Position numbers and translations under genes: made by a program. A DNA stretch of 64,000 bases. It comes from Lachnospiraceae bacterium (GTDB taxonomy: Bacteria > Bacillota > Clostridia > Lachnospirales > Lachnospiraceae). Of this stretch, positions 1-64,000 are shown piece after piece. Below the pieces are notes generated by a model that saw nothing but the letters and a program-made list of their open reading frames with translations, did not search any database and had not been told where the DNA came from. The stretch is taken from the NCBI GenBank assembly GCA_014804265.1, contig JAAVAC010000017.1, positions 44,385 through 108,384 of the forward strand, in the 5' to 3' direction. The first letter of the stretch is position 1, and every line of letters begins with the position of its first letter.

Positions 1-192
1 TATTTCGGCATCATGTTTCGGATTTTCTAACCCCACAATTTCATCATCATCAGAAACACCAAAAATCAACACACCGCCAAATTCATTGGCAAAAGAACTT
101 ACGCTTTTTAACCAACTTTTCGGTTTTTTCTCTTCCAGCTTAAGTTTTTTATCATATTCAGTGGCTTCGCCTGTAATGTCTCTAACTGCCAT
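1..192 (-). CDS. AlbA_2/Schlafen-type putative ATP/DNA-binding domain protein, N-terminal fragment truncated by window edge
   Basis: Reverse-strand reading gives MAVRDITGEATEYDKKLKLEEKKPKSWLKSVSSFANEFGGVLIFGVSDDDEIVGLENPKHDAE, with the E..EFK..S..K.V.AFANT.GG.L..GV.D motif style of AlbA_2 domains. Confidence 0.6.
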   Translation of the reverse strand, partial: MAVRDITGEATEYDKKLKLEEKKPKSWLKSVSSFANEFGGVLIFGVSDDDEIVGLENPKHDAEI

Positions 193-234
193 ATAGTTAC
201 CTTCTTTCTGTTTTTACCATAATAATATTTCCCT

Positions 235-1866
235 TTACAGCAGCCGCACCTTCTTTGCAATCCCCACAAGCATGCTCCCCTTTGGAAACCGCCTAAGCTC
301 CTCCTCCGAAATAGCCCCAATCTTTATTGCCGTCACAAAATAAATAACCGCTCCTGCCCCAATTGCCCCAAACAGGGAAATCATATTGCTTTTAATCAGA
401 TAGTGCAGCCCTTTATAAAGATAATGTGCTCCTGCTCCCATAAGGGCCGCAGCAAGAAAAGGAAGTACAAAGGTCTTCACATATTTTTGCTGATAGCCTA
501 AACATCTTTTTATAGAAATGCCGTTTAAAATACACATAAAAAAGGAATACACAATCATGGCAATTGCCATGGCATATAAGCCCAGATCCGTATATAAAAG
601 CAACGGCACTAAAACCACGATTTGAAGCACCAGGGCAACTGCCGCATTGATCACTGGCATATTGACTTTTCCGATTCCCTGAAGCACACCGTTTGTCAGG
701 GTAGATACTCCATAAAAAATAATGGAAACTGTCATTACCTGCAACAGGCCTGCTGCCAGTTCGATAGATTCCTTTGGCCTTGGAAACAACAGAGTAACAA
801 CAGGTTCTGCCAAAGAAAACAACCCTACTGCAGCAGGAATGGAAATCAGCATAGTAGTATGGATTGCCTCCCCGATCTTCTCATTGGTCTCCCTTTTTTC
901 TCCTCTGGCATAAGTGCCGGAAACTGTAGGAATAATGGCTGCGGACATGGCAGAAGCAATTGCTATAGGGATATTTGCCAGTACAACTGCCTTTCCCGCA
1001 AAAATACCGTACATAGTGGCAATCTCTTTTTCGGAAACCTTTTTTACAGCTCCGTATATTTCCTCAAAAATCTTTTGATTGATGGAGGTATTGGAATTAT
1101 AAATAAAGGTGCTTAAAATAACGGGAGTCACCATAAATATGATAATCCGGAAAATCTGGTCCGTAGACAAAAGCTCTCTTGTCCGGTCTTTTTTTATCTG
1201 TCTGTAAATGGTGTCCTTATTAATGGAATAGACCCAGTACATGAATATAAGTGCAATCAGCACCCCCGCTCCCGTTCCCAGAGCACTTCCCATAGCCCCG
1301 TAGACCGCTCTGGTGGTATCGTCCTGATTTGCTACAAGCCCTATGAGAAGATGGGCGGCTGCTAAACTGATGACCGCATTTAAAATCTGTTCCGCAATCT
1401 GGGAAACAGAAGTCTGCAGCATGGACTTATGCGCCTGAAAATAACCCCTAAGCACCCCTAATATGCCGGAGAAAAAAATAGTGGGGGCAAACACTCTCAA
1501 CACTACCACCGCATTTTTCTGCACTAAATGAGACGCCCCGAAATAAGCAAACAGGCTGGCGGCGCCGCCTACGATAAATACATAAATCAAAGCACATTGA
1601 AAAATCCGGTGTGCGTTTTTATATTCCTTTAAAGCAAGTCTTTGGGAAATTACTTTGGAAATCGCAGAAGGAATGCTGTAAGAGGATACTAACAGGATAA
1701 TCGTATAAATATTATAAGCAGAGCTGTAATATCCATTTCCTTCGTCTCCGATAATGGCAGCCAAAGGGCTTCTATATAAAAGGCCGATAATCCGGCTGAT
1801 AATTCCGGCAGCAGCCAGAATCCCCGCCTGTATGACAAAACTGTTTTTCCTGCTTTTCTGGTTCAT
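235..1866 (-). CDS. MOP-superfamily flippase (SpoVB/MurJ-like polysaccharide biosynthesis protein)
   Basis: 543-aa polytopic protein starting SFVIQAGILAAAGIISRIIGLLYRSPLAAIIGDEGNGYYSSAYNIYTIIL, typical of SpoVB-like flippases. Confidence 0.85.
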   Translation of the reverse strand: MNQKSRKNSFVIQAGILAAAGIISRIIGLLYRSPLAAIIGDEGNGYYSSAYNIYTIILLVSSYSIPSAISKVISQRLALKEYKNAHRIFQCALIYVFIVGGAASLFAYFGASHLVQKNAVVVLRVFAPTIFFSGILGVLRGYFQAHKSMLQTSVSQIAEQILNAVISLAAAHLLIGLVANQDDTTRAVYGAMGSALGTGAGVLIALIFMYWVYSINKDTIYRQIKKDRTRELLSTDQIFRIIIFMVTPVILSTFIYNSNTSINQKIFEEIYGAVKKVSEKEIATMYGIFAGKAVVLANIPIAIASAMSAAIIPTVSGTYARGEKRETNEKIGEAIHTTMLISIPAAVGLFSLAEPVVTLLFPRPKESIELAAGLLQVMTVSIIFYGVSTLTNGVLQGIGKVNMPVINAAVALVLQIVVLVPLLLYTDLGLYAMAIAMIVYSFFMCILNGISIKRCLGYQQKYVKTFVLPFLAAALMGAGAHYLYKGLHYLIKSNMISLFGAIGAGAVIYFVTAIKIGAISEEELRRFPKGSMLVGIAKKVRLL

Positions 1867-2044
1867 GGTCTGGTTCCTTTTTTATCTTCATCCGGATAAA
1901 ACCGGCAGATCTTTTTACTAGTATTAGCATAATGTATTTTTTCCATAAAGTCCATGAAAATTTATTGCAGTTTTTTTGAACCAATCCCTCATGTAAAATG
2001 TCTTATATATGAGTATACTCATCATAGAAGGAAAGGAGGAACCC

Positions 2045-2545
2045 ATGAAGGGTAATGAACAATGCTTAAACAGTTATTTTATAGAGACTGTAAGCAAAAA
2101 TAAAACAGCCATGTTCCGTCTTGCCTATTCTATCGTTTTAAATGTGGAGGACGCAGAAGACATTGTGGGGGAAACTATATTAAAGGCTTTCAGCCACTTG
2201 GAAAAGTTAAGAAATCATAAAAAAATGAAAGCATGGATATTTCAGATTCTGGTAAATGAGTCCAAATCCTATTTAAGAAAAAGAAGCCGGATTGAGCTGG
2301 TAGGGGATTCTTCCTTATTTTTACAAAAGGAAGAAAAAAAAGATACTGCCTCTGACTTATTGGAGCTCGTATGTCAGATGGACGATTCCTTTAGAGAGGT
2401 GCTTATCCTCTATTATTTTGAGGAATTTCGCATTAAGGAAATTGCAAAGATTCTTGCAATACCGGAGGGAACTGTAAAATCAAGACTTTCCAGAGCAAGA
2501 GAAGAATTAAAGCAATCCATGGAAAGTAATCATTGGAAAGGATGA
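2045..2545 (+). CDS. ECF-type sigma-70 family RNA polymerase sigma factor
   Basis: Region 2 (AYSIVLNVEDAEDIVGETILKAFSHLEKL) and region 4 (FREVLILYYFEEFRIKEIAKILAIPEGTVKSRLSRAREELK). Start moved to the ATG after GGAAAGGAGG. Confidence 0.88.
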   Translation: MKGNEQCLNSYFIETVSKNKTAMFRLAYSIVLNVEDAEDIVGETILKAFSHLEKLRNHKKMKAWIFQILVNESKSYLRKRSRIELVGDSSLFLQKEEKKDTASDLLELVCQMDDSFREVLILYYFEEFRIKEIAKILAIPEGTVKSRLSRAREELKQSMESNHWKG

Positions 2546-2550
2546 AGATT

Positions 2551-3768
2551 ATGAATAAATTTGATAAAGAAATACGTAAACTTGCAAAGCAAAGCAACTG
2601 TCCTACAAGTAAAAACTACGAAATAAAAATTAACAATATGTTAGAAGACCTTGGAAAGGAAGCTTCCAGACAGCCGGCAAAAAAAGCTGCCAACCTGCCA
2701 TTTTTTAAAGTTGGCATTGCTGCCTGCGCATTGACCCTGATATGCCTTGTCTCTGTTCCAGTGGCAGCACAGATTATGGACTATGTAAAACAAAGAATGC
2801 TTTCCATGAATGACAAGGAATTTGAGGAAATCGCAGCCTCCAATGATGAACATAATATAACAAGAGAGCATGATACGGAAGCAATAACCTACTCCAGAGA
2901 AATGTCCGAACAAGAAGAGAAACGTTATTCTGAATTATTGGATAAATACGAAAACGAAGGTTTATTTCCGGAAGGAAAATTACAGATTGTGGATAAACTG
3001 GAGAATCCCGAAACTATCGATTCTCTTGTCTATGAAACCTACAACCGAAAACTCTTTTTACCGGAAAAAGAACTGTCAGACGAAGAGTTATTGGAAATCA
3101 TTGATTATTATAGGAAATCTGACTATGTAGTACAAAATTCCGGTCAAGCAAAAGTGATTAAAGAAGCCCTGCAGAAATACCAGTCAGACCCTTATCCAAA
3201 TGCAACGGATCTATCTGAGGAAGAAGCAGCCGCAAAGGCCGCTTTCTATTTAGAAGCCGTATATGGCTTAGATTCTGCCACAATGGATAAGACCGCTGAA
3301 TTTGTAGCAAGTGAAGACCCTATCAGTGACAATTATGCCGACTGGAAAGTGACATTTAAGGGAACCGATGATTTTAATTATATTGTAAATGTATCACAAA
3401 ATACCGGGCTGATTTCATCAATGCAAATATTTAAAGGAGAAACCTTTTATGGCTATCCCAGACAGGCTGCCCAAATAAATGAAACGCTTTACACCTCTGT
3501 ATATGAGCAGACGAAGGACATTTTTGAAAACATGAACCCTTCTTTAGAAATTACAAAAGGCCTGATAGCATATAGTAAGACAGAAGACAATAAAGCAGAC
3601 TATGGCCTATTGGACATTAAATTTTTTACAAGGGACGGTTATTGCTTCTACTTCCAATATATTCTTGAGGAAGATGTTTACGATTTCCTGTATGTATCCC
3701 AATGTGAGTACGATTCCTATTTAGAATCCTCTTGGGGTGATTATCTGGTTATACCTATGGAAGAATAA
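2551..3768 (+). CDS. Predicted membrane-anchored anti-sigma-like protein co-transcribed with the ECF sigma factor
   Basis: Overlaps/abuts the sigma gene; short cytoplasmic N-terminus, one TM (FFKVGIAACALTLICLVSVPVAA), large extracytoplasmic domain. Confidence 0.6.
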   Translation: MNKFDKEIRKLAKQSNCPTSKNYEIKINNMLEDLGKEASRQPAKKAANLPFFKVGIAACALTLICLVSVPVAAQIMDYVKQRMLSMNDKEFEEIAASNDEHNITREHDTEAITYSREMSEQEEKRYSELLDKYENEGLFPEGKLQIVDKLENPETIDSLVYETYNRKLFLPEKELSDEELLEIIDYYRKSDYVVQNSGQAKVIKEALQKYQSDPYPNATDLSEEEAAAKAAFYLEAVYGLDSATMDKTAEFVASEDPISDNYADWKVTFKGTDDFNYIVNVSQNTGLISSMQIFKGETFYGYPRQAAQINETLYTSVYEQTKDIFENMNPSLEITKGLIAYSKTEDNKADYGLLDIKFFTRDGYCFYFQYILEEDVYDFLYVSQCEYDSYLESSWGDYLVIPMEE

Positions 3769-3827
3769 TAGAATTAAAACTGAAGAAGACCTGCTTTGCA
3801 GGGGGGAGTTGGATTTGATAAACAGAC

Positions 3828-3865
3828 GTGGGAGCTGGCATAGCATATGCTATACCAGCTCCCAC
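3828..3865. repeat. Core-less copy (C1) of the dispersed palindromic element family; 38-bp near-perfect palindrome
   Basis: GTGGGAGCTGGcATAGCAT/ATGCTATaCCAGCTCCCAC, flanked by ggatttgataaacagac on the left and taaatatggaaaag on the right, like the other copies. Confidence 0.8.
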
Positions 3866-3907
3866 TAAATATGGAAAAGACATTTGTTGCATTCGCTCAT
3901 CCACACC

Positions 3908-4747
3908 CTATAGATCTTCATCTAAAGTAGTGCTCATAGATTCAACCAGCATATTCTGGGTTGCCAGAAAAAATAGCACAAACGGAATGACGATTAACAC
4001 CGCTCCGGCACAAAAGGTTCCAAAATCACCTTGTTCGTTATAAAGATTGTAAAGTCCCAGTGCTACCGTATATTTACTTTGAGAACGAAGAATCAGTTTT
4101 GGAAAAATAAAATCCAACCAGGGTGCCGTAAAACTTGTTATAGCCAGAAATATTACAATGGGCCTGATTGCCGGTAAAATGATATTTGTAAAAATACAGA
4201 ATCTGGAAGCCCCATCCATAATGGCTGCCTCATCCATGTTTTTAGGTATAGCATCCAGATATGTTTTGACAAGCCATACATTATAAGGAATATTTCCCGC
4301 AATATAAACGAGAATCAATCCCCATATTTTATTTAATCCACCCATCCAGTATAACACATAATACATGGCAATCATTGCAAGAAAAGATGGTATAATCTGT
4401 AAAACGAACATAACAGTCAACATGCTTCTTTTACCCCAGAATTGAAATCTTGAGAAGATATAGGCGCTTACAGTACAAATAGCCAGAGTGCCAAGCATGG
4501 TAACTATGGAAATAATAAAAGTATTTCCGAACCAGACAGGAAAATTTGTTTTTGTAAATAAAGCCTGAAAATTCGTAAACCCAAATCCGTTTCCAAAAGG
4601 TATGCAGCTTAAACCGGTCATAGTATTACCCTTTGCTACTGCTGCGCTTAAAATATACAGGAACGGATAAAATACAAGTATTGTCACAACTGCTAAAAAA
4701 ATCATAGTAAATACAAAACGGATTTTATATGCTGTTTTTATGCTCAT
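3908..4747 (-). CDS. Carbohydrate ABC transporter permease (MalG-like)
   Basis: EAA-loop style motif DAIPKNMDEAAIMDGASRFCIFTNIILPAIRP; ends MSTTLDEDL; adjacent to MalF- and MalE-like genes. Confidence 0.88.
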   Translation of the reverse strand: MSIKTAYKIRFVFTMIFLAVVTILVFYPFLYILSAAVAKGNTMTGLSCIPFGNGFGFTNFQALFTKTNFPVWFGNTFIISIVTMLGTLAICTVSAYIFSRFQFWGKRSMLTVMFVLQIIPSFLAMIAMYYVLYWMGGLNKIWGLILVYIAGNIPYNVWLVKTYLDAIPKNMDEAAIMDGASRFCIFTNIILPAIRPIVIFLAITSFTAPWLDFIFPKLILRSQSKYTVALGLYNLYNEQGDFGTFCAGAVLIVIPFVLFFLATQNMLVESMSTTLDEDL

Positions 4748-6040
4748 TTATCTACCCTCCCGATACATATCTGTTTTTGTAAACTGCCATATGGAAATTG
4801 GAATCAATATGATGCACAGGACTACAATAATGACAGAAGCATAGTTGAATTTCATTATACGAAAGGTAAGGTTATAAATCCATGTAACCAGAATATCCGT
4901 ACTGCCGGCGCTTGTAATGGTTGTATTTTTAAGAGCCGGGTTTCCTTCTGTCAAGAAGAAAACAGAGGTAAAATTATTTAAGTTCTGGGTAAATCCCAGC
5001 ACGATAAAAGGCGTAGTTCTTTTCAGCAATAGAGGAATGATTACCTTACGAATCGTCTGTCCCCTTGTTGCCCCATCCACTGCTGCCGCATCATAAATTG
5101 CAGGAGATATGGTATTTAAACTTGTCAGTAAAAGAAGCATGAAGTAAGAGTACCCTGCCCACAAACTGATTAAGATACAAGTAAATTTCGCCATAAAAGG
5201 GTCGGACAGCCAGTTGACCGGCTCATTAATCCATCCCCAGCTTATAAGAGTCCTGTTCACTACACCAAAAGAGCCGTTTAACAAGGTTTTCCATACAAGC
5301 ATGCTGATGACTGCCGGAACCGCATACGGAAGCATGAGAACAGTCTGCATGACCGGCCGAAATTTAAAATTATTATGATGTAAAATATATGCCAGTACCA
5401 ATCCGCCTATATAACAAAATACAGTTGAAAACACCGCAAATAGAATTGTCCATAAAAATACACGCACAAAAGCGCTGCTCCAGGAAAGCTGGCCTCCGAA
5501 CATGGCAATGAAGTTATCCAGTCCTACCCAGGAAAAAGGTCTGCCGGGCGCAATATTTGCCGGTGCCGACAGATTGGTGAAAGCAGCCAATATGGCAAAA
5601 ATAAGCGGCACGATTACTAAAATCCCTACTAACACTACACTTGGCAAAATTCCCCATACTACAAAAGAGCCTTGTATACACTCGGATAAGGTCTTATTGG
5701 AATTTCTGAAGACACCTGTTTTACAATAGAGCCTATAGTCTCTTTCTGCTTCCCTTATGTAGTGAATATAAATAGTAACATATAGGGCTACTATCAAAAT
5801 AGAAACAATTCCATTGATCATTATGGAGGCTGAATTGCCACTATTGTTTCCTAAAGTAAAAAAGGCAATAATTGACTGAAAGAAAAAAGGAATAAAACGA
5901 ATCATAATGATTTCTAAAAGCATTAAGATGATTCCTTTAAAATACTGCTTTAAGTATAAAATATGGCTTAACCCGTTAAACAAAGCAGAAGAAAGCAGTA
6001 CAAGAAGACTTGCGCTTTCATCTCTTTTCAACTGTATCAT
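4748..6040 (-). CDS. Sugar ABC transporter permease (MalF-like)
   Basis: Polytopic, EAA motif YDAAAVDGATRGQTIRKVIIPLL, MalF-type N-terminal extension. Confidence 0.88.
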   Translation of the reverse strand: MIQLKRDESASLLVLLSSALFNGLSHILYLKQYFKGIILMLLEIIMIRFIPFFFQSIIAFFTLGNNSGNSASIMINGIVSILIVALYVTIYIHYIREAERDYRLYCKTGVFRNSNKTLSECIQGSFVVWGILPSVVLVGILVIVPLIFAILAAFTNLSAPANIAPGRPFSWVGLDNFIAMFGGQLSWSSAFVRVFLWTILFAVFSTVFCYIGGLVLAYILHHNNFKFRPVMQTVLMLPYAVPAVISMLVWKTLLNGSFGVVNRTLISWGWINEPVNWLSDPFMAKFTCILISLWAGYSYFMLLLLTSLNTISPAIYDAAAVDGATRGQTIRKVIIPLLLKRTTPFIVLGFTQNLNNFTSVFFLTEGNPALKNTTITSAGSTDILVTWIYNLTFRIMKFNYASVIIVVLCIILIPISIWQFTKTDMYREGR

Positions 6041-6058
6041 ATTGATTCCTCCTGTTAT

Positions 6059-7261
6059 CTATTCTAACGTACTATTTATAATCGCACGGTTACAGCTATC
6101 CATCGTATCCTTTACATCTGCGCCGTCCCAGATATTTTTGCTGGCAGAACTCATGGAATCCCAGAAAAATGTCATTTTCGGAGTACTTGGCATTGGGGAA
6201 GCATACTCTAACTGTTCCATGAATCCTTCAATTGCTTCATTTTTTATTTCTACTTCCACAGACGGAATACATTTTAAATATTCATAACGAAGCTTTTGCA
6301 TTTCTTCCGATAATAAAAATTTAGCAAAGTCCTCTGCCTCTTCCGGATATTTGGAGTAAGCGGAGACTAACATCAGCCTTGCTCCCGAAAAAGAAACCGC
6401 GGGAGTTTCCTCACCTGGAAGGCTTGGAAGGGTAGTAACGCCATAGTCGATTCCCGCTTCTTCAAAAACGGCCGTATTCCAAGGTCCTGAAATCTCCATA
6501 GCCGCTTTCCCTGTGGCAAACAGATTGTCCGCTATTTCCGTATTCAAATCACTAGAGGAAATGCCTACCGCTTTTGCAAGGTCACTCATAACCGTAAAAC
6601 CCCTTATTGCATCTTCATGGTCTAAATAAGTAGAAGAAGTGTCCGTACCATCCGGACCAAACAACCGGTTTCCTTTTGCTGTTGCAAAAATAATTGTATA
6701 ATATCCATTGGTTGCATCCATGACAAACCCGTAACTGCCGTCCTTTGTATGCTCCTTTGTGTAAGTAATCATATCTTCCCAGGTTTTTGGTACTTCTTTT
6801 TCTGAAATGAAAGCCTTATTATAATAAAGAGCATACGTTTCATCCGAAACCGGATAACCATACAACTGCTCTTCATAGGTGGCCGCTTTTAAACAGGATG
6901 GAAGGACACTGGCGCTGATAAAATCCGAATCCCCTGCTGGCAGAACATGGCCTCCTTCTACCAACTCTCCTAATTTATCACACGGAGCCGCAAATAAATC
7001 AGCTCCCGCTCCTGCCGGACCATCCAGAATAATCTGAGCGCTACTGTTTTGTGATTCTACGTTTTCAAATACAACATTTACCTCCGGATGCAATTCATGA
7101 TAAGCCTCGCCGACTGCCTCAATGTAATCCTTTACCTCAAGGGATTCCCAGACCTTTATAGTAACTTGTTCTTTTTCAGATTCTTTGTTCTGGCTGCCAC
7201 ATCCGGTAAAACACATGGCTGCTGCAAGAAAAGTAAGTACATATATACGTTTCTTTTTCAC
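6059..7261 (-). CDS. Extracellular sugar-binding lipoprotein (maltose/maltodextrin-type solute-binding protein)
   Basis: Lipobox LAAAMCFTGC, then VTIKVWESLEVKDYIEAVGEAYHELHPEVNVVFENV; upstream of the permeases on the same strand. Confidence 0.88.
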   Translation of the reverse strand: MKKKRIYVLTFLAAAMCFTGCGSQNKESEKEQVTIKVWESLEVKDYIEAVGEAYHELHPEVNVVFENVESQNSSAQIILDGPAGAGADLFAAPCDKLGELVEGGHVLPAGDSDFISASVLPSCLKAATYEEQLYGYPVSDETYALYYNKAFISEKEVPKTWEDMITYTKEHTKDGSYGFVMDATNGYYTIIFATAKGNRLFGPDGTDTSSTYLDHEDAIRGFTVMSDLAKAVGISSSDLNTEIADNLFATGKAAMEISGPWNTAVFEEAGIDYGVTTLPSLPGEETPAVSFSGARLMLVSAYSKYPEEAEDFAKFLLSEEMQKLRYEYLKCIPSVEVEIKNEAIEGFMEQLEYASPMPSTPKMTFFWDSMSSASKNIWDGADVKDTMDSCNRAIINSTLE

Positions 7262-7505
7262 TGGTTTTCTCCTCCTTTATAAATTATTTACAAAAATTTT
7301 TGGCTGTTTTTGTCATACTTTACCAATTTATTCTACCTTATATGATTTTTTTACGCAAGTTGTAATATAAATAATTTTTGTAAATAGAAATAAGTTTCCA
7401 ATCCTGTCTGTTTTCCATAAAGAATACGACAAATAAGCCGATAAATACTATAACAGAAACTGCAAAAGGACTTGCAGAAAAAAGATTTTAAGGAGGAAAT
7501 CGAAT

Positions 7506-8318
7506 ATGGCAACTATTAATAATTCCCTGTATACACAAGCTTATGAAAATACTTACAGCTATGAAAAAAGCAGAGAAAAGAAAAACGTAACAAGTAATGA
7601 GACTTCCCAAAAGACATCTGCTGCCAATAAAGCAGAGGAGACCTATGGGAAGGACAAGGTAGAGGTAAAGGGAGCCGGCACTTACGGAAACCCAAAACTG
7701 AGCCAGACGGCACTGGATTATTACAACTCCCTGAAAAAGAAATATGGAAATCTCAATTTCGTACTGGTAGCTTCCGATAAGAAGCAGGAAGCCGAAATGA
7801 TGAAGGGAAGCTTTGCAAGCCCCAATGGTCTTACTGTTTTAATTGATACAGATAAGATTGAACGGATGGCAACCGACGAAGCATATCGGAAAAAATATGA
7901 GGCGATTTTAAGCAATGCCACATCCGGCCTTTCACAAATGAAGACTCAGCTCGGCAGCATGGCAAACAATGTAAAAGCCTACGGAATGAGCGTAAACGAC
8001 AATGGAATGGGCTCCTTCTTTGCAGTCATTGATAAATCACTGGCCTCCCAAAAGGAGCGGATTGAAAAGAAAGCTCAGGAAAAAGCCCAGGAAAAGAAGA
8101 AAGACGCTAAAAAAGCAGAAAAGAAAAAGGCAGAAGAACGGTTAGAGGAAAAGAGAAAATCTGCTAAGGAAGTAGACGAAGAAACTGTAACTATTACTGC
8201 TAACTCTGTGGATGAACTGCTTCGGAAAATCGATCAGTATTATCAGCAGGAAAGATTCAACAACCTTCGGACGGAGGAAGAAAAGGCTGTGGGCAGCCAG
8301 TTGGATTTTTCGATTTAG
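7506..8318 (+). CDS. Uncharacterised protein, resembles DUF6033-type proteins
   Basis: Good RBS (aaggaggaaatcgaatATG); Lys/Glu-rich C-terminal half; family recalled from memory, not searched. Confidence 0.6.
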   Translation: MATINNSLYTQAYENTYSYEKSREKKNVTSNETSQKTSAANKAEETYGKDKVEVKGAGTYGNPKLSQTALDYYNSLKKKYGNLNFVLVASDKKQEAEMMKGSFASPNGLTVLIDTDKIERMATDEAYRKKYEAILSNATSGLSQMKTQLGSMANNVKAYGMSVNDNGMGSFFAVIDKSLASQKERIEKKAQEKAQEKKKDAKKAEKKKAEERLEEKRKSAKEVDEETVTITANSVDELLRKIDQYYQQERFNNLRTEEEKAVGSQLDFSI

Positions 8319-8341
8319 TGCATTTTGTGAGATTGATTAAA

Positions 8342-8382
8342 AAAACATCCGCTTTGGCCTGACTGGCTTTGGCGGATGTTTT
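8342..8382. terminator. Bidirectional intrinsic terminator-like hairpin
   Basis: AAAACATCCGC...GGCGGATGTTTT downstream of CDS 7506..8318. Confidence 0.8.
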
Positions 8383-8385
8383 ATC

Positions 8386-8487
8386 CTAAGTAAAGATATT
8401 TGCCTCTTCATTTGATATGTGATTTTTGATTGCATATGCTTCCATTTCCTGAATCGAAAGCATTTCAACATCTGATTGAATACTCAC
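8386..8487 (-). CDS. Candidate 33-aa small protein (GTG start)
   Basis: MSIQSDVEMLSIQEMEAYAIKNHISNEEANIFT*; upstream AAGAAAGAAGGTGCCAAAT could be an RBS; the terminator hairpin lies directly downstream. Confidence 0.35.
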   Translation of the reverse strand: MSIQSDVEMLSIQEMEAYAIKNHISNEEANIFT

Positions 8488-8657
8488 ATTTGGCACCTTC
8501 TTTCTTTTTTACTTTTCTTCTATTTCTTAGTATAAGCAAAAATTTTTCAAAAACAATGATTTATTCTAGCTTTATACGAAAGTGAGAATATGTGAGAAAA
8601 ATTTAAACAAACAATCTAAAAGTTAGAAATGTGTTAGGAAAAAGGATATTCGTAATA

Positions 8658-8697
8658 AAAAAAGAAAACACCAGATTCAAAAAAATCTGATGTTTCC
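8658..8697 (-). terminator. Intrinsic terminator downstream of tRNA-Pro
   Basis: Minus strand: GAAACATCAGATTTTTTTGAATCTGGTGTTTTCTTTTTTT. Confidence 0.8.
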
Positions 8698-8711
8698 ACC
8701 CTTTCAGGCAA

Positions 8712-8785
8712 TCGAAGCGACGTGATTCGAACACGCGACCTCTGCGTCCCGAACGCAGCGCTCTACCAAACTGAGCCACGCTTCG
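8712..8785 (-). tRNA. tRNA-Pro (anticodon CGG)
   Basis: CGAAGCG/CGCTTCG acceptor, CTGCG-TTCGGGA-CGCAG anticodon arm, T-arm GTGTTCGAATCAC; 3' CCA not encoded. Confidence 0.95.
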
Positions 8786-8894
8786 ATAATATCTGCTGTT
8801 ACCAACGAATATTATTGTAACAAAAAAAAATGGTTTTGGCTATCCCCTTTTTAAATTTTTTGTGATAATATTGTATTTTACTTTACAAGGCTTG

Positions 8895-9167
8895 TTAAAA
8901 TAGATCAGAATGTGTTCCTGTGCGGAATAAAAATAACTCAAGCCTATCTTGGCTGATGCGGTAAATAAGAAGCCAATCCGGCTCAACATGACATTCACGA
9001 AATCCCTTATAATTACCTGTTAATCCGTGGTCACGATACTTTTCGTCTAACTTTTGTTCACATGCTAATGTATTAACAACGTCTCGTAAATGTTCTATTT
9101 TACAACCACGTTTTTTTGCAAGCTTTAAATCCTTTTTAAATTGATTGGATGGAACAATCTCAAGCAT
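8895..9167 (-). CDS. YafQ/RelE-family mRNA interferase toxin
   Basis: FKKDLKLAKKRGCKIEHLRDVVNTLA...YRDHGLTGNYKGFRECHVEPDWLLIYRI, diagnostic of YafQ-type toxins. Confidence 0.9.
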   Translation of the reverse strand: MLEIVPSNQFKKDLKLAKKRGCKIEHLRDVVNTLACEQKLDEKYRDHGLTGNYKGFRECHVEPDWLLIYRISQDRLELFLFRTGTHSDLF

Positions 9168-9441
9168 CGGTAAGCACCTCGTCTAAAACTTCATCAAAAG
9201 ATTCATAACGCTTGTAATTGCCTGGATACTTTTTCATTTCTTCATATTCATCCAGCGCTGCCTTTGTTTCTGCATTTAGTGCTGGACGTTTTACCTCAAA
9301 CGGAATGCCATTATGATTGATAGCAGAACGCAGGAACATATTAATTGCCGAAGACATATTTAAGCCAAGATCGCTAAAAAGAGCTTCTGCCTCCTGCTTT
9401 AATGCAGAATCCACACGTACATTAATATTTGTAGTAGCCAT
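9160..9441 (-). CDS. RelB/DinJ-family antitoxin
   Basis: MATTNINVRVDSALKQEAEALFSDLGLNMSSAINMFLRSAINHNGIPFEV; overlaps the toxin gene by 8 nt. Confidence 0.9.
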   Translation of the reverse strand: MATTNINVRVDSALKQEAEALFSDLGLNMSSAINMFLRSAINHNGIPFEVKRPALNAETKAALDEYEEMKKYPGNYKRYESFDEVLDEVLTDA

Positions 9442-9535
9442 ATATGATATCACTCCTTTTAATTCTATTATATGCGCAATTGCAAACACTGTCAACCAAA
9501 CAAGATGAATTGTTTTACAATGTTTTGCGTAATGC

Positions 9536-10885
9536 TCAAAATATTCCCCCTACCTTCTCCCGAACATCACTATTTGAATCATATTCACATTCCCTGCGGA
9601 TATCCTCCGTCATGATCCCCCTGTCCATCATCAGCTTCACAATACATGCCCGACAACAAGAGCACAACGTACGCTCATACAAATAATACACCGCTTCCAC
9701 AGGGGCATCCGGATTCGCCTCCAGCCAGTTTAACGCATCGGAAAACACCCCATGCCATACTCCATCCCGATAACAAACCTTTTGCTTTTTTAGCAATTTC
9801 AAAATAACCCCATCATCTTCTTTTCTATAATTACAAAACAGCATGCCAAGAGCATACTCCAAACTTCTTTTCTCCTGAATAAGCCCATACGCGTATTCCC
9901 GCACCCGTTCATCCTTCACCATGGACAGCGCTTCCATTGCAGCTTCTCTTAATACCTTGTTTTCATCTTCTGCATACCCTATCAAATATTCCACATCAAG
10001 AGGGAAGGCTCTCTTATAAAATACCCTCAATAACCCTGCCTGCAGGCTCTTATTATTTTGCGTACGAACAATTACTTCTGCCAGCTCCTTAACCTGCTGA
10101 TCTGTGGCATGGGATCCAAATGCTAACCTTCTTTTTAAATTTAAATAAATAATTCCATCGCTTTTCCAGGTGCATTCTTCTATTAACTGTTCTGGTGTGG
10201 GCACTTCTAATTTCCGTTTTTCCTCTTTCAGCTGTTCTTTACCTTCTTTTTTTCTCACATAAACAAATTCACTTAGAGAATCTTCAAATATCCGAATCCC
10301 CTTTCGGTCACTTTCTGTAATAAATTGTTCCATCATGCTTTCATCACAGGAATCCTTTCCGGCTGACCAAAACCAGTCAAAGCAATAAGGCTCAGGCTCA
10401 TTCTTCCTTTCATAATAATCAGCCAGATCCAGAACGACCTTCTTAAACCTCTCAAATCCTTCTAATGCCACAAGCCATACACACAGCCATTCAAATTGTT
10501 CCCAGGTATCCACATTCGTATTTTTCCTAAGCTTTGCATACATATGATTATATTTATCAATCATTGCTTCATATGCCTTTTCACTGCCATCATCTGCAAA
10601 AAGATATAACAGATTTGCCAAATGGTCAAAAAGCCATATATTCGTAATTTTTCCGGAAAACTTTTCGATTATCTTCTCTTCAAAATATCCATCCCCATAA
10701 TAGCTTTGCAGCACATACATATACTGGCTTCTTGTTCCCTCGCACTGGGCATCATAGCTGTAATTATTCAGGCATCCTTTTAATACAATATCCCGGAACT
10801 TTTCTATATCCTCATTATCCCTGAATTCTAAAACACACCGCCCCAGCCCTCGTTTCATGGCATACTCAAATTCCCTTTTATTCAC
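9536..10885 (-). CDS. HEAT-repeat-like hypothetical protein
   Basis: 449 aa, repeat-like segments such as EDENKVLREAAMEALSMVKDERVREYAYGLI. Confidence 0.5.
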   Translation of the reverse strand: MNKREFEYAMKRGLGRCVLEFRDNEDIEKFRDIVLKGCLNNYSYDAQCEGTRSQYMYVLQSYYGDGYFEEKIIEKFSGKITNIWLFDHLANLLYLFADDGSEKAYEAMIDKYNHMYAKLRKNTNVDTWEQFEWLCVWLVALEGFERFKKVVLDLADYYERKNEPEPYCFDWFWSAGKDSCDESMMEQFITESDRKGIRIFEDSLSEFVYVRKKEGKEQLKEEKRKLEVPTPEQLIEECTWKSDGIIYLNLKRRLAFGSHATDQQVKELAEVIVRTQNNKSLQAGLLRVFYKRAFPLDVEYLIGYAEDENKVLREAAMEALSMVKDERVREYAYGLIQEKRSLEYALGMLFCNYRKEDDGVILKLLKKQKVCYRDGVWHGVFSDALNWLEANPDAPVEAVYYLYERTLCSCCRACIVKLMMDRGIMTEDIRRECEYDSNSDVREKVGGIF

Positions 10886-10909
10886 AAATACAAATTCTCC
10901 TGTTTCCCT

Positions 10910-12766
10910 CTACACCGTCAACAAATACACAAGCACCATAAACAGCCCGGCACAGAACATCATAAGTCCAAAAGACAAGCTTCTTGTTATAATCTTATTA
11001 TTCTCCCGGATCATCGTATAAAACATCGCCATTCTATGCTCATAATTTTTCTCTTCCCTTGGATGATTCTTCCAGATAGTCCTATTAAAATATACAAGAG
11101 CATTATCCAAAAAACTGCCCACTGCGTGGGTAAATTCATTTCCCTCCGTCAGTTCGCGGGGAAGCGGTTTGTCCCTATATACGGTCTTTCTTAAAAATAC
11201 AATGAAATAATCCAGAATTCCTTCCAAAATACGGCAGACAAATTTACATACTGCGCAGACAACCATAATAAGCGGACGATATACTTTATTTTCCAAATCC
11301 ATCCATTTTGGCAGAAAGCTTCCATAGCCCTTTTGTTTTTTATACAATCCTTTTACTACAATTACATAAATCACAATTCCGATTCCTATGGAAATAAAGC
11401 CGCCTTTTAAGTTTTCCAAAGAAAAATAATGAGGCATTTCCTGCATTGGCTCCATGCCAAAAAACTCCATTCCATAATTTCCAATCCGATCCAAAGTAAA
11501 TCCCGGAAGTACTCCGAACAGAGGAAGTAAGCAAGCGCTAACCGTAAGTACTGCTGCCGATACCTTATTCATGTAAGCTCCTGCTAATTTATCATATTTT
11601 TCCTGAATCGCCTGATCCTTATTTTTTTCCACGAACAACAGTACATATACCTTTGCCATATAAGCTGCCGTAATGCCGCCGCTTAATAAGAACAGCCACT
11701 CCGCCCATGTAAGCCCGGCTTCTACCAAACCCTCATGCAGAAGCGTTTTACTGATATATCCGCTGAAAAGAGGAATTCCTCCAATACCCAGTGCACCCAT
11801 CAGATAAATAAACTGAAGCAGCGGTTTTTTCCTTCCAAATCCCTGAATCTCATTTAAATCCAGTTTATGAAGGTTCATAAATACAACACCTGCCACAAGG
11901 AACAGGACCAGCTTAAACAAAGAATGGTTTACCATATGGAGAATCGTGCCTTTTACGGCAAGGGCTCCTTCCTCTCCCAAGATACAAACCGTTGCCAGCC
12001 CCGTCAGGATAAAGCCGATCTGGGAAACGGAGGAACAGGCAAGCACTTCCTTTAAATTATGGGAATTCAATGCCAGAATGCCCCCCAGAACCATCGTAAT
12101 GACAGCAAGGACCAAAAGCCCTCTTCCATAGTCTCCATTATCCCTGAAAATAGTCACGCTTACCCAGATAGCTCCAAAAATTCCGGTTTTCGTTAAAATA
12201 CCGGAAAGCAGTGCACTAGTAGGCGCCGGTGCCACCGGATGGGCCTTTGGCAGCCATATGTGAAGAGGAAACACACCTGCTTTTGCCAAAAAACCAAACA
12301 ACAGGCAAAAACCCGCTCCATACAAAAAACCCTGATTACCGATACTGCTGTCACGAATGCCTGCTGCCTGAAATAAAAATAATCCCATCAGCATCACCAT
12401 GCCGCCAATGACAGCAATAGCAAGATACGTCTCTCCGGCACGCAGGGATTCTTTTTTCTCGTCAAATGCCACCCATACATAAGAAGTGAGGGACATAATT
12501 TCAAAAAATATAAATAACGTAAAAAGATCCGCCGACAAAAACACTCCCACTGTGGCCAGAAAGGTCAGGAAAAAGGAAATATAATACCGTTTTTGATTGG
12601 CATAGTGCTTCATGTATTCCAAAGAAAATACACCTGTTACCGCCCACATGAAAAAGGCGATGACAACATAAATGGTCCGAAGGCCCCCAAAAGAAAAATG
12701 AAGCCCATAGCCGCATACTTTTAATATGGAAAACAAATCTTCTGCTAAAATACCACTCATATTCAA
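10910..12766 (-). CDS. Proton-translocating NuoL/M/N-family antiporter-like subunit with long C-terminal extension
   Basis: Proton_antipo_M motifs: GFLAKAGVFPLHIWLPKAHPVAPAPTSALLSGILTKTGIFG. Confidence 0.85.
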   Translation of the reverse strand: MNMSGILAEDLFSILKVCGYGLHFSFGGLRTIYVVIAFFMWAVTGVFSLEYMKHYANQKRYYISFFLTFLATVGVFLSADLFTLFIFFEIMSLTSYVWVAFDEKKESLRAGETYLAIAVIGGMVMLMGLFLFQAAGIRDSSIGNQGFLYGAGFCLLFGFLAKAGVFPLHIWLPKAHPVAPAPTSALLSGILTKTGIFGAIWVSVTIFRDNGDYGRGLLVLAVITMVLGGILALNSHNLKEVLACSSVSQIGFILTGLATVCILGEEGALAVKGTILHMVNHSLFKLVLFLVAGVVFMNLHKLDLNEIQGFGRKKPLLQFIYLMGALGIGGIPLFSGYISKTLLHEGLVEAGLTWAEWLFLLSGGITAAYMAKVYVLLFVEKNKDQAIQEKYDKLAGAYMNKVSAAVLTVSACLLPLFGVLPGFTLDRIGNYGMEFFGMEPMQEMPHYFSLENLKGGFISIGIGIVIYVIVVKGLYKKQKGYGSFLPKWMDLENKVYRPLIMVVCAVCKFVCRILEGILDYFIVFLRKTVYRDKPLPRELTEGNEFTHAVGSFLDNALVYFNRTIWKNHPREEKNYEHRMAMFYTMIRENNKIITRSLSFGLMMFCAGLFMVLVYLLTV

Positions 12767-12776
12767 GTTTCCTCCT

Positions 12777-14252
12777 TTAAAATTTCCCTGCTGCTATATC
12801 TTCAAAAAGATTCAGTATATGTTCTGCATGTAAACCAAAATAAAAGATGGCGATTACGAACAGGCACAGGGGCAGCAGCATCAGCCAGTTAGGATCCTCT
12901 GCATCCTTTATAGAATCATCAGAAAAGCCCGTTTCCGGAAAAAATGCCCTGACAAGAATAGAAAACATATAGGTAGCCGTAAGCAGGGCAGAAATCAGCA
13001 ATGCTCCAATGCCAAAATAAGCCATTACATTTTCACTGTCTATGGCGGCAGATGCCAGATTAAACTTGCTGATAAAGCCGCATAAGCCTGGAACGCCCAT
13101 CAGGGCAAGGGCAGATACTGTAAAAATACCAAATACTTTAGGCATCTTTTTTCCAAGCCCTTCTAACTCATATACATAGGTTTTTCCCGTTTTATAAATC
13201 ACTGCCCCCGCACAGAAAAAGGAACAGATTTTCATAATCCCGTGAAACACCATATGGCTTAAGGCTCCTACCAGTCCCATAGGCGTCATAATCGTAACAC
13301 CAAATAAAATATAACTTAAATTACTGATAGTGGAATAGGCAAGCCTTCTTTTTAAATGCCTTTCCTTCACTGCCATGCTGCAGCCATATACAATCGTAAT
13401 CATAGCTGCTATCATCACCACATTCTGGGCCCAGGTCCCTCTTAAAAACTCTGTACCAAAACAATAATACGTAAGGCGCATAATGGCGAAAGCGCCTGAT
13501 TTCACTACCGCAACCGCATGAAGCAGGGCAGTGACAGGAGTTGGAGCCACACCTGCCTGAGGAAGCCAGGAATTAAAAGGACAAAGAGCTGCCTTTACGC
13601 CAAATCCAAAAAAGGCAAATACATAAATCAAAAGCAGCACGTTCACTCTGGCTCCCGTTCGTGCTATATTTAAAGTCCCCCCTAAAACAAAGCCTTCTCC
13701 CGTTCCATAAACAATCATGAAAATAACAGCCACAAAAGCAAAAGCAGCTCCTCCTAACGAGTAATATAAATATTTTCTTGCTGCCAGCACCGCTTCTCTT
13801 GTTAATGTGTGAAGCACCAAAGGAAATGTCACCAGAGTCAAAAGCTCATAAAAGAAATACATGGTAATCATATTGCCGCTTAGAGCAATTCCTAACGTAA
13901 CCCCATAAGTAACTGTATAAAAAAGAAAGAAAATCCTTTCATGACTTTCATGCTTCATATATTCAAATGCATACAAAGTAGCCAGCGGCCAAAGGGAAGA
14001 AACCAGAGCCGCAAATACACTGCCAAGTCCGTCCAACTGAAAGCTGATCGTCAAATCCCCTGTAAAATGCATCAAAGTAAAGGAGCTTTCCGGCCTGTTC
14101 ATTAAAATACTAAAAACCAGTATAAAATTAACCACAACTATCGTTTCAACGAAAATAAGCCTGTGATTTCTCTTTTTAAAAGGAATGAGAGGAACCAGTG
14201 CGCCTCCCAAAATGGGAATCAATATTACAATAAGCATCATAATCGCATTCAT
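12777..14252 (-). CDS. NuoL/M/N / MnhD-family antiporter-like subunit
   Basis: FFGFGVKAALCPFNSWLPQAGVAPTPVTALLHAVAVVKSGAFA. Confidence 0.87.
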   Translation of the reverse strand: MNAIMMLIVILIPILGGALVPLIPFKKRNHRLIFVETIVVVNFILVFSILMNRPESSFTLMHFTGDLTISFQLDGLGSVFAALVSSLWPLATLYAFEYMKHESHERIFFLFYTVTYGVTLGIALSGNMITMYFFYELLTLVTFPLVLHTLTREAVLAARKYLYYSLGGAAFAFVAVIFMIVYGTGEGFVLGGTLNIARTGARVNVLLLIYVFAFFGFGVKAALCPFNSWLPQAGVAPTPVTALLHAVAVVKSGAFAIMRLTYYCFGTEFLRGTWAQNVVMIAAMITIVYGCSMAVKERHLKRRLAYSTISNLSYILFGVTIMTPMGLVGALSHMVFHGIMKICSFFCAGAVIYKTGKTYVYELEGLGKKMPKVFGIFTVSALALMGVPGLCGFISKFNLASAAIDSENVMAYFGIGALLISALLTATYMFSILVRAFFPETGFSDDSIKDAEDPNWLMLLPLCLFVIAIFYFGLHAEHILNLFEDIAAGKF

Positions 14253-14266
14253 TCTGACCCCTCCTT

Positions 14267-15787
14267 CTACATAAGCCGGATGATAAACCCGGTGAAATAT
14301 TGAATAAGTGGATTGGGAAACAGTCCGATTAATACCGATAACGTGGTAAGTATGATAATCGGAATCAACATATACTTATCCGGCTCGCATTTTTTCAAAG
14401 AGCTTCCATCAAAATCCTCTCCCGGCAAAAAGCCATGAATGGAAACAGGCAGCAGATACCCTGCCGTCAGCAATGCACTGACTAAAAGAACAATAGGACC
14501 TGCAATGGAAAATACTTTTATTTTGCTGTTCAATGCGCCTCCTGCCAGATACCATTTACTGATAAAGCCTCCTGTAGGCGGGATTCCGATAAGCCCAAGG
14601 GAGGCAATGGTATAGCACCACATGGTAACCGGCATCCTTTTCCCGATTCCCCGAAGCTCATCTACTTTCGTGCAGCCCGTCTTATATATGATTGCGCCTG
14701 CCACAAGAAACAACGTACATTTAATCAGGGCATGGGCTGTTATGTGCAATAAGGAACCTGCCATTCCAATAGGATTTAAAAGCGCCAGACCAAATATCAC
14801 ATAAGAAACCTGACTGACTGTGGAATAGGCAAGCCTTTTTTTCAGCACCTTTTCCCCATAGGCAAGCATAGAGCCTAAAAATACCGTAATCAGAGAAAGG
14901 GTCAGCCATACTGTCTGTACCCAGGTATTCCGTATAAAATCCGGCCCGATTATATAATAAACCGTGCGGATCATGGCAAATATGCCGGATTTCACAATGA
15001 TAGCGGAAAGTACCGCACTAGCAGGCGCAGGCGCAGCCGGATGGGCAGTAGGAAGCCATCCATGAAGGGGAAACATACCTGCTTTTACTCCAAAGCCCAT
15101 CAGCATGAAAAAAACGACCACTAAAAGCAAGGGCTTATTTTCCTGCGCCAGACTGCTTAAAGTCCCTCCCGGAGTAAAGGAAAGGGTATTTGCATACTTT
15201 ACCATAAAATAAATCCCGAATAATACCATATAGGCGCCAAAAAAAGAATACAGCAGATATTTCATTGCCGCCATAATCGCTTCCTTTGACTGATTGTGTA
15301 TGACAAGAGGAAAAGAGCATAATGTCATCAATTCATAAAAGGCATACATCGTAATCAGATTTCCGGAAAAACCAAGCCCCAGGAGCACTCCGTACAATAT
15401 GAGATAAAAGGCAAAATAACGTTTTACATGTTTCTCGCGCTTCATATAAGAAAAGGCAAAAAAGCCGCCGCAAATCCATATAATCGTTACAAGCAGGGCA
15501 AACAGCTTTCCAAACGCATCTGCCCGAAGTATGATAGGCAGCATTGGATGGAGAGTAAACAGCGTAACCATTTCCCCGTCAGTAAAAACTGCCTCTAATA
15601 CAAGCATTCCGCTGCCAATAAGCCCAAATCCTGTAACTATGCTGTAAAAATTTCTTTTTTCCGCTTCTGTAAGATTTTTTCTTCTCTCCGATTCCGGCAG
15701 GAACAAAAGTATTCCAAAAATAATTGGGATCAGTATTGATGGCAGCAATACAGAATCTATTCCTAAAAAGTTAAAAATAGTATACAT
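14267..15787 (-). CDS. NuoL/M/N / MnhD-family antiporter-like subunit
   Basis: MGFGVKAGMFPLHGWLPTAHPAAPAPASAVLSAIIVKSGIFA. Confidence 0.87.
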   Translation of the reverse strand: MYTIFNFLGIDSVLLPSILIPIIFGILLFLPESERRKNLTEAEKRNFYSIVTGFGLIGSGMLVLEAVFTDGEMVTLFTLHPMLPIILRADAFGKLFALLVTIIWICGGFFAFSYMKREKHVKRYFAFYLILYGVLLGLGFSGNLITMYAFYELMTLCSFPLVIHNQSKEAIMAAMKYLLYSFFGAYMVLFGIYFMVKYANTLSFTPGGTLSSLAQENKPLLLVVVFFMLMGFGVKAGMFPLHGWLPTAHPAAPAPASAVLSAIIVKSGIFAMIRTVYYIIGPDFIRNTWVQTVWLTLSLITVFLGSMLAYGEKVLKKRLAYSTVSQVSYVIFGLALLNPIGMAGSLLHITAHALIKCTLFLVAGAIIYKTGCTKVDELRGIGKRMPVTMWCYTIASLGLIGIPPTGGFISKWYLAGGALNSKIKVFSIAGPIVLLVSALLTAGYLLPVSIHGFLPGEDFDGSSLKKCEPDKYMLIPIIILTTLSVLIGLFPNPLIQYFTGFIIRLM

Positions 15788-15798
15788 TTTGAATCCTC

Positions 15799-17292
15799 CT
15801 AACTGAACATTTTAAGTCCCGTTTGAATCATACTGACAATAGGTGTGGAACACATCCCCAGAACAATGTTGAGAATTACAAAACAAACCAATGCCCCCAC
15901 ATAGCCAAAAGTCTTTTTTACCGGCATCTTATCGTATGAAGATTTTATCGGAGTATAAATACGGATAACCGTTTTCATAAAATAAATCGCATTTAATATG
16001 GTGCTGATACCCAGACAAATCAGGGTAGGAAGCATTTTATAAGGAGTATTCTGCACACAAGCAGTTCCGAATAATAGTTTGCTGATAAAACCGGAAAAGC
16101 CCGGGACTCCTACCATGGAAAGGGAGCCTACCGTAAAAGCAATCCCCGCAAACTTATTCCGATATGCCGCTCCTGTCAGATCAATAAATTTCTTGCTCTT
16201 TCCGGAAACATCTGTAAGCCCCACTGCCGCAATGAACAAAAGGCTTTTCGTAGCCCCATGAGACAAAATATGATAGACGCTGGCCGTCATTCCCTCGAAT
16301 GTTCCAAGACCGATCCCCATATAAATATATCCAATCTGGGCTATGGAGGAAAAAGCTATCATCCTCCTGATGTCATTTTCCTGAATAGCGCTTAAGGAGC
16401 CCATAATCATGCCACACAAACCAAACAAAAATAAAATGTGGATGACCTTGCTGTCCAAAATAACCTGCCAGCCGATTACCCGGTAACAGATTTTAATCAA
16501 CAAGAAGATATATCCCTTTGATACAAGGCTGGATAATATGGCAGCGCTTGATGCAGTAGAATATCCATAGGCATTTGGAAGCCATGCGTGAAAAGGAAAC
16601 AAAGCGCTTTTAATGGCAAGCCCCACACAGATAAATGCAATTGCCACCACTAAAGGCACATGATATTGCCCCATGATGGACATGACCGTTACTGCGCTTT
16701 TTATATTGCTCATAAGCAAATGCCCCGTACAGTCATACAAAATACAAATACCTAAAAGCAGCAGACCAGAGCCTAACAGGCTCATAATCATATACCGGAT
16801 GGCCGCCTCAAAGGTATGCCCGTTCTGACGGATCATAATCAGCCCGCAGGCGGAAATCGTATTGATTTCCACAAACACATAAGCAGTAAACAAATCATTG
16901 GTATAAATAAGGGCAAGCAGGGAGCTTAACAAAAGATTTATCAAAATATAATAAAGGTTCTGCTTGCCGGGCGCGATTTCCTCTTCTAAATGGGCGCGTC
17001 CGCCTATCAGTGACAAAAGCATGATCACACAAAAAAACAATGCCATCAATGCTTCCAAAACCCCTGCCCTGATTTCATTTCCCCAGGGCGCCGGAAAATG
17101 CCCCATCATGAACGTATAGCTTTCTTTTGTCCTTAACAGATAAGAAAGAAGTACCGCCGACATGACCCCAATGAAAGCAATGACAAAAGCATTCACTCTC
17201 TTTGCCCATTTTCCATTCAACATGGAAGTGACGGTTCCGGAAAATAAGGACAATAAAATAGAAAAGAAAGGAATATTCTGTACAAAATCCAT
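15799..17292 (-). CDS. NuoL/M/N / MnhD-family antiporter-like subunit
   Basis: VGLAIKSALFPFHAWLPNAYGYSTASSAAILSSLVSKGYIF. Confidence 0.87.
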   Translation of the reverse strand: MDFVQNIPFFSILLSLFSGTVTSMLNGKWAKRVNAFVIAFIGVMSAVLLSYLLRTKESYTFMMGHFPAPWGNEIRAGVLEALMALFFCVIMLLSLIGGRAHLEEEIAPGKQNLYYILINLLLSSLLALIYTNDLFTAYVFVEINTISACGLIMIRQNGHTFEAAIRYMIMSLLGSGLLLLGICILYDCTGHLLMSNIKSAVTVMSIMGQYHVPLVVAIAFICVGLAIKSALFPFHAWLPNAYGYSTASSAAILSSLVSKGYIFLLIKICYRVIGWQVILDSKVIHILFLFGLCGMIMGSLSAIQENDIRRMIAFSSIAQIGYIYMGIGLGTFEGMTASVYHILSHGATKSLLFIAAVGLTDVSGKSKKFIDLTGAAYRNKFAGIAFTVGSLSMVGVPGFSGFISKLLFGTACVQNTPYKMLPTLICLGISTILNAIYFMKTVIRIYTPIKSSYDKMPVKKTFGYVGALVCFVILNIVLGMCSTPIVSMIQTGLKMFS

Positions 17293-17293
17293 T

Positions 17294-17674
17294 TTAATTT
17301 TCCTCCTTTTTCAATAAGGTGGAAATCTCATCCAAATCCAATGTATGATATCTTCTATATAAACGGATAGTTAAGGACAACATCAAAGCAGACACCGATA
17401 CGGAAACTACGATTCCGGTAAGCACCAGCCCCGCCGGTATGGGATTGATATAGGCCTCCACCTCCTGCACCCCATTTACCACAATAGGAGCCGTCCTTCC
17501 CTGAATATATCCCTTCAGTGCCAAAAATAAATACGTGGCCGTATCCATAATATTCAGCCCGATTATTTTTTTAATAAGATTTTTCTGCAAAAGAAGGTTC
17601 GTAAATCCAATGGCAAATAAAATCATGGAAACCGCTTCTCCATAATTTGCCATTAAATTGGGTCCAAACTCCAT
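17294..17674 (-). CDS. Cation:proton antiporter subunit C (MnhC/NuoK-like)
   Basis: MEFGPNLMANYGEAVSMILFAIGFTNLLLQKNLIKKIIGLNIMDTATYLFLALKGY; start adjusted. Confidence 0.85.
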   Translation of the reverse strand: MEFGPNLMANYGEAVSMILFAIGFTNLLLQKNLIKKIIGLNIMDTATYLFLALKGYIQGRTAPIVVNGVQEVEAYINPIPAGLVLTGIVVSVSVSALMLSLTIRLYRRYHTLDLDEISTLLKKEEN

Positions 17675-17675
17675 A

Positions 17676-18644
17676 TTAAAAACCCCCTTTTCTAAAGAGC
17701 GCATAAAAGGCATACATGGTACATGCAACCACCAGTCCCACGCAAATATTCAAAGGCAGAATCAGACCGCTGCTTAAAATGGCTCCCGGCGTCCCTAAAG
17801 GAATGCCGCTTTCCAAATGATTGGCTCCCGTAAAAAAGGAATAACTTTTTGCCAGACAATAAAAGGATAAGGAACAAAAACAAATGATCTTATAGGTTTT
17901 TTCCGTAAAAAACCGTTCTGTCTTTGCAAATCCAAATGCATTTAAGTAGAGAATCAATCCTGCACCGATAATGGCTCCTCCGGAAAATCCTCCCCCCGGT
18001 GAGATATGTCCGTTTAAAATCACATAAATGCCAAATATCATGATCAATGGAACAATGATAATCGCTATCCCTTGTAAAATCGCATCATTTTTTGGCTCAT
18101 AATTCCTATCGTTTGCTTCTTCCCTATCCTTTTCCTTCCCTTTTTCATCCTTGTCGATCCTAAGAAGGATAAATACGGTAATGGTGGCAATAAAAAGTAC
18201 ATGGGACTCACCTAACGTATCAAAAGCACGATAATCCAGAATCATGCCGGTTACGATATTTACCGCACCTGTTTCCTGTAATCCATTTTCAATATATCTG
18301 GCAGGCACTTCATTTTCATTGGGATTGCCCGGATTACCCGTTTTTGGAGAATAAGAAACCATTAAAAGCAGTACAAAGGTCAAAGCCAGGCAGAAAATAG
18401 CGGATATAATGCCATAAGCAAATTTAAACAACTTGATTTCTTTATTATGGTCCATGTCATAGACCTTGTTCATAATTGCTTCCTTTTCCAGCATCAGCTC
18501 TTCCGCAGACCTGTTATCCTTATAAGGATTGCCTGCCTTCATTTCCACTTCTCCCAAAAAAGGATCCTTTTCACCACGATACCAGCGGAAAAAACGATAA
18601 GCCCATGTTTTTTTATAACGTTCGGATTCTTTTAATCTACTCAT
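17676..18644 (-). CDS. MbhE-like plus MnhB-like fusion protein with N-terminal cytosolic extension
   Basis: NIVTGMILDYRAFDTLGESHVLF (MnhA C-terminal/MbhE) followed by GIYVILNGHISPGGGFSGGAIIGAGLIL (MnhB). Confidence 0.82.
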   Translation of the reverse strand: MSRLKESERYKKTWAYRFFRWYRGEKDPFLGEVEMKAGNPYKDNRSAEELMLEKEAIMNKVYDMDHNKEIKLFKFAYGIISAIFCLALTFVLLLMVSYSPKTGNPGNPNENEVPARYIENGLQETGAVNIVTGMILDYRAFDTLGESHVLFIATITVFILLRIDKDEKGKEKDREEANDRNYEPKNDAILQGIAIIIVPLIMIFGIYVILNGHISPGGGFSGGAIIGAGLILYLNAFGFAKTERFFTEKTYKIICFCSLSFYCLAKSYSFFTGANHLESGIPLGTPGAILSSGLILPLNICVGLVVACTMYAFYALFRKGGF

Positions 18645-18900
18645 CTTTTTCTCCTTTCTTCCTTTCATCAATTGCGTGAATCTTTTTTAAGGTAACAAAG
18701 AAAAGCACAGAAGTGACTCCTGCACCTACTGCTGCTTCTGTAATGGCAAGGTCCGGAGATTTCAGAATAATCCAGATAATTGACATAACCAGACTATAAG
18801 ACATAAAGATCATAAGTGAATTTAAAAGATTTTTGGAAAAGCTGACTGCAATGGCACAAACTACCAAAAATCCCAGTAAAATATACATAAGCCATTCCAT
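18637..18900 (-). CDS. MbhD/DUF4040-like hydrogen-gas-evolving complex-type subunit
   Basis: FSKNLLNSLMIFMSYSLVMSIIWIILKSPDLAITEAAVGAGVTSVLFFVTLKKI. Confidence 0.82.
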   Translation of the reverse strand: MEWLMYILLGFLVVCAIAVSFSKNLLNSLMIFMSYSLVMSIIWIILKSPDLAITEAAVGAGVTSVLFFVTLKKIHAIDERKKGEKDE

Positions 18901-19226
18901 TATCTTTCAATCCTCCCATATTGATCTTCTGATTCATTGGTGGTGACCTCCAGTCTGGCAATCAAATGAGAAGAAACCGGAGAAGCACACCATAAGAATA
19001 CAATAATCAAAGCCATCTTGCAGGTAGTAATATTCAATCCGTTCATAATCATAAGCCCGATTAAGGATAACAGGATTCCCAGAGTATCCCCGGTTGCTGC
19101 CGCATGCATCCTGTCTAATACATATTTTAATTTGTAAATACTAATTATTTCCACAAAAAAAGTAAAAAGACCGGCAATCAAAAAAACTGCACCAACAATA
19201 AAACGAATCCATTCAAATATTTCCAT
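18900..19226 (-). CDS. Monovalent cation/H+ antiporter subunit G (MnhG)
   Basis: YVLDRMHAAATGDTLGILLSLIGLMI. Confidence 0.88.
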   Translation of the reverse strand: MEIFEWIRFIVGAVFLIAGLFTFFVEIISIYKLKYVLDRMHAAATGDTLGILLSLIGLMIMNGLNITTCKMALIIVFLWCASPVSSHLIARLEVTTNESEDQYGRIER

Positions 19227-19560
19227 TGCCCTTTCCTTCCTTTTCCTTTTGCTTCTTTTCCAGATACACTCCCATATAAACCTTTGTCAGAACAATCACC
19301 GCCAAAAAGCTTATCATGGCATAAATCAGGCAGATATCCACAAGATAGCCTTCCTTCATAAAGACTGCCAAAACTGCAATTATGACCATTACTATAGTCC
19401 CCATCATATTAATGGCTACGATCCGGTCAGCTACCTTTGGTCCCAGACAGGCCCGAAGGAAGCAGAATAAAAGCATAATCGCTAATAGGATGATCAGCGC
19501 TAAAAGGAATATTCTATAGGCATGTTCCAGCGCCAAAATCCCACTATTCATATTCTCCAC
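19213..19560 (-). CDS. Monovalent cation/H+ antiporter subunit F (MnhF)
   Basis: GPKVADRIVAINMMGTIVMVIIAVLAVFMKEGYLVDICLIYAMISFLAVIVLTK. Confidence 0.88.
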   Translation of the reverse strand: MENMNSGILALEHAYRIFLLALIILLAIMLLFCFLRACLGPKVADRIVAINMMGTIVMVIIAVLAVFMKEGYLVDICLIYAMISFLAVIVLTKVYMGVYLEKKQKEKEGKGNGNI

Positions 19561-20044
19561 CTGCCTTTTCCATCTTTTCCAGCAGCTTCACAAAAGCAGA
19601 ATCCTCTATGCCTTCGCCAAAATCCTTATCAAGACAATGGACCAGATAACGGTTACCCTCTAAGGATACCGTAATGGTCCCCGGGGTAATGGTAATGGAA
19701 TTGGCCAAAAGGACTCTTAAAGCTTTTGATTTCAATGATGTCTCAAAAGAAACCAGCACTGGTTCCCTTTCATATTTTTCAGTAAAAATCATTTTTATGG
19801 TAGCTATATTAGCCTTGAAGATTTCTATCATAAGTATAAAAGCATATTGTATCAAAAGACCGGAAATCTTTAGGATCCACAAATCTTTTTGAATGCTCCA
19901 GTCCATGAATTTACAGATAAACCAATAAATAAGAACGGAAATGACGATTCCAAATACGGCGATTTCTAACGTAAGCCGGCCATTAAAAATGACCCATAAT
20001 AAGAAAAAAATAAACAGCATATAATCTATCTCCTTTCTTTCCAA
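19544..20044 (-). CDS. Na+/H+ antiporter subunit E (MnhE); start may be the internal ATG at 20020
   Basis: LRVLLANSITITPGTITVSLEGNRYLVHCLD motif of MnhE. Confidence 0.88.
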   Translation of the reverse strand: MERKEIDYMLFIFFLLWVIFNGRLTLEIAVFGIVISVLIYWFICKFMDWSIQKDLWILKISGLLIQYAFILMIEIFKANIATIKMIFTEKYEREPVLVSFETSLKSKALRVLLANSITITPGTITVSLEGNRYLVHCLDKDFGEGIEDSAFVKLLEKMEKAGGEYE

Positions 20045-20052
20045 TCTTAGCT

Positions 20053-20691
20053 TTAACGATAAATTATATATTTATAGATAGGATTCCCTTTTGCTGAAAA
20101 CCTTTCCTCATACTCTGTCATAATATTCCCTTTACACATTTCTTCATCATTGTGTAAGTCATAAGTAACTGCTTCCGCCTTCCAGTTTGCAAAAGGTAAT
20201 TCTTCTAATGCAAATTCAAATAACTCCCGGTTATCCGTTTTAAATTCCAGACGTCCCTCTTTTTTTAGTATGCTGTCATATCTGTCTAAAAATTCCCTGG
20301 AAGGAAGCCGTCTTTTTGCATGTCTGTCCTTTGGCCAGGGGTCGGAGAAATTCAAATAAATTCTGTCCACTTCCTCCGGTGCAAAAACCTCTGAAAGCTC
20401 CCTTGCATCCATACATAAAAATTTCAGATTTTCCAAAGGCTCCTCATCCATTTTCTGGATTGCCCGAAGCAGCACGCTGGAATACCTTTCAATTCCAATA
20501 AAATTTATGGCAGGATTCTGTTTCGCCAGCTCATAAAGGAATTTCCCCTTCCCCATTCCGATTTCAATATAAATGGGCTGACTGCATTGAAAGCTTTCCT
20601 GGTGTCTCCCTTTCATTGCTTTTCCATCCTGTATGACATACGGGCAGCCTGCAATCACATCATCTGCACCGGGTATATTGCGAAGTCTCAT
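20053..20691 (-). CDS. trmB: tRNA (guanine-N7-)-methyltransferase
   Basis: IEIGMGKGKFLYELAKQNPAINFIGIERYSSVLLRAIQK...RIYLNFSDPWPKDRHAKRRL. Confidence 0.95.
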   Translation of the reverse strand: MRLRNIPGADDVIAGCPYVIQDGKAMKGRHQESFQCSQPIYIEIGMGKGKFLYELAKQNPAINFIGIERYSSVLLRAIQKMDEEPLENLKFLCMDARELSEVFAPEEVDRIYLNFSDPWPKDRHAKRRLPSREFLDRYDSILKKEGRLEFKTDNRELFEFALEELPFANWKAEAVTYDLHNDEEMCKGNIMTEYEERFSAKGNPIYKYIIYR

Positions 20692-20944
20692 ATTATCTTA
20701 CTCCTAATATGTTTCATATATTAAAATTACAGTTTGAAAACCACAATTTTATACTTCTCTCGACTGCTCATAAGAGCAAATGCAAAGAAGAGAAAATCTC
20801 ATAACAAGATATAACAAAGTGTGGCAATCGGAGAACTGTGATGTATGTGCGAATATATTATACTGGAGAATTACTAAAATAGCAAAGACAATTTTTGAAG
20901 AAACAGGCAGCACTTACATAGAAATCAATGGATGCCTTTTTCGC

Positions 20945-20984
20945 ACAAAAAATAACTGCCAGACCTCGAAAAAATCCGGCAGTT
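20945..20984 (-). terminator. Intrinsic terminator of lipoprotein gene 21043..21921
   Basis: Minus strand: AACTGCCGGATTTTTTCGAGGTCTGGCAGTTATTTTTTG. Confidence 0.6.
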
Positions 20985-21042
20985 TGTGGAGACAATGGAT
21001 TTGGCTGACCTATTTTGCCCCTTTGTATGTCTATATTCCTAT

Positions 21043-21921
21043 TTATTCTTCGAACCAGAAATTTGTGTAATAATCATCATATATATTTCGTGGTAAGTTG
21101 TTTTCATCACTTATAAATACTTTATCATCTAACATAAAATAAGTTTTTCCCTTATAGTCAAAATAATATGCTGTAGTCCAATCTTCTCCTAATACATCAT
21201 CTCTGTTAAGCCATTCAAGTTGCAATCCTTCAACATCTTTGTATTGAATGGTTTTATAGGACAAATATGTAATACCGTCCAGATTTTCTCTATCACCATT
21301 AACTTCCCACGCAAACTCATAAATAAGAAGAGCAGCTTTTTCTTCATATTTATCTATATATTTATCTTCGGATAGCTTATAAATTCCAAGGTACTCTTTA
21401 CTGTTATCATATACAGCAATATGATAGTCACTAAAATATCCTCTACTATCAATTTTTTCACACATTTTTGCAATTTCAGGAATACTTTCTCTTGCCAACT
21501 TATCATCTTCGAAAATTACAGCAACTATAAAAGGATTTTTACTTTTACCACCGGAAGGATAATTTTGATAAAGATTATCTAAGTTAAGCGTGTCTAAAAT
21601 AAACTTGCAATATTCTTTGTCAAAGGTAGATGTAGTTGTTTCATAATATAAATCTGTATATGTGCCATCCAAACCGAATTGGGTAAGAAAACTGGTACAC
21701 TCATAATTGAATTTATATTTCTTGTCCTGCAAAGTATATGTTATTTTATCCGTTCCATTTTCTTCACTAACATATACAGCCTTGCCGTATTTCTCGTTTG
21801 CATATTGCATAATCTCACCCTTTGATTTCAGAGCGACATCTTCTTTCTCTGAGGAACAAGAACATAATCCTAAAAGAAGCAAGATACACAATAGCCAAAT
21901 TATCCTTTTTACCATCTTCAT
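21043..21921 (-). CDS. Hypothetical lipoprotein
   Basis: Signal peptide plus lipobox (ILLLLGLCSCSS); no family recognised. Confidence 0.6.
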   Translation of the reverse strand: MKMVKRIIWLLCILLLLGLCSCSSEKEDVALKSKGEIMQYANEKYGKAVYVSEENGTDKITYTLQDKKYKFNYECTSFLTQFGLDGTYTDLYYETTTSTFDKEYCKFILDTLNLDNLYQNYPSGGKSKNPFIVAVIFEDDKLARESIPEIAKMCEKIDSRGYFSDYHIAVYDNSKEYLGIYKLSEDKYIDKYEEKAALLIYEFAWEVNGDRENLDGITYLSYKTIQYKDVEGLQLEWLNRDDVLGEDWTTAYYFDYKGKTYFMLDDKVFISDENNLPRNIYDDYYTNFWFEE

Positions 21922-22139
21922 CCTCTTTTCATCTATAATATAGAAAATATATTTTTACATTAAGCAAATACTTTGCTTAATATTATAACGCACAAATGTG
22001 AAAAAATCTACCAATCCAAGCATAGTTCATATATGTATCTTTAGTATTCAAAAACCTTATATATTATCCTACATATTATAATTTAAAAGCTATAGCAGGC
22101 TACATTTAAAGGCAAAAAATTTCTTTATCAAGTGCAGGC

Positions 22140-22205
22140 TTCCAAAAAACACCGAAACAAAACCACTCTTATCCCTCTGTTGCGTCCCCTCAGCCACTAT
22201 CTTCA
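22140..22205 (-). repeat. Possible palindrome-less remnant of the dispersed element family
   Basis: Minus strand: GATAGTGGCTGAGGGGACGCAACAGAGGGATAAGAG...GTTTTTTGGAA, sharing GGACG-RRRAG and TTTTGGAA boundary motifs with other loci. Confidence 0.35.
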
Positions 22206-22322
22206 AAAAAATCACCCCAAAAAATCACCAAAATTCAAAATTTTTTATTATTTTCTTTGGTTTTACATAAAAATAGTGTATTATAATAAAGAATAAGTAT
22301 TGATAAAGGAATAGAAAATCAC

Positions 22323-23822
22323 ATGAATTTTAAAATGGAAAAAAATATTTTATATAGAAGCGCTTCTTTCTTTCTGGCAGGCGCCCTTTTTTTAGGAAGC
22401 ACTGTAACCGTCCGTGCCACGGTAGACAGAGAAGCAGAAGCGGAGGCAAGAAAAAATATCCCGGTAGAGACAAATGAAATCCAAAACTGGCCTGACGGCC
22501 CTATTACTACAGCAGAAGCTGCTATCTTAATGGAAGCAAATACCGGCACCATCTTATATGGAAAAAATATCCATCAGAAATCTTATCCCGCCAGCACCAC
22601 TAAAATTTTAACGACTCTGATTGCTGCGGAAACAGCAGATATGAATGATATAGTCAATTTTTCCAACGAAGCGGTTTTTGGCATTGAAAGAGGCTCCTCC
22701 AATATGGGAATGGATGTAGGGGAAACTCTTACTATGGAACAATGCCTTTATGGCATTTTAGTCTATTCTGCCAATGAAACCGCCAATGCAGTGGCAGAGC
22801 ATATAGGAGGTACTATTGATAATTTTGTTGCCATGATGAATGAAAAAGCTGCCGAAATCGGATGTACGGAATCGCACTTTATGAATCCCCATGGACTTCA
22901 TGATGAGAACCACTATACAACTCCTTATGATTTTGCTTTGATTGCCAGGGAATTTTTCAATAATGAAATGCTTTGTAAAATGTCAAGTACACTATATTAT
23001 GTCATTGAACCTACCGATACCCAGCCGGATCTTTTGGAGCTATGGTCAAAAAACAAGCTTCTTCCAGGAAAATCCTATGCTTATGATTATCTGGTAGGCA
23101 GCAAGACCGGTTATACTACGGATGCACATTCCACACTGGTTTCCTGTGCAGAAAAAGATGGTATGAAGCTGATCTGCGTAGTAATGAAAGAAGATTCTCC
23201 TGCCCAATTTGCAGATACGGTTGCACTTTTTGATTACGGCTTTGCTAATTTCCAATGCTTAAATGTTTCAGAACATGAAACCTCCTATACTCCCAATGAT
23301 ACTGGATTTTTTACGGCTAACAGCGATATTTTCGGAAGCTCCAAGCCTATTATAACTTTAAATGAAGATGACTATATTGTTATCCCCAACACGGCTGATT
23401 TTTCCGAAACCACTTCTACCTTATCCTATGATGAAACAAAAGATGCCTCCATTGCTACGATCCATTATACGTATCATGGCGTAAATGTAGGAACTGCTAC
23501 TGTTGAACTAGAAGCATCCGCCCAAACTACTTATGATTTCGACAGTCCAGTTGTTTCTACTACCCAGCCGGAAGAAGAAAAGGAAACACAGCCAAAAGTA
23601 ATTTTTATAAATATCATTAAAATTCTTCTTATTATTCTCTGCCTTGCAGCACTATTCATCATTGCTGTATTTTTAAGAGCTTTTATACACAATTACCACT
23701 TTGGAAAAAGAAGGCGTAGAAAAAAACTACGCTTATCACCTAACAGAAGCCTAAAAAGGATAAAAAAGAAACGCCGTCCTTTTCATAAAAGACGACGCAG
23801 AAATAATTGGGATATTTCCTGA
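22323..23822 (+). CDS. D-alanyl-D-alanine carboxypeptidase (DacF-type serine PBP) with C-terminal TM and basic tail
   Basis: SxxK (PASTTK), SAN (YSANETAN), KTG (GSKTGYT) motifs; C-terminal TM then KRRRRKKLRL...KKRRPFHKRRRRN. Confidence 0.92.
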   Translation: MNFKMEKNILYRSASFFLAGALFLGSTVTVRATVDREAEAEARKNIPVETNEIQNWPDGPITTAEAAILMEANTGTILYGKNIHQKSYPASTTKILTTLIAAETADMNDIVNFSNEAVFGIERGSSNMGMDVGETLTMEQCLYGILVYSANETANAVAEHIGGTIDNFVAMMNEKAAEIGCTESHFMNPHGLHDENHYTTPYDFALIAREFFNNEMLCKMSSTLYYVIEPTDTQPDLLELWSKNKLLPGKSYAYDYLVGSKTGYTTDAHSTLVSCAEKDGMKLICVVMKEDSPAQFADTVALFDYGFANFQCLNVSEHETSYTPNDTGFFTANSDIFGSSKPIITLNEDDYIVIPNTADFSETTSTLSYDETKDASIATIHYTYHGVNVGTATVELEASAQTTYDFDSPVVSTTQPEEEKETQPKVIFINIIKILLIILCLAALFIIAVFLRAFIHNYHFGKRRRRKKLRLSPNRSLKRIKKKRRPFHKRRRRNNWDIS

Positions 23823-23846
23823 TTATCCTATTTGATTCCTATTTTT

Positions 23847-23884
23847 CACAGCCACAGAGGAATTTATTTTCTCTTCTGGCTGTG
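23847..23884. terminator. Hairpin between convergent genes
   Basis: CACAGCCAcAGAG...CTCTtCTGGCTGTG flanked by T-runs; overlaps the 3' end of 23864..24826. Confidence 0.6.
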
Positions 23885-24826
23885 CATTTTTCTTTTTTCT
23901 CTCCTACGAATCCTTAATTTTTCTTTTTTTAATAAAATCTCCTGTTTCTCTTCTTCCGTAATAAACTTTAAGGTCTTGACTGCATAATATGTCTTTTCTT
24001 CCGTTCTCCTGAATCTGATCTTCCCCTTCATGTTTCCGTGTTCCGGGCAATAGGAAATGCTGTAATAATTTCTTCCATTGGGAGTAAACCATTTTAATGT
24101 CTTCCGCAGGACCCTGTCACATTTATAGCATTTGGTACTCGCAATCTCTTTATCCATCATGGCTACTGTTTTTGTATTAAATTCCCTGGAAATATACTTG
24201 GTATAATCATCAAAGACCATATGTATTTCCTGCTGCTTTTTTTGGGGAATGTGAAAAACATCAAAAGAAATATACTTTTGAGTTTCCTCTGATATTCCTT
24301 TCATTATCCTGGCAGTATAATAAGCATCACTGAAAGCTCTGTGAAAAGGAATATCCTTTTCAATATGCAAAAAATCCACTGCATATTCTAAAGTCCTTCT
24401 GGATTTCTTATCTTCATACTGGTAGCTGAAAAGTTTCTGTACATCCAAAAAAGCAATAGGAACTAAAGACAGTGGTTTCATTTTATGATATTTCATATTT
24501 CTTTGAAGCTCTGATAAATCTGTGGGTCCCCATGTACAAAAAATATATTCTTCATCGCCGCACCAGTCCAGAAACCGGCTGGTGGCTTCCGCAAAAGGTG
24601 CACCCTTTTCTAATTCTTCTTTGTTCAAATGAATGATAGTCTTTATTATCTGATTTATATCCAAATATACTTCAGGTTTAATCAGCTCATGAAACTCACC
24701 AATTACCCTCTTCTGACTATCCAGCTTCATTGCACCGATCTCAATGATTTCAAAAGGTATTTCTTTATTCGTTTTTGATTTGCCTCTTGATTGATTCCAC
24801 TCAAGATCCAGTACAATATAATTCAT
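23864..24826 (-). CDS. DEDD-type 3'-5' exonuclease (KapD/epsilon-like domain) with C-terminal Cys pairs
   Basis: MNYIVLDLEWNQ (ExoI), HRAFSDAYYTARI (ExoIII); KCYKCDRVL plus YCPEHGNM suggests a zinc ribbon. Confidence 0.85.
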   Translation of the reverse strand: MNYIVLDLEWNQSRGKSKTNKEIPFEIIEIGAMKLDSQKRVIGEFHELIKPEVYLDINQIIKTIIHLNKEELEKGAPFAEATSRFLDWCGDEEYIFCTWGPTDLSELQRNMKYHKMKPLSLVPIAFLDVQKLFSYQYEDKKSRRTLEYAVDFLHIEKDIPFHRAFSDAYYTARIMKGISEETQKYISFDVFHIPQKKQQEIHMVFDDYTKYISREFNTKTVAMMDKEIASTKCYKCDRVLRKTLKWFTPNGRNYYSISYCPEHGNMKGKIRFRRTEEKTYYAVKTLKFITEEEKQEILLKKEKLRIRRREKRKMHSQKRK

Positions 24827-24847
24827 TGGTCTCCCTTAATTTATCTA

Positions 24848-24919
24848 TGCTCCCAGTAGGAATCGAACCTACAACTAACCCTTAGGAGGGGTTTATTATA
24901 TCCATTTAACTATGGGAGC
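24848..24919 (-). tRNA. tRNA-Arg (anticodon CCT)
   Basis: GCTCCCA/TGGGAGC acceptor, AACCC-CTCCTAA-GGGTT anticodon arm, GTAGG-TTCGATT-CCTAC T arm. Confidence 0.93.
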
Positions 24920-24929
24920 AAATTTATTT

Positions 24930-25820
24930 TCAGGATGGGAAATTGATAAATCCCTGCATCCATAAAAATCCTTTAAATCTTCTGCCTATCTGGGGCTCAC
25001 CAAATAAGTCCTGTTTGTTAATTGCTACATCAAAAATCAATTCATTGGAATTGATAGTCAATAAATAAACATCTTCCTTTGTTATAGTGTTTTTAATCTT
25101 GCGAAGATCCATGATCTCGCCTAATACGGAATAGTGGTCGCACTCCACACCATAAGGCATAAAGTATGTATCCACCAGACTGAACACATCCTCTTTTAAT
25201 ATTTTCTTTGAAATAATCGTATAGGTGTCCATGTCCTCCAATGTTAAATTTTCAATTGCCTCTTCGTCACCTTTTCTTGCAGCAGCAATTAAATGATTTC
25301 TATTTGAAGAGGCTTTCTTTACTTTCTTTTTATCTGACTCATTTTTATTGATCGGCATAAGGATCATACCTTTTACGGACAGAGCAGACAATACCAGGGA
25401 AGTTCCTCTTACAGGAAGTTGTCCTGCATTCTTTAATTTTAAATAATTTATGGTGTTTTGTAAATAGAAAATTAAAGAAACTCCAACTTTTATATCATCA
25501 CATACACCTGCATAAGATTCTTTGTCCGCATGTCTTTCTATGGAAACATCTTCCCTGGAGCTGATTTGGCTGCCTTTGCAGTATGGAAAATAATAATCTA
25601 AGCTGAAACAATTCTGTTCATCATATTCACCACAAATGGTAATGCCTATATTTTCCCCAAAGCTTTTATTGTACTCCGCAAAAAGAGTGTCCTCTCCATT
25701 TGAAGTATAGGATTTTTCCTCTGCACCTTTTACACTAAAACCTAATAATTCCATTAGCTGCTTTCTGTCCTTAATTTTACTAAAGCCTACTGCTCTTAAA
25801 TATTTATGCAAAGAAATCAC
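24930..25820 (-). CDS. DUF3881-like hypothetical protein
   Basis: MISLHKYLRAVGFSKIKDRKQLMELL...; family recalled, not searched. Confidence 0.65.
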   Translation of the reverse strand: MISLHKYLRAVGFSKIKDRKQLMELLGFSVKGAEEKSYTSNGEDTLFAEYNKSFGENIGITICGEYDEQNCFSLDYYFPYCKGSQISSREDVSIERHADKESYAGVCDDIKVGVSLIFYLQNTINYLKLKNAGQLPVRGTSLVLSALSVKGMILMPINKNESDKKKVKKASSNRNHLIAAARKGDEEAIENLTLEDMDTYTIISKKILKEDVFSLVDTYFMPYGVECDHYSVLGEIMDLRKIKNTITKEDVYLLTINSNELIFDVAINKQDLFGEPQIGRRFKGFLWMQGFINFPS

Positions 25821-25902
25821 CTCCTATACAAAATGATATATCCTTATATCTATTATACTTTAATATATAATAAATTCAATAGAAATTTTTTAGCTATTTT
25901 TC

Positions 25903-25928
25903 CAGAAGTTAGCAAAAGCTAACTTCTG
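25903..25928. repeat. 11-bp perfect inverted repeat 3' of serS
   Basis: CAGAAGTTAGC-AAAA-GCTAACTTCTG; possible terminator or attenuator without a clean U-tract. Confidence 0.7.
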
Positions 25929-25942
25929 ATATGGAAATCATC

Positions 25943-27229
25943 TTATTTATTTGGACGAATTTCGGATTTTCCACCCATGTATGGCCTAAGAGCTTCCGGT
26001 ATGGCAACGGAGCCATCTGCCTTTAAATTATTTTCTAAAAATGCAATCAACATTCTTGGAGGCGCAACTACTGTATTATTTAATGTGTGGGCAAAATATT
26101 TACCATTTTCTCCATTGATACGAATTTTTAATCTTCTTGCCTGTGCATCTCCTAAATTAGAACAGCTTCCTACTTCAAAATATTTTTTCTGTCTTGGAGA
26201 CCAGGCTTCCACATCAAAAGATTTTACCTTTAAATCAGCCAGATCACCAGAGCAGCATTCTAAAGTACGGACAGGAATATCCAGGGAACGGAACAAATCC
26301 ACCGTATTTTGCCATAATTTATCAAACCACATAGGGCTTTCTTCCGGTTTACACACAACGATCATTTCCTGCTTTTCAAATTGATGGATCCGGTATACGC
26401 CTCTTTCTTCCAGGCCATGGGCGCCTTTTTCCTTGCGGAAGCAGGGAGAATAACTGGTTAAGGTTTTTGGAAGGGTTTCTTCGGGAATGATCGTATCAAT
26501 AAATTTTCCGATCATGGAATGTTCGCTTGTACCAATCAAATAAAGATCTTCTCCTTCGATTTTGTACATCATGGCATCCATTTCCGCAAAGCTCATGACA
26601 CCTGTAACTACATTACTTCGAATCATAAAAGGAGGCACACAATAAGTAAATCCTCTGTCAATCATAAAATCCCTTGCATAAGAAATCACTGCAGAGTGGA
26701 GTCTTGCAATATCTCCCATCAAATAGTAAAATCCATTACCGGCTACCTTCCTTGCGCTATCTAAGTCGATTCCATCAAAGCTTTCCATGATTTCGGAGTG
26801 ATATGGAATTTCAAAATCCGGAACAACCGGCTCTCCATATTTGGTAACTTCCACATTTTCTGTATCATCCTTTCCGATTGGAACAGAAGGATCAATGATA
26901 TTTGGAATAGTCATCATGATTTTTAGTATCTTTTCATCCAGTTCCTTTTCTTTTCCTTCTAGTTCAGTCAAGCGGGATGCAAATTCTGCAACTTTTTTCT
27001 TTGTTTCTTCTGCTTCTTCCTTTTTTCCCTGTGCCATAAGTTTACCGATTTCTTTTGAAATCCTGTTACGGTTTGCACGAAGATCATCAGCCTCTTTCTG
27101 CGCATCTCTTTTTTCAACATCAAGCTTTATGACTTCATCCACTAAAGGAAGTTTTTCCTCCTGGAATTTATTTTGGATATTTTTCTTTACCACATCAGGA
27201 TTTTCTCTTAAAAATTTAATATCTAACAT
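25943..27229 (-). CDS. serS: Seryl-tRNA synthetase
   Basis: MLDIKFLRENPDVVKKNIQNKF; class II motifs YSPCFRKEKGAHGLEERGVYRIHQFEKQEM. Confidence 0.97.
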   Translation of the reverse strand: MLDIKFLRENPDVVKKNIQNKFQEEKLPLVDEVIKLDVEKRDAQKEADDLRANRNRISKEIGKLMAQGKKEEAEETKKKVAEFASRLTELEGKEKELDEKILKIMMTIPNIIDPSVPIGKDDTENVEVTKYGEPVVPDFEIPYHSEIMESFDGIDLDSARKVAGNGFYYLMGDIARLHSAVISYARDFMIDRGFTYCVPPFMIRSNVVTGVMSFAEMDAMMYKIEGEDLYLIGTSEHSMIGKFIDTIIPEETLPKTLTSYSPCFRKEKGAHGLEERGVYRIHQFEKQEMIVVCKPEESPMWFDKLWQNTVDLFRSLDIPVRTLECCSGDLADLKVKSFDVEAWSPRQKKYFEVGSCSNLGDAQARRLKIRINGENGKYFAHTLNNTVVAPPRMLIAFLENNLKADGSVAIPEALRPYMGGKSEIRPNK

Positions 27230-27283
27230 AATAGACTCCTTTTCTACTTTTTAAATTAAATGCTTTATTTTATAAAATAACTA

Positions 27284-28345
27284 TCATAATTTATCTATTG
27301 TAGATTCAATTACTACATTATGAATCTTTATCAGGTCTACGATTATTTCTGTTTTACAAGTATTACCATCTTTATCCTTTACTAATCTAAGAACCGGTCT
27401 TTCCGGGAATCCCTTATTTTGATTTATAACTATACCTATAGTGTTATCACTTAATTTTACGATCGTATCCATTGGATAAGCAGCAATAAACTGGAAAAAT
27501 GCTTCTACTACCTCTACATCAAATAATTGTCCTTTTATGGATTTGATAAACTCAATGGCTTCAGGCACTTTTACCGGAATGCAACCAATGCCGCAAATCA
27601 ATTCATCAAATGTTTCACAAACACCGAGAACCTGACATTCTATGGGAATTTCCGTAGCATGAAGGGGATATCCCAATCCTCCTTTTTTCTCATGATGAAA
27701 TAACAGTATCCTCTTTGCCCTTTCCGATATCCATTGTTCATGAATCACCGCCGTATAACCATAAACCGTATGCTTTCTATATTCTTCCTGATCTCGTTCA
27801 TGTAAAGTGGATATATCTGTATTAAAATAATTTACCGTAATATATCGAAGCCCCAAATCATGGAGCAGACTGGCTATTCCAATATCATGAATCACATCTT
27901 TTGGAAGATCTAATTTAATTCCCGTTAAAATAGCCATAGAGCAGACTGTTAAAGAATGCTCATAAATATCCGGGGTCCTCTCCTTAATTTCATAAATCTT
28001 TTCTACAGTCTGTTCATCACTTAATATATTTTGAATCACATCTTCTGCAGTTGAATTAATTTCCATTAACTCACTGTTATTACTATAAGTATGACGTTCT
28101 AATACATCTTTTACCCGGTTTAGGCATACCTGCTTTACTTCTTCCTTTAAAATAACGGAATGTTCATGTTCCAACTCTTCCGTCTGAATCTTAACTTGAG
28201 AAATGCCCAATTCTTTTAATTTTTCAATATATTCTTTTTTTATAGGGGTACTGGCAGAAAGCAATACTTTAAAATCACCTGTTATTACATCAACCGCTAA
28301 AATTTCCCCGCCTTTTAATTCATCAATATTTATCAGCTTTGCCAT
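27284..28345 (-). CDS. HD-GYP-type cyclic-di-GMP phosphodiesterase-like protein
   Basis: DIYEHSLTVCSMAILTGIKL...IASLLHDLGLRYI...HERDQEEYRKHTVYGYTAV...LLFHHEKKGGLGYPLHATEIPIECQVLGVCETFDELI. Confidence 0.8.
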   Translation of the reverse strand: MAKLINIDELKGGEILAVDVITGDFKVLLSASTPIKKEYIEKLKELGISQVKIQTEELEHEHSVILKEEVKQVCLNRVKDVLERHTYSNNSELMEINSTAEDVIQNILSDEQTVEKIYEIKERTPDIYEHSLTVCSMAILTGIKLDLPKDVIHDIGIASLLHDLGLRYITVNYFNTDISTLHERDQEEYRKHTVYGYTAVIHEQWISERAKRILLFHHEKKGGLGYPLHATEIPIECQVLGVCETFDELICGIGCIPVKVPEAIEFIKSIKGQLFDVEVVEAFFQFIAAYPMDTIVKLSDNTIGIVINQNKGFPERPVLRLVKDKDGNTCKTEIIVDLIKIHNVVIESTIDKL

Positions 28346-28361
28346 GTATTTTTCCTCAATA

Positions 28362-28898
28362 CTATTTTTCTTTTTTCTTAGAAACAGACTTTCCATAAAT
28401 AGCAATTTCCAAAGCTTCTTTTTCTTCCTCTCCTAATGAAATTGCACATTCACCCGATGTTATTTCCTTTGTATAAGAATAGCATCCATCACTACTATGA
28501 ACAGAATTTATGATAAAACCATCGTTCCTTTCATTCAACAAAGCCAGACTGAAACTCAACTGTCCTCCCATTTGTTTAAAAGCATCATACTTTACAATAC
28601 CTATTTTTTGATAAGCAAGTTCATGCTTTTTATATAAATTACGAATTTCCTTGCTGTTCGTCTGAGATGTTTCTTTTAAGTATGAAACATCTTTAAATAA
28701 ACCAGTTATTTCATTTTCTAAACTCTCTGCATTTTTGCCCTGCATAAATTTATTATAGATTTTTTTCAATTTGTTATTTTTTGATATTTGCACGATCACT
28801 AAAATGAATAATATAATAATCATTACAAGCAATCCAATAAATAAATACGCAATATCTAAATTACCCAATCCTATACTGTCAAAAATTTTACTGGACAT
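28362..28898 (-). CDS. DUF4446-family protein
   Basis: N-terminal TM then AYQKIGIVKYDAFKQMGGQLSFSLALLNERNDGFIINSVHSSDGCYSYTKEI; typically next to parB. Confidence 0.8.
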   Translation of the reverse strand: MSSKIFDSIGLGNLDIAYLFIGLLVMIIILFILVIVQISKNNKLKKIYNKFMQGKNAESLENEITGLFKDVSYLKETSQTNSKEIRNLYKKHELAYQKIGIVKYDAFKQMGGQLSFSLALLNERNDGFIINSVHSSDGCYSYTKEITSGECAISLGEEEKEALEIAIYGKSVSKKKEK

Positions 28899-28934
28899 AT
28901 TTCTCCTCCTGTACTTTTATCGAAATTATTTTAT

Positions 28935-29816
28935 CTAGTTCTTTAATAAATCTACGAGCCTGTCTAATTCTTCACTGGAATAAAATTCAATTTCAATTTT
29001 ACCACTTCCATTTTCTTTTGAAGAAACAGATACCTTTGTGCCAAGGGATGTCTTTAACTGTTCTTCTATATCCTGATAAATAAAATCTAAATTCTTTGAT
29101 TTTTCTTTTTTCTGTTTTACCGGCTTGTCCAAATTTTTCATAAGCTTCTCAGTCTCTCTAACACTAAGCTTCTCATCAAAAATCTTTTGCGCATATACAT
29201 ATTGCTTTTCCAGATCTTCAATTGCAAGCAGCGCTCTGGCATGTCCGGTAGAAATCATTTCATCAATGACCATTTGTTGTACATCTTCCGATAATTTCAA
29301 AAGACGCATAGAATTTGTAACGGCTGTTCTGCTTTTAGAAACCCTTTCCGCTACTTCATCCTGCTTCAAGTGAAATTCATTTAAAAGTCTCTTATATGCT
29401 AATGCTTCTTCAATAGGATTTAAATCTTCTCTTTGAATATTTTCAATTAAGGAAATTTCTACGATTTCCTGGTCTGTCAAATCTTTGATAATAACCGGAA
29501 CTTCTTTTAATCCGGCTAATTTTGATGCCCTCCATCTACGTTCTCCGGCAATGATCTCATAATGATCTTTTTTATCCTGAACTAAAATAGGTTGCAACAA
29601 TCCGAATTGTTTAATAGACTCTGAAAGCTCTAATAAAGCATCTTCATCAAATTTTTTTCGGGGCTGATCTCTGTTAGGTTCAACCATTGTTATCTTTACT
29701 AAAGTTTCCTGTCCTTTTTCTGATGATTTTTCTTTTCCCTTTGATTCACTTTTATTGATTCCTGCTGATACAGGAATCAAAGAATCAAGTCCTTTTCCTA
29801 AACCCCTTGCAGCCAT
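28935..29816 (-). CDS. parB: Chromosome partitioning protein ParB/Spo0J
   Basis: GLGKGLDSLIP; IVAGERRWRA-type motif (IIAGERRWRASKLAGLKEVPVI). Confidence 0.95.
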   Translation of the reverse strand: MAARGLGKGLDSLIPVSAGINKSESKGKEKSSEKGQETLVKITMVEPNRDQPRKKFDEDALLELSESIKQFGLLQPILVQDKKDHYEIIAGERRWRASKLAGLKEVPVIIKDLTDQEIVEISLIENIQREDLNPIEEALAYKRLLNEFHLKQDEVAERVSKSRTAVTNSMRLLKLSEDVQQMVIDEMISTGHARALLAIEDLEKQYVYAQKIFDEKLSVRETEKLMKNLDKPVKQKKEKSKNLDFIYQDIEEQLKTSLGTKVSVSSKENGSGKIEIEFYSSEELDRLVDLLKN

Positions 29817-29819
29817 ATT

Positions 29820-30587
29820 TTATACGTCCTTTCTATTTATAATTTCATCTGCCAGTTGCCTATAGCTTTCTGCTCCTGCAGATTTCGGTTCATACATGGT
29901 AATTGGCATTCCATGACTTGGTGCTTCTGCCAAACGTATATTTCTTGGAATTACTGTTTCACATACATTTTGTTTTAAATTGCTCTTTACATTGTCAACA
30001 ACCTGATTTGATAAATTAGTACGGGAATCAAACATAGTAAATACTACCCCTTCCATTTCCAAATCCGGATTCAATCTTTCTTTAATCAGATTTACTGTAT
30101 GTATCAACTGGCTTAATCCTTCCAAAGCATAATATTCACATTGAATTGGAACCAATACAGAATTTGCAGTAGTCATGGCATTGATTGTCAGCATACTTAA
30201 GGAGGGAGGACAATCAATAATGATATAGTCATAATTATCTTTTATGAAATCCACTTCATTTTTTAAGATGAACTCTTTCTTATCAACACCAATCAACTCG
30301 ATTTCAGCTGCAGCTAAATTTACATTCGATGGAACAACGGATACATTTGGTATTGCATTTTTGATAATACAGTCCTGTATGGAACATTCTCCTAATATCA
30401 ATTCGTATATAGTGTCTTCTAAAAAATTTTTATCAATACCAAATCCACTGGTGGTATTTCCCTGTGGGTCTGTATCAATTACTAATACTGATTTTCCTTT
30501 TTCCGCCAAACAGGCTGATAAGTTAATAGCTGTGGTAGTCTTTCCTACTCCACCTTTTTGATTTGCGATTGCAATAATTCTTCCCAT
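29820..30587 (-). CDS. parA: ParA/Soj ATPase
   Basis: IIAIANQKGGVGKTTTAINLSACLAEKGKSVLVIDTDPQGNTTSGFG. Confidence 0.97.
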   Translation of the reverse strand: MGRIIAIANQKGGVGKTTTAINLSACLAEKGKSVLVIDTDPQGNTTSGFGIDKNFLEDTIYELILGECSIQDCIIKNAIPNVSVVPSNVNLAAAEIELIGVDKKEFILKNEVDFIKDNYDYIIIDCPPSLSMLTINAMTTANSVLVPIQCEYYALEGLSQLIHTVNLIKERLNPDLEMEGVVFTMFDSRTNLSNQVVDNVKSNLKQNVCETVIPRNIRLAEAPSHGMPITMYEPKSAGAESYRQLADEIINRKDV

Positions 30588-30750
30588 TTTATTTTCCTTC
30601 CTAATTTTCCCCGATCTTGTATCGGGGACTTTCCTTCTCTTTCATACGTGTCCTTAATGATTATAACACTAAAAGGGTACTTTAGCTATATGGTTTTAAA
30701 GATTTGGTGAGGAAAATTGTAACAGTTGAATGGGTTAAAAATAGGAGTAG

Positions 30751-30800
30751 GGTTTTGATAGACGGACGTGGGAGAGCTATGTATATTTGTTTTGGAAATA
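30751..30800 (+). repeat. Palindrome-less remnant (C1') of the dispersed element family
   Basis: GGTTTTGATAGACGGACGTGGGAGAGCTATGTATATTTGTTTTGGAAATA keeps both boundary motifs but no arms or core. Confidence 0.55.
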
Positions 30801-30894
30801 AATAATTTCTTTTTATTTCTTTATTTTCTATTAGTTTTGGGTTGTTTGTTTTGGGATTTAAGGTATTGGAGATGTTTTTTTGTTTAATTTTTAA

Positions 30895-30919
30895 TGTTTC
30901 ACGAATAATTTGTGAAACA
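30895..30919. promoter_or_regulatory. Split parS-like site
   Basis: TGTTTCAC-gaataattT-GTGAAACA: both parS half-sites separated by extra spacer. Confidence 0.6.
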
Positions 30920-30926
30920 TTAAAAA

Positions 30927-30936
30927 TGTTTCACGA
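30927..30936. promoter_or_regulatory. parS half-site
   Basis: TGTTTCACGA. Confidence 0.4.
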
Positions 30937-30964
30937 TAATAATTACTATATCTAGGGGATTATA

Positions 30965-30980
30965 TGTTTCACGTGAAACA
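30965..30980. promoter_or_regulatory. parS site (perfect)
   Basis: TGTTTCACGTGAAACA. Confidence 0.97.
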
Positions 30981-31013
30981 TTATCTTGTGTTTTTGTGTT
31001 TCAATAAGAAAAA

Positions 31014-31029
31014 TGTTTCACGTGAAACA
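31014..31029. promoter_or_regulatory. parS site (perfect)
   Basis: TGTTTCACGTGAAACA. Confidence 0.97.
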
Positions 31030-31232
31030 TGTCCAAAACATTAAAATTAGCTTTTTATATGATATAACTTTAAATAATTTTGAAATCTGGGAGAATCAAT
31101 TTTTATATTTTACTTTTTATTAGTAGTCTTAATTTTAAATAAGATATAACATACAATCTTCATTTTCATATTCCTCTCAATTTAAAATATGTAGATTCAA
31201 ATATACCAATCCATAATTCATATCGAAACCCA

Positions 31233-31370
31233 ATAGGAGCTGCAATATAGTAGTTTTGCAGGCCTTCATGAAAGTGTCAGTCCTTACGCACCGTACTTTG
31301 GTGCGTTAGTACTGCTACGCTTTCATAGAGTGCGAACGTGCCCAAAAAACTACTATATTGCAGCTCCTAC
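31233..31370 (-). repeat. Full copy (C2) of the dispersed structured element
   Basis: Minus strand: GTAGGAGCTGCAATATAGTAGTTTT...ACGCACCAAAGTACGGTGCGT...AAAACTACTATATTGCAGCTCCTAT. Confidence 0.9.
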
Positions 31371-31420
31371 GTTCTCTTTCTATATCCCAATTTTTATAAT
31401 CATCTTTCTTCGAAATTAAT

Positions 31421-32062
31421 TTACACCCGAATCAAATTATTCCGAATAGCAAAAACAGCTGCCTGGGTACGATCAGAAACTTCAATTTTTTTGAATATAC
31501 TGGAAACATGATTTTTCACTGTTCTCTCACTTATATGTAATTTATCAGCTATCTCTTTATTAAACATACCACTGGACAAATGAATTAATATCTCCAGCTC
31601 TCTTTTTGTAAGTAATTTAATCTTTTCATTATCTATATCCCTTGTAATCATTTTTGAATTAAGCAAAGGAATCAAATCGGATTGAATATAATTATTACCT
31701 TCGATTACTGTAAAAATAGCTTTTCTAAGTTCTGCGGAATCGGCATCTTTTAATATGTATCCATCCACACCTATATCTACTGCTTTCAATAAATACTCAA
31801 CCTCACCATGAACAGTAAGTATCAATACCTTAATATCTATCTTTTTTTCCTTTATGACTTCTAATGTTTGTATACCATTCATTTTCGGCATATTAATATC
31901 TAAAAGTAATATGTCCGGTTTATTTGCTTTTAACTTTTCTAAACAATCCAAACCATTTTCCGCTTCTTCAATTACCTTTAAATCCCCTTCCAATTCCAGA
32001 AGTTGTTTCAAACCCTCTCTTATCATTTTGTGATCATCTGTAATCATTACTTTTACACACAT
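31421..32062 (-). CDS. NarL/DegU-type response regulator
   Basis: Receiver VMITDDHKMIREGLKQLL...LLLDINMPKMNG; LuxR HTH LTKRELEILIHLSSGMFNKEIADKLHISERTVKNHVSSIFKKIEV. Start moved to MCVKV. Confidence 0.92.
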   Translation of the reverse strand: MCVKVMITDDHKMIREGLKQLLELEGDLKVIEEAENGLDCLEKLKANKPDILLLDINMPKMNGIQTLEVIKEKKIDIKVLILTVHGEVEYLLKAVDIGVDGYILKDADSAELRKAIFTVIEGNNYIQSDLIPLLNSKMITRDIDNEKIKLLTKRELEILIHLSSGMFNKEIADKLHISERTVKNHVSSIFKKIEVSDRTQAAVFAIRNNLIRV

Positions 32063-32144
32063 ATAAATTTTATACCTCCCCAATACATATTTGTAAAAAT
32101 AAAAAATACACTTTAACATTTGTATATAAAAATTGAAAAACATT

Positions 32145-33113
32145 TTACTTAAGCGAAATCGGAATTTCTATTTGAACAGTTGTACCTTTACTAGTTGAAT
32201 TGAAAAGACAGGTTCCCGATAAAAAAGAAACTCTTTCCTTTACAATTTTTAAACCAAAATGCTTTTCATTTTCCCCGGAATCATTTAACTGAATAAACCC
32301 TATACCATCGTCCTGAACTATTAAGGATAATAAATCTTGATTTTCTTTCAAAACTACATGAAGATTTTTTCCTTTTGAATGCTTTATGGCATTATTACAG
32401 CATTCCTGAATAATACGGAACAACGTAATCAAAATAAGCTCATCATATTTATCATATTGTATGTTGATTTCATAGGATATTTCCATTTCAGATGTGTGAG
32501 ATATATTATCAAAGAAATTAGTTAAAGTCGTTTCAAATCCTAAATCATCAAAGTTCATAGGATGAAGGTCATATACTAATTCTCTCATATCCTGAATGAC
32601 ATCTTTTAAATGTTTAGTAACAGTACTAAACTCCAGCTTAGCCCTGATAGGATCCTGATCAATAAATTTAGAAGCAAACTCTACCTTATGAATTAAATAT
32701 ACCAGATTTTGAATCGTAGAATCATGTAAATCTCTGGCAATTCTTTTTCTGTCATTTTCATTCATGGAAAGCACTTCAAGACCTGATGGGATTTCAACCT
32801 TCTCTTTTACTTCTCCAATCACCTTTATATTATCTTCTATTTCTGAAAGCTTGCTTTTATATGAGTTTATTTTTTCCATAAGCTCATCACATTTTTCTTT
32901 ACTTTCTTTTAAGACATCTTCTTCTGATTGCATATTTTTCCTTGGAGAAAATATGCGAAGTTCATTATAACTATTTTTTTCAGATAATATCTTATTTTCT
33001 AATTTTTCCTTTTCCATCATACAATTGGAAATAAGCTCTTCTAATTCTCTTTTTTCTACCAGATAATTAGAATAGACACTTTCAATTGTGGATTTTTCAT
33101 TTTTATTTTTCAT
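32145..33113 (-). CDS. Cytosolic DegS-like sensor histidine kinase (HisKA_3)
   Basis: RKRIARDLHDSTIQNLVYLIHKVE (H-box), IIQECCNNAIKHSKGKNL (N-box); no obvious TM. Confidence 0.9.
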   Translation of the reverse strand: MKNKNEKSTIESVYSNYLVEKRELEELISNCMMEKEKLENKILSEKNSYNELRIFSPRKNMQSEEDVLKESKEKCDELMEKINSYKSKLSEIEDNIKVIGEVKEKVEIPSGLEVLSMNENDRKRIARDLHDSTIQNLVYLIHKVEFASKFIDQDPIRAKLEFSTVTKHLKDVIQDMRELVYDLHPMNFDDLGFETTLTNFFDNISHTSEMEISYEINIQYDKYDELILITLFRIIQECCNNAIKHSKGKNLHVVLKENQDLLSLIVQDDGIGFIQLNDSGENEKHFGLKIVKERVSFLSGTCLFNSTSKGTTVQIEIPISLK

Positions 33114-33265
33114 TTACGTTCCCTTCCTATATTAATATACATAATATAATATTTCCCATAATAAGAAAAGAAAAAAATAAACTTTATTTGCATTTTATTT
33201 GTAAAATAGAAAAATGTGCATTATAATATACAAAAGGGAATTATTATTAAGTGTGGAGGGACTTT

Positions 33266-34213
33266 ATGAAATCAAAATTAAAAAAAATAGGTATACTTTC
33301 TATTTTAGTAACAATAACATTATATATTATCAACCGTGCCATATATTCTATCACTACTGTTAAGGAAATATTAAAAGGAAAAGAAAATAAATATTATGAA
33401 TGGAGATTTGGAAAAATAAGATATACAGTAGCCGGAACAGGAAAACCTGTATTATTGATACATGATTTAACTCCAGGAAGCAGCGGATATGAATTTTACA
33501 AAATAACAGATGAATTAACAACGACTAACCAAGTTTTCGTAATTGATCTTTTAGGTTACGGATTATCGGATAAAATAAATATAACCTATACCAATTTTTT
33601 ATATGTGCAGCTCATCAGCGATTTTATAAAAAATGTCATCGGAAAGAAAACAGATGTGATTACCTCAGGTGATTCATCCACCATCGCCATTATGGCCTGC
33701 CATAATAATCCCGATTTAATAGATAAAATGATTTTCATAAATCCACAAGATATTTCAAAACTGAATCAAATACCTTCCAATGGAACAAAAATATTAAAGC
33801 TATTAATCGAATTTCCCATCCTTGGAACCTTCGTATACAACTTGTTGACAAATAAAACCTCCATTACAAAATCATTTATCAATGAATATTTTTATAATAA
33901 GGATTTAGTAAGAATCGGAGATATAGAAGCATATACAGAAGCAGCCCATTCAAAAGACTTCCATTCCAAATATGCAATATCAAGCTATATCGGAAGATAC
34001 ACAAATATCAATATTCTGCATGCTCTAAAAGAAATTGATTATAGTATGTTCATAATTGAAGGAAAAGAAGAAAATAAATCGGAAGAAATTCCGGTAGGTT
34101 ATTTAAACTATAATCATGCAATTGAAGTCAGCTATATCAAAGAAACAAAGCATCTGCCACATTTAGAAAAACCGGAAGAAGTAATCAACCATATTAAAAT
34201 GTACATGAGTTGA
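33266..34213 (+). CDS. Alpha/beta hydrolase with N-terminal membrane anchor
   Basis: VAGTGKPVLLIHDLTPGSSGYEF...VFVIDLLGYGLSD...TSGDSSTIAIM; RBS ggaggg; ATG at 33266. Confidence 0.8.
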   Translation: MKSKLKKIGILSILVTITLYIINRAIYSITTVKEILKGKENKYYEWRFGKIRYTVAGTGKPVLLIHDLTPGSSGYEFYKITDELTTTNQVFVIDLLGYGLSDKINITYTNFLYVQLISDFIKNVIGKKTDVITSGDSSTIAIMACHNNPDLIDKMIFINPQDISKLNQIPSNGTKILKLLIEFPILGTFVYNLLTNKTSITKSFINEYFYNKDLVRIGDIEAYTEAAHSKDFHSKYAISSYIGRYTNINILHALKEIDYSMFIIEGKEENKSEEIPVGYLNYNHAIEVSYIKETKHLPHLEKPEEVINHIKMYMS

Positions 34214-34222
34214 TATTTAAAC

Positions 34223-34279
34223 AAAAAACAGCCTTTCATATCCTGTCTTATTATATAGGTTATGAAAAGGCTGTTTTTT
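34223..34279. terminator. Bidirectional terminator between convergent genes
   Basis: AAAAAACAGCCTTTTCATA-type stem: aaaaaacagcctttcata...tatgaaaaggctgtttttt. Confidence 0.85.
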
Positions 34280-34997
34280 ATAGTGGCTCCCTTCCAGGAA
34301 GGCCGGCTTTTCTTGGATATTTCTTTGGAGTGGGATTTATTTTCTTTATAATAAAAAGATTTCTGTAAAGTTGTTCTTTTGTAAAAGTAAATTCTATCTG
34401 CCCTTCCACTTCTCCTCCAAGAATTTGAATCGCATGCTTTGCTTCTATGCTTTCTTCTTTTATTTTTTCTGACTTATAAGAAATAAACTTTCCTCCTACT
34501 TTCACATAAGGAAGACATAATTCAGATAAAGTGGATAAGTTTGCAACTGCTCTTGAAACACATAAATCATATTTTTCTCTTAGCTTTCCAGGCTTTGCAA
34601 AATCCTCTGCTCTTCCATGAAGGGTATCTAAGTTAGCAAGTGCTAATTTATTCTTTACTTCATTTAAAAAATTTATTCTTTTATTCAAAGAATCCAATAA
34701 CGTGATATCCAAATGAGGAAAAGCAATTTTTAAAGGAATGCCCGGAAAACCTGCTCCTGTTCCAATATCTATCATTTTACATTCTTTTGAAAGATCATAG
34801 GCTTTTACCAATGATAGACTATCTAAGAAATGTTTCTGAATAACCTGGTCAAAATCAGTAATAGCAGTTAAATTCATAAAAGAATTCCATTCTATCAAAA
34901 GCTCATAATATGTTATGAATTGGTCTATTTGCTTATCCGATAATGTAATATTCAATTGCGCCAAATTTTTTTGAAATTCATGGATACTATCATTCAT
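34278..34997 (-). CDS. rsmG: 16S rRNA (guanine527-N7)-methyltransferase
   Basis: MIDIGTGAGFPGIPLKIAFPHLDITLLDSLNKRINFL; gene order. Confidence 0.96.
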   Translation of the reverse strand: MNDSIHEFQKNLAQLNITLSDKQIDQFITYYELLIEWNSFMNLTAITDFDQVIQKHFLDSLSLVKAYDLSKECKMIDIGTGAGFPGIPLKIAFPHLDITLLDSLNKRINFLNEVKNKLALANLDTLHGRAEDFAKPGKLREKYDLCVSRAVANLSTLSELCLPYVKVGGKFISYKSEKIKEESIEAKHAIQILGGEVEGQIEFTFTKEQLYRNLFIIKKINPTPKKYPRKAGLPGREPL

Positions 34998-35000
34998 ATT

Positions 35001-36926
35001 TTAATTAACCTTTTTATAAAACTGTTCCAAATAAATGAGAAGGACCGAAATATCCGCAGGGGATACACCTGAAATACGGGATGCCTGTCCTACGGACAAA
35101 GGCTTATATTTTTTCAGCTTCTGCCTAGCTTCAATACGAAGGCTGGGAACATTCTCATAATCAATATTTTCCGGTATTTTCTTTTTTTCGATTTTCTTAA
35201 ACTGTTCTACCTGTTTTTGCTGTCTTTTTATATATCCGTCATATTTAATATTTATATTTACCTGTTCAATCACATCATCGGAAAGAGGCTTTCTTTCCGG
35301 ATCGATTTCTGCCAGTATTTCATAAGACAATTCAGGGCGGCACATTATTTCAGCTAAAGTAGTTCCTGTTTTCAATAAAGCACTGTTATGATTTTCCAGA
35401 AATTTCTGAGTCTCTTTATTGGCTCCTATTTTTGTATTTTGAAGCCTGTTGACCTCTTCTTTAATAAGCTTTTCTTTTTCTATAACATATTCATACTGCT
35501 CTTTTGTAATAAGACCTACCTGATAACCAATTTTCCGAAGTCTTAAATCCGCATTATCCTGACGGAGAAGCAATCGGTATTCTGCTCTGGAAGTCATCAT
35601 CCGATAAGGTTCAAAATTTTCTTTTGTCACAAGGTCATCAATCAACACACCAATATACCCTTCCGAACGATCAATGGTAATCTGTTCTTTTCCCTGCACA
35701 AACAATGCAGCATTGATTCCCGCAATCAATCCCTGGGCCGCCGCCTCTTCATATCCGCTGCTACCGTTAAACTGGCCTCCGGCAAAAAGCCCTTCCACCT
35801 CTTTGAAAGCCAAAGTAGCATAAAGCTGGTTTGGATTGATACAATCATATTCAATGGCATAAGCATTTCTTACTATCTTACAATGCTCCAGTCCCGGCAC
35901 AGTCCGATACATGGCAAGCTGCACATCTTCAGGAAGAGAAGAAGACATCCCACCCACATACATTTCATTGGTATGTAATCCTTCTGGCTCAATAAAAACC
36001 TGATGCCTGTCCTTTTCTGCAAATTTTACTACTTTATCCTCAATAGACGGACAATATCTGGGTCCTGTTCCTTCAATAACTCCTGCATAAATAGGGGAAC
36101 GATCTAAATTGTTCCGAATGATTTCATGAGTCTTTTCATTGGTATAAGTAAGCCAACAAGAAATTTGTTCTTTTTGTATATCTTCTTTTTTCGTGGAAAA
36201 AGAAAATGGAGTAATTTCTTTATCTCCAAACTGCTCTTCCATTTTTGAAAAATCAATGGAACGTTTATCCATTCTGGCAGGGGTTCCCGTCTTAAAACGA
36301 CGCATTTCAATTCCCATGTCCAATAAGGAATCTGTCAAATAGTTAGCAGCCTGCAACCCATTTGGTCCTGTATGGGTAATGGCTTCACCGCATAAACATC
36401 TTGCCTTTAAATAAGTTCCGGTACACAAAACAACAGCTTTTGCTTCATAAACAGAACCTGTGTAGGTTCTTACACCTGTTATCTTCTTTTTTACACTTTG
36501 ATTAGTCTCTGCTAACTCTTCCCACAATAACTGACATACTTCTGCCTGTTTCACTGTAATATGCTCCTGATTTTCCAGCACCTTTCTCATTTCTCTTGTA
36601 TAATCCGCTTTATCCGCCTGGGCGCGAAGAGAATGGACGGCAGGACCTTTAGAAACATTCAACATCTTTGACTGAATAAAGGTTTTGTCAATATTTTTGC
36701 CCATTTCACCGCCAAGGGCATCTATTTCCCTTACCAGATGTCCCTTACTGGAACCTCCTACATTTGGATTACATGGCATAAGGGCAATACTATCTACACT
36801 GACTGTAAAAATTACGGTTTCAAGTCCCATTCTGGCACAAGCCAAAGCAGCTTCACAACCTGCGTGACCCGCTCCTATTATACATACATCTACTTTTTCC
36901 ACAAAATTATTTTTATTTTCTGACAT
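35001..36926 (-). CDS. mnmG: tRNA uridine-5-carboxymethylaminomethyl modification enzyme MnmG/GidA
   Basis: [54 protein letters not shown]; start moved to MSENKN. Confidence 0.97.
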
Positions 36927-36971
36927 ATCCGCACATCTTTCTTTTTTAACAATCATACATATAATTTTACC

Positions 36972-38402
36972 TTATTTACCCATACAAAACTTTGAAAATA
37001 TTTCATTTACCAAATCATCCGAAACCTCTTCTCCAATAATAGTACCTAAAGAAGCATATGCGCTCATGAGATCAATAGAATAAAAATCCTCCGGCATATG
37101 ATCCTCTAAACTTTTCTTTACTAAATGAAGTGAATTTCCTGCATCCATGATTGCTTCTTTATGGCGCATATTTGTAATGAACACTTCATCATTAAAAGAA
37201 ATATCTCCTTTTAAAAACATTTCCTTTACTGCATTTTCAAATAAATCTATTCCAGTATTATCTTTTGTAGAAGTTTTTATAATCCTAATTTGATTAGTCT
37301 CTTCTAACTCATTTTTTTCTTTATTTTCATGGACTGTATTTTTTTTAATTTTCTCCAACAATAATTCTTCCGTTACTACTCCATCTAAATCCGTTTTATT
37401 TAATAAAATAATAGTATTTTTTTCTTTTATTAAAGAAATAATCTGCTCATCGGATTCATCTAAGGGAACAGAAGAATCTACTACATATAAAATCAAATCC
37501 GCATGTAAAGCATATGTGACAGCTCTTTCCACACCGATTTTCTCCACTACATCATCCGTAGAACGAATGCCTGCAGTATCAATCATATTCAGAATAATTC
37601 CATGAAGGGAAATGGATTCCTCCAAAATATCTCTGGTAGTTCCGGCAATATTAGTAACAATCGCCTTTTCCTCTCCAACAAGCAGATTCAGCAAGGAAGA
37701 CTTACCGGCATTTGGCTTTCCTAAAATAACGGTTTGAATGCCTTCCTTTAATATTTTTCCATTTTCAGAGGATTGCAGCAGTTTATCTATCCGTTTTAAT
37801 AATTGTTCTGTCTTTTCTGACAATTCTTCCGGATAACCTTCTAAAGAAATATGCTCCGGATCATCCAGAGCAGATTCTATAAAAGCAATCTCATAAATGA
37901 TTTTTTCCCGAATATCCTTTATTTCCTTGGAAACGGAACCCTTTAATTGATTAACAGAACTTTTCAAGGCAAATTCACTTTTTGAATGAATAATATCCAT
38001 TACCGCTTCTGCCTTTGCTAAATCAATCCTTCCATTTAAAAAGGCCCGCTTCGTAAACTCTCCCGCTTCTGCCGTCCTTGCTCCATACTTGATCACGGTT
38101 TCCAAGATCTTATTCATGACCAAAACACCGCCATGGCAATTGATTTCTACCGTATCCTCCGCTGTAAAACTATTAGGAGCTTTCATAACAGAAACCATGA
38201 CCTCATCAATCAATTCATCTCCATCATAAATAAAACCATAATGTATCGTATGGCTTTTTACATCTGACAATTTTTTTTTCCCATTCCTGGAACGATATAT
38301 TTTATTTACAATGGAAATTGCATCCTCTCCACTGACACGGACAATTCCAATTCCTGAATTTGTCATGCCGGTGGCAATTGCAGCAATAGTATCCGTTTTC
38401 AT
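36972..38402 (-). CDS. mnmE: tRNA modification GTPase MnmE/TrmE
   Basis: TIAAIATGMTNSGIGIVRVSG; GKPNAGKSSLLN; C-terminal FSKFCMGK. Confidence 0.97.
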   Translation of the reverse strand: MKTDTIAAIATGMTNSGIGIVRVSGEDAISIVNKIYRSRNGKKKLSDVKSHTIHYGFIYDGDELIDEVMVSVMKAPNSFTAEDTVEINCHGGVLVMNKILETVIKYGARTAEAGEFTKRAFLNGRIDLAKAEAVMDIIHSKSEFALKSSVNQLKGSVSKEIKDIREKIIYEIAFIESALDDPEHISLEGYPEELSEKTEQLLKRIDKLLQSSENGKILKEGIQTVILGKPNAGKSSLLNLLVGEEKAIVTNIAGTTRDILEESISLHGIILNMIDTAGIRSTDDVVEKIGVERAVTYALHADLILYVVDSSVPLDESDEQIISLIKEKNTIILLNKTDLDGVVTEELLLEKIKKNTVHENKEKNELEETNQIRIIKTSTKDNTGIDLFENAVKEMFLKGDISFNDEVFITNMRHKEAIMDAGNSLHLVKKSLEDHMPEDFYSIDLMSAYASLGTIIGEEVSDDLVNEIFSKFCMGK

Positions 38403-38523
38403 GAGCTGCTCCTGATTGTTTTTCTTGAAAATTTGGTGTATTTGAATAACACTGTAAGTTTACCATAAATTTTTTAAATAGTGAAGAGGAGAAATGAGAA
38501 GGAAAGGTTTTGGATAAGAGGAC

Positions 38524-38670
38524 GTAGGAGTGGGCAGATGATAGATAAGTCTTTTGGCACGCTCTCGCTCTATGAAGACGCAGCGGTACTAACGCACCAA
38601 AATACGGTGCGTAAGGACCGGCGCCTTCATCAAGGCCCGAAAGACTTATCTATCATCTGCCCACTCCTAC
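38524..38670 (+). repeat. Full copy (C3) of the dispersed structured element
   Basis: GTAGGAGTGGGCAGATGATAGATAAGTCTTTTGG ... CCGAAAGACTTATCTATCATCTGCCCACTCCTAC arms around the conserved core. Confidence 0.92.
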
Positions 38671-38817
38671 TGTGTATTGAAAAGCCCTTTTATTCATATT
38701 TGCTTCATAAAAGACATTAGAGCTATAAAAACTTCAAAATAAATATATTTATACTTCCCTGAAATACGAAAACGTAAATTTTTTTACTTTTCTAAGATTA
38801 GAGCTTGAGAAAAAACA

Positions 38818-39043
38818 GCAAAAGAGGAAGGTGGTTGGATTCTCTGCATTGTTTTTGATAAAGCTTTTACTTAACAGCCTGCCCACAACCCAGGGTAAAA
38901 TTGCCATGGACGGTAATTTTAGTCATATTGCGCCATGAAGGGCGCTATATGACGACCCGGCCGCTACCAACAACCTTTCCAGGCTGTTTAGTAAAAGCTT
39001 TATCAAAAACACAGCAGAGAATCCAACCACCTTCCTCTTTTGC
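38818..39043. repeat. Giant quasi-palindrome, 64-nt arms plus two internal hairpins
   Basis: Left arm 38818..38881 pairs with right arm 38980..39043 with few mismatches; internal hairpins AAAATTGCC/GGTAATTTT and GTCATATTGCGCC/GGGCGCTATATGAC. Confidence 0.92.
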
Positions 39044-39065
39044 GTCCTTTTACCAACCTCTATCT

Positions 39066-39698
39066 CTATCTCTTCAAAGCAACAACAACCCTTCTAAAAG
39101 GCTCATCCCCTTCACTATGGGTTATAACATATCTGTCATTCTGCAATGCAGAATGGATAATCCTTCTTTCATAAGGATTCATAGGCTCCAAAGAAACCGA
39201 TCTTTTTGTTCTTTTTACTTTGAAAGCAATATTCTTTGCAAGATTTTCCAGTGTTTCTTTTCTCCGTTGGCGATAATTTTCTGTATCAACCTTTACACGA
39301 ATATAATTTTCTGTATCTTTATTTACTACCAAAGATGTTAAATACTGCAAAGAATCCAGTGTTTGTCCTCTTTTTCCGATTAAAACACCCATTTCATCTC
39401 CTGCCAGGTCTATATCCATATTGTTATCCACATCATCATATTTTACATCAACAGCAACTGTTAATTTCATGGCAGCAAATACTTCATTTAAAAATTCTTT
39501 TGCTTTTCTATCAAGAGATATTTCTTCTTCTTTAATTCTCGCTTTAATTACAGCAGCTTTAGAACCGATTCCTAAAAATCCTAAAGATCCTTCTTCTATT
39601 ACTTCATATTCCAGCTTATCGCTTGTCACTGATAATTTCTGACATGCTTCCGTAATAGCATCATTCACTGTTTTTGCAGAAACTTCAATAAAATCCAT
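39066..39698 (-). CDS. jag: Jag/KhpB RNA-binding protein (KH + R3H)
   Basis: MDFIEVSAKTVNDAITEA; GVLIGKRGQTLDSLQYLTSLVVNK; position after yidC. Confidence 0.95.
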   Translation of the reverse strand: MDFIEVSAKTVNDAITEACQKLSVTSDKLEYEVIEEGSLGFLGIGSKAAVIKARIKEEEISLDRKAKEFLNEVFAAMKLTVAVDVKYDDVDNNMDIDLAGDEMGVLIGKRGQTLDSLQYLTSLVVNKDTENYIRVKVDTENYRQRRKETLENLAKNIAFKVKRTKRSVSLEPMNPYERRIIHSALQNDRYVITHSEGDEPFRRVVVALKR

Positions 39699-39734
39699 TT
39701 AATTTTCTCCTTTTCTATTCAAACCTTCCTGAAT

Positions 39735-41030
39735 CTAATTTTTCTCGTGAAACTGTTTTACTTTATTTGCCTTTGCAGCAATACTTCCGGAAGATTGATT
39801 ATTTTTCTTTTTATCCTTTACTTTACCGGTTTCCTCTGTTTTTTCCACAACAGGAGCAACATATGGCTTTTCTTCAAAAGGTATATTTTTTGTTGTTTTA
39901 TGTGCCTTACTTGTCAAAGTAGAAGAAGCCACTGGATTTTTATTATAAGATTTGGCTTTCTCTTCTGCTTTTTCCATATTTTTCTTTACCATCTCATCAA
40001 TATTCATTTTATCAATGTGTTTATTGATTACAATTTGCTGAATGCTTCTAATCACAGAACCTGATATCCAATAAAGACCCATACCTGCCGGAAGAGAAAA
40101 ACACATAACGGCAGAAAAAATAGGCATTGTATAATTCATTGTCTTCATAGAGGCCATCATAGGATTTGGTTCTCCATTATTGTTTAATTCAGGCTGAGGC
40201 ATAAGTTTTGTATTGATCCATTGTGTTAAAGCTGCCAAAACCGGAATCATGATAGCTCCAATTGCTAAAAGAGTATTTCCTGATGAAAACCCTTCCTTCA
40301 TAATAAAACCAGGTGGATTTGCTATATTAAGTCCAAGAAAATTATTATATTCGCTTAACGTATCATATGCAGTTGTAATTTCAGCAGACAAACTGCTGAA
40401 TTTTTCCTTTAATGACATCCACTCGGCAGAAGAAGCCTTATTTAAAACGTCAATAAAGGTATTCTTCATATATTCGCTTCCTGCAATAAACTGATCACTT
40501 TTAAACTGCTTGGAATAATTTCTTGCCTGAGAAAAAGTCTGTAAAAATTCTGCACTTCCACTCACATTGGAAAGCTTTGTTACTAAATCCATAAAAAGAT
40601 ATTTAATGCGCGGAACATATGCTGGCATATTAGAAATAATACGATAAAGACACCACATAATCGGAAGCTGAATAAACAAAGGCAAACAGCTTCCCGTCTG
40701 GGAAACCCCATATTTTTCATAAACAGCCCTTGTTTCCTCATTCATCTTCATCATAGAGTCATTATCTCTTTTGCCCTTATATTTATTGGCAATTGCCTGA
40801 AGCTCAGGATTCATTTTGGAAGACAGCTTTGAAAATTTCTGCTGTTTGATAGTAAGTGGCAATAAACACAAATAAATAATCAAGGTAAAAAGAATAATAG
40901 ATAAACCTATGCTTGGTATTCCTATTTTTTCAAGAACGGTAAAAATCCCATTCATCAACATACCCAGTATATAATAAATAGGAGAAAGAATACCGCCGTT
41001 TTTTGTTAATATCATTTCTGTCAATTTCAT
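39735..41030 (-). CDS. yidC: Membrane protein insertase YidC/OxaI
   Basis: KLSSKMNPELQAIANKYKGKRD; LPLFIQLPIMWCLYRII; gene order. Confidence 0.95.
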   Translation of the reverse strand: MKLTEMILTKNGGILSPIYYILGMLMNGIFTVLEKIGIPSIGLSIILFTLIIYLCLLPLTIKQQKFSKLSSKMNPELQAIANKYKGKRDNDSMMKMNEETRAVYEKYGVSQTGSCLPLFIQLPIMWCLYRIISNMPAYVPRIKYLFMDLVTKLSNVSGSAEFLQTFSQARNYSKQFKSDQFIAGSEYMKNTFIDVLNKASSAEWMSLKEKFSSLSAEITTAYDTLSEYNNFLGLNIANPPGFIMKEGFSSGNTLLAIGAIMIPVLAALTQWINTKLMPQPELNNNGEPNPMMASMKTMNYTMPIFSAVMCFSLPAGMGLYWISGSVIRSIQQIVINKHIDKMNIDEMVKKNMEKAEEKAKSYNKNPVASSTLTSKAHKTTKNIPFEEKPYVAPVVEKTEETGKVKDKKKNNQSSGSIAAKANKVKQFHEKN

Positions 41031-41041
41031 TTCCTCCGGTT

Positions 41042-41251
41042 TTAAGGTACAGGATCATACCCGCCTTTTGAAAAAGGATTACATCTTAATATTCTCCATG
41101 CAGTCAATAAACTTCCTTTAAATGCCCCATACTTTTCAATCGCTTCCAGTCCGTATTGGGAACAGGTAGGAATATAGGGACATTTCGTGCTTTTCAATGG
41201 AGATATATACTTTCTATAAAATTTAATTAAACCAATCAATATTTTCTTCAT
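41042..41251 (-). CDS. yidD: Membrane protein insertion efficiency factor YidD
   Basis: [42 protein letters not shown]. Confidence 0.95.
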
Positions 41252-41252
41252 A

Positions 41253-41609
41253 TTAATGATCAAATCTTCCTTCATGGTTTATGATTCCATGAAGCCTTGA
41301 AAGATGTAATAATGCGCTTTCCGCTTCCTTATAAGAAAAAGAAGAAGCGCTGTTTCTGGCAATGACTACTATATTTAAACCACTATTAAACATATTTTCC
41401 TGTAGTCTGTAACTTTCGTGGATAAGTCTTTTCACTCTGTGCCTTACTACGCTGTTACCCACTTTTTTACTCACAGATATTCCAAGATAGTTCTTTTCAC
41501 CGGTATTTTCCATCACATACATTACTAAATATTTGTTGGCATAGGATCTGCCTTTTTTATAAACTAACCTGAAATCCTGATTTTTCCTTAAGGATTCGGT
41601 AAATTCCAT
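41253..41609 (-). CDS. rnpA: Ribonuclease P protein component
   Basis: [45 protein letters not shown]. Confidence 0.96.
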
Positions 41610-41654
41610 AACTGAAATCCTCTACAAGAGAAAAATAAGCCACATGACTGCGGC

Positions 41655-41789
41655 TTATGCTGATAATCTCTTTCTTCCTTTTGCACGTCTTGCTGCTAAT
41701 ACTTTTCTTCCGCCTGGAGTACTCATTCTTGCTCTGAATCCGTGAACCTTTGATCTTTGTCTCTTTTTTGGTTGATATGTCATTTTCAT
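41655..41789 (-). CDS. rpmH: 50S ribosomal protein L34
   Basis: Manual translation: [44 protein letters not shown]; absent from the supplied ORF track (44 aa). Confidence 0.98.
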
Positions 41790-41799
41790 AGATGGATAC

Positions 41800-42287
41800 A
41801 CCTCCTTTACTTATGTGGGAAAATATCGTTACAATTATATAAGATTGAATCTACCAAGTCAAGTAAAATAAAGGGATTTTTCCATAAAATAAAAAGAAAA
41901 AAAATTTAAAAATTTTTTTTAAAAAACCTTTTTCTATATATTGTTGTATAAGGGAAAAACAATATACAAGATATAGATATGAAAAACTTAGCCACATTTT
42001 TATTAGCTTTACATAATTCTATCCACAAAATGTGTATATCTTGTGGATAAACTTAATAAAAACTGTTTAAATAGTGATTATTTATCAATAAAATCCCTAA
42101 TTTATGCTTGTGTACATTGTGAAATTCTTTTTTTAAGTTATACACATTTTTTTTTAAAAACATGAAAAACTATGTAAACTATTTTATATTTGTTTATTTG
42201 CTTCCTAAAAAATAGAAGCATTTGAATTTTTATTTTTTTTCGTTTATTATATAGTAGGTACATTTTTTTATAGCTAGGAGAAAAGAT
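41800..42287. other. oriC: oriC left module (AT-rich, DnaA boxes)
   Basis: rpmH-dnaA intergenic region with TATCCACA boxes at 42019..42027, 42042..42050 and 42138..42146, and AT-only tracts near 41886..41930. Confidence 0.88.
42042..42050 (-). promoter_or_regulatory. DnaA box (TTATCCACA on minus)
   Basis: TGTGGATAA perfect consensus. Confidence 0.9.
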
Positions 42288-43649
42288 ATGGAAGAAATAA
42301 GAGAGAGATGGGAAGAAATTAAAGAAACAATCAAAATGGAATATGATTTATCCGATATTTCCTATTCCACCTGGGTAAAGCCCCTTAATTTTTATAACGT
42401 AGAAAATGATGTTGTCATTATTTTAATTCCTTCTGATCAGGCTCATGCTTTAAATTACATTTCAAATAAATACAAAAACTATTTTCAGGTTTCCATTTCC
42501 GAAATGTTCAATCATGAATTTAGTGTTTCTTTTATATTGGAAAAAGATGTAAACCGTACAAGTGAAACCGATGAAGAAATGAAGAAGATTTACAATATCA
42601 ATTCTGAAACGGCAAATTTAAATCCAAAATATAAATTTGATACCTTTGTGGTGGGAAGTAATAATAAATTTGCTCATTCCGCTTCCTTAGCTGTAGCGGA
42701 ATCTCCTGGAGAAGCATATAACCCTCTTTATTTATATGGTGGTGCAGGACTTGGAAAAACTCATCTAATGCACTCAATAGGTCATTTTATTTTAGAACAG
42801 AATCCTTCCATGAAAGTACTGTACGTCAATAGTGAGGAATTCACCAACGAAGTAATCAACTCTATCCGAAGCGGTAATGCTGCGGAAATGACCAATCTGC
42901 GTGAAAAATACCGTACTGTAGATGTATTGCTACTGGATGATGTCCAATTCATAATAGGAAAGGAAAGTACCCAGGAGGAATTTTTTCATACCTTTAATGC
43001 CCTCCATACAGCAGGAAAGCAGATTATTTTATCATCAGACAAGCCTCCAAAGGAAATGGCCACTTTGGAAGAAAGATTCCGTTCTCGTTTTGAGTGGGGA
43101 CTGATTGCAGATATAAAGGCTCCCGATTATGAAACAAGAATGGCTATTTTAAAGAAAAATGCAGAAACCTATTATGGTGAAATTGATGAAGAAATCTTGA
43201 AATACATTGCAACAAACGTGAAATCAAATATTCGGGAATTAGAAGGAGCCTTTAAGAAGGTAATTGCCTCCTACAAATTAAATACAGGCGCTGAATTGAA
43301 TTTAGAGTTAGCAGAAGATGCTTTAAAGGATATTATTTATCCCAATGCTCCAAAAGAAATCACTCCAAAATTAATCATTCACGTAGTATGCGAACATTAT
43401 AATGTTTCTCCTGATGATATTATTTCAAAGAAGAGAAATTCAGAATTCGTACAGCCAAGGCAGGTCATTATGTATCTGTGCAGGGAATTAATAGGAATCT
43501 CTCTCCAGTCCATCGGAAAAGAACTGGGTAAAAAAGACCATACAACCGTAATACACGGTGTCAATAAAATCAAAGAAGAACTGGACAACGGAAATGAAGA
43601 ATTAAGAAATAAAATAGAAATCATAAAAAAGAAAATAAATCCCACATGA
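42288..43649 (+). CDS. dnaA: Chromosomal replication initiator DnaA
   Basis: KYKFDTFVVGSNNKFAHSASLAVAESPGEAYNPLYLYGGAGLGKTHLMHSIG; KDHTTVIHGVNKI. Confidence 0.98.
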   Translation: MEEIRERWEEIKETIKMEYDLSDISYSTWVKPLNFYNVENDVVIILIPSDQAHALNYISNKYKNYFQVSISEMFNHEFSVSFILEKDVNRTSETDEEMKKIYNINSETANLNPKYKFDTFVVGSNNKFAHSASLAVAESPGEAYNPLYLYGGAGLGKTHLMHSIGHFILEQNPSMKVLYVNSEEFTNEVINSIRSGNAAEMTNLREKYRTVDVLLLDDVQFIIGKESTQEEFFHTFNALHTAGKQIILSSDKPPKEMATLEERFRSRFEWGLIADIKAPDYETRMAILKKNAETYYGEIDEEILKYIATNVKSNIRELEGAFKKVIASYKLNTGAELNLELAEDALKDIIYPNAPKEITPKLIIHVVCEHYNVSPDDIISKKRNSEFVQPRQVIMYLCRELIGISLQSIGKELGKKDHTTVIHGVNKIKEELDNGNEELRNKIEIIKKKINPT

Positions 43650-43651
43650 TT

Positions 43652-43943
43652 TTATTCACATTTTTATGTTATTTTCTTGTGATAAGGCTGTGAATAACTT
43701 ATTTTCCATATTTCTTTAAGATTTTCATACTATTTTTCCATGTGGACAAATAAAAAGTTATCCATAGTAATAAATATGATTTTTCACAAGTTTTTCATTC
43801 CATTTTTATAAGAAAAATAGTATAATGGAAGAGGTTATGAACATTTCCACAGCTATTATTAAGATTACTTTTAAAATAAATATTATTTATTGTTTTATTT
43901 GAATAAAAAAAGATTTCATTTTTATGGAAGGGAGTTATTCACA
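43652..43943. other. dnaA-dnaN intergenic DnaA-box cluster (oriC right module)
   Basis: TTATTCACA 43652..43660, TGTGAATAA 43689..43697, TGTGGACAA 43741..43749, TTATCCATA 43758..43766, TTATTCACA 43935..43943. Confidence 0.85.
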
Positions 43944-45050
43944 ATGAAATTAATTTGTAAGAAAGCAAATCTATTAAATGGTGTGCAGATTGTTTCTAAA
44001 GCAGTTCCTTCAAAAACCACCATGCAGATTTTAGAATGTATTTTAATAGATGCTTCCAGAGGAGTTATAACTTTAACAGCAAATGATATGGAACTTGGTA
44101 TTGAAACAACAATAGAAGGAGATATCATTGAAAAAGGCATTATAGCAATTGATGCTAAGATATTTCTTGAAATTGTGCGTAAGCTTCCTGATAATGATGT
44201 AACTATTATAACAGATGATAATTATCAGATGATGATTACCTGTGAAAACTCTAAATTTAATATCAGCGGAAAATCTGGTGAAGATTTTTCTTATCTTCCA
44301 AGTATTGAAAGAAATGAATCGGTTGCGATTTCACAGTTTACCTTAAAGGAAGTAATCAGGCAGACTATTTTTTCTATTTCAGACAATGATAACAATAAAT
44401 TGATGACAGGAGAGCTGTTTGAAATTAAGGAAAATGAATTAAAAGTGGTTTCTTTGGATGGGCATCGTATTTCCATTCGTAAAATTGAATTAAAAAATAG
44501 TTCAAATCAAATAAAGGCAGTTGTGCCAGGAAAGACATTAAATGAAATCAGCAAGATTTTAACAGGTGAAGCAGATAAGTATGTAAATATTTATTTTACC
44601 GATAAGCATATTTTATTTGAATTTGATGATACCATTGTGGTATCCAGGTTAATTGAAGGAGAATATTTTAAAATCGATCAAATGTTATCTTCTGATTATG
44701 AGACAAAAGTAAAGATTAACAAAAAAGAATTTTTAAATTGTATAGACAGAGCAACTCTTTTGGTGAAAGAAGGGGACAAAAAACCTATCATCATCAATAT
44801 TACCGATAGAGAACTGGAATTAAAGATCAATTCTTCCATTGGAAGCATGAATGAAGAGATTTCCATAGAGAAACAGGGAAAGGATCTGATGATTGGATTC
44901 AATCCAAAGTTTTTGATTGATGCTTTAAAGGTAATTGATGAAGAAGAAATAGAAATTTATCTGGTAAATCCAAAGGCTCCCTGTTTTATCAAGGATGTAA
45001 AAGAAAGCTATATTTATTTGATTTTACCTGTAAATTTTACGGTGGCATAG
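43944..45050 (+). CDS. dnaN: DNA polymerase III beta sliding clamp
   Basis: MKLICKKANLLNGVQIVSKAVPSKTTMQILECILIDA; start adjusted to the ATG directly after a DnaA box. Confidence 0.97.
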   Translation: MKLICKKANLLNGVQIVSKAVPSKTTMQILECILIDASRGVITLTANDMELGIETTIEGDIIEKGIIAIDAKIFLEIVRKLPDNDVTIITDDNYQMMITCENSKFNISGKSGEDFSYLPSIERNESVAISQFTLKEVIRQTIFSISDNDNNKLMTGELFEIKENELKVVSLDGHRISIRKIELKNSSNQIKAVVPGKTLNEISKILTGEADKYVNIYFTDKHILFEFDDTIVVSRLIEGEYFKIDQMLSSDYETKVKINKKEFLNCIDRATLLVKEGDKKPIIINITDRELELKINSSIGSMNEEISIEKQGKDLMIGFNPKFLIDALKVIDEEEIEIYLVNPKAPCFIKDVKESYIYLILPVNFTVA

Positions 45051-45051
45051 T

Positions 45052-45261
45052 ATGGAAACAATAAAATTAAGAGATGAATTTATTAAATTAGGACAGGCAT
45101 TAAAAGCAGCAGGGCTGGTAGAATCCGGAGTGGATGCAAAATTCGTTATTCAGGACGGTCTTGTAAAGGTGAACGGAAAAGTGGAAACACAAAGAGGAAA
45201 GAAGCTTTATGCCGGTGATGAGGTTTTCTTTGATGGGAAGACCATTCGCATTACGGAATAA
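45052..45261 (+). CDS. yaaA: S4-domain RNA-binding protein YaaA
   Basis: IKLRDEFIKLGQALKAAGLVESGVDAKFVIQDGLVKVNGKVETQRGKKLYAGD. Confidence 0.93.
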   Translation: METIKLRDEFIKLGQALKAAGLVESGVDAKFVIQDGLVKVNGKVETQRGKKLYAGDEVFFDGKTIRITE

Positions 45262-45281
45262 AATAAAGAATTGGTGAAATC

Positions 45282-46397
45282 GTGATAATTAAGTCTATTG
45301 AACTTGAAAATTTTAGAAATTATGAAACTCTTTCCCTTACTTTTGAAAGAGGCACTAATATTTTGTATGGTGACAATGCCCAGGGAAAGACAAATGTATT
45401 GGAAGCAATTTACGTTTCTTCTACTACCAAGTCCCATAAGGGCAGCAAAGATAAGGAAATTATCAATTTTGAAAAGGAAGAAGCCCATATCCGGACTTAT
45501 TTAGAAAAGGAGGGCATGGAATATAAGGTGGACATGCACCTTAGAAAAAGTAAGTCTAAGGGAATTGCCATAAATGGGCAGAAAATTAAAAAGGCGGCAG
45601 AGCTTTTAGGATTGTTGAATGTGGTATTTTTTTCTCCGGAGGATTTGAATATTATAAAAAATGGTCCTTCTGAAAGAAGAAGATTCATGGATATGGAGCT
45701 TTGCCAGTTAGATAAGTTTTATCTTTACAATTTAAATCAATATAATAAAATCATTAACCAGAGAAATAAATTATTAAAAGATTTTTATAACAATCCGGAT
45801 TTAAGAGATACCATTCACATATGGGACAGCCAGCTTGTTTCCTACGGAAAAAAGATTATTGAAAGAAGAGAAGCTTTTGCAAAGCAGTTAAATGAAATTA
45901 TTTATGATATACATAAGAATCTTTCCGGTGGAAAGGAAGAGCTTTTCATACAATATGAGCCGGATGTAACGGTTTCTGACTTTGAAAATAAACTGGCAGC
46001 TAATCAGGAAAGGGATATTCGTTTTAAATTAACTTCCGTAGGGCCTCACAGAGATGATTTTTCTTTTATTGTGAAAAGAAAATCTCCTTCTTTAGAAGAA
46101 GGAAAAGGACTGGATATCAGAAAATATGGTTCTCAGGGACAACAGAGGACGGCGGCCCTTTCTTTAAAGCTTTCTGAAATTGAACTGGTTAAGAAAATCA
46201 CAAATGATATTCCTGTTTTACTTTTAGATGATGTATTGTCAGAATTGGACAGCAACAGACAAAATTATCTACTTAACAGTATTGGCGATATTCAAACAAT
46301 CATTACATGTACGGGACTTGATGAATTCATCAATAACCGATTTGAAATTGATAAAATATTTAAAGTAACAGACGGGATCATTCAGTCTGAAAATTAA
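45282..46397 (+). CDS. recF: DNA replication/repair protein RecF (GTG start)
   Basis: IKSIELENFRNYETLSLTFERGTNILYGDNAQGKTNVLEAIYV. Confidence 0.97.
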   Translation: MIIKSIELENFRNYETLSLTFERGTNILYGDNAQGKTNVLEAIYVSSTTKSHKGSKDKEIINFEKEEAHIRTYLEKEGMEYKVDMHLRKSKSKGIAINGQKIKKAAELLGLLNVVFFSPEDLNIIKNGPSERRRFMDMELCQLDKFYLYNLNQYNKIINQRNKLLKDFYNNPDLRDTIHIWDSQLVSYGKKIIERREAFAKQLNEIIYDIHKNLSGGKEELFIQYEPDVTVSDFENKLAANQERDIRFKLTSVGPHRDDFSFIVKRKSPSLEEGKGLDIRKYGSQGQQRTAALSLKLSEIELVKKITNDIPVLLLDDVLSELDSNRQNYLLNSIGDIQTIITCTGLDEFINNRFEIDKIFKVTDGIIQSEN

Positions 46398-46406
46398 AAA
46401 TGATAA

Positions 46407-48362
<1,956 letters not shown>

Positions 48363-48384
48363 GCAGAATGGAGAATAGATAAGA

Positions 48385-50955
48385 ATGGAAGATAATATTT
48401 TTGATAAGGTTCACGAGGTAGACCTGAAAAAAACAATGGAAAATTCTTATATTGATTATGCCATGAGCGTAATTGCTTCTCGTGCACTTCCCGATGTAAG
48501 AGACGGTTTAAAGCCCGTACAGAGAAGGGTTTTATATTCCATGATCGAGTTAAATAACGGGCCAGATAAGCCACATAGAAAAAGCGCCCGTATCGTCGGT
48601 GATACAATGGGTAAATATCACCCTCACGGTGACAGCTCTATTTATGGCGCTTTGGTAAATATGGCACAGCCCTGGTCTACTCATTATCCTTTGGTAGATG
48701 GACATGGGAATTTTGGTTCTGTGGATGGTGACGGCGCTGCTGCCATGCGTTATACAGAAGCAAGGCTATCTAAAATCTCCATGGAACTTTTGGCTGATAT
48801 CAATAAAGATACGGTGGATTTTGTACCCAACTTTGATGAAACAGAAAAAGAACCTGCAGTTTTACCAAGCCGTTATCCCAATCTTTTAGTAAATGGTACT
48901 ACTGGTATTGCGGTAGGTATGGCTACCAACATTCCTCCTCATAATTTAAGGGAAGTAATCCATGCGGTAGTAAAGATTATTGACAATAAAGTACAGGAAG
49001 ACAGGGATACAGAAATCGATGAGTTGTTAAAAATCGTAAAAGCTCCTGATTTTCCTACCGGTGGCATTATCCTTGGAACAAGAGGAAGTGAAGAAGCATA
49101 TCGTACCGGAAGAGGAAAAGTCCGCGTCCGGGCAGTAACCGATATCGAAACTCTTCCAAACGGAAAAAGCCGAATCATAGTGACAGAGCTTCCTTATATG
49201 GTAAATAAGGCAAATTTGATTTTGAAGATTGCCGAGCTTGTAAAAACAAAGAAAATTGACGGAATTACCGACCTTCGGGATGAATCTGACAGGGAAGGTA
49301 TGCGGGTAGTCATAGAGCTTCGTCGGGATGTTAATGCCAACGTGATCATGAATCAGCTTTATAAGCATACACAAATGCAGGATACCTTCGGCATTATTAT
49401 GCTTGCCCTTGTAAATAATGAACCAAAGGTAATGAATCTTTTAGATATGCTGAAAAGCTATTTAATTCATCAGGAAGAGGTAGTAACAAGGCGTACCAAA
49501 TATGATTTAAATAAAGCAGAAGAAAGAGATCATATTTTACAAGGATTATTGATTGCCCTTGATTATATTGACGAAGTGATTCAGATTATCCGAAGCAGCC
49601 AGAATGCACAGATTGCCAAGGAACGTTTGATAGAACGTTTTGGTTTATCAGATATACAGGCTCAGGCTATCGTGGATATGCGTCTTCGTGCTCTTACCGG
49701 TTTGGAAAGAGAAAAAATTGAAAATGAACATAAGGAATTGCTTGCTAAGATTGCAGAGTTAAAAGCAATTTTGGCGGACAAGAAACTTCTTCTTGGAGTC
49801 ATTAAAGAAGAAATTTTAGTTATTGCCGAAAAATACGGCGATGAAAGAAGAAGCAGCATTGGGTTTGATGCTTACGATATTTCTATGGAAGATTTGATTC
49901 CAAAGGATAATACAGTAATTGCCATGACAAGCCTTGGTTATATCAAGCGTATGACTGTGGACAATTTTAAAGCACAAAACCGGGGCGGTAAAGGCATTAA
50001 AGGTATGCAGACCATTGAAGAGGATTATATAGAAGACCTTCTTATGACCACGACCCACCATTATATTATGTTCTTTACCAATTATGGAAGAGTTTACAGA
50101 CTGAAAGCCTATGAGATTCCGGAAGCTGGAAGAAATGCAAGAGGAATTGCTATTATCAATCTGCTTCAATTAAATCCGGGTGAAAAAATTTCCGCCATCA
50201 TTCCTATTAAGGATTATGAGGAAAATAAGAACCTGTTTATGGTAACAAAAAATGGTATTGTAAAGAAAACTTCCGTTATGGAATATAGCCATGTAAGAAA
50301 AAATGGATTGGCTGCCATTAATTTAAGGGAAGATGATGAATTGATTGAAGTAAAGACTACTGATAATGAAACAGAAATCTTCCTTGTTACGAAACATGGC
50401 ATGTGTATCCGTTTTAAAGAAACAGATGTGAGAGCAACTGGAAGAACATCTATGGGCGTAATCGGAATGAATTTGTCCGATCAGGATGAAGTGATTGGCA
50501 TGCAGCTTGATCATCAGGGAGATTCTTTATTGATTGTTTCAAGTAAAGGTATGGGAAAACGTACTTATCTGGATGAATTTACAGTACAGAAGCGTGGTGG
50601 TAAAGGAGTAAAATGCTATAAAATAACAGAAAAGACCGGCTACGTGGTAGGTGTAAAGGCAGTCAATGACAATCATGAAATCATGATGATCACAACGGAA
50701 GGAATCATTATCCAGTTAAGGATGGAAGATATATCCACACTTGGAAGAATTACTTCTGGAGTGAAGATGATTAATCTGGATGAAAATGTAACAGTTGCAA
50801 AGATTGCAAAGGTTCGTGAAAAGGTATCTGATGGCAATCAGGAATTTGAAAATGTGGAGGATGCCCTTGAGGATATTCCAGAGGAAGAGAAGAATCCTGT
50901 TATGAATGATATAGAGGAAGAGGTTACTTTACCGAAGGAAGAAGAAGAGGAATAA
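48385..50955 (+). CDS. gyrA: DNA gyrase subunit A
   Basis: [49 protein letters not shown]. Confidence 0.98.
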
Positions 50956-50970
50956 AGTTATAAGAAAATG

Positions 50971-51027
50971 AAATCCCTGTGAAACAGCTTGTTGTAAAAA
51001 TGTTTGTTTTCATAGGGATTTTTTATT
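50971..51027 (+). terminator. Intrinsic terminator after gyrA
   Basis: AAATCCCTGTGAAA...TTTTCATAGGGATTTTTT. Confidence 0.85.
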
Positions 51028-51064
51028 TGAGAATTGGTTTAGATATAGGTTTTGAATGGGGGAC

Positions 51065-51212
51065 GTGGGAGCAGTCATAGTATATGATAATCTTCTTGGC
51101 ATGCTTTCGCTCTGCAAAGACGCAGCGGTACTAACGCACCAAAATACGGTGCGTAAGTGCCGGCGACTTTGCCAAGGCCCGGAAGATTATCATATACTAT
51201 CACTGCTCCCAC
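51065..51212 (+). repeat. Full copy (C4) of the dispersed structured element
   Basis: GTGGGAGCAGTCATAGTATATGATAATCTTCTTGG ... CCGGAAGATTATCATATACTATCACTGCTCCCAC arms around the conserved core. Confidence 0.92.
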
Positions 51213-51296
51213 TGGGTATTGGAAAACCATATGCTTTATTTTAAATATTTAAATAAATAGTTATTTATGATAAACATCCACTTGGTATGCTGAAAA

Positions 51297-51398
51297 TTAT
51301 CTCTCTGACAGATATTTTTGTATTTCATCAGAAGTCAGTTTTCGTATTTGTGTATTTGCATATTCTTTATATTCTTCAACTGTAAAAATAGGATTCAT
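51297..51398 (-). CDS. Candidate 33-aa small ORF or 3' remnant of a degraded gene
   Basis: MNPIFTVEEYKEYANTQIRKLTSDEIQKYLSER*; frame stays open upstream (..YNLFSNKEELLSYLKKNRRKTCEN) into the 3' end of the CLC gene. Confidence 0.4.
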   Translation of the reverse strand: MNPIFTVEEYKEYANTQIRKLTSDEIQKYLSER

Positions 51399-51465
51399 AT
51401 TTTCGCAGGTTTTTCTTCTGTTCTTTTTCAGGTATGATAGTAATTCCTCTTTATTGGAAAAAAGG

Positions 51466-52752
51466 TTATATCAAATCCTTTGTATTCATATTGATAAACC
51501 TTGCCTTATATTTGGAGTACATAATCTTTTGTTCGTGATAAAGCCCTGAATAACCAGAAAGCATATAGCTGATTGCAATTGCAAGAATGAAGTACCGGGT
51601 GCCTGCAAAACCAAAAAGCTCAAAGGAAATAAGCAATGTAGTAATAGGGCAGTTTGTCACTCCGCAAAATACGGAAGCCATACCAAGGGCTGCACAAAAA
51701 GAAGGGGATATGGAAAAAATATTACCGAAAAGACAGCCTAAAGTAGCGCCTACAAAAAAGGATGGCACGATTTCTCCTCCCCGATATCCGGCGCCAAGGG
51801 TAAGGGAGGTAAATATCATTTTCAGTATAAAGGCATAAGGTACTACATCCCCTAAAAATGCCCGTTCAATCACGTTGATTCCGGCACCGTTGTAATCCCT
51901 TGTACCCAAAAGAAAACTCAAAGCTGTTATGAAACAGCCTGCAACTGCAACACGGATATAAGGATTTGGTAAATATTTTGCATAAAGATCTGCCGTAGTA
52001 TGAAGAATCGTACAAAATATGGAACTTACAAAAGCACATATCAGTGCAAGAAGGGCTATCTTCCAAATACTTTCAACAGAGATTGCTGGAATTTTTAAAA
52101 TATGAAAGGACTCCGGGCTGATTCCAAATTCATTGGCAAAAAAAGAAGCCACCAGAGAAGAAATAACACAGGGAAGCAGTGCCACATAATACATGACCCC
52201 TACTGTAATTACTTCCAAAGGAAAGATTGCCGCTGCCATAGATGTACCGAATAAAGCGGAAAATGCTGCACTCATGCCACACATGACCATAACCTTCCGA
52301 TCCATTTCATCCAGCTTTAAAACCCTTCCTATTTTATCTCCAAAGCTTCCTCCAATCTGAAGAGCAGCTCCTTCTCGTCCTGCGGAACCCCCAAATAAAT
52401 GAGTAATCACAGTAGAAATAAAAATCAAAGGAGCCATCCGGAAAGGAATGGTATTTTTTGAATGCACTGTATCTAAGATCCGGTTGGTGCCGGAATCTTT
52501 ATCAAAATGAAAATAATGATAGATCCATATAATAAAAAGTCCCCCAATAGGAAGAAAGAGCAATAAAAAATCATGTTTCGTCCTTATTTCATTTGCCCAT
52601 TCCATACAAACACCGAAGACAGAACTGAAAAATCCTACGATTACTCCTATAAATAAAGAAAGTATCGTCCATTTCAAAAAGATTTTAAAATGTCTGATAC
52701 CGTCGCTTATGGTGGAGTTTAATTGTTCTTTGTTAAAATGGTTTTGATTCAT
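51466..52752 (-). CDS. CLC-family anion channel/antiporter, possibly the fluoride CLC-F subclass
   Basis: HLFGGSAGREGAALQIGGSFGDKIGRVLKLDEMDRKVMVMCGMSAAFSALFGTSMAAAIFPLEV. Confidence 0.88.
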   Translation of the reverse strand: MNQNHFNKEQLNSTISDGIRHFKIFLKWTILSLFIGVIVGFFSSVFGVCMEWANEIRTKHDFLLLFLPIGGLFIIWIYHYFHFDKDSGTNRILDTVHSKNTIPFRMAPLIFISTVITHLFGGSAGREGAALQIGGSFGDKIGRVLKLDEMDRKVMVMCGMSAAFSALFGTSMAAAIFPLEVITVGVMYYVALLPCVISSLVASFFANEFGISPESFHILKIPAISVESIWKIALLALICAFVSSIFCTILHTTADLYAKYLPNPYIRVAVAGCFITALSFLLGTRDYNGAGINVIERAFLGDVVPYAFILKMIFTSLTLGAGYRGGEIVPSFFVGATLGCLFGNIFSISPSFCAALGMASVFCGVTNCPITTLLISFELFGFAGTRYFILAIAISYMLSGYSGLYHEQKIMYSKYKARFINMNTKDLI

Positions 52753-52829
52753 GTATTTTCACCTTGTATTTGGTTTTTCTGGTATTTTAAAATCAATTTT
52801 ATTATACATAAATATTTGGAAAATGCAAT

Positions 52830-52864
52830 AAAAACAGCCGTTTTGAAATAAACGACTGTTTTTA
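52830..52864 (-). terminator. Intrinsic terminator of the MCP gene
   Basis: Minus strand: AAAAACAGTCGTTTATTTCAAAACGGCTGTTTTT. Confidence 0.85.
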
Positions 52865-52880
52865 TTCTTGTTTCAAGCTT

Positions 52881-54419
52881 TTATGCTTCCAATAATTCTT
52901 CTAATTCTTTTATCATAGAATTAATATTTTCTATTTGTTCGGATACTGCAAGGACCTCTTCATTGTTGTTTTGAACCATACTTGCAATATTTGTGAATTC
53001 CTCATTTTCAGAATAAATCCTTTCAGCTATATTTTCATTGATTTCTACAGTTTCCTGAATCACCTTGCTCTGTTCCATTCGGATTTCATTTGCCTGTTCA
53101 ATAGCATCTACGGATTTCTTTAGAATGTCCATCATTTTCCGAATGCCTTCAACTGTTTCTATGATAACTTTATTTTGATTCAGTAATTGTTCCGTATTTT
53201 GGTTCATAAACTTAGAAACATCATTAGTTCCAATTTGTACGCGAGTCACAATATCATTTATACTTTGTAAAGATGCCTTTGTATTATCGGCTAAATGTCC
53301 AACTTCTTGTGCAACAACGGCAAATCCTCGTCCTGCTTCACCTGCACGTGCTGCTTCAATGGAAGCATTTAATGATAGAAGATTAATGGATTCCACAATC
53401 TCATTGATAATATCCAATGTCTTTCCGATTGCACCAGATTCCATTAAAAGCTTATCTGTAACTTCTCTTGTCATATTATTGGAGTTTTTTACTTCTTCGC
53501 TTATACCTAATAAATGATTCAGAGCCTGTCCATTTGATGTGGAAATTTCAACTAACTCTTTAGAAAGACGATCCACATCTTCCATTTTTACCTTCATATC
53601 GTAACTGCTTTTTTCCAAATGTGACAAATTTTCCTTACTCTGTTGCGACTTATCTATCATGCTTGAGCTGGTTTCTAATAAACTTTCACTAATGGCAGAA
53701 AGTTCTTGTGTAGAAGCACTTTCTGACTGTGAGGATTCTACCAATGCATTGCTTGCTTCTCCCAAATTATTTGATATGTATGTTACCTTATTTAATACAT
53801 TTTGTACCCGCTCATTATTTTTTTCCAATTCATCTTTCTTTGCATCAACAAGAAAATGTTCAACCATAAAAGTAAATAGGAAAATATAGGACATGGATAA
53901 TGCAATACATACGCACCTTCCTATCAAATTGGGAACAAAAAATTCGTTTTTTATGGGAAGCAGGTATTGTCCTTTTACAACCCATGAAACAACCAGTGAT
54001 AATACGATTTCAGCAATTGTAACAGCTACCATTTTTGTATCGAGAAGAAGTCCGGTAACAATGGTAAATAAAAAGGCAAATGCCCAAAACTCTGTAGAAG
54101 GTACTAAATAGGAAATAAAATTAAACTGCGTGAACATAATAATAATTAAAAAAATCTTACTTTGCTTTAATTTTGATTTCTTTACAAGTCCGTCCTGTTT
54201 TCCTGTCTTGATAAAATAAAAAGCAATTGCCATATAAAGGATACAGGAAAGATCAAAAATTATCAATGCAGGCCAGCTTACCTGTGTATAAAATCCTTGT
54301 AATCGATTTGCCGTATATCCCATTCCTGCAAGCATACAGGTTCCAGGTATCAGAATCAGAACCATTACGTATACTCTATTGATATAAACATCCAATGCGG
54401 TTAAAAGTTTTTTTTCCAT
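52881..54419 (-). CDS. Methyl-accepting chemotaxis protein with polytopic N-terminus
   Basis: Signalling tip [40 protein letters not shown]; several N-terminal TMs. Confidence 0.92.
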
Positions 54420-54453
54420 AAGTACTCTCCTATTCTTTTTTTACATTTTATAA

Positions 54454-55449
54454 TTAAAATTCATATAGCTGAACAATCAAGGAAAAGCCTGCTCCCATCG
54501 TACACATAATAAGCTTATTCCCTTTTTTAGCATATAAATCCCACATTCTGTTCAGGCAGAGAATCGGACAGGTATTTCCAGTATAAGCATATTCACCACC
54601 AACAAAATGATACTTTTCTTCGGAAACATCCAGTAATTTCAAAGTTTCCATATTATATGCATCGCTTAACTGTGAAAAAATGTAATAATCAATATCCTCT
54701 GTTGTCAGGTGATTTTTTTCTAACACTGCCTTAATAAGAATGGATATGTTTTGTGGAACATCATCCATGGAAAATGTCTGCCACTCTAACCTTTTTTCAT
54801 TAGGTTCAATCTTTTTTAAAGGCACTTTTGACATGCCGCATTTCGGATAGGTAACTAAATGATGAAACATGGCATTGATGTATACTTTCGTATCTATAAA
54901 ACCTCTTTGTTCTTCCTCTTCTTCTGTACTTAAAAGCACACATGCTGCAGCATCTGCAAAATTAGCATAAACAACAGTATCACCCCATAATGCAATAGGA
55001 GATATACAAAAACATCCTACTACCAGTGCATGTGATATGTCTGTTCCCTGCATATACTTACTTACCACATTCATGCCTTGCAGCATACTGGTACAGTTAG
55101 AATTCATATCAAATGCGATATTTACATTTTGTAATTTTTCGCCATATAGTCCTGTCAATTTCAATGCATTAGAAGGAATAAGATATTCTGGTGTATCGGA
55201 ACAAAAAACCAGCATTTCTATATCTTCCATATTGATTTTGCTCTTTTTTATACAGTTATCAATTGCATTTTGACACATGCTGATAGCATTTTCTCCTTCT
55301 GAGATAAAATAGCGTTTTCTCCTTCCTAAATGTTCCATCAAATGGCTTGCATCCAATCCTCTTTTTGCAAAATGTTCATTTAGTTCTTCATTATAAACTT
55401 TGTTGTGTGGAACATATATACCAGTTCCTTTAATTAAAATATTATGCAT
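54454..55449 (-). CDS. 3-oxoacyl-ACP synthase III (KASIII/FabH-like) family protein
   Basis: VNIAFDMNSNCTSMLQGMNV (catalytic Cys), YAYTGNTCPI (Asn); position of the canonical HQAN reads SQLS. Confidence 0.82.
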   Translation of the reverse strand: MHNILIKGTGIYVPHNKVYNEELNEHFAKRGLDASHLMEHLGRRKRYFISEGENAISMCQNAIDNCIKKSKINMEDIEMLVFCSDTPEYLIPSNALKLTGLYGEKLQNVNIAFDMNSNCTSMLQGMNVVSKYMQGTDISHALVVGCFCISPIALWGDTVVYANFADAAACVLLSTEEEEEQRGFIDTKVYINAMFHHLVTYPKCGMSKVPLKKIEPNEKRLEWQTFSMDDVPQNISILIKAVLEKNHLTTEDIDYYIFSQLSDAYNMETLKLLDVSEEKYHFVGGEYAYTGNTCPILCLNRMWDLYAKKGNKLIMCTMGAGFSLIVQLYEF

Positions 55450-55701
55450 GTCTTTTATCCTCCGTTTAGAATTTTCTTTTATATTTATACACCCTATAAA
55501 CCCATTAGTTTAAAAATGGGTATTTTATCTATATTTATTTAAATATTAAAAGAAATGTTGAAGGATTCTCATATATATATTATCATATTACATAAAATAT
55601 GTAAATAATTTTAACCAAAAAAAACATATAATTTGTATTAAAATAAGGCAATATGTACAATTGAATTTTTATATTATTGATAAACATTCTCATTAACCCT
55701 A

Positions 55702-55730
55702 TTGACATTTTCCCCCTCAAATCATATATT
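55702..55730 (+). promoter_or_regulatory. Sigma-A-type promoter of the feo operon
   Basis: TTGACA-17 nt-TATATT upstream of feoA. Confidence 0.75.
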
Positions 55731-55738
55731 ATAAGTGT

Positions 55739-55759
55739 AAATGAAAGTCATTATCATTT
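55739..55759. promoter_or_regulatory. Fur box-like operator
   Basis: AAATGAAAGTCATTATCATTT just downstream of the predicted -10, near the expected start site. Confidence 0.75.
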
Positions 55760-55824
55760 AAAAAGTAGAAAAACAGCAACCAAACACTTTTTAATCAACC
55801 TACACATAGAAAGAAGATGATCAT

Positions 55825-56034
55825 ATGCCTTTAACAATGGCCAAGCAAGGAGAAATAAATTACATAAAGAAAGTTGGCGGAAAAGAAGAAACACGTAAAT
55901 TTTTAGAAAATCTTGGATTTGTCACAGGAGGCATGGTAATGATTGTTTCCCAGATAGGTGGAAATATGATTGTAAATGTGAAGGATTCCAGGGTAGCTAT
56001 CAATAAGGATATGGCAAGTAAGATCATGATTTAG
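55825..56034 (+). CDS. feoA: FeoA-family ferrous iron transport protein (first copy)
   Basis: ETRKFLENLGFVTGGMVMIVSQIGGNMIVNVKDSRVAINKDMASKIMI. Confidence 0.9.
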   Translation: MPLTMAKQGEINYIKKVGGKEETRKFLENLGFVTGGMVMIVSQIGGNMIVNVKDSRVAINKDMASKIMI

Positions 56035-56048
56035 GAAAGGAAAGAAAA

Positions 56049-56270
56049 ATGGGAACTTTAAAAGAAGTAAAATGTGGAGAAACAGTGACTGTTTCAAAAA
56101 TCAATGGTAATGGTGCCATAAAAAGAAGAATTATGGATATGGGAATTACAAAAGGAGTGGAGGTTTTTGTAAGAAAAGTAGCTCCTCTTGGTGATCCTGT
56201 AGAAATAACAATCAGGGGTTATGAGCTTTCTTTGAGAAAAGCGGATGCTGAAATGATTGAGATTCAGTAA
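56049..56270 (+). CDS. feoA: FeoA-family ferrous iron transport protein (second copy)
   Basis: IKRRIMDMGITKGVEVFVRKVAPLGDPVEITIRGYELSLRKADAEMIEI. Confidence 0.93.
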   Translation: MGTLKEVKCGETVTVSKINGNGAIKRRIMDMGITKGVEVFVRKVAPLGDPVEITIRGYELSLRKADAEMIEIQ

Positions 56271-56332
56271 GATCATAAATTTTAAAGAATAATAAAAATA
56301 TATGAATTCATAGCTGTTATTACAGCAGAAAA

Positions 56333-58588
56333 GTGAGGAGAAATATGTCATTAAAAATTGCACTTGCAGGTAATCCAAACTGCGGTAAAACAACATTGTT
56401 TAATGCTTTGACCGGTTCTAATCAGTTTGTTGGAAACTGGCCGGGTGTTACGGTAGAAAAAAAAGAAGGAAAATTAAAAGGGAATAAAGATGTCATTATC
56501 ATGGATTTACCTGGTATTTATTCTTTATCTCCTTATACGTTAGAGGAAGTAGTTGCAAGAAATTACTTAATTGGTGAAAAGCCGGATGCTATTTTGAATA
56601 TCGTAGACGGAACTAATATAGAAAGAAATCTATATTTAAGCACACAGCTTATGGAACTTGGAATTCCTGTTGTCATGGCCGTAAATATGATGGATGTTGT
56701 TCGTAAAAACGGGGATAAGATTCATATTGAAAAGCTTTCTGAAAAATTAGGCTGTCAGGTAGTGGAAATTTCTGCTTTAAAAGGCGAAGGTATTATGGAA
56801 GCCGCACAAATGGCAGTAAATGTAGCAAAAGAGAAAAAAAATGCGTCTATTGTACATAAGTTTTCTGAGAATGTGGAAGAGATTCTTGCTTCAATTGAGG
56901 AAAAGCTTGGAAATTCTGTACCGAAAGAACAAAAACGCTTTTTTGCCATTAAATTATTGGAACGTGATGATAAGATTCAATCCCAGATGAATATCATTCC
57001 TGATGTAACCAGTGAAATAGAAAAGATTGAGAAAGAAATGGATGATGATACAGAAAGTATTATTACAAATGAGAGATATGTATATATTTCTTCCATTATT
57101 AAGGATTGTTATAAAAAGAAAAGCAGAGAAAAATTATCTGTTTCCGATAAAATCGATAAAATCGTAACTAATCGGTTTTTAGCGCTTCCTATCTTTGCAC
57201 TTGTCATGTTCATTGTCTATTATGTATCTGTAACGACTGTTGGTTCCATTGTTACAGACTGGGCAAATGACGGGGTATTTGGAGATGGATGGCACTTATT
57301 TGGAATCGGTACTGCAGATTTTGAAGAAGCAGCTGAATTAGATGAAGAAGCTGACCCTGCTGATTATGGCATATGGGTGCCTGGCATTCCTGTTTTAGTT
57401 GAAAATGTTCTTGAAAGTGTAGGATGCTCAGATTGGTTAAGTGGTCTTATTTTAGATGGTATTATAGGCGGTGTAGGTGCCGTACTCGGATTTGTTCCTC
57501 AGATGCTTATTTTGTTCATTTTCCTTGCATTTTTGGAAAGCTGTGGATATATGGCGAGAATTGCTTTTATTATGGATAGGATATTTAGAAAGTTCGGCCT
57601 TTCTGGAAAATCCTTTATTCCAATGTTAATTGGAAGTGGTTGTGGCGTTCCCGGAATTATGGCATCGAGAACCATTGAAAATGACAGAGACCGGAAAATG
57701 ACCATTATGACAACCACTTTTGTTCCATGCGGGGCAAAGCTTCCCATTATTGCATTGATTGCAGGAGCATTGTTCAACAATGCGGGATGGGTAGCATTCA
57801 GCGCTTATATAGTAGGAATTGCGGCAATTATCTGTTCAGGTATTATTTTAAAGAAAACCAAAATGTTTGCAGGTGATCCGGCGCCATTCGTTATGGAGCT
57901 TCCTGCATATCATATGCCTACCGTAGGCAACGTGCTTAGAAGCATGTGGGAAAGAGGCTGGTCTTTTATTAAGAAAGCAGGTACTATTATTTTATTGTCT
58001 ACTATTGTACTTTGGTTCTTACAAGGGTTTGGATGGATTGAAGGTTCTTTCAGAATGCTTGAGGCAGAAGAGCTTAATAGCAGTATTTTAGCATCTATCG
58101 GCAGTGTAATCGCACCTGTTTTTGCACCTCTTGGATGGGGAGACTGGAAGATGGCGGTTGCAGCAGTAACAGGATTGATAGCTAAGGAAAATGTAGTAGG
58201 TACATTCGGTGTTCTTTTTGGATTTGCAGAGGTTGCAGAAGATGGAGCGGAAATCTGGGGTACCCTTGCAAATAGCATGACTGCAATAGCAGCTTATTCC
58301 TTCTTAGTATTCAACTTATTATGTGCACCATGTTTTGCTGCAATGGGAGCTATTAAGCGGGAAATGAATAATGCAAAATGGTTCTGGTTTGCAATTGGTT
58401 ACCAGACCGGGCTGGCTTACCTTGTTTCCTTATGTATTTTCCAGATTGGAAGTTTGATTACAACAGGAGCATTTGGAATCTTTACAGTAGTTGCATTTAT
58501 TATAATAATCGGTTTTCTCTATCTTTTGTTCAGACCATATAAGGAAAGCAGTACCTTACATGTTAAAGAATTAGCAAAAGTTAATTAA
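56333..58588 (+). CDS. feoB: Ferrous iron transporter FeoB
   Basis: ALAGNPNCGKTTLFNALTGSNQFVGNWPGVTVEKKEG; GSGCGVPGIMASRTIENDRDRKMTIMTTTFVPCGAKLP. Confidence 0.97.
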   Translation: MRRNMSLKIALAGNPNCGKTTLFNALTGSNQFVGNWPGVTVEKKEGKLKGNKDVIIMDLPGIYSLSPYTLEEVVARNYLIGEKPDAILNIVDGTNIERNLYLSTQLMELGIPVVMAVNMMDVVRKNGDKIHIEKLSEKLGCQVVEISALKGEGIMEAAQMAVNVAKEKKNASIVHKFSENVEEILASIEEKLGNSVPKEQKRFFAIKLLERDDKIQSQMNIIPDVTSEIEKIEKEMDDDTESIITNERYVYISSIIKDCYKKKSREKLSVSDKIDKIVTNRFLALPIFALVMFIVYYVSVTTVGSIVTDWANDGVFGDGWHLFGIGTADFEEAAELDEEADPADYGIWVPGIPVLVENVLESVGCSDWLSGLILDGIIGGVGAVLGFVPQMLILFIFLAFLESCGYMARIAFIMDRIFRKFGLSGKSFIPMLIGSGCGVPGIMASRTIENDRDRKMTIMTTTFVPCGAKLPIIALIAGALFNNAGWVAFSAYIVGIAAIICSGIILKKTKMFAGDPAPFVMELPAYHMPTVGNVLRSMWERGWSFIKKAGTIILLSTIVLWFLQGFGWIEGSFRMLEAEELNSSILASIGSVIAPVFAPLGWGDWKMAVAAVTGLIAKENVVGTFGVLFGFAEVAEDGAEIWGTLANSMTAIAAYSFLVFNLLCAPCFAAMGAIKREMNNAKWFWFAIGYQTGLAYLVSLCIFQIGSLITTGAFGIFTVVAFIIIIGFLYLLFRPYKESSTLHVKELAKVN

Positions 58589-58641
58589 AAATAACAACAT
58601 ATACCATTTACCATTGATTGACAAAAGGAAGGAAAACATAT

Positions 58642-59109
58642 ATGGTAGAAGAAAAAAGCAGCATGGATCATATAGAATATAACAAGTCACAAAAACAGGA
58701 GATACTTACTATATTAAAAGAAAAAGGGTATCGTATTACCAGTCAGAGAAAGCTTTTGATTGACATTATTTTTGATGAGGATTGTAGCTGCTGTAAAGAA
58801 ATTTACTATAAGGCTCATAAAAGAGACCAGACTATAGGAATTGCTACTGTATATCGGATGCTGAATACTTTAGAAGAAATTGGTGCAATTGACAGAAGAA
58901 ATCTTTATAAGTTATCCTGCAGGGGTAAATGTAATAATTATGATGGCTATATTGTCTTATTAAAAAATAAAAAGGAAATTGTTTTATCAAAGGATGAATG
59001 GAAGGACATTATATCAGAAGGATTAAAAGTAAAGGGATACATTCAAGATGAAACAGTAGAAGCGGTTACTTTTCAAAATAAGGTATGTATGTCAGAAGCG
59101 TGTTGTTAA
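58642..59109 (+). CDS. Divergent Fur-family transcriptional regulator
   Basis: Winged-helix YRITSQRKLLIDIIF...TIGIATVYRMLNTLEEIGAIDR; no canonical HHHH-type metal-binding C-terminus; Cys-rich. Confidence 0.82.
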   Translation: MVEEKSSMDHIEYNKSQKQEILTILKEKGYRITSQRKLLIDIIFDEDCSCCKEIYYKAHKRDQTIGIATVYRMLNTLEEIGAIDRRNLYKLSCRGKCNNYDGYIVLLKNKKEIVLSKDEWKDIISEGLKVKGYIQDETVEAVTFQNKVCMSEACC

Positions 59110-59122
59110 AGAAGGTGAGAAT

Positions 59123-59293
59123 GTGGCAGATATTATAATTTTATCTATATTGGGTCTATGTGTGTTCTTTATTATTCGCAGTTTTGTAAAAAAAGCAAAA
59201 AATAAAGAATTAGGATGCGGTTGTGGATGTAGTGGATGTAATAGCTGTGTCAACAGCTGCAGTAGACCGAAAAATATAAGCATAGAAAAATAA
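59123..59293 (+). CDS. FeoB-associated Cys-rich membrane protein (GTG start)
   Basis: Manual translation MADIIILSILGLCVFFIIRSFVKKAKNKELGCGCGCSGCNSCVNSCSRPKNISIEK*; absent from the ORF track. Confidence 0.9.
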   Translation: MADIIILSILGLCVFFIIRSFVKKAKNKELGCGCGCSGCNSCVNSCSRPKNISIEK

Positions 59294-59571
59294 TTTATAT
59301 GATAAAAATATTTGGTAAATGTAAAAAAATGCTTTTATATGGTCCGAATATTTTTATTTTATTAAAATTTTATAAGAAAAACCAATAAATTTAAAGGAAA
59401 ATTACACATATTTTATTATTAAAAATGCAAAAAAATTAGTAATATTCCATAAAAATGCAAAAAATGAATGATTTTTTACCAAAAATGTTAAATTTGGGCT
59501 TTCAATTCCAATGAATATAGTTTATAATAGGATAAGAAAGAAAAAATAATACACATAAAAAGGAGGTTCAT

Positions 59572-59946
59572 ATGGCGGAGTTTGGTTTAACTAAAAGCGA
59601 AGAAGTCGTTATGAAATGTATCTGGAACAGTGAGGTTGAATTAGCTTTATCTGATGTAACAGCTAATGTCAACAATGATTTTGGAAAGGATTGGAAGCCA
59701 CAGACAGTTTCTACTTTCCTTGCAAGATTAGTGAGAAAGGGATATTTAAGCTTTTATAGAAAAGGCAGATATTTCTTTTATCAGCCTCTTGTAAAAGAAA
59801 AAGATTATAAGAGAGATTTAATGAAAGAATTTATCAAATTCTGGGATGAAGGAAATGTAAGCACATTCATTGATGACTTATGCAGCCATAAGGTCTTGTC
59901 TAAAAAGGACATTAAAGAATTAAAAGAAAAAGTAGAAAAAATGTAA
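59572..59946 (+). CDS. BlaI/MecI/CopY-family transcriptional regulator
   Basis: LTKSEEVVMKCIWNSEVELALSDVTANVNNDFGKDWKPQTVSTFLARLVRKGYLSFYRKGRYFFYQPLV. Confidence 0.9.
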   Translation: MAEFGLTKSEEVVMKCIWNSEVELALSDVTANVNNDFGKDWKPQTVSTFLARLVRKGYLSFYRKGRYFFYQPLVKEKDYKRDLMKEFIKFWDEGNVSTFIDDLCSHKVLSKKDIKELKEKVEKM

Positions 59947-59954
59947 TAAGAAAG

Positions 59955-59990
59955 AGAACCGGAAAAGCAATGAATTACTTTCCGGTTCTT
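59955..59990 (+). terminator. Intrinsic terminator
   Basis: AGAACCGGAAA...TTTCCGGTTCTTTTTTT. Confidence 0.88.
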
Positions 59991-60006
59991 TTTTTGTTTT
60001 TTATTA

Positions 60007-61089
60007 TTAATTGGATTCGACTTTCTGACTACACACATTTTCTATAAGTCCGGTTATGGTCTGTATGGAATTCAGCTGATTGCTCCGGCTCATGGAATCG
60101 ATATAAGTTTGTCTTGTAAAAAATAACTCATGTACCTTTTCTAGCAGCAGATTTTCCGTAATATCATCTTCTTCCAGTACGATGCTAAAGCCCTGGGATT
60201 CAAAAGATTTGGCATTTAATATCTGATCTCCCCTGCTTCCGCCTCTTCCTAAGGGAATCAACAAATTTGGCTTTTTTAAGGCAAGTAATTCACAAATGGC
60301 ATTGGCTCCTGCACGGCTGATTACTAAATCTGCCATGGCAAAAACATCTTTTAATTCTCCCTTTAAATATTCAAATTGTTTATAGCCCTTTGTATTTAAC
60401 AGAAGATTATCCACTTTTTCTTTGCCGCAGATATGAACCACTTGAAAATCTTTTAACAGCTCGGGAAGAGCATCTCTTACTACTTTATTTACATTTGCGG
60501 CGCCAAGGCTTCCTCCTATTACCATAATAACCGGTTTATTTGCTGAGAAACCGCATAAATCAAGAGCAGCGATTTTATTTCCTTTTCTCAGTTCTTCCCG
60601 GATAGGGGAGCCTGTCAACATTGCTTTGTCTTCCGGCAGTTCTTGTAAGGTTTCTGGAAAGTTACAGCATACTACCTCAGCTACTGGAATACATAGTTTA
60701 TTGGCAAGGCCGGGAGTCATATCTGATTCATGGATGATACTTGGAATTTTCCGGCTGGCAGCAGCCCTGACTACAGGTACGGATACAAATCCTCCTTTGG
60801 AAAATACAATATCGGGTTTAATATTCTTTAATATTTTCCGGGCTTCAGCATATCCCTTCATGACACGAAATGGATCGGAAAAATTTTTGGGATCAAAATA
60901 CCGGCGTAATTTTCCTGTGGATATGCCATAATAAGGAATATCAAAATCTTCAATCAATCTTTTTTCAATTCCATCATAAGATCCGATATAATGTATGTCA
61001 TATCCAAGCTCTTTTAATCTGGGAATCAAAGCAATATTTGGTGTTACATGACCGGCAGTTCCGCCGCCTGTTAATACGATTCTTTTCAT
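60007..61089 (-). CDS. murG: UDP-GlcNAc--undecaprenyl-pyrophosphoryl-MurNAc-pentapeptide GlcNAc transferase
   Basis: MKRIVLTGGGTAGHVTPNIALIPRLKELGYDIHYIGSYDGIEKRLI; GGSLGAANVNKVV. Confidence 0.94.
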   Translation of the reverse strand: MKRIVLTGGGTAGHVTPNIALIPRLKELGYDIHYIGSYDGIEKRLIEDFDIPYYGISTGKLRRYFDPKNFSDPFRVMKGYAEARKILKNIKPDIVFSKGGFVSVPVVRAAASRKIPSIIHESDMTPGLANKLCIPVAEVVCCNFPETLQELPEDKAMLTGSPIREELRKGNKIAALDLCGFSANKPVIMVIGGSLGAANVNKVVRDALPELLKDFQVVHICGKEKVDNLLLNTKGYKQFEYLKGELKDVFAMADLVISRAGANAICELLALKKPNLLIPLGRGGSRGDQILNAKSFESQGFSIVLEEDDITENLLLEKVHELFFTRQTYIDSMSRSNQLNSIQTITGLIENVCSQKVESN

Positions 61090-61138
61090 AAAGCCTCCAC
61101 TATTCATGAAAATATCTAAGTATTTTTATGTTATTCAT

Positions 61139-61396
61139 CTACTGTTGATTGTGAATCAGCTGTTCTAAAGCAATTGCTAACTGATCCGGGCAGGAAGTAT
61201 TTTTATACCCGCATTTAATGCCCTTTAATTTCATAATGGCTTCTTCCGGCTTCATTCCCTGTACAAGTGAGGAAATCCCCTGAAGGTTTCCGTTACAGCC
61301 TCCTATAAAGGAAACGGATTTAATGATATCATTTTCCACTTCAATATCAATGGAGCTGGAGCATACGCCGACCGGCTTATATTTCATAGCATACAC
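61139..61396 (-). CDS. TSCPD-domain protein (TIGR03905-like)
   Basis: YKPVGVCSSSIDIEVENDIIKSVSFIGGCNGNLQGISSLVQGM...GIKCGYKNTSCPDQLAIAL. Confidence 0.88.
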   Translation of the reverse strand: MYAMKYKPVGVCSSSIDIEVENDIIKSVSFIGGCNGNLQGISSLVQGMKPEEAIMKLKGIKCGYKNTSCPDQLAIALEQLIHNQQ

Positions 61397-61471
61397 CTCT
61401 TTCCTGTTCCTTAACTTATCATATGATAAAATGAAATATTTTAATCTATAAAAAGAAATTATAACAGAATT

Positions 61472-62137
61472 TTACAAAATTTCCAAGTATCCTTTCATAT
61501 TTGCCAGATCGAATCCTTCCAGAATGCCGTCGGTAGGGTCATAATAAACACCATCATAGCAAACAAGGTAATGGCTGAACCGTCCCATTTTTTCCATTAT
61601 GATGGCACATTTGGGAAGAGTGACTTCTTTTCCCTGAGTATAGATGATCCGGTTGGAATGAGGAATGCCTAAATAATCCAGCGTTAAAATCATTTTCCCC
61701 ATATTGGCCTGCCATTCCCTGCAGTGCATAATGTTATTAGCTTCTTCTAACGTAATATCCGCAAGCATGGCAATGCATGTTTGTCCGCATAAGCCATCCC
61801 AGGGCTGGGTTATGATTTTTATGCCGTCGATTTTACGGATGGGATTTTCTATGCTGTAAGGGCTGTTTTCGGAAATTTTCTGCGGCTCTGTCAAGATGGT
61901 AAAAGAAACGGGATAAAAGGTTTCTTCTTCAAAATCAGCTTTTACATTTTTCAGGGGAATGTAGTAATAACCGTCTTTTTTAGGAAGTAGATTGCATTGA
62001 AAAGTTGTTTCATTTACCACGGCTTCTATGGGGTAATCTCCTATGTTCTCCTGCACTTCCCATACATTAAAGGGAATTTCCATTACTTTTTCCCCATTCA
62101 GATTTAGAATTTTCTGTTCAAATACATAATTCATCAT
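61472..62137 (-). CDS. C39-like/papain-fold cysteine peptidase-like protein
   Basis: WDGLCGQTCIAMLADITLEEANNI (Cys) and SHYLVCYDGVYYDPTDG (His...Asp); start at MMNYVFEQ after GAAGGAAGG. Confidence 0.7.
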   Translation of the reverse strand: MMNYVFEQKILNLNGEKVMEIPFNVWEVQENIGDYPIEAVVNETTFQCNLLPKKDGYYYIPLKNVKADFEEETFYPVSFTILTEPQKISENSPYSIENPIRKIDGIKIITQPWDGLCGQTCIAMLADITLEEANNIMHCREWQANMGKMILTLDYLGIPHSNRIIYTQGKEVTLPKCAIIMEKMGRFSHYLVCYDGVYYDPTDGILEGFDLANMKGYLEIL

Positions 62138-62262
62138 ATAAAATCCTTCCTTCTTTGTATATTTTAAATAATTGGGTTCATGATATATTTTATATAAAAA
62201 TGGAATGCCCATACAGGTATTGTCTGACTGGAAGATATGATGGCATATGTACATGCGGACAA

Positions 62263-62286
62263 ATATCATATCTACCGATATGATAT
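62263..62286. promoter_or_regulatory. Perfect 10-bp dyad, candidate operator between divergent genes
   Basis: ATATCATATC-TACC-GATATGATAT. Confidence 0.6.
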
Positions 62287-62397
62287 CATGAAAAGTAATA
62301 AACTGGAAGATTTAACTTGAAAAAAACAGCCGATTTTGCTACACTTAATTTGGTTTTGAAAATATTGGAAAAAAACAAGGAAAAGAGGAGTTTTATC

Positions 62398-63747
62398 ATG
62401 AGCAAAAAAGTAACCTTTGATTATTCAAAAGCGGCTCCATTTATTAGTGAAAAAGAAGTTGGCTTAATGGAAAAGCTGACAATGGATGCCAAGGAATTAT
62501 TAGTATCAAAAACAGGTGCAGGCAATGATTTCTTAGGTTGGATTGATTTACCGGTAGATTACGATAAGGATGAATTTGCAAGAATTAAAAAAGCAGCAGA
62601 AAAGATTCAAAGCGATTCTGAAGTATTATTAGTAATCGGTATCGGCGGTTCTTATCTTGGGGCAAGGGCTGCAATTGAATTTTTAAGACACAGCTTTTAT
62701 AATGTGGTTTCCAAAGAAACGAGAAAAACTCCTGAAATTTATTTTGTAGGAAATTCCATCAGTTCTACCTATATCAAGCATTTAATTGATGTAATCGGTG
62801 ACAGGGACTTTTCCATTAACATGATTTCCAAGTCCGGCACTACCACAGAGCCTGCGATTGCATTCCGAGTATTTAAAGAAATGATGGAAAAGAAATACGG
62901 AAAAGAAGAAGCTGCCAAGAGAATTTATGCTACAACCGATAAGGTAAAGGGTTCTTTAAAGAATTTAGCTACAGAAGAGGGATATGAGACATTTGTTGTT
63001 CCGGATGATATCGGAGGACGTTTCTCCGTATTGACAGCAGTGGGCCTGCTTCCTATTGCCGTTTCCGGTGCAGATATTAATAAATTAATGGAAGGTGCCG
63101 CTTCCGGAAGAAAGAATGCTTTAGAGCTGCCATTTGCAGAAAATGATTCTTTAAAATATGCAGCGCTTCGTAACATCCTTTTAAGAAAAGGAAAAGCAAT
63201 TGAAATTTTAGCAAACTATGAACCAAGCGTTCATTATGTTTCCGAATGGTGGAAACAGCTTTACGGTGAAAGCGAAGGAAAAGACCAAAAGGGTATTTTC
63301 CCGGCAAGCGTTGATTTGACAACAGATTTACATTCCATGGGCCAGTTCATTCAGGATGGCGCAAGAAATATGTTTGAAACTGTAATCAACATTGAAACCT
63401 CCAGAGAAGAAATCATCATCGGAGAAGAACCTGTTGATTTGGATGGACTGAATTATCTGGCAGGAAAGAGTGTGGACTTTGTAAATAAATCCGCTATGAA
63501 CGGTACGATTTTAGCCCATACCGACGGACAGGTTCCTAACTTCATGGTAAACGTACCGGAAGTAAATGAATTTTATTTAGGCCAGTTGTTCTACTTCTTT
63601 GAGTTTGCATGTGGTGTCAGCGGCTATCTGCTTGGCGTGAATCCTTTTGACCAACCGGGTGTGGAAAGCTATAAGAAGAATATGTTCGCATTGCTTGGCA
63701 AGCCGGGGTATGAGGCTCAGAGAGAAGAATTGATGAAGAGATTGTAA
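62398..63747 (+). CDS. pgi: Glucose-6-phosphate isomerase
   Basis: [65 protein letters not shown] aaaagaggag. Confidence 0.97.
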
Positions 63748-63812
63748 TTTTCAATTGTAATCATATATTTTATTTTATATGAATATCTTTTAATAGTAAA
63801 ATAAGATTGAAA

Positions 63813-63851
63813 AACCGTGTGTTTTCAGCTATAGGGCTGTTGCACACGGTT
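63813..63851 (+). repeat. Hairpin with internal stem 3' of pgi
   Basis: AACCGTGTG-tttt-CAGC-tatagg-GCTG-ttg-CACACGGTT. Confidence 0.65.
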
Positions 63852-63878
63852 CTATCATACATAGACAATCATAATAAC

Positions 63879-63931
63879 AAAAAGAAATAGCATCCCGAAC
63901 CCTAAGAAAGTTTAGATGCTATTTCTTTTTT
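63879..63931 (+). terminator. Intrinsic terminator downstream of pgi
   Basis: AAAAAGAAATAGCATC...GATGCTATTTCTTTTTTGC. Confidence 0.8.
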
Positions 63932-64000
63932 GCATTTAAGTTTTACTGAGGGCGAATCGGAGTCATATCCGATTGCCTTTCTGATTAGATTATACACTAG

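Follow-up and report, generated by a model that had tools for sequence, protein, structure and literature searches.

The 64-kb window analysed here, meaning the whole stretch of DNA under study, carries three similar hairpins of ~160 bases each, which raise the question of whether they are a selected structured RNA or a DNA element that depends on its fold. An earlier note had described these three copies (C2, C3, and C4), with their self-complementary arms, shared core, and nested stems, as one unnamed structured element, and this description is borne out in place and in kind: the core motif has three matches in the window, where chance would give 0.01, no Rfam 15 family matches the hairpin at the gathering score, and relaxed matches are at chance level. 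A covariance model trained on 24 copies (R1) recovers only these three copies in the window (Table 1) and ~85 in the source genome. We name this hairpin family HP1. It is probably a structure-dependent module belonging to small non-autonomous transposable elements of Lachnospiraceae, with mobilisation of a putative IS66 type and arms that template switching would keep paired. The earlier reading thus holds in part, having overlooked the mobility, the inverted ends (TIRs) and target duplications (TSDs) that bound young copies, and the coupling to the Rfam family TwoAYGGAY.

Table 1. Coordinates of HP1 and TwoAYGGAY features within the 64-kb window
Feature	Position	Strand	Evidence and remarks
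HP1 copy C3, whole hairpin	38521..38679	+	R1 covariance-model match, 175 bits, E 4e-38
C3 left arm	38524..38555	+	Variable, self-complementary; basis: sequence; mirrored substitutions in orthologue L123
C3 conserved core, 82 nt	38556..38637	+	Small UNNC hairpin, helices, near-invariant loops; identical in L123
C3 right arm	38638..38670	+	Basis: sequence
TwoAYGGAY module, composite partner of C3	38816..39046	+	Rfam core 38848-39013; long self-complementary arms; ends GCGTCC
HP1 copy C4, GCAAAG subtype	51062..51221	+	R1 match, 174 bits
HP1 copy C2, the most divergent window copy	31224..31373	-	R1 match, 140 bits

Some details of the original description require amendment. The boundary quoted there, CTGGGTATTGGAAA, is present at C4 only; the 3′ boundary reads CTCCTACTGTGTATTG in C3 and CTCCTATTGGGTTTCG in C2. 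The outer arms are self-complementary as described, but they are not wholly unrelated between copies, with AGTCTT/AAGACT and GGCA among the strings common to most of them. The apical hairpin, reported as invariant, shows compensated variation elsewhere in the family. C4 lies ~100 bp past gyrA, and C3 is 119 bp upstream of mnmE. The folding z-score of C3 is −12 as RNA and −13 as DNA, and its promoter-like or terminator-like sites do not rise above those of shuffled sequence.

The source genome of the ~85 copies comprises 2.55 Mb in 72 contigs. Four sister species contain at least 46–72 HP1 matches each, and other Lachnospiraceae genera contain 1–18 matches (up to ~20 copies). Of 294 genomes drawn from the class and searched under strict filters, with no more than 13 candidates scored in each, 7 contained HP1, all of them Lachnospiraceae; Robinsoniella sp. 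and Eubacterium sp. MSJ-13 are among the named carriers. The core pattern was not found in the viral contigs scanned, and no match in phage, plasmid, and viral collections was convincing. Contigs often stop within HP1 or TwoAYGGAY elements (G000:C4:98, the ends of C34 and C43, and several contigs of genome G002), so assembly-based copy numbers are lower bounds. As a hairpin module of mobile elements, HP1 is real and uncatalogued, and it was found here only in Lachnospiraceae. A gene starts on its 5′ side at 44 of 61 copies in the source genome (p = 0.0007) and at 23 of 33 in G003, two counts that are not independent since many sites are common to both genomes.

Young copies in this genus lie within ORF-less MITEs of 184–234 bp, which have 14-bp inverted ends (GTAACAGTTCAGCC) starting with GTAA and 8-bp target duplications. 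Perfect 8-bp duplications flank 10 of 23 end pairs (mostly 184–234 bp apart, with two of 56 and 63 bp and a nested one of 1,843 bp); perfect repeats of 5–7 or 9–12 bp flank none, and mismatched flanks, as a control, never exceeded 6 of 8 positions. The TIR pattern TAACAGTTCAGCC matches 306 times in G002 and 18 times in the source genome, against 0 for the reversed pattern, and sister species differ at orthologous sites in whether they have an HP1 insertion. The window copies have neither TIR nor TSD, their best TIR match having the 5–6 mismatches expected by chance, and we therefore infer their mobility from these relatives; they would be old insertions whose recognisable ends have decayed and whose arms and core have been kept. 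Copies of other genera, where inspected, also lack such a TIR.

The ends themselves point toward IS66. In genome G005, GTAACAGTTCAGCC occurs ~40 bp past an IS66-family ORF that is split over two frames (L252), and in another genus it lies upstream of an IS66 N-terminal ORF (L254); the direct repeats of IS66 are likewise 8 bp (PMC3281130). Each of the two loci shows one end, an intact IS66 element with both ends was not seen, and IS66 was undetected in the copy-rich genomes G002 and G003. Because IS66-family elements have the same end, a transposase of this type may move HP1 elements in trans. Two other candidates were set aside: RAYT/Y1, as no HP1 copy lies beside a PF01797 match and the copy-rich genome G001 has no such match, and an IS4-family transposon with the same TIR (L230), which is not the autonomous parent but is nested inside an HP1 copy. 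This transposon (L230/L288; G003:C9:256256-258176) occupies the apical hairpin, with GCACTTACGC as its 10-bp duplication; a further copy (L092) is also interrupted there, and the HP1 apex may be an insertion target.

Older HP1 copies form the left module of ~0.5-kb composites, the right module of which is TwoAYGGAY (RF01731). The two are paired at 29 of the 85 source-genome copies, TwoAYGGAY always being downstream and in the same orientation, and one locus (L219) retains the full 578-bp composite with both TIRs and a TSD matching at 7 of 8 positions. The large clusters among recurrent neighbour genes of HP1 proved to be spurious ORFs of the repeat itself, and the partner was recognised through them. 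No RF01731 match falls over HP1. TwoAYGGAY is itself dispersed and multi-copy in all genomes of the genus (32 matches in the source genome, 89 in G002), with long variable self-complementary arms beyond the Rfam core. At four loci (L004, L010, L066, and L088), HP1 pairs in opposite orientation, 240–350 bp apart, replace the HP1–TwoAYGGAY pair.

Within HP1, a long stem of nearly arbitrary sequence bears the 82-nt core, which comprises a small hairpin of 2 bp capped by a UNNC loop, a helix and an apical stem that both vary, and the strings ACGYAGCGGUACUAA and UAAGURCCGRCGU. Loop positions are near-invariant among 93 distinct cores. Across 20 sequences from this and other genera, 93% of cells pair, compared with 25–37% in slid controls, and G-U is confined to one position, where seven sequences have it; the cross-genus covariation score of 0.582 (0.187 when shuffled) was reached by 0 of 500 shuffles. 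Constraint was assessed from 22 random source-genome copies, with orthologous sites located by flank sequence alone. The core was retained at 18 of the 33 sites so found and absent at 15, a few of the latter being cut by contig ends, and no half-decayed core was seen. Retained cores diverge by 4.6% (~95% identity), and a single copy truncated by a contig edge accounts for all of their gap positions; adjoining noncoding DNA diverges by 12–16% with 20–31% gaps. A previous estimate of 3.4% core divergence was discarded as biased, the copies having been fetched by the core pattern itself. Given the near-invariant loops, the helices that covary across genera, and the survival of the core while neighbouring DNA diverges, the core appears to be under constraint as a folded strand, whether DNA or RNA; conversion between copies could account for part of the conservation. 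Two structural variants were also observed: a 192-nt form whose 3′ internal loop contains an additional CCCCGATCTTGTATCGGGG hairpin (L084, L085, L086, and L089, at ~1501-1692), and a mirror copy (L087:1501-1675) whose right core half reads as the reverse complement of the left core half of a different subtype, an arrangement that probably arose through recombination between inverted neighbours.

The compensatory change described for the three window copies is upheld in the ~85 copies of the same genome and across genera. Among 30 orthologous pairs with ~7% flank divergence, 150 arm changes are two-sided and 14 one-sided, some of these comparisons involving arms that mirrored indels have shifted; for the 16 pairs of a strict subset the counts are 14 and 9, so that one-sided changes are not rare, and 0.76 two-sided changes would be expected under independence. 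Between C3 and its orthologue in a sister species (L123), one arm differs by three substitutions, and every one of them has its mirror in the opposite arm. In 144 distinct arm sets, 53 of the 3,495 interior pairs (counted without the three outermost pairs and those adjoining the internal loop) are mismatched, as 19 G-U, 20 A-C, and 14 other; an apparent G-U excess (66 vs. 28) disappeared once the excluded pairs were dropped. Because arm changes show no G-U preference, the arms look DNA-corrected, and the claim that compensatory change here denotes a selected structured RNA is not supported in the form in which it was made; the alternative offered beside it, a DNA element that depends on its structure, accounts for the evidence no less well than RNA does. 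Template switching is a known process by which hairpin stems are kept paired (PMC8794818), and the lack of wobble bias together with the mirrored indels suggests that such arm-to-arm copying at the DNA level maintains the pairing of HP1 arms.

These data bear on several other explanations. HP1 could be a functional structured RNA, alone or in one transcript with TwoAYGGAY, in which selection on the RNA keeps the pairing and transposition has spread the copies. Invariant loops, cross-genus covarying helices, and conservation of the core after insertion would all follow, as would the fixed side and orientation relative to TwoAYGGAY, itself rated a probable RNA (PMC2864571), and the bias in gene starts. 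However, G-U pairs are not in excess in the arms and are confined to one core position across genera, the promoter- and terminator-like sites of C3 are at background level, and orientation to genes is biased rather than fixed; we regard a functional RNA as rather unlikely. The wobble depletion fits DNA, and HP1 might instead be a candidate folded single-stranded site for a recombinase or HUH transposase, comparable to integron attC or REP sequences. Its design resembles attC in poor inner sequence conservation, conserved boundaries, and loop asymmetry (PMC2727003), and the CGTCC at the foot of both the HP1 and TwoAYGGAY modules recalls CGTC-tagged repeats (PMC3733652). Such a site is nonetheless unlikely: young copies move with TIRs and 8-bp TSDs, as DDE elements do, HP1 is far longer than REPs, and the Y1 domain (PF01797), missing from the copy-rich genome G001, is not flanked by HP1 where it occurs elsewhere.

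An ordinary decaying MITE, with core conservation reflecting nothing beyond recent common descent, would explain why copies are polymorphic between species and why TIRs decay. We consider this very unlikely, as flank-found cores remain 95% identical, with gaps only in the contig-edge copy, while their neighbours decay, and as other genera share this core and these loops.

Under the preferred reading, that of a structure-dependent module of non-autonomous elements, replication would occasionally copy one arm from the other, so that arm sequence could drift freely, but in pairs, and the folded strand would require the conserved unpaired bases of the core as a signal to a putative protein. It is possible, albeit doubtful, that HP1 and TwoAYGGAY both serve as recognition modules in a single element of a new kind, where a putative protein reads the conserved loops of the folded strand (DNA or RNA) and arm-to-arm copying keeps drifting arms paired. 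If so, TwoAYGGAY, catalogued as RNA, would be part of a mobile element; the composites already tie this orphan Rfam family to one. Covariation is the standard proof of functional RNA, and here it is strong in a mobile DNA hairpin without a wobble signature, which makes HP1 a natural test of how much "RNA covariation" is template switching. For counting paired arm changes, the family offers dozens of orthologous pairs at the same locus.

HP1 resembles several known systems. Like integron attC sites, it has variable self-complementary stems, conserved boundaries, and strand-asymmetric unpaired bases, but its copies are dispersed rather than set in cassette arrays and are without heptamer R boxes. 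REP, CGTC-tagged palindromes, and ERIC-like repeats are also dispersed intergenic palindromes with CGTC at the foot; however, REPs measure 20–40 bp and their GTAG types accompany RAYT genes, whereas HP1 measures ~160 bp and no RAYT link was found. MRSC-65-2 (PMC11109978) is a multi-copy motif with a long covarying stem, the structure of which is possibly relevant as DNA, but it has UYCCGG repeats and occurs in several phyla, in contrast to the different core of HP1 and its occurrence here only in Lachnospiraceae. TwoAYGGAY shares with HP1 a conserved core within long variable self-complementary arms, as well as the same composite; the core and loops of HP1 differ, and HP1 occurs in genera whose inspected loci are without TwoAYGGAY. 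IS66-family MITEs share the 14-bp GTAA ends, the 8-bp duplications, the lack of an ORF, the many dispersed copies, and the IS66-type end. Unlike these, HP1 has an interior made up of a folded, conserved core and of arms that are hypervariable yet perfectly paired, and its oldest copies keep both core and arms after loss of the ends.

Follow-up and report, generated by a model that had tools for sequence, protein, structure and literature searches.

Integron attC sites have conserved ends, variable arms that are kept complementary and asymmetric unpaired bases. CGTC-tagged REPs are palindromes of 20–40 bp, with stems of 8–9 bp and loops of 4–5 nt, that carry an unpaired CGTC-type tag at one end, form inverted dimers including heterodimers and lie at 3′ extragenic positions, and for which no dedicated transposase was found (Di Nocera et al. 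2013, PMC3733652, a paper whose text contains neither Firmicutes nor Clostridi-). The TwoAYGGAY family, discovered computationally (Weinberg et al. 2010, PMC2864571), stands in Rfam as RF01731 with the type Cis-reg, a core of two AYGGAY hairpins and a multistem closure; a CsrA-binding role has been proposed for it from motif similarity (PMC4333381). RNAs of the CsrB/RsmZ type, which sequester CsrA, present GGA in apical hexaloops and offer multiple sites per cell, many of them in one sRNA.

The locus considered here lies between mnmE (36972–38402, −) and jag (39066–39698, −) in a 64,000-nt stretch of a Lachnospiraceae genome (the window), a 2.55-Mb MAG that is 73% complete. A first-pass annotation had described a palindrome in this gap as a near-perfect 64-nt inverted repeat enclosing two inner hairpins, and that structure is present. 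Its arms pair with three mismatched columns, all three of which are fixed throughout the TwoAYGGAY family, and it folds at −137 kcal/mol as RNA (z −20.4 against 200 shuffles) and −85 as DNA (z −18.5), with none of the 200 shuffles coming near. The palindrome is real and not an assembly artefact, because independent assemblies of sister species carry it at the same site, and no described IS matched it. Nor is it an unknown class: RF01731 matches it over the full model length, its covariance-model score standing clear of the 43-bit gathering cut-off (Table 1), and the palindrome is one copy of this catalogued, RNA-like family. The Rfam model spans only its middle and ends inside the arms; in those TwoAYGGAY copies whose full length was read, a long stem extends past the model. 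AYGGAY loops are found family-wide and in loop 1 of the copy at jag–mnmE (ATGGAC), whose loop 2 is degenerate. We know of no demonstrated function for TwoAYGGAY.

The suspicion, also raised at first pass, that the palindrome belonged to a second class sharing the boundary of a 'core family' proved right, because the TwoAYGGAY hairpin and a second hairpin upstream of it on the Rfam strand, here called class-2, share their ends (GRGGACGYR...TRCTGTNTAT.GAAA). The two are mutually inverted, with a common outer end GRGGACGY and inner end TRCTGTNTATCGAAA, and the resulting layout, GGACG-[class-2 hairpin]-spacer-[TwoAYGGAY hairpin]-CGTCC, measures about 530 bp. Its order and orientation are constant in most copies (in G000, G001, G003 and G004), the spacer ranging from 106 to 352 nt in other copies, and the tag pattern occurs at 65 places versus 11 for a reversed control. 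Since the halves are paired and share inverted ends, the element at this locus extends from outer tag to outer tag (Table 1); the two classes are two halves of one element. Inverted pairs of a single class also exist, class-2/class-2 at loci L036 and L040 and TwoAYGGAY/TwoAYGGAY in another genus (G013). Searched against Rfam, class-2 gave nothing above threshold, and MIR2118 and MIR7504 were rejected as sub-threshold hairpin look-alikes. We consider it probable that the TwoAYGGAY palindrome forms one of the two halves of a dispersed element of the REPIN/BIME kind, which is non-coding and made of two inverted, tagged hairpins and a short spacer.

Table 1. Features of the two-hairpin element between jag and mnmE (positions in the window)
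Feature	Position	Strand	Remarks
Bipartite element, outer tag GGACG to outer tag CGTCC	38520–39047	+	Order and orientation in four species; duplicated copy; empty site
Left half: class-2 hairpin with tag GGACG and conserved core	38520–38676	+	Not in Rfam
Class-2 variable arms	38524–38557 / 38637–38670	+	Stem of 34 bp
Class-2 core	38540–38652	+	Covariance model R1, 124.7 bits
Spacer between halves	38677–38812	.	Fast evolving
Right half: TwoAYGGAY hairpin, inner end AACAG, outer tag CGTCC (39043–39047)	38813–39047	+	
Left arm of 64-bp stem	38818–38881	+	Arm alignment
Right arm of 64-bp stem	38980–39043	+	Arm alignment
Core hairpin 1	38897–38920	+	Apical loop ATGGAC, 38906–38911
Core hairpin 2	38922–38953	+	Apical loop ATGAAG, 38935–38940; GGA lost
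Rfam RF01731 TwoAYGGAY match	38848–39013	+	89.8 bits, full model

Elsewhere in the window, a further class-2 hairpin (51061–51216, +; 126.4 bits) lies downstream of gyrA, just past an apparent intrinsic terminator. Another (31230–31373, −) and a lone class-2 arm (30764, +) are inverted and bracket several TGTTTCACGTGAAACA-like (parS-like) palindromes beside parA, an arrangement that is possibly a decayed class-2/class-2 pair. The near-perfect short palindrome at 3828–3865 (GACGTGGGAGCTGG...CCAGCTCCCAC) has class-2 ends without a core and is a core-deleted remnant, like L353 and L358; at 22187 (−) a lone TwoAYGGAY arm persists with its tag, the core and second arm being gone. Among copies outside the window, a doubled class-2 (L366/L367, G000:C25:3674–3860) consists of a left half with its core, fused to a second left half in inverted orientation, and has GGACG at both ends; fold-back copying or the collapse of an inverted pair could explain it. 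One class-2 subfamily (L187, L359, L368 and L371) has an additional CCCCGAT...ATCGGGG hairpin in its core, and in L207, near 3075–3120, a class-2 5′ end cut off about 24 nt from the tag directly precedes a full copy starting with the same letters.

Both halves are dispersed in many copies. The window's own genome holds 32 TwoAYGGAY matches and at least 61 class-2 matches by covariance model (42 by BLAST). Across 61 relatives, class-2 was found by covariance model in 18, from 13 genera that all belong to the window's own family, and TwoAYGGAY in 10. Scanned across the phylum, at least 45 of 300 genomes carry TwoAYGGAY, a count that may miss carriers since only the best nine or fewer candidates were scored per genome, and 30 of the 45 reach the Rfam cut-off; its strand orientation in other genera is mixed. 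No copy was found on the plasmids, phages and viral contigs searched; carriage by phage or plasmid was therefore rejected, and the result also counts against reading the element as a dispersed repeat that spreads.

The element has been copied whole, and its ends are sharp. Two composites on contig C63, 4.7 kb from each other, resemble one another closely all the way from GGACG to CGTCC, through the spacer, and lie between unrelated flanks. Orthologous sites occur both occupied and empty: at the second of these sites, the sister species G003 (contig C9) has both flanking genes and no element, with about 29 bp in place of about 600, and G005 has a lone, divergent class-2 hairpin. The unit duplication and the empty site are one worked example each, and a target-site duplication was resolved at neither, a further point against the repeat reading. 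Compared with a MITE, the element has the outer inverted tags, no target duplication resolved at its empty site and no parent element found; the tag-only loci inspected as candidates for an autonomous parent with the same tags were decayed or core-deleted copies. In G001, a gene for a 464-aa SLFN_AlbA_2/recG C-terminal-type protein lies between the halves (L164, 3921–5315, −), where the orthologous G003 site has only a spacer of about 235 bp.

Some sites have been retained for a long time. The jag–mnmE element is common to G000, G001 and G004; at this site G002 has lost the class-2 half, and what remains in G003 is one class-2 arm together with a TwoAYGGAY that lacks its core. Because the orthologous site is occupied in sister species (G001, G002 and G004), the jag–mnmE copy predates these species. 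The first-pass annotation had argued from the persistence of so long a palindrome to either recent origin or selection; occupation of the site in these species rules out the former, and the latter, selection or correction, is what the arms described below bear out. With respect to its flanks, the orientation of the element is reversed at two syntenic places (L204/L153 and L194/L156).

In their tags, dimers and location, the elements resemble CGTC-tagged REPs. An unpaired (C)GTCC stands at the outer foot of the TwoAYGGAY hairpin opposite AACAG at the inner foot, with GGACG in the class-2 half, and inverted dimers lie mainly at 3′ extragenic positions. They differ from REPs in size and make-up, with hairpins of roughly 150–235 bp, stems of 34 and 64 bp around conserved multi-hairpin cores, mirrored arms and an occurrence in Lachnospiraceae. 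A true CGTC-tagged REPIN would be moved by a RAYT or IS200-like Y1 (HUH) transposase, whose gene the repeats usually flank, and for such an origin speak, besides the inverted dimers, outward CGTC(C) tags and 3′ extragenic location, the fixed stem mismatches, also seen in REPs (PMC3733652), and the somewhat higher frequency of Y1_Tnp in carriers (33 of 45 versus 136 of 255 other genomes, p 0.014). However, three nearly complete carriers, G001 (99% complete), G027 (100%) and G036 (99%), lack Y1_Tnp, G001 doing so despite 25 TwoAYGGAY and 59 class-2 matches; the single Y1 of the window's own genome, at 146 aa, matches an IS200 TnpA in size and not a RAYT; the hairpins far exceed the 8–9-bp stems of CGTC REPs; and no element was noticed flanking a Y1 gene in an unsystematic look. 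We regard a Y1 mover, which is not co-distributed with the elements, as improbable. The element thus works like a giant paired palindrome of the REPIN/BIME type that belongs to RF01731 and, by its size and the lack of a cognate Y1 transposase, falls outside the REP family. Our preferred reading, a dispersed REPIN/BIME-like repeat, has three more points against it: no transposase is tied to the element, its hairpins are many times larger than those of known REPs, and its highly conserved cores resemble RNA and not merely transposition ends. With attC sites the element shares conserved ends, variable complementary arms and asymmetric unpaired bases, but it is much longer, has conserved cores and occurs as dispersed inverted pairs.

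The two arms of each hairpin match each other far better than copies match one another. Outside fixed columns, and leaving out two more mismatch-prone TwoAYGGAY columns (46 and 47), arms within a copy mismatch at 1.4% in TwoAYGGAY and 1.3% in class-2, as against 21% and 27% expected from copy-to-copy variation. The fixed mismatches of TwoAYGGAY are an AT/GG or AT/TG internal loop and a T.T; the columns excepted in class-2 are two variable ones near the core. At orthologous sites, TwoAYGGAY arms show 22 mirrored versus 26 one-sided substitutions, and indels of 9 nt (L187/L200) and 6 nt (L189/L149) are identical in both arms. Hairpins are 91–93% identical at such sites versus 80%, with many gaps, for spacers; purifying selection also acts on the hairpins. 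In other genera and families, too, a long, variable and mostly Watson–Crick stem surrounds TwoAYGGAY, with 50–77 enclosing pairs and few G-U.

Selection on RNA pairing alone, fixing compensatory substitutions one side at a time without any copying between arms, would account for the slower evolution of hairpins than spacers and for mismatched columns being fixed family-wide. Against it, G-U intermediates show no preference by strand among the arm mismatches (17 versus 21; 9 versus 9), and several arm columns contain all four bases on both arms yet no mismatched copy. The identical 6- and 9-nt indels are hard to produce by stepwise compensation and are the product expected of arm-to-arm template switching, a process that can create and maintain hairpins (PMC8794818). 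One-sided compensation alone thus seems to us quite unlikely, and the arms evolve as if by arm-to-arm copying plus selection. A G-U bias was also considered as a guide to the RNA strand and rejected; the arms have no bias and that of the cores comes from one class-2 pair.

Composites lie mainly in 3′ intergenic slots (genes being simple ORF calls). A gene that adjoins the TwoAYGGAY end and is directed toward the element usually has its stop codon 9–90 nt from it, and the next gene typically starts 75–240 nt past the class-2 end; in tandem gene pairs, TwoAYGGAY adjoins the upstream stop codon in 23 of 29. The Rfam strand is antisense to the adjacent gene in most copies. Together with the long, variable, mirrored stem and membership in a dispersed two-hairpin unit, this sets the copies apart from the Cis-reg entry in Rfam, whose model ends inside the arms, though the core with its two AYGGAY hairpins and multistem closure is the same. 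The only clear excess of promoter-like sites (20 versus 6.4 expected) is on the gene strand of the flank beyond the class-2 end, which fits a predicted promoter of the next gene. The Rfam strand showed no excess, either across 48 spacers or within the upstream flank, and a Rfam-strand promoter in the spacer was rejected.

The loops of the TwoAYGGAY core change little as the stems around them do. Within the genus, GGA is present in 73 of 74 matched hairpin-1 loops and 70 of 71 matched hairpin-2 loops, in keeping with the ANGGA-type apical loop of CsrA-binding RNAs; loop 2 of the jag–mnmE copy is the sole loss among the 71. At eight distant loci, GGA was seen by eye in both apical loops. CsrA is encoded in 43 of 45 TwoAYGGAY genomes versus 179 of 255 others (Fisher p 1.5e-4), in 10 of 10 TwoAYGGAY relatives versus 31 of 51 others (p 0.02) and in 4 of 9 class-2-only genomes (p 0.011 against 10 of 10), all three comparisons being uncorrected for relatedness. 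Given the GGA retained in both loops and the presence of CsrA in nearly all carriers, binding of CsrA by the TwoAYGGAY core, a putative ligand, is a hypothesis to be taken seriously. TwoAYGGAY would then be a multicopy CsrA-binding RNA, transcribed from the Rfam strand, that offers two GGA hexaloops per CsrA dimer and whose dozens of scattered copies either titrate CsrA or keep it tethered to transcripts nearby. We hold this to be quite possible, if somewhat short of probable. The near-universal GGA amid changing stems argues for it, as does the higher frequency of CsrA in TwoAYGGAY genomes than in others or in class-2-only genomes, with the caveat that these statistics ignore phylogeny; the absence of a promoter excess on the Rfam strand, the mostly antisense position of the copies and a carrier (G242, 94% complete) without a CsrA match argue against it, and the class-2 half and the long perfect arms are left unexplained. 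Unlike CsrB/RsmZ, TwoAYGGAY has two sites per dispersed locus, no promoter was found for it and its CsrA binding is predicted only. A CsrA-binding RNA and a dispersed repeat can be compatible.

For the repeat that we favour, we propose that an enzyme moves, or once moved, the unit in the form of hairpin DNA; that template switching or repair within the hairpin would copy one arm onto the other, yielding a near-perfect long stem; and that selection would retain the tags, the cores and those mismatches that are fixed. As part of the upstream gene's mRNA, the stem may act like a 3′-end REP, as a barrier or an RNase III site, and the TwoAYGGAY core, if the Rfam strand is transcribed, probably presents its two GGA loops to one CsrA dimer. 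More speculatively, and as a whole rather doubtful, Clostridia may have a hitherto unrecognised superfamily of mobile repeats built as giant hairpin dimers, with a non-Y1 mover, stems renewed by arm copying and interchangeable structured cores, in which the TwoAYGGAY core is a CsrA ligand and the repeat population sets the free level of this global regulator.

In the light of these results, a so far unexplained Rfam family becomes one half of a dispersed element with two hairpins and gains a partner family, class-2, that Rfam lacks and that numbers about 60 copies per genome in the genus. For the idea that template switching keeps long stems paired, the mirrored arms, with their mirrored indels at orthologous sites, are a ready-made test case. 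Should the loops bind CsrA, a global regulator would be linked to the copy number of the repeat.
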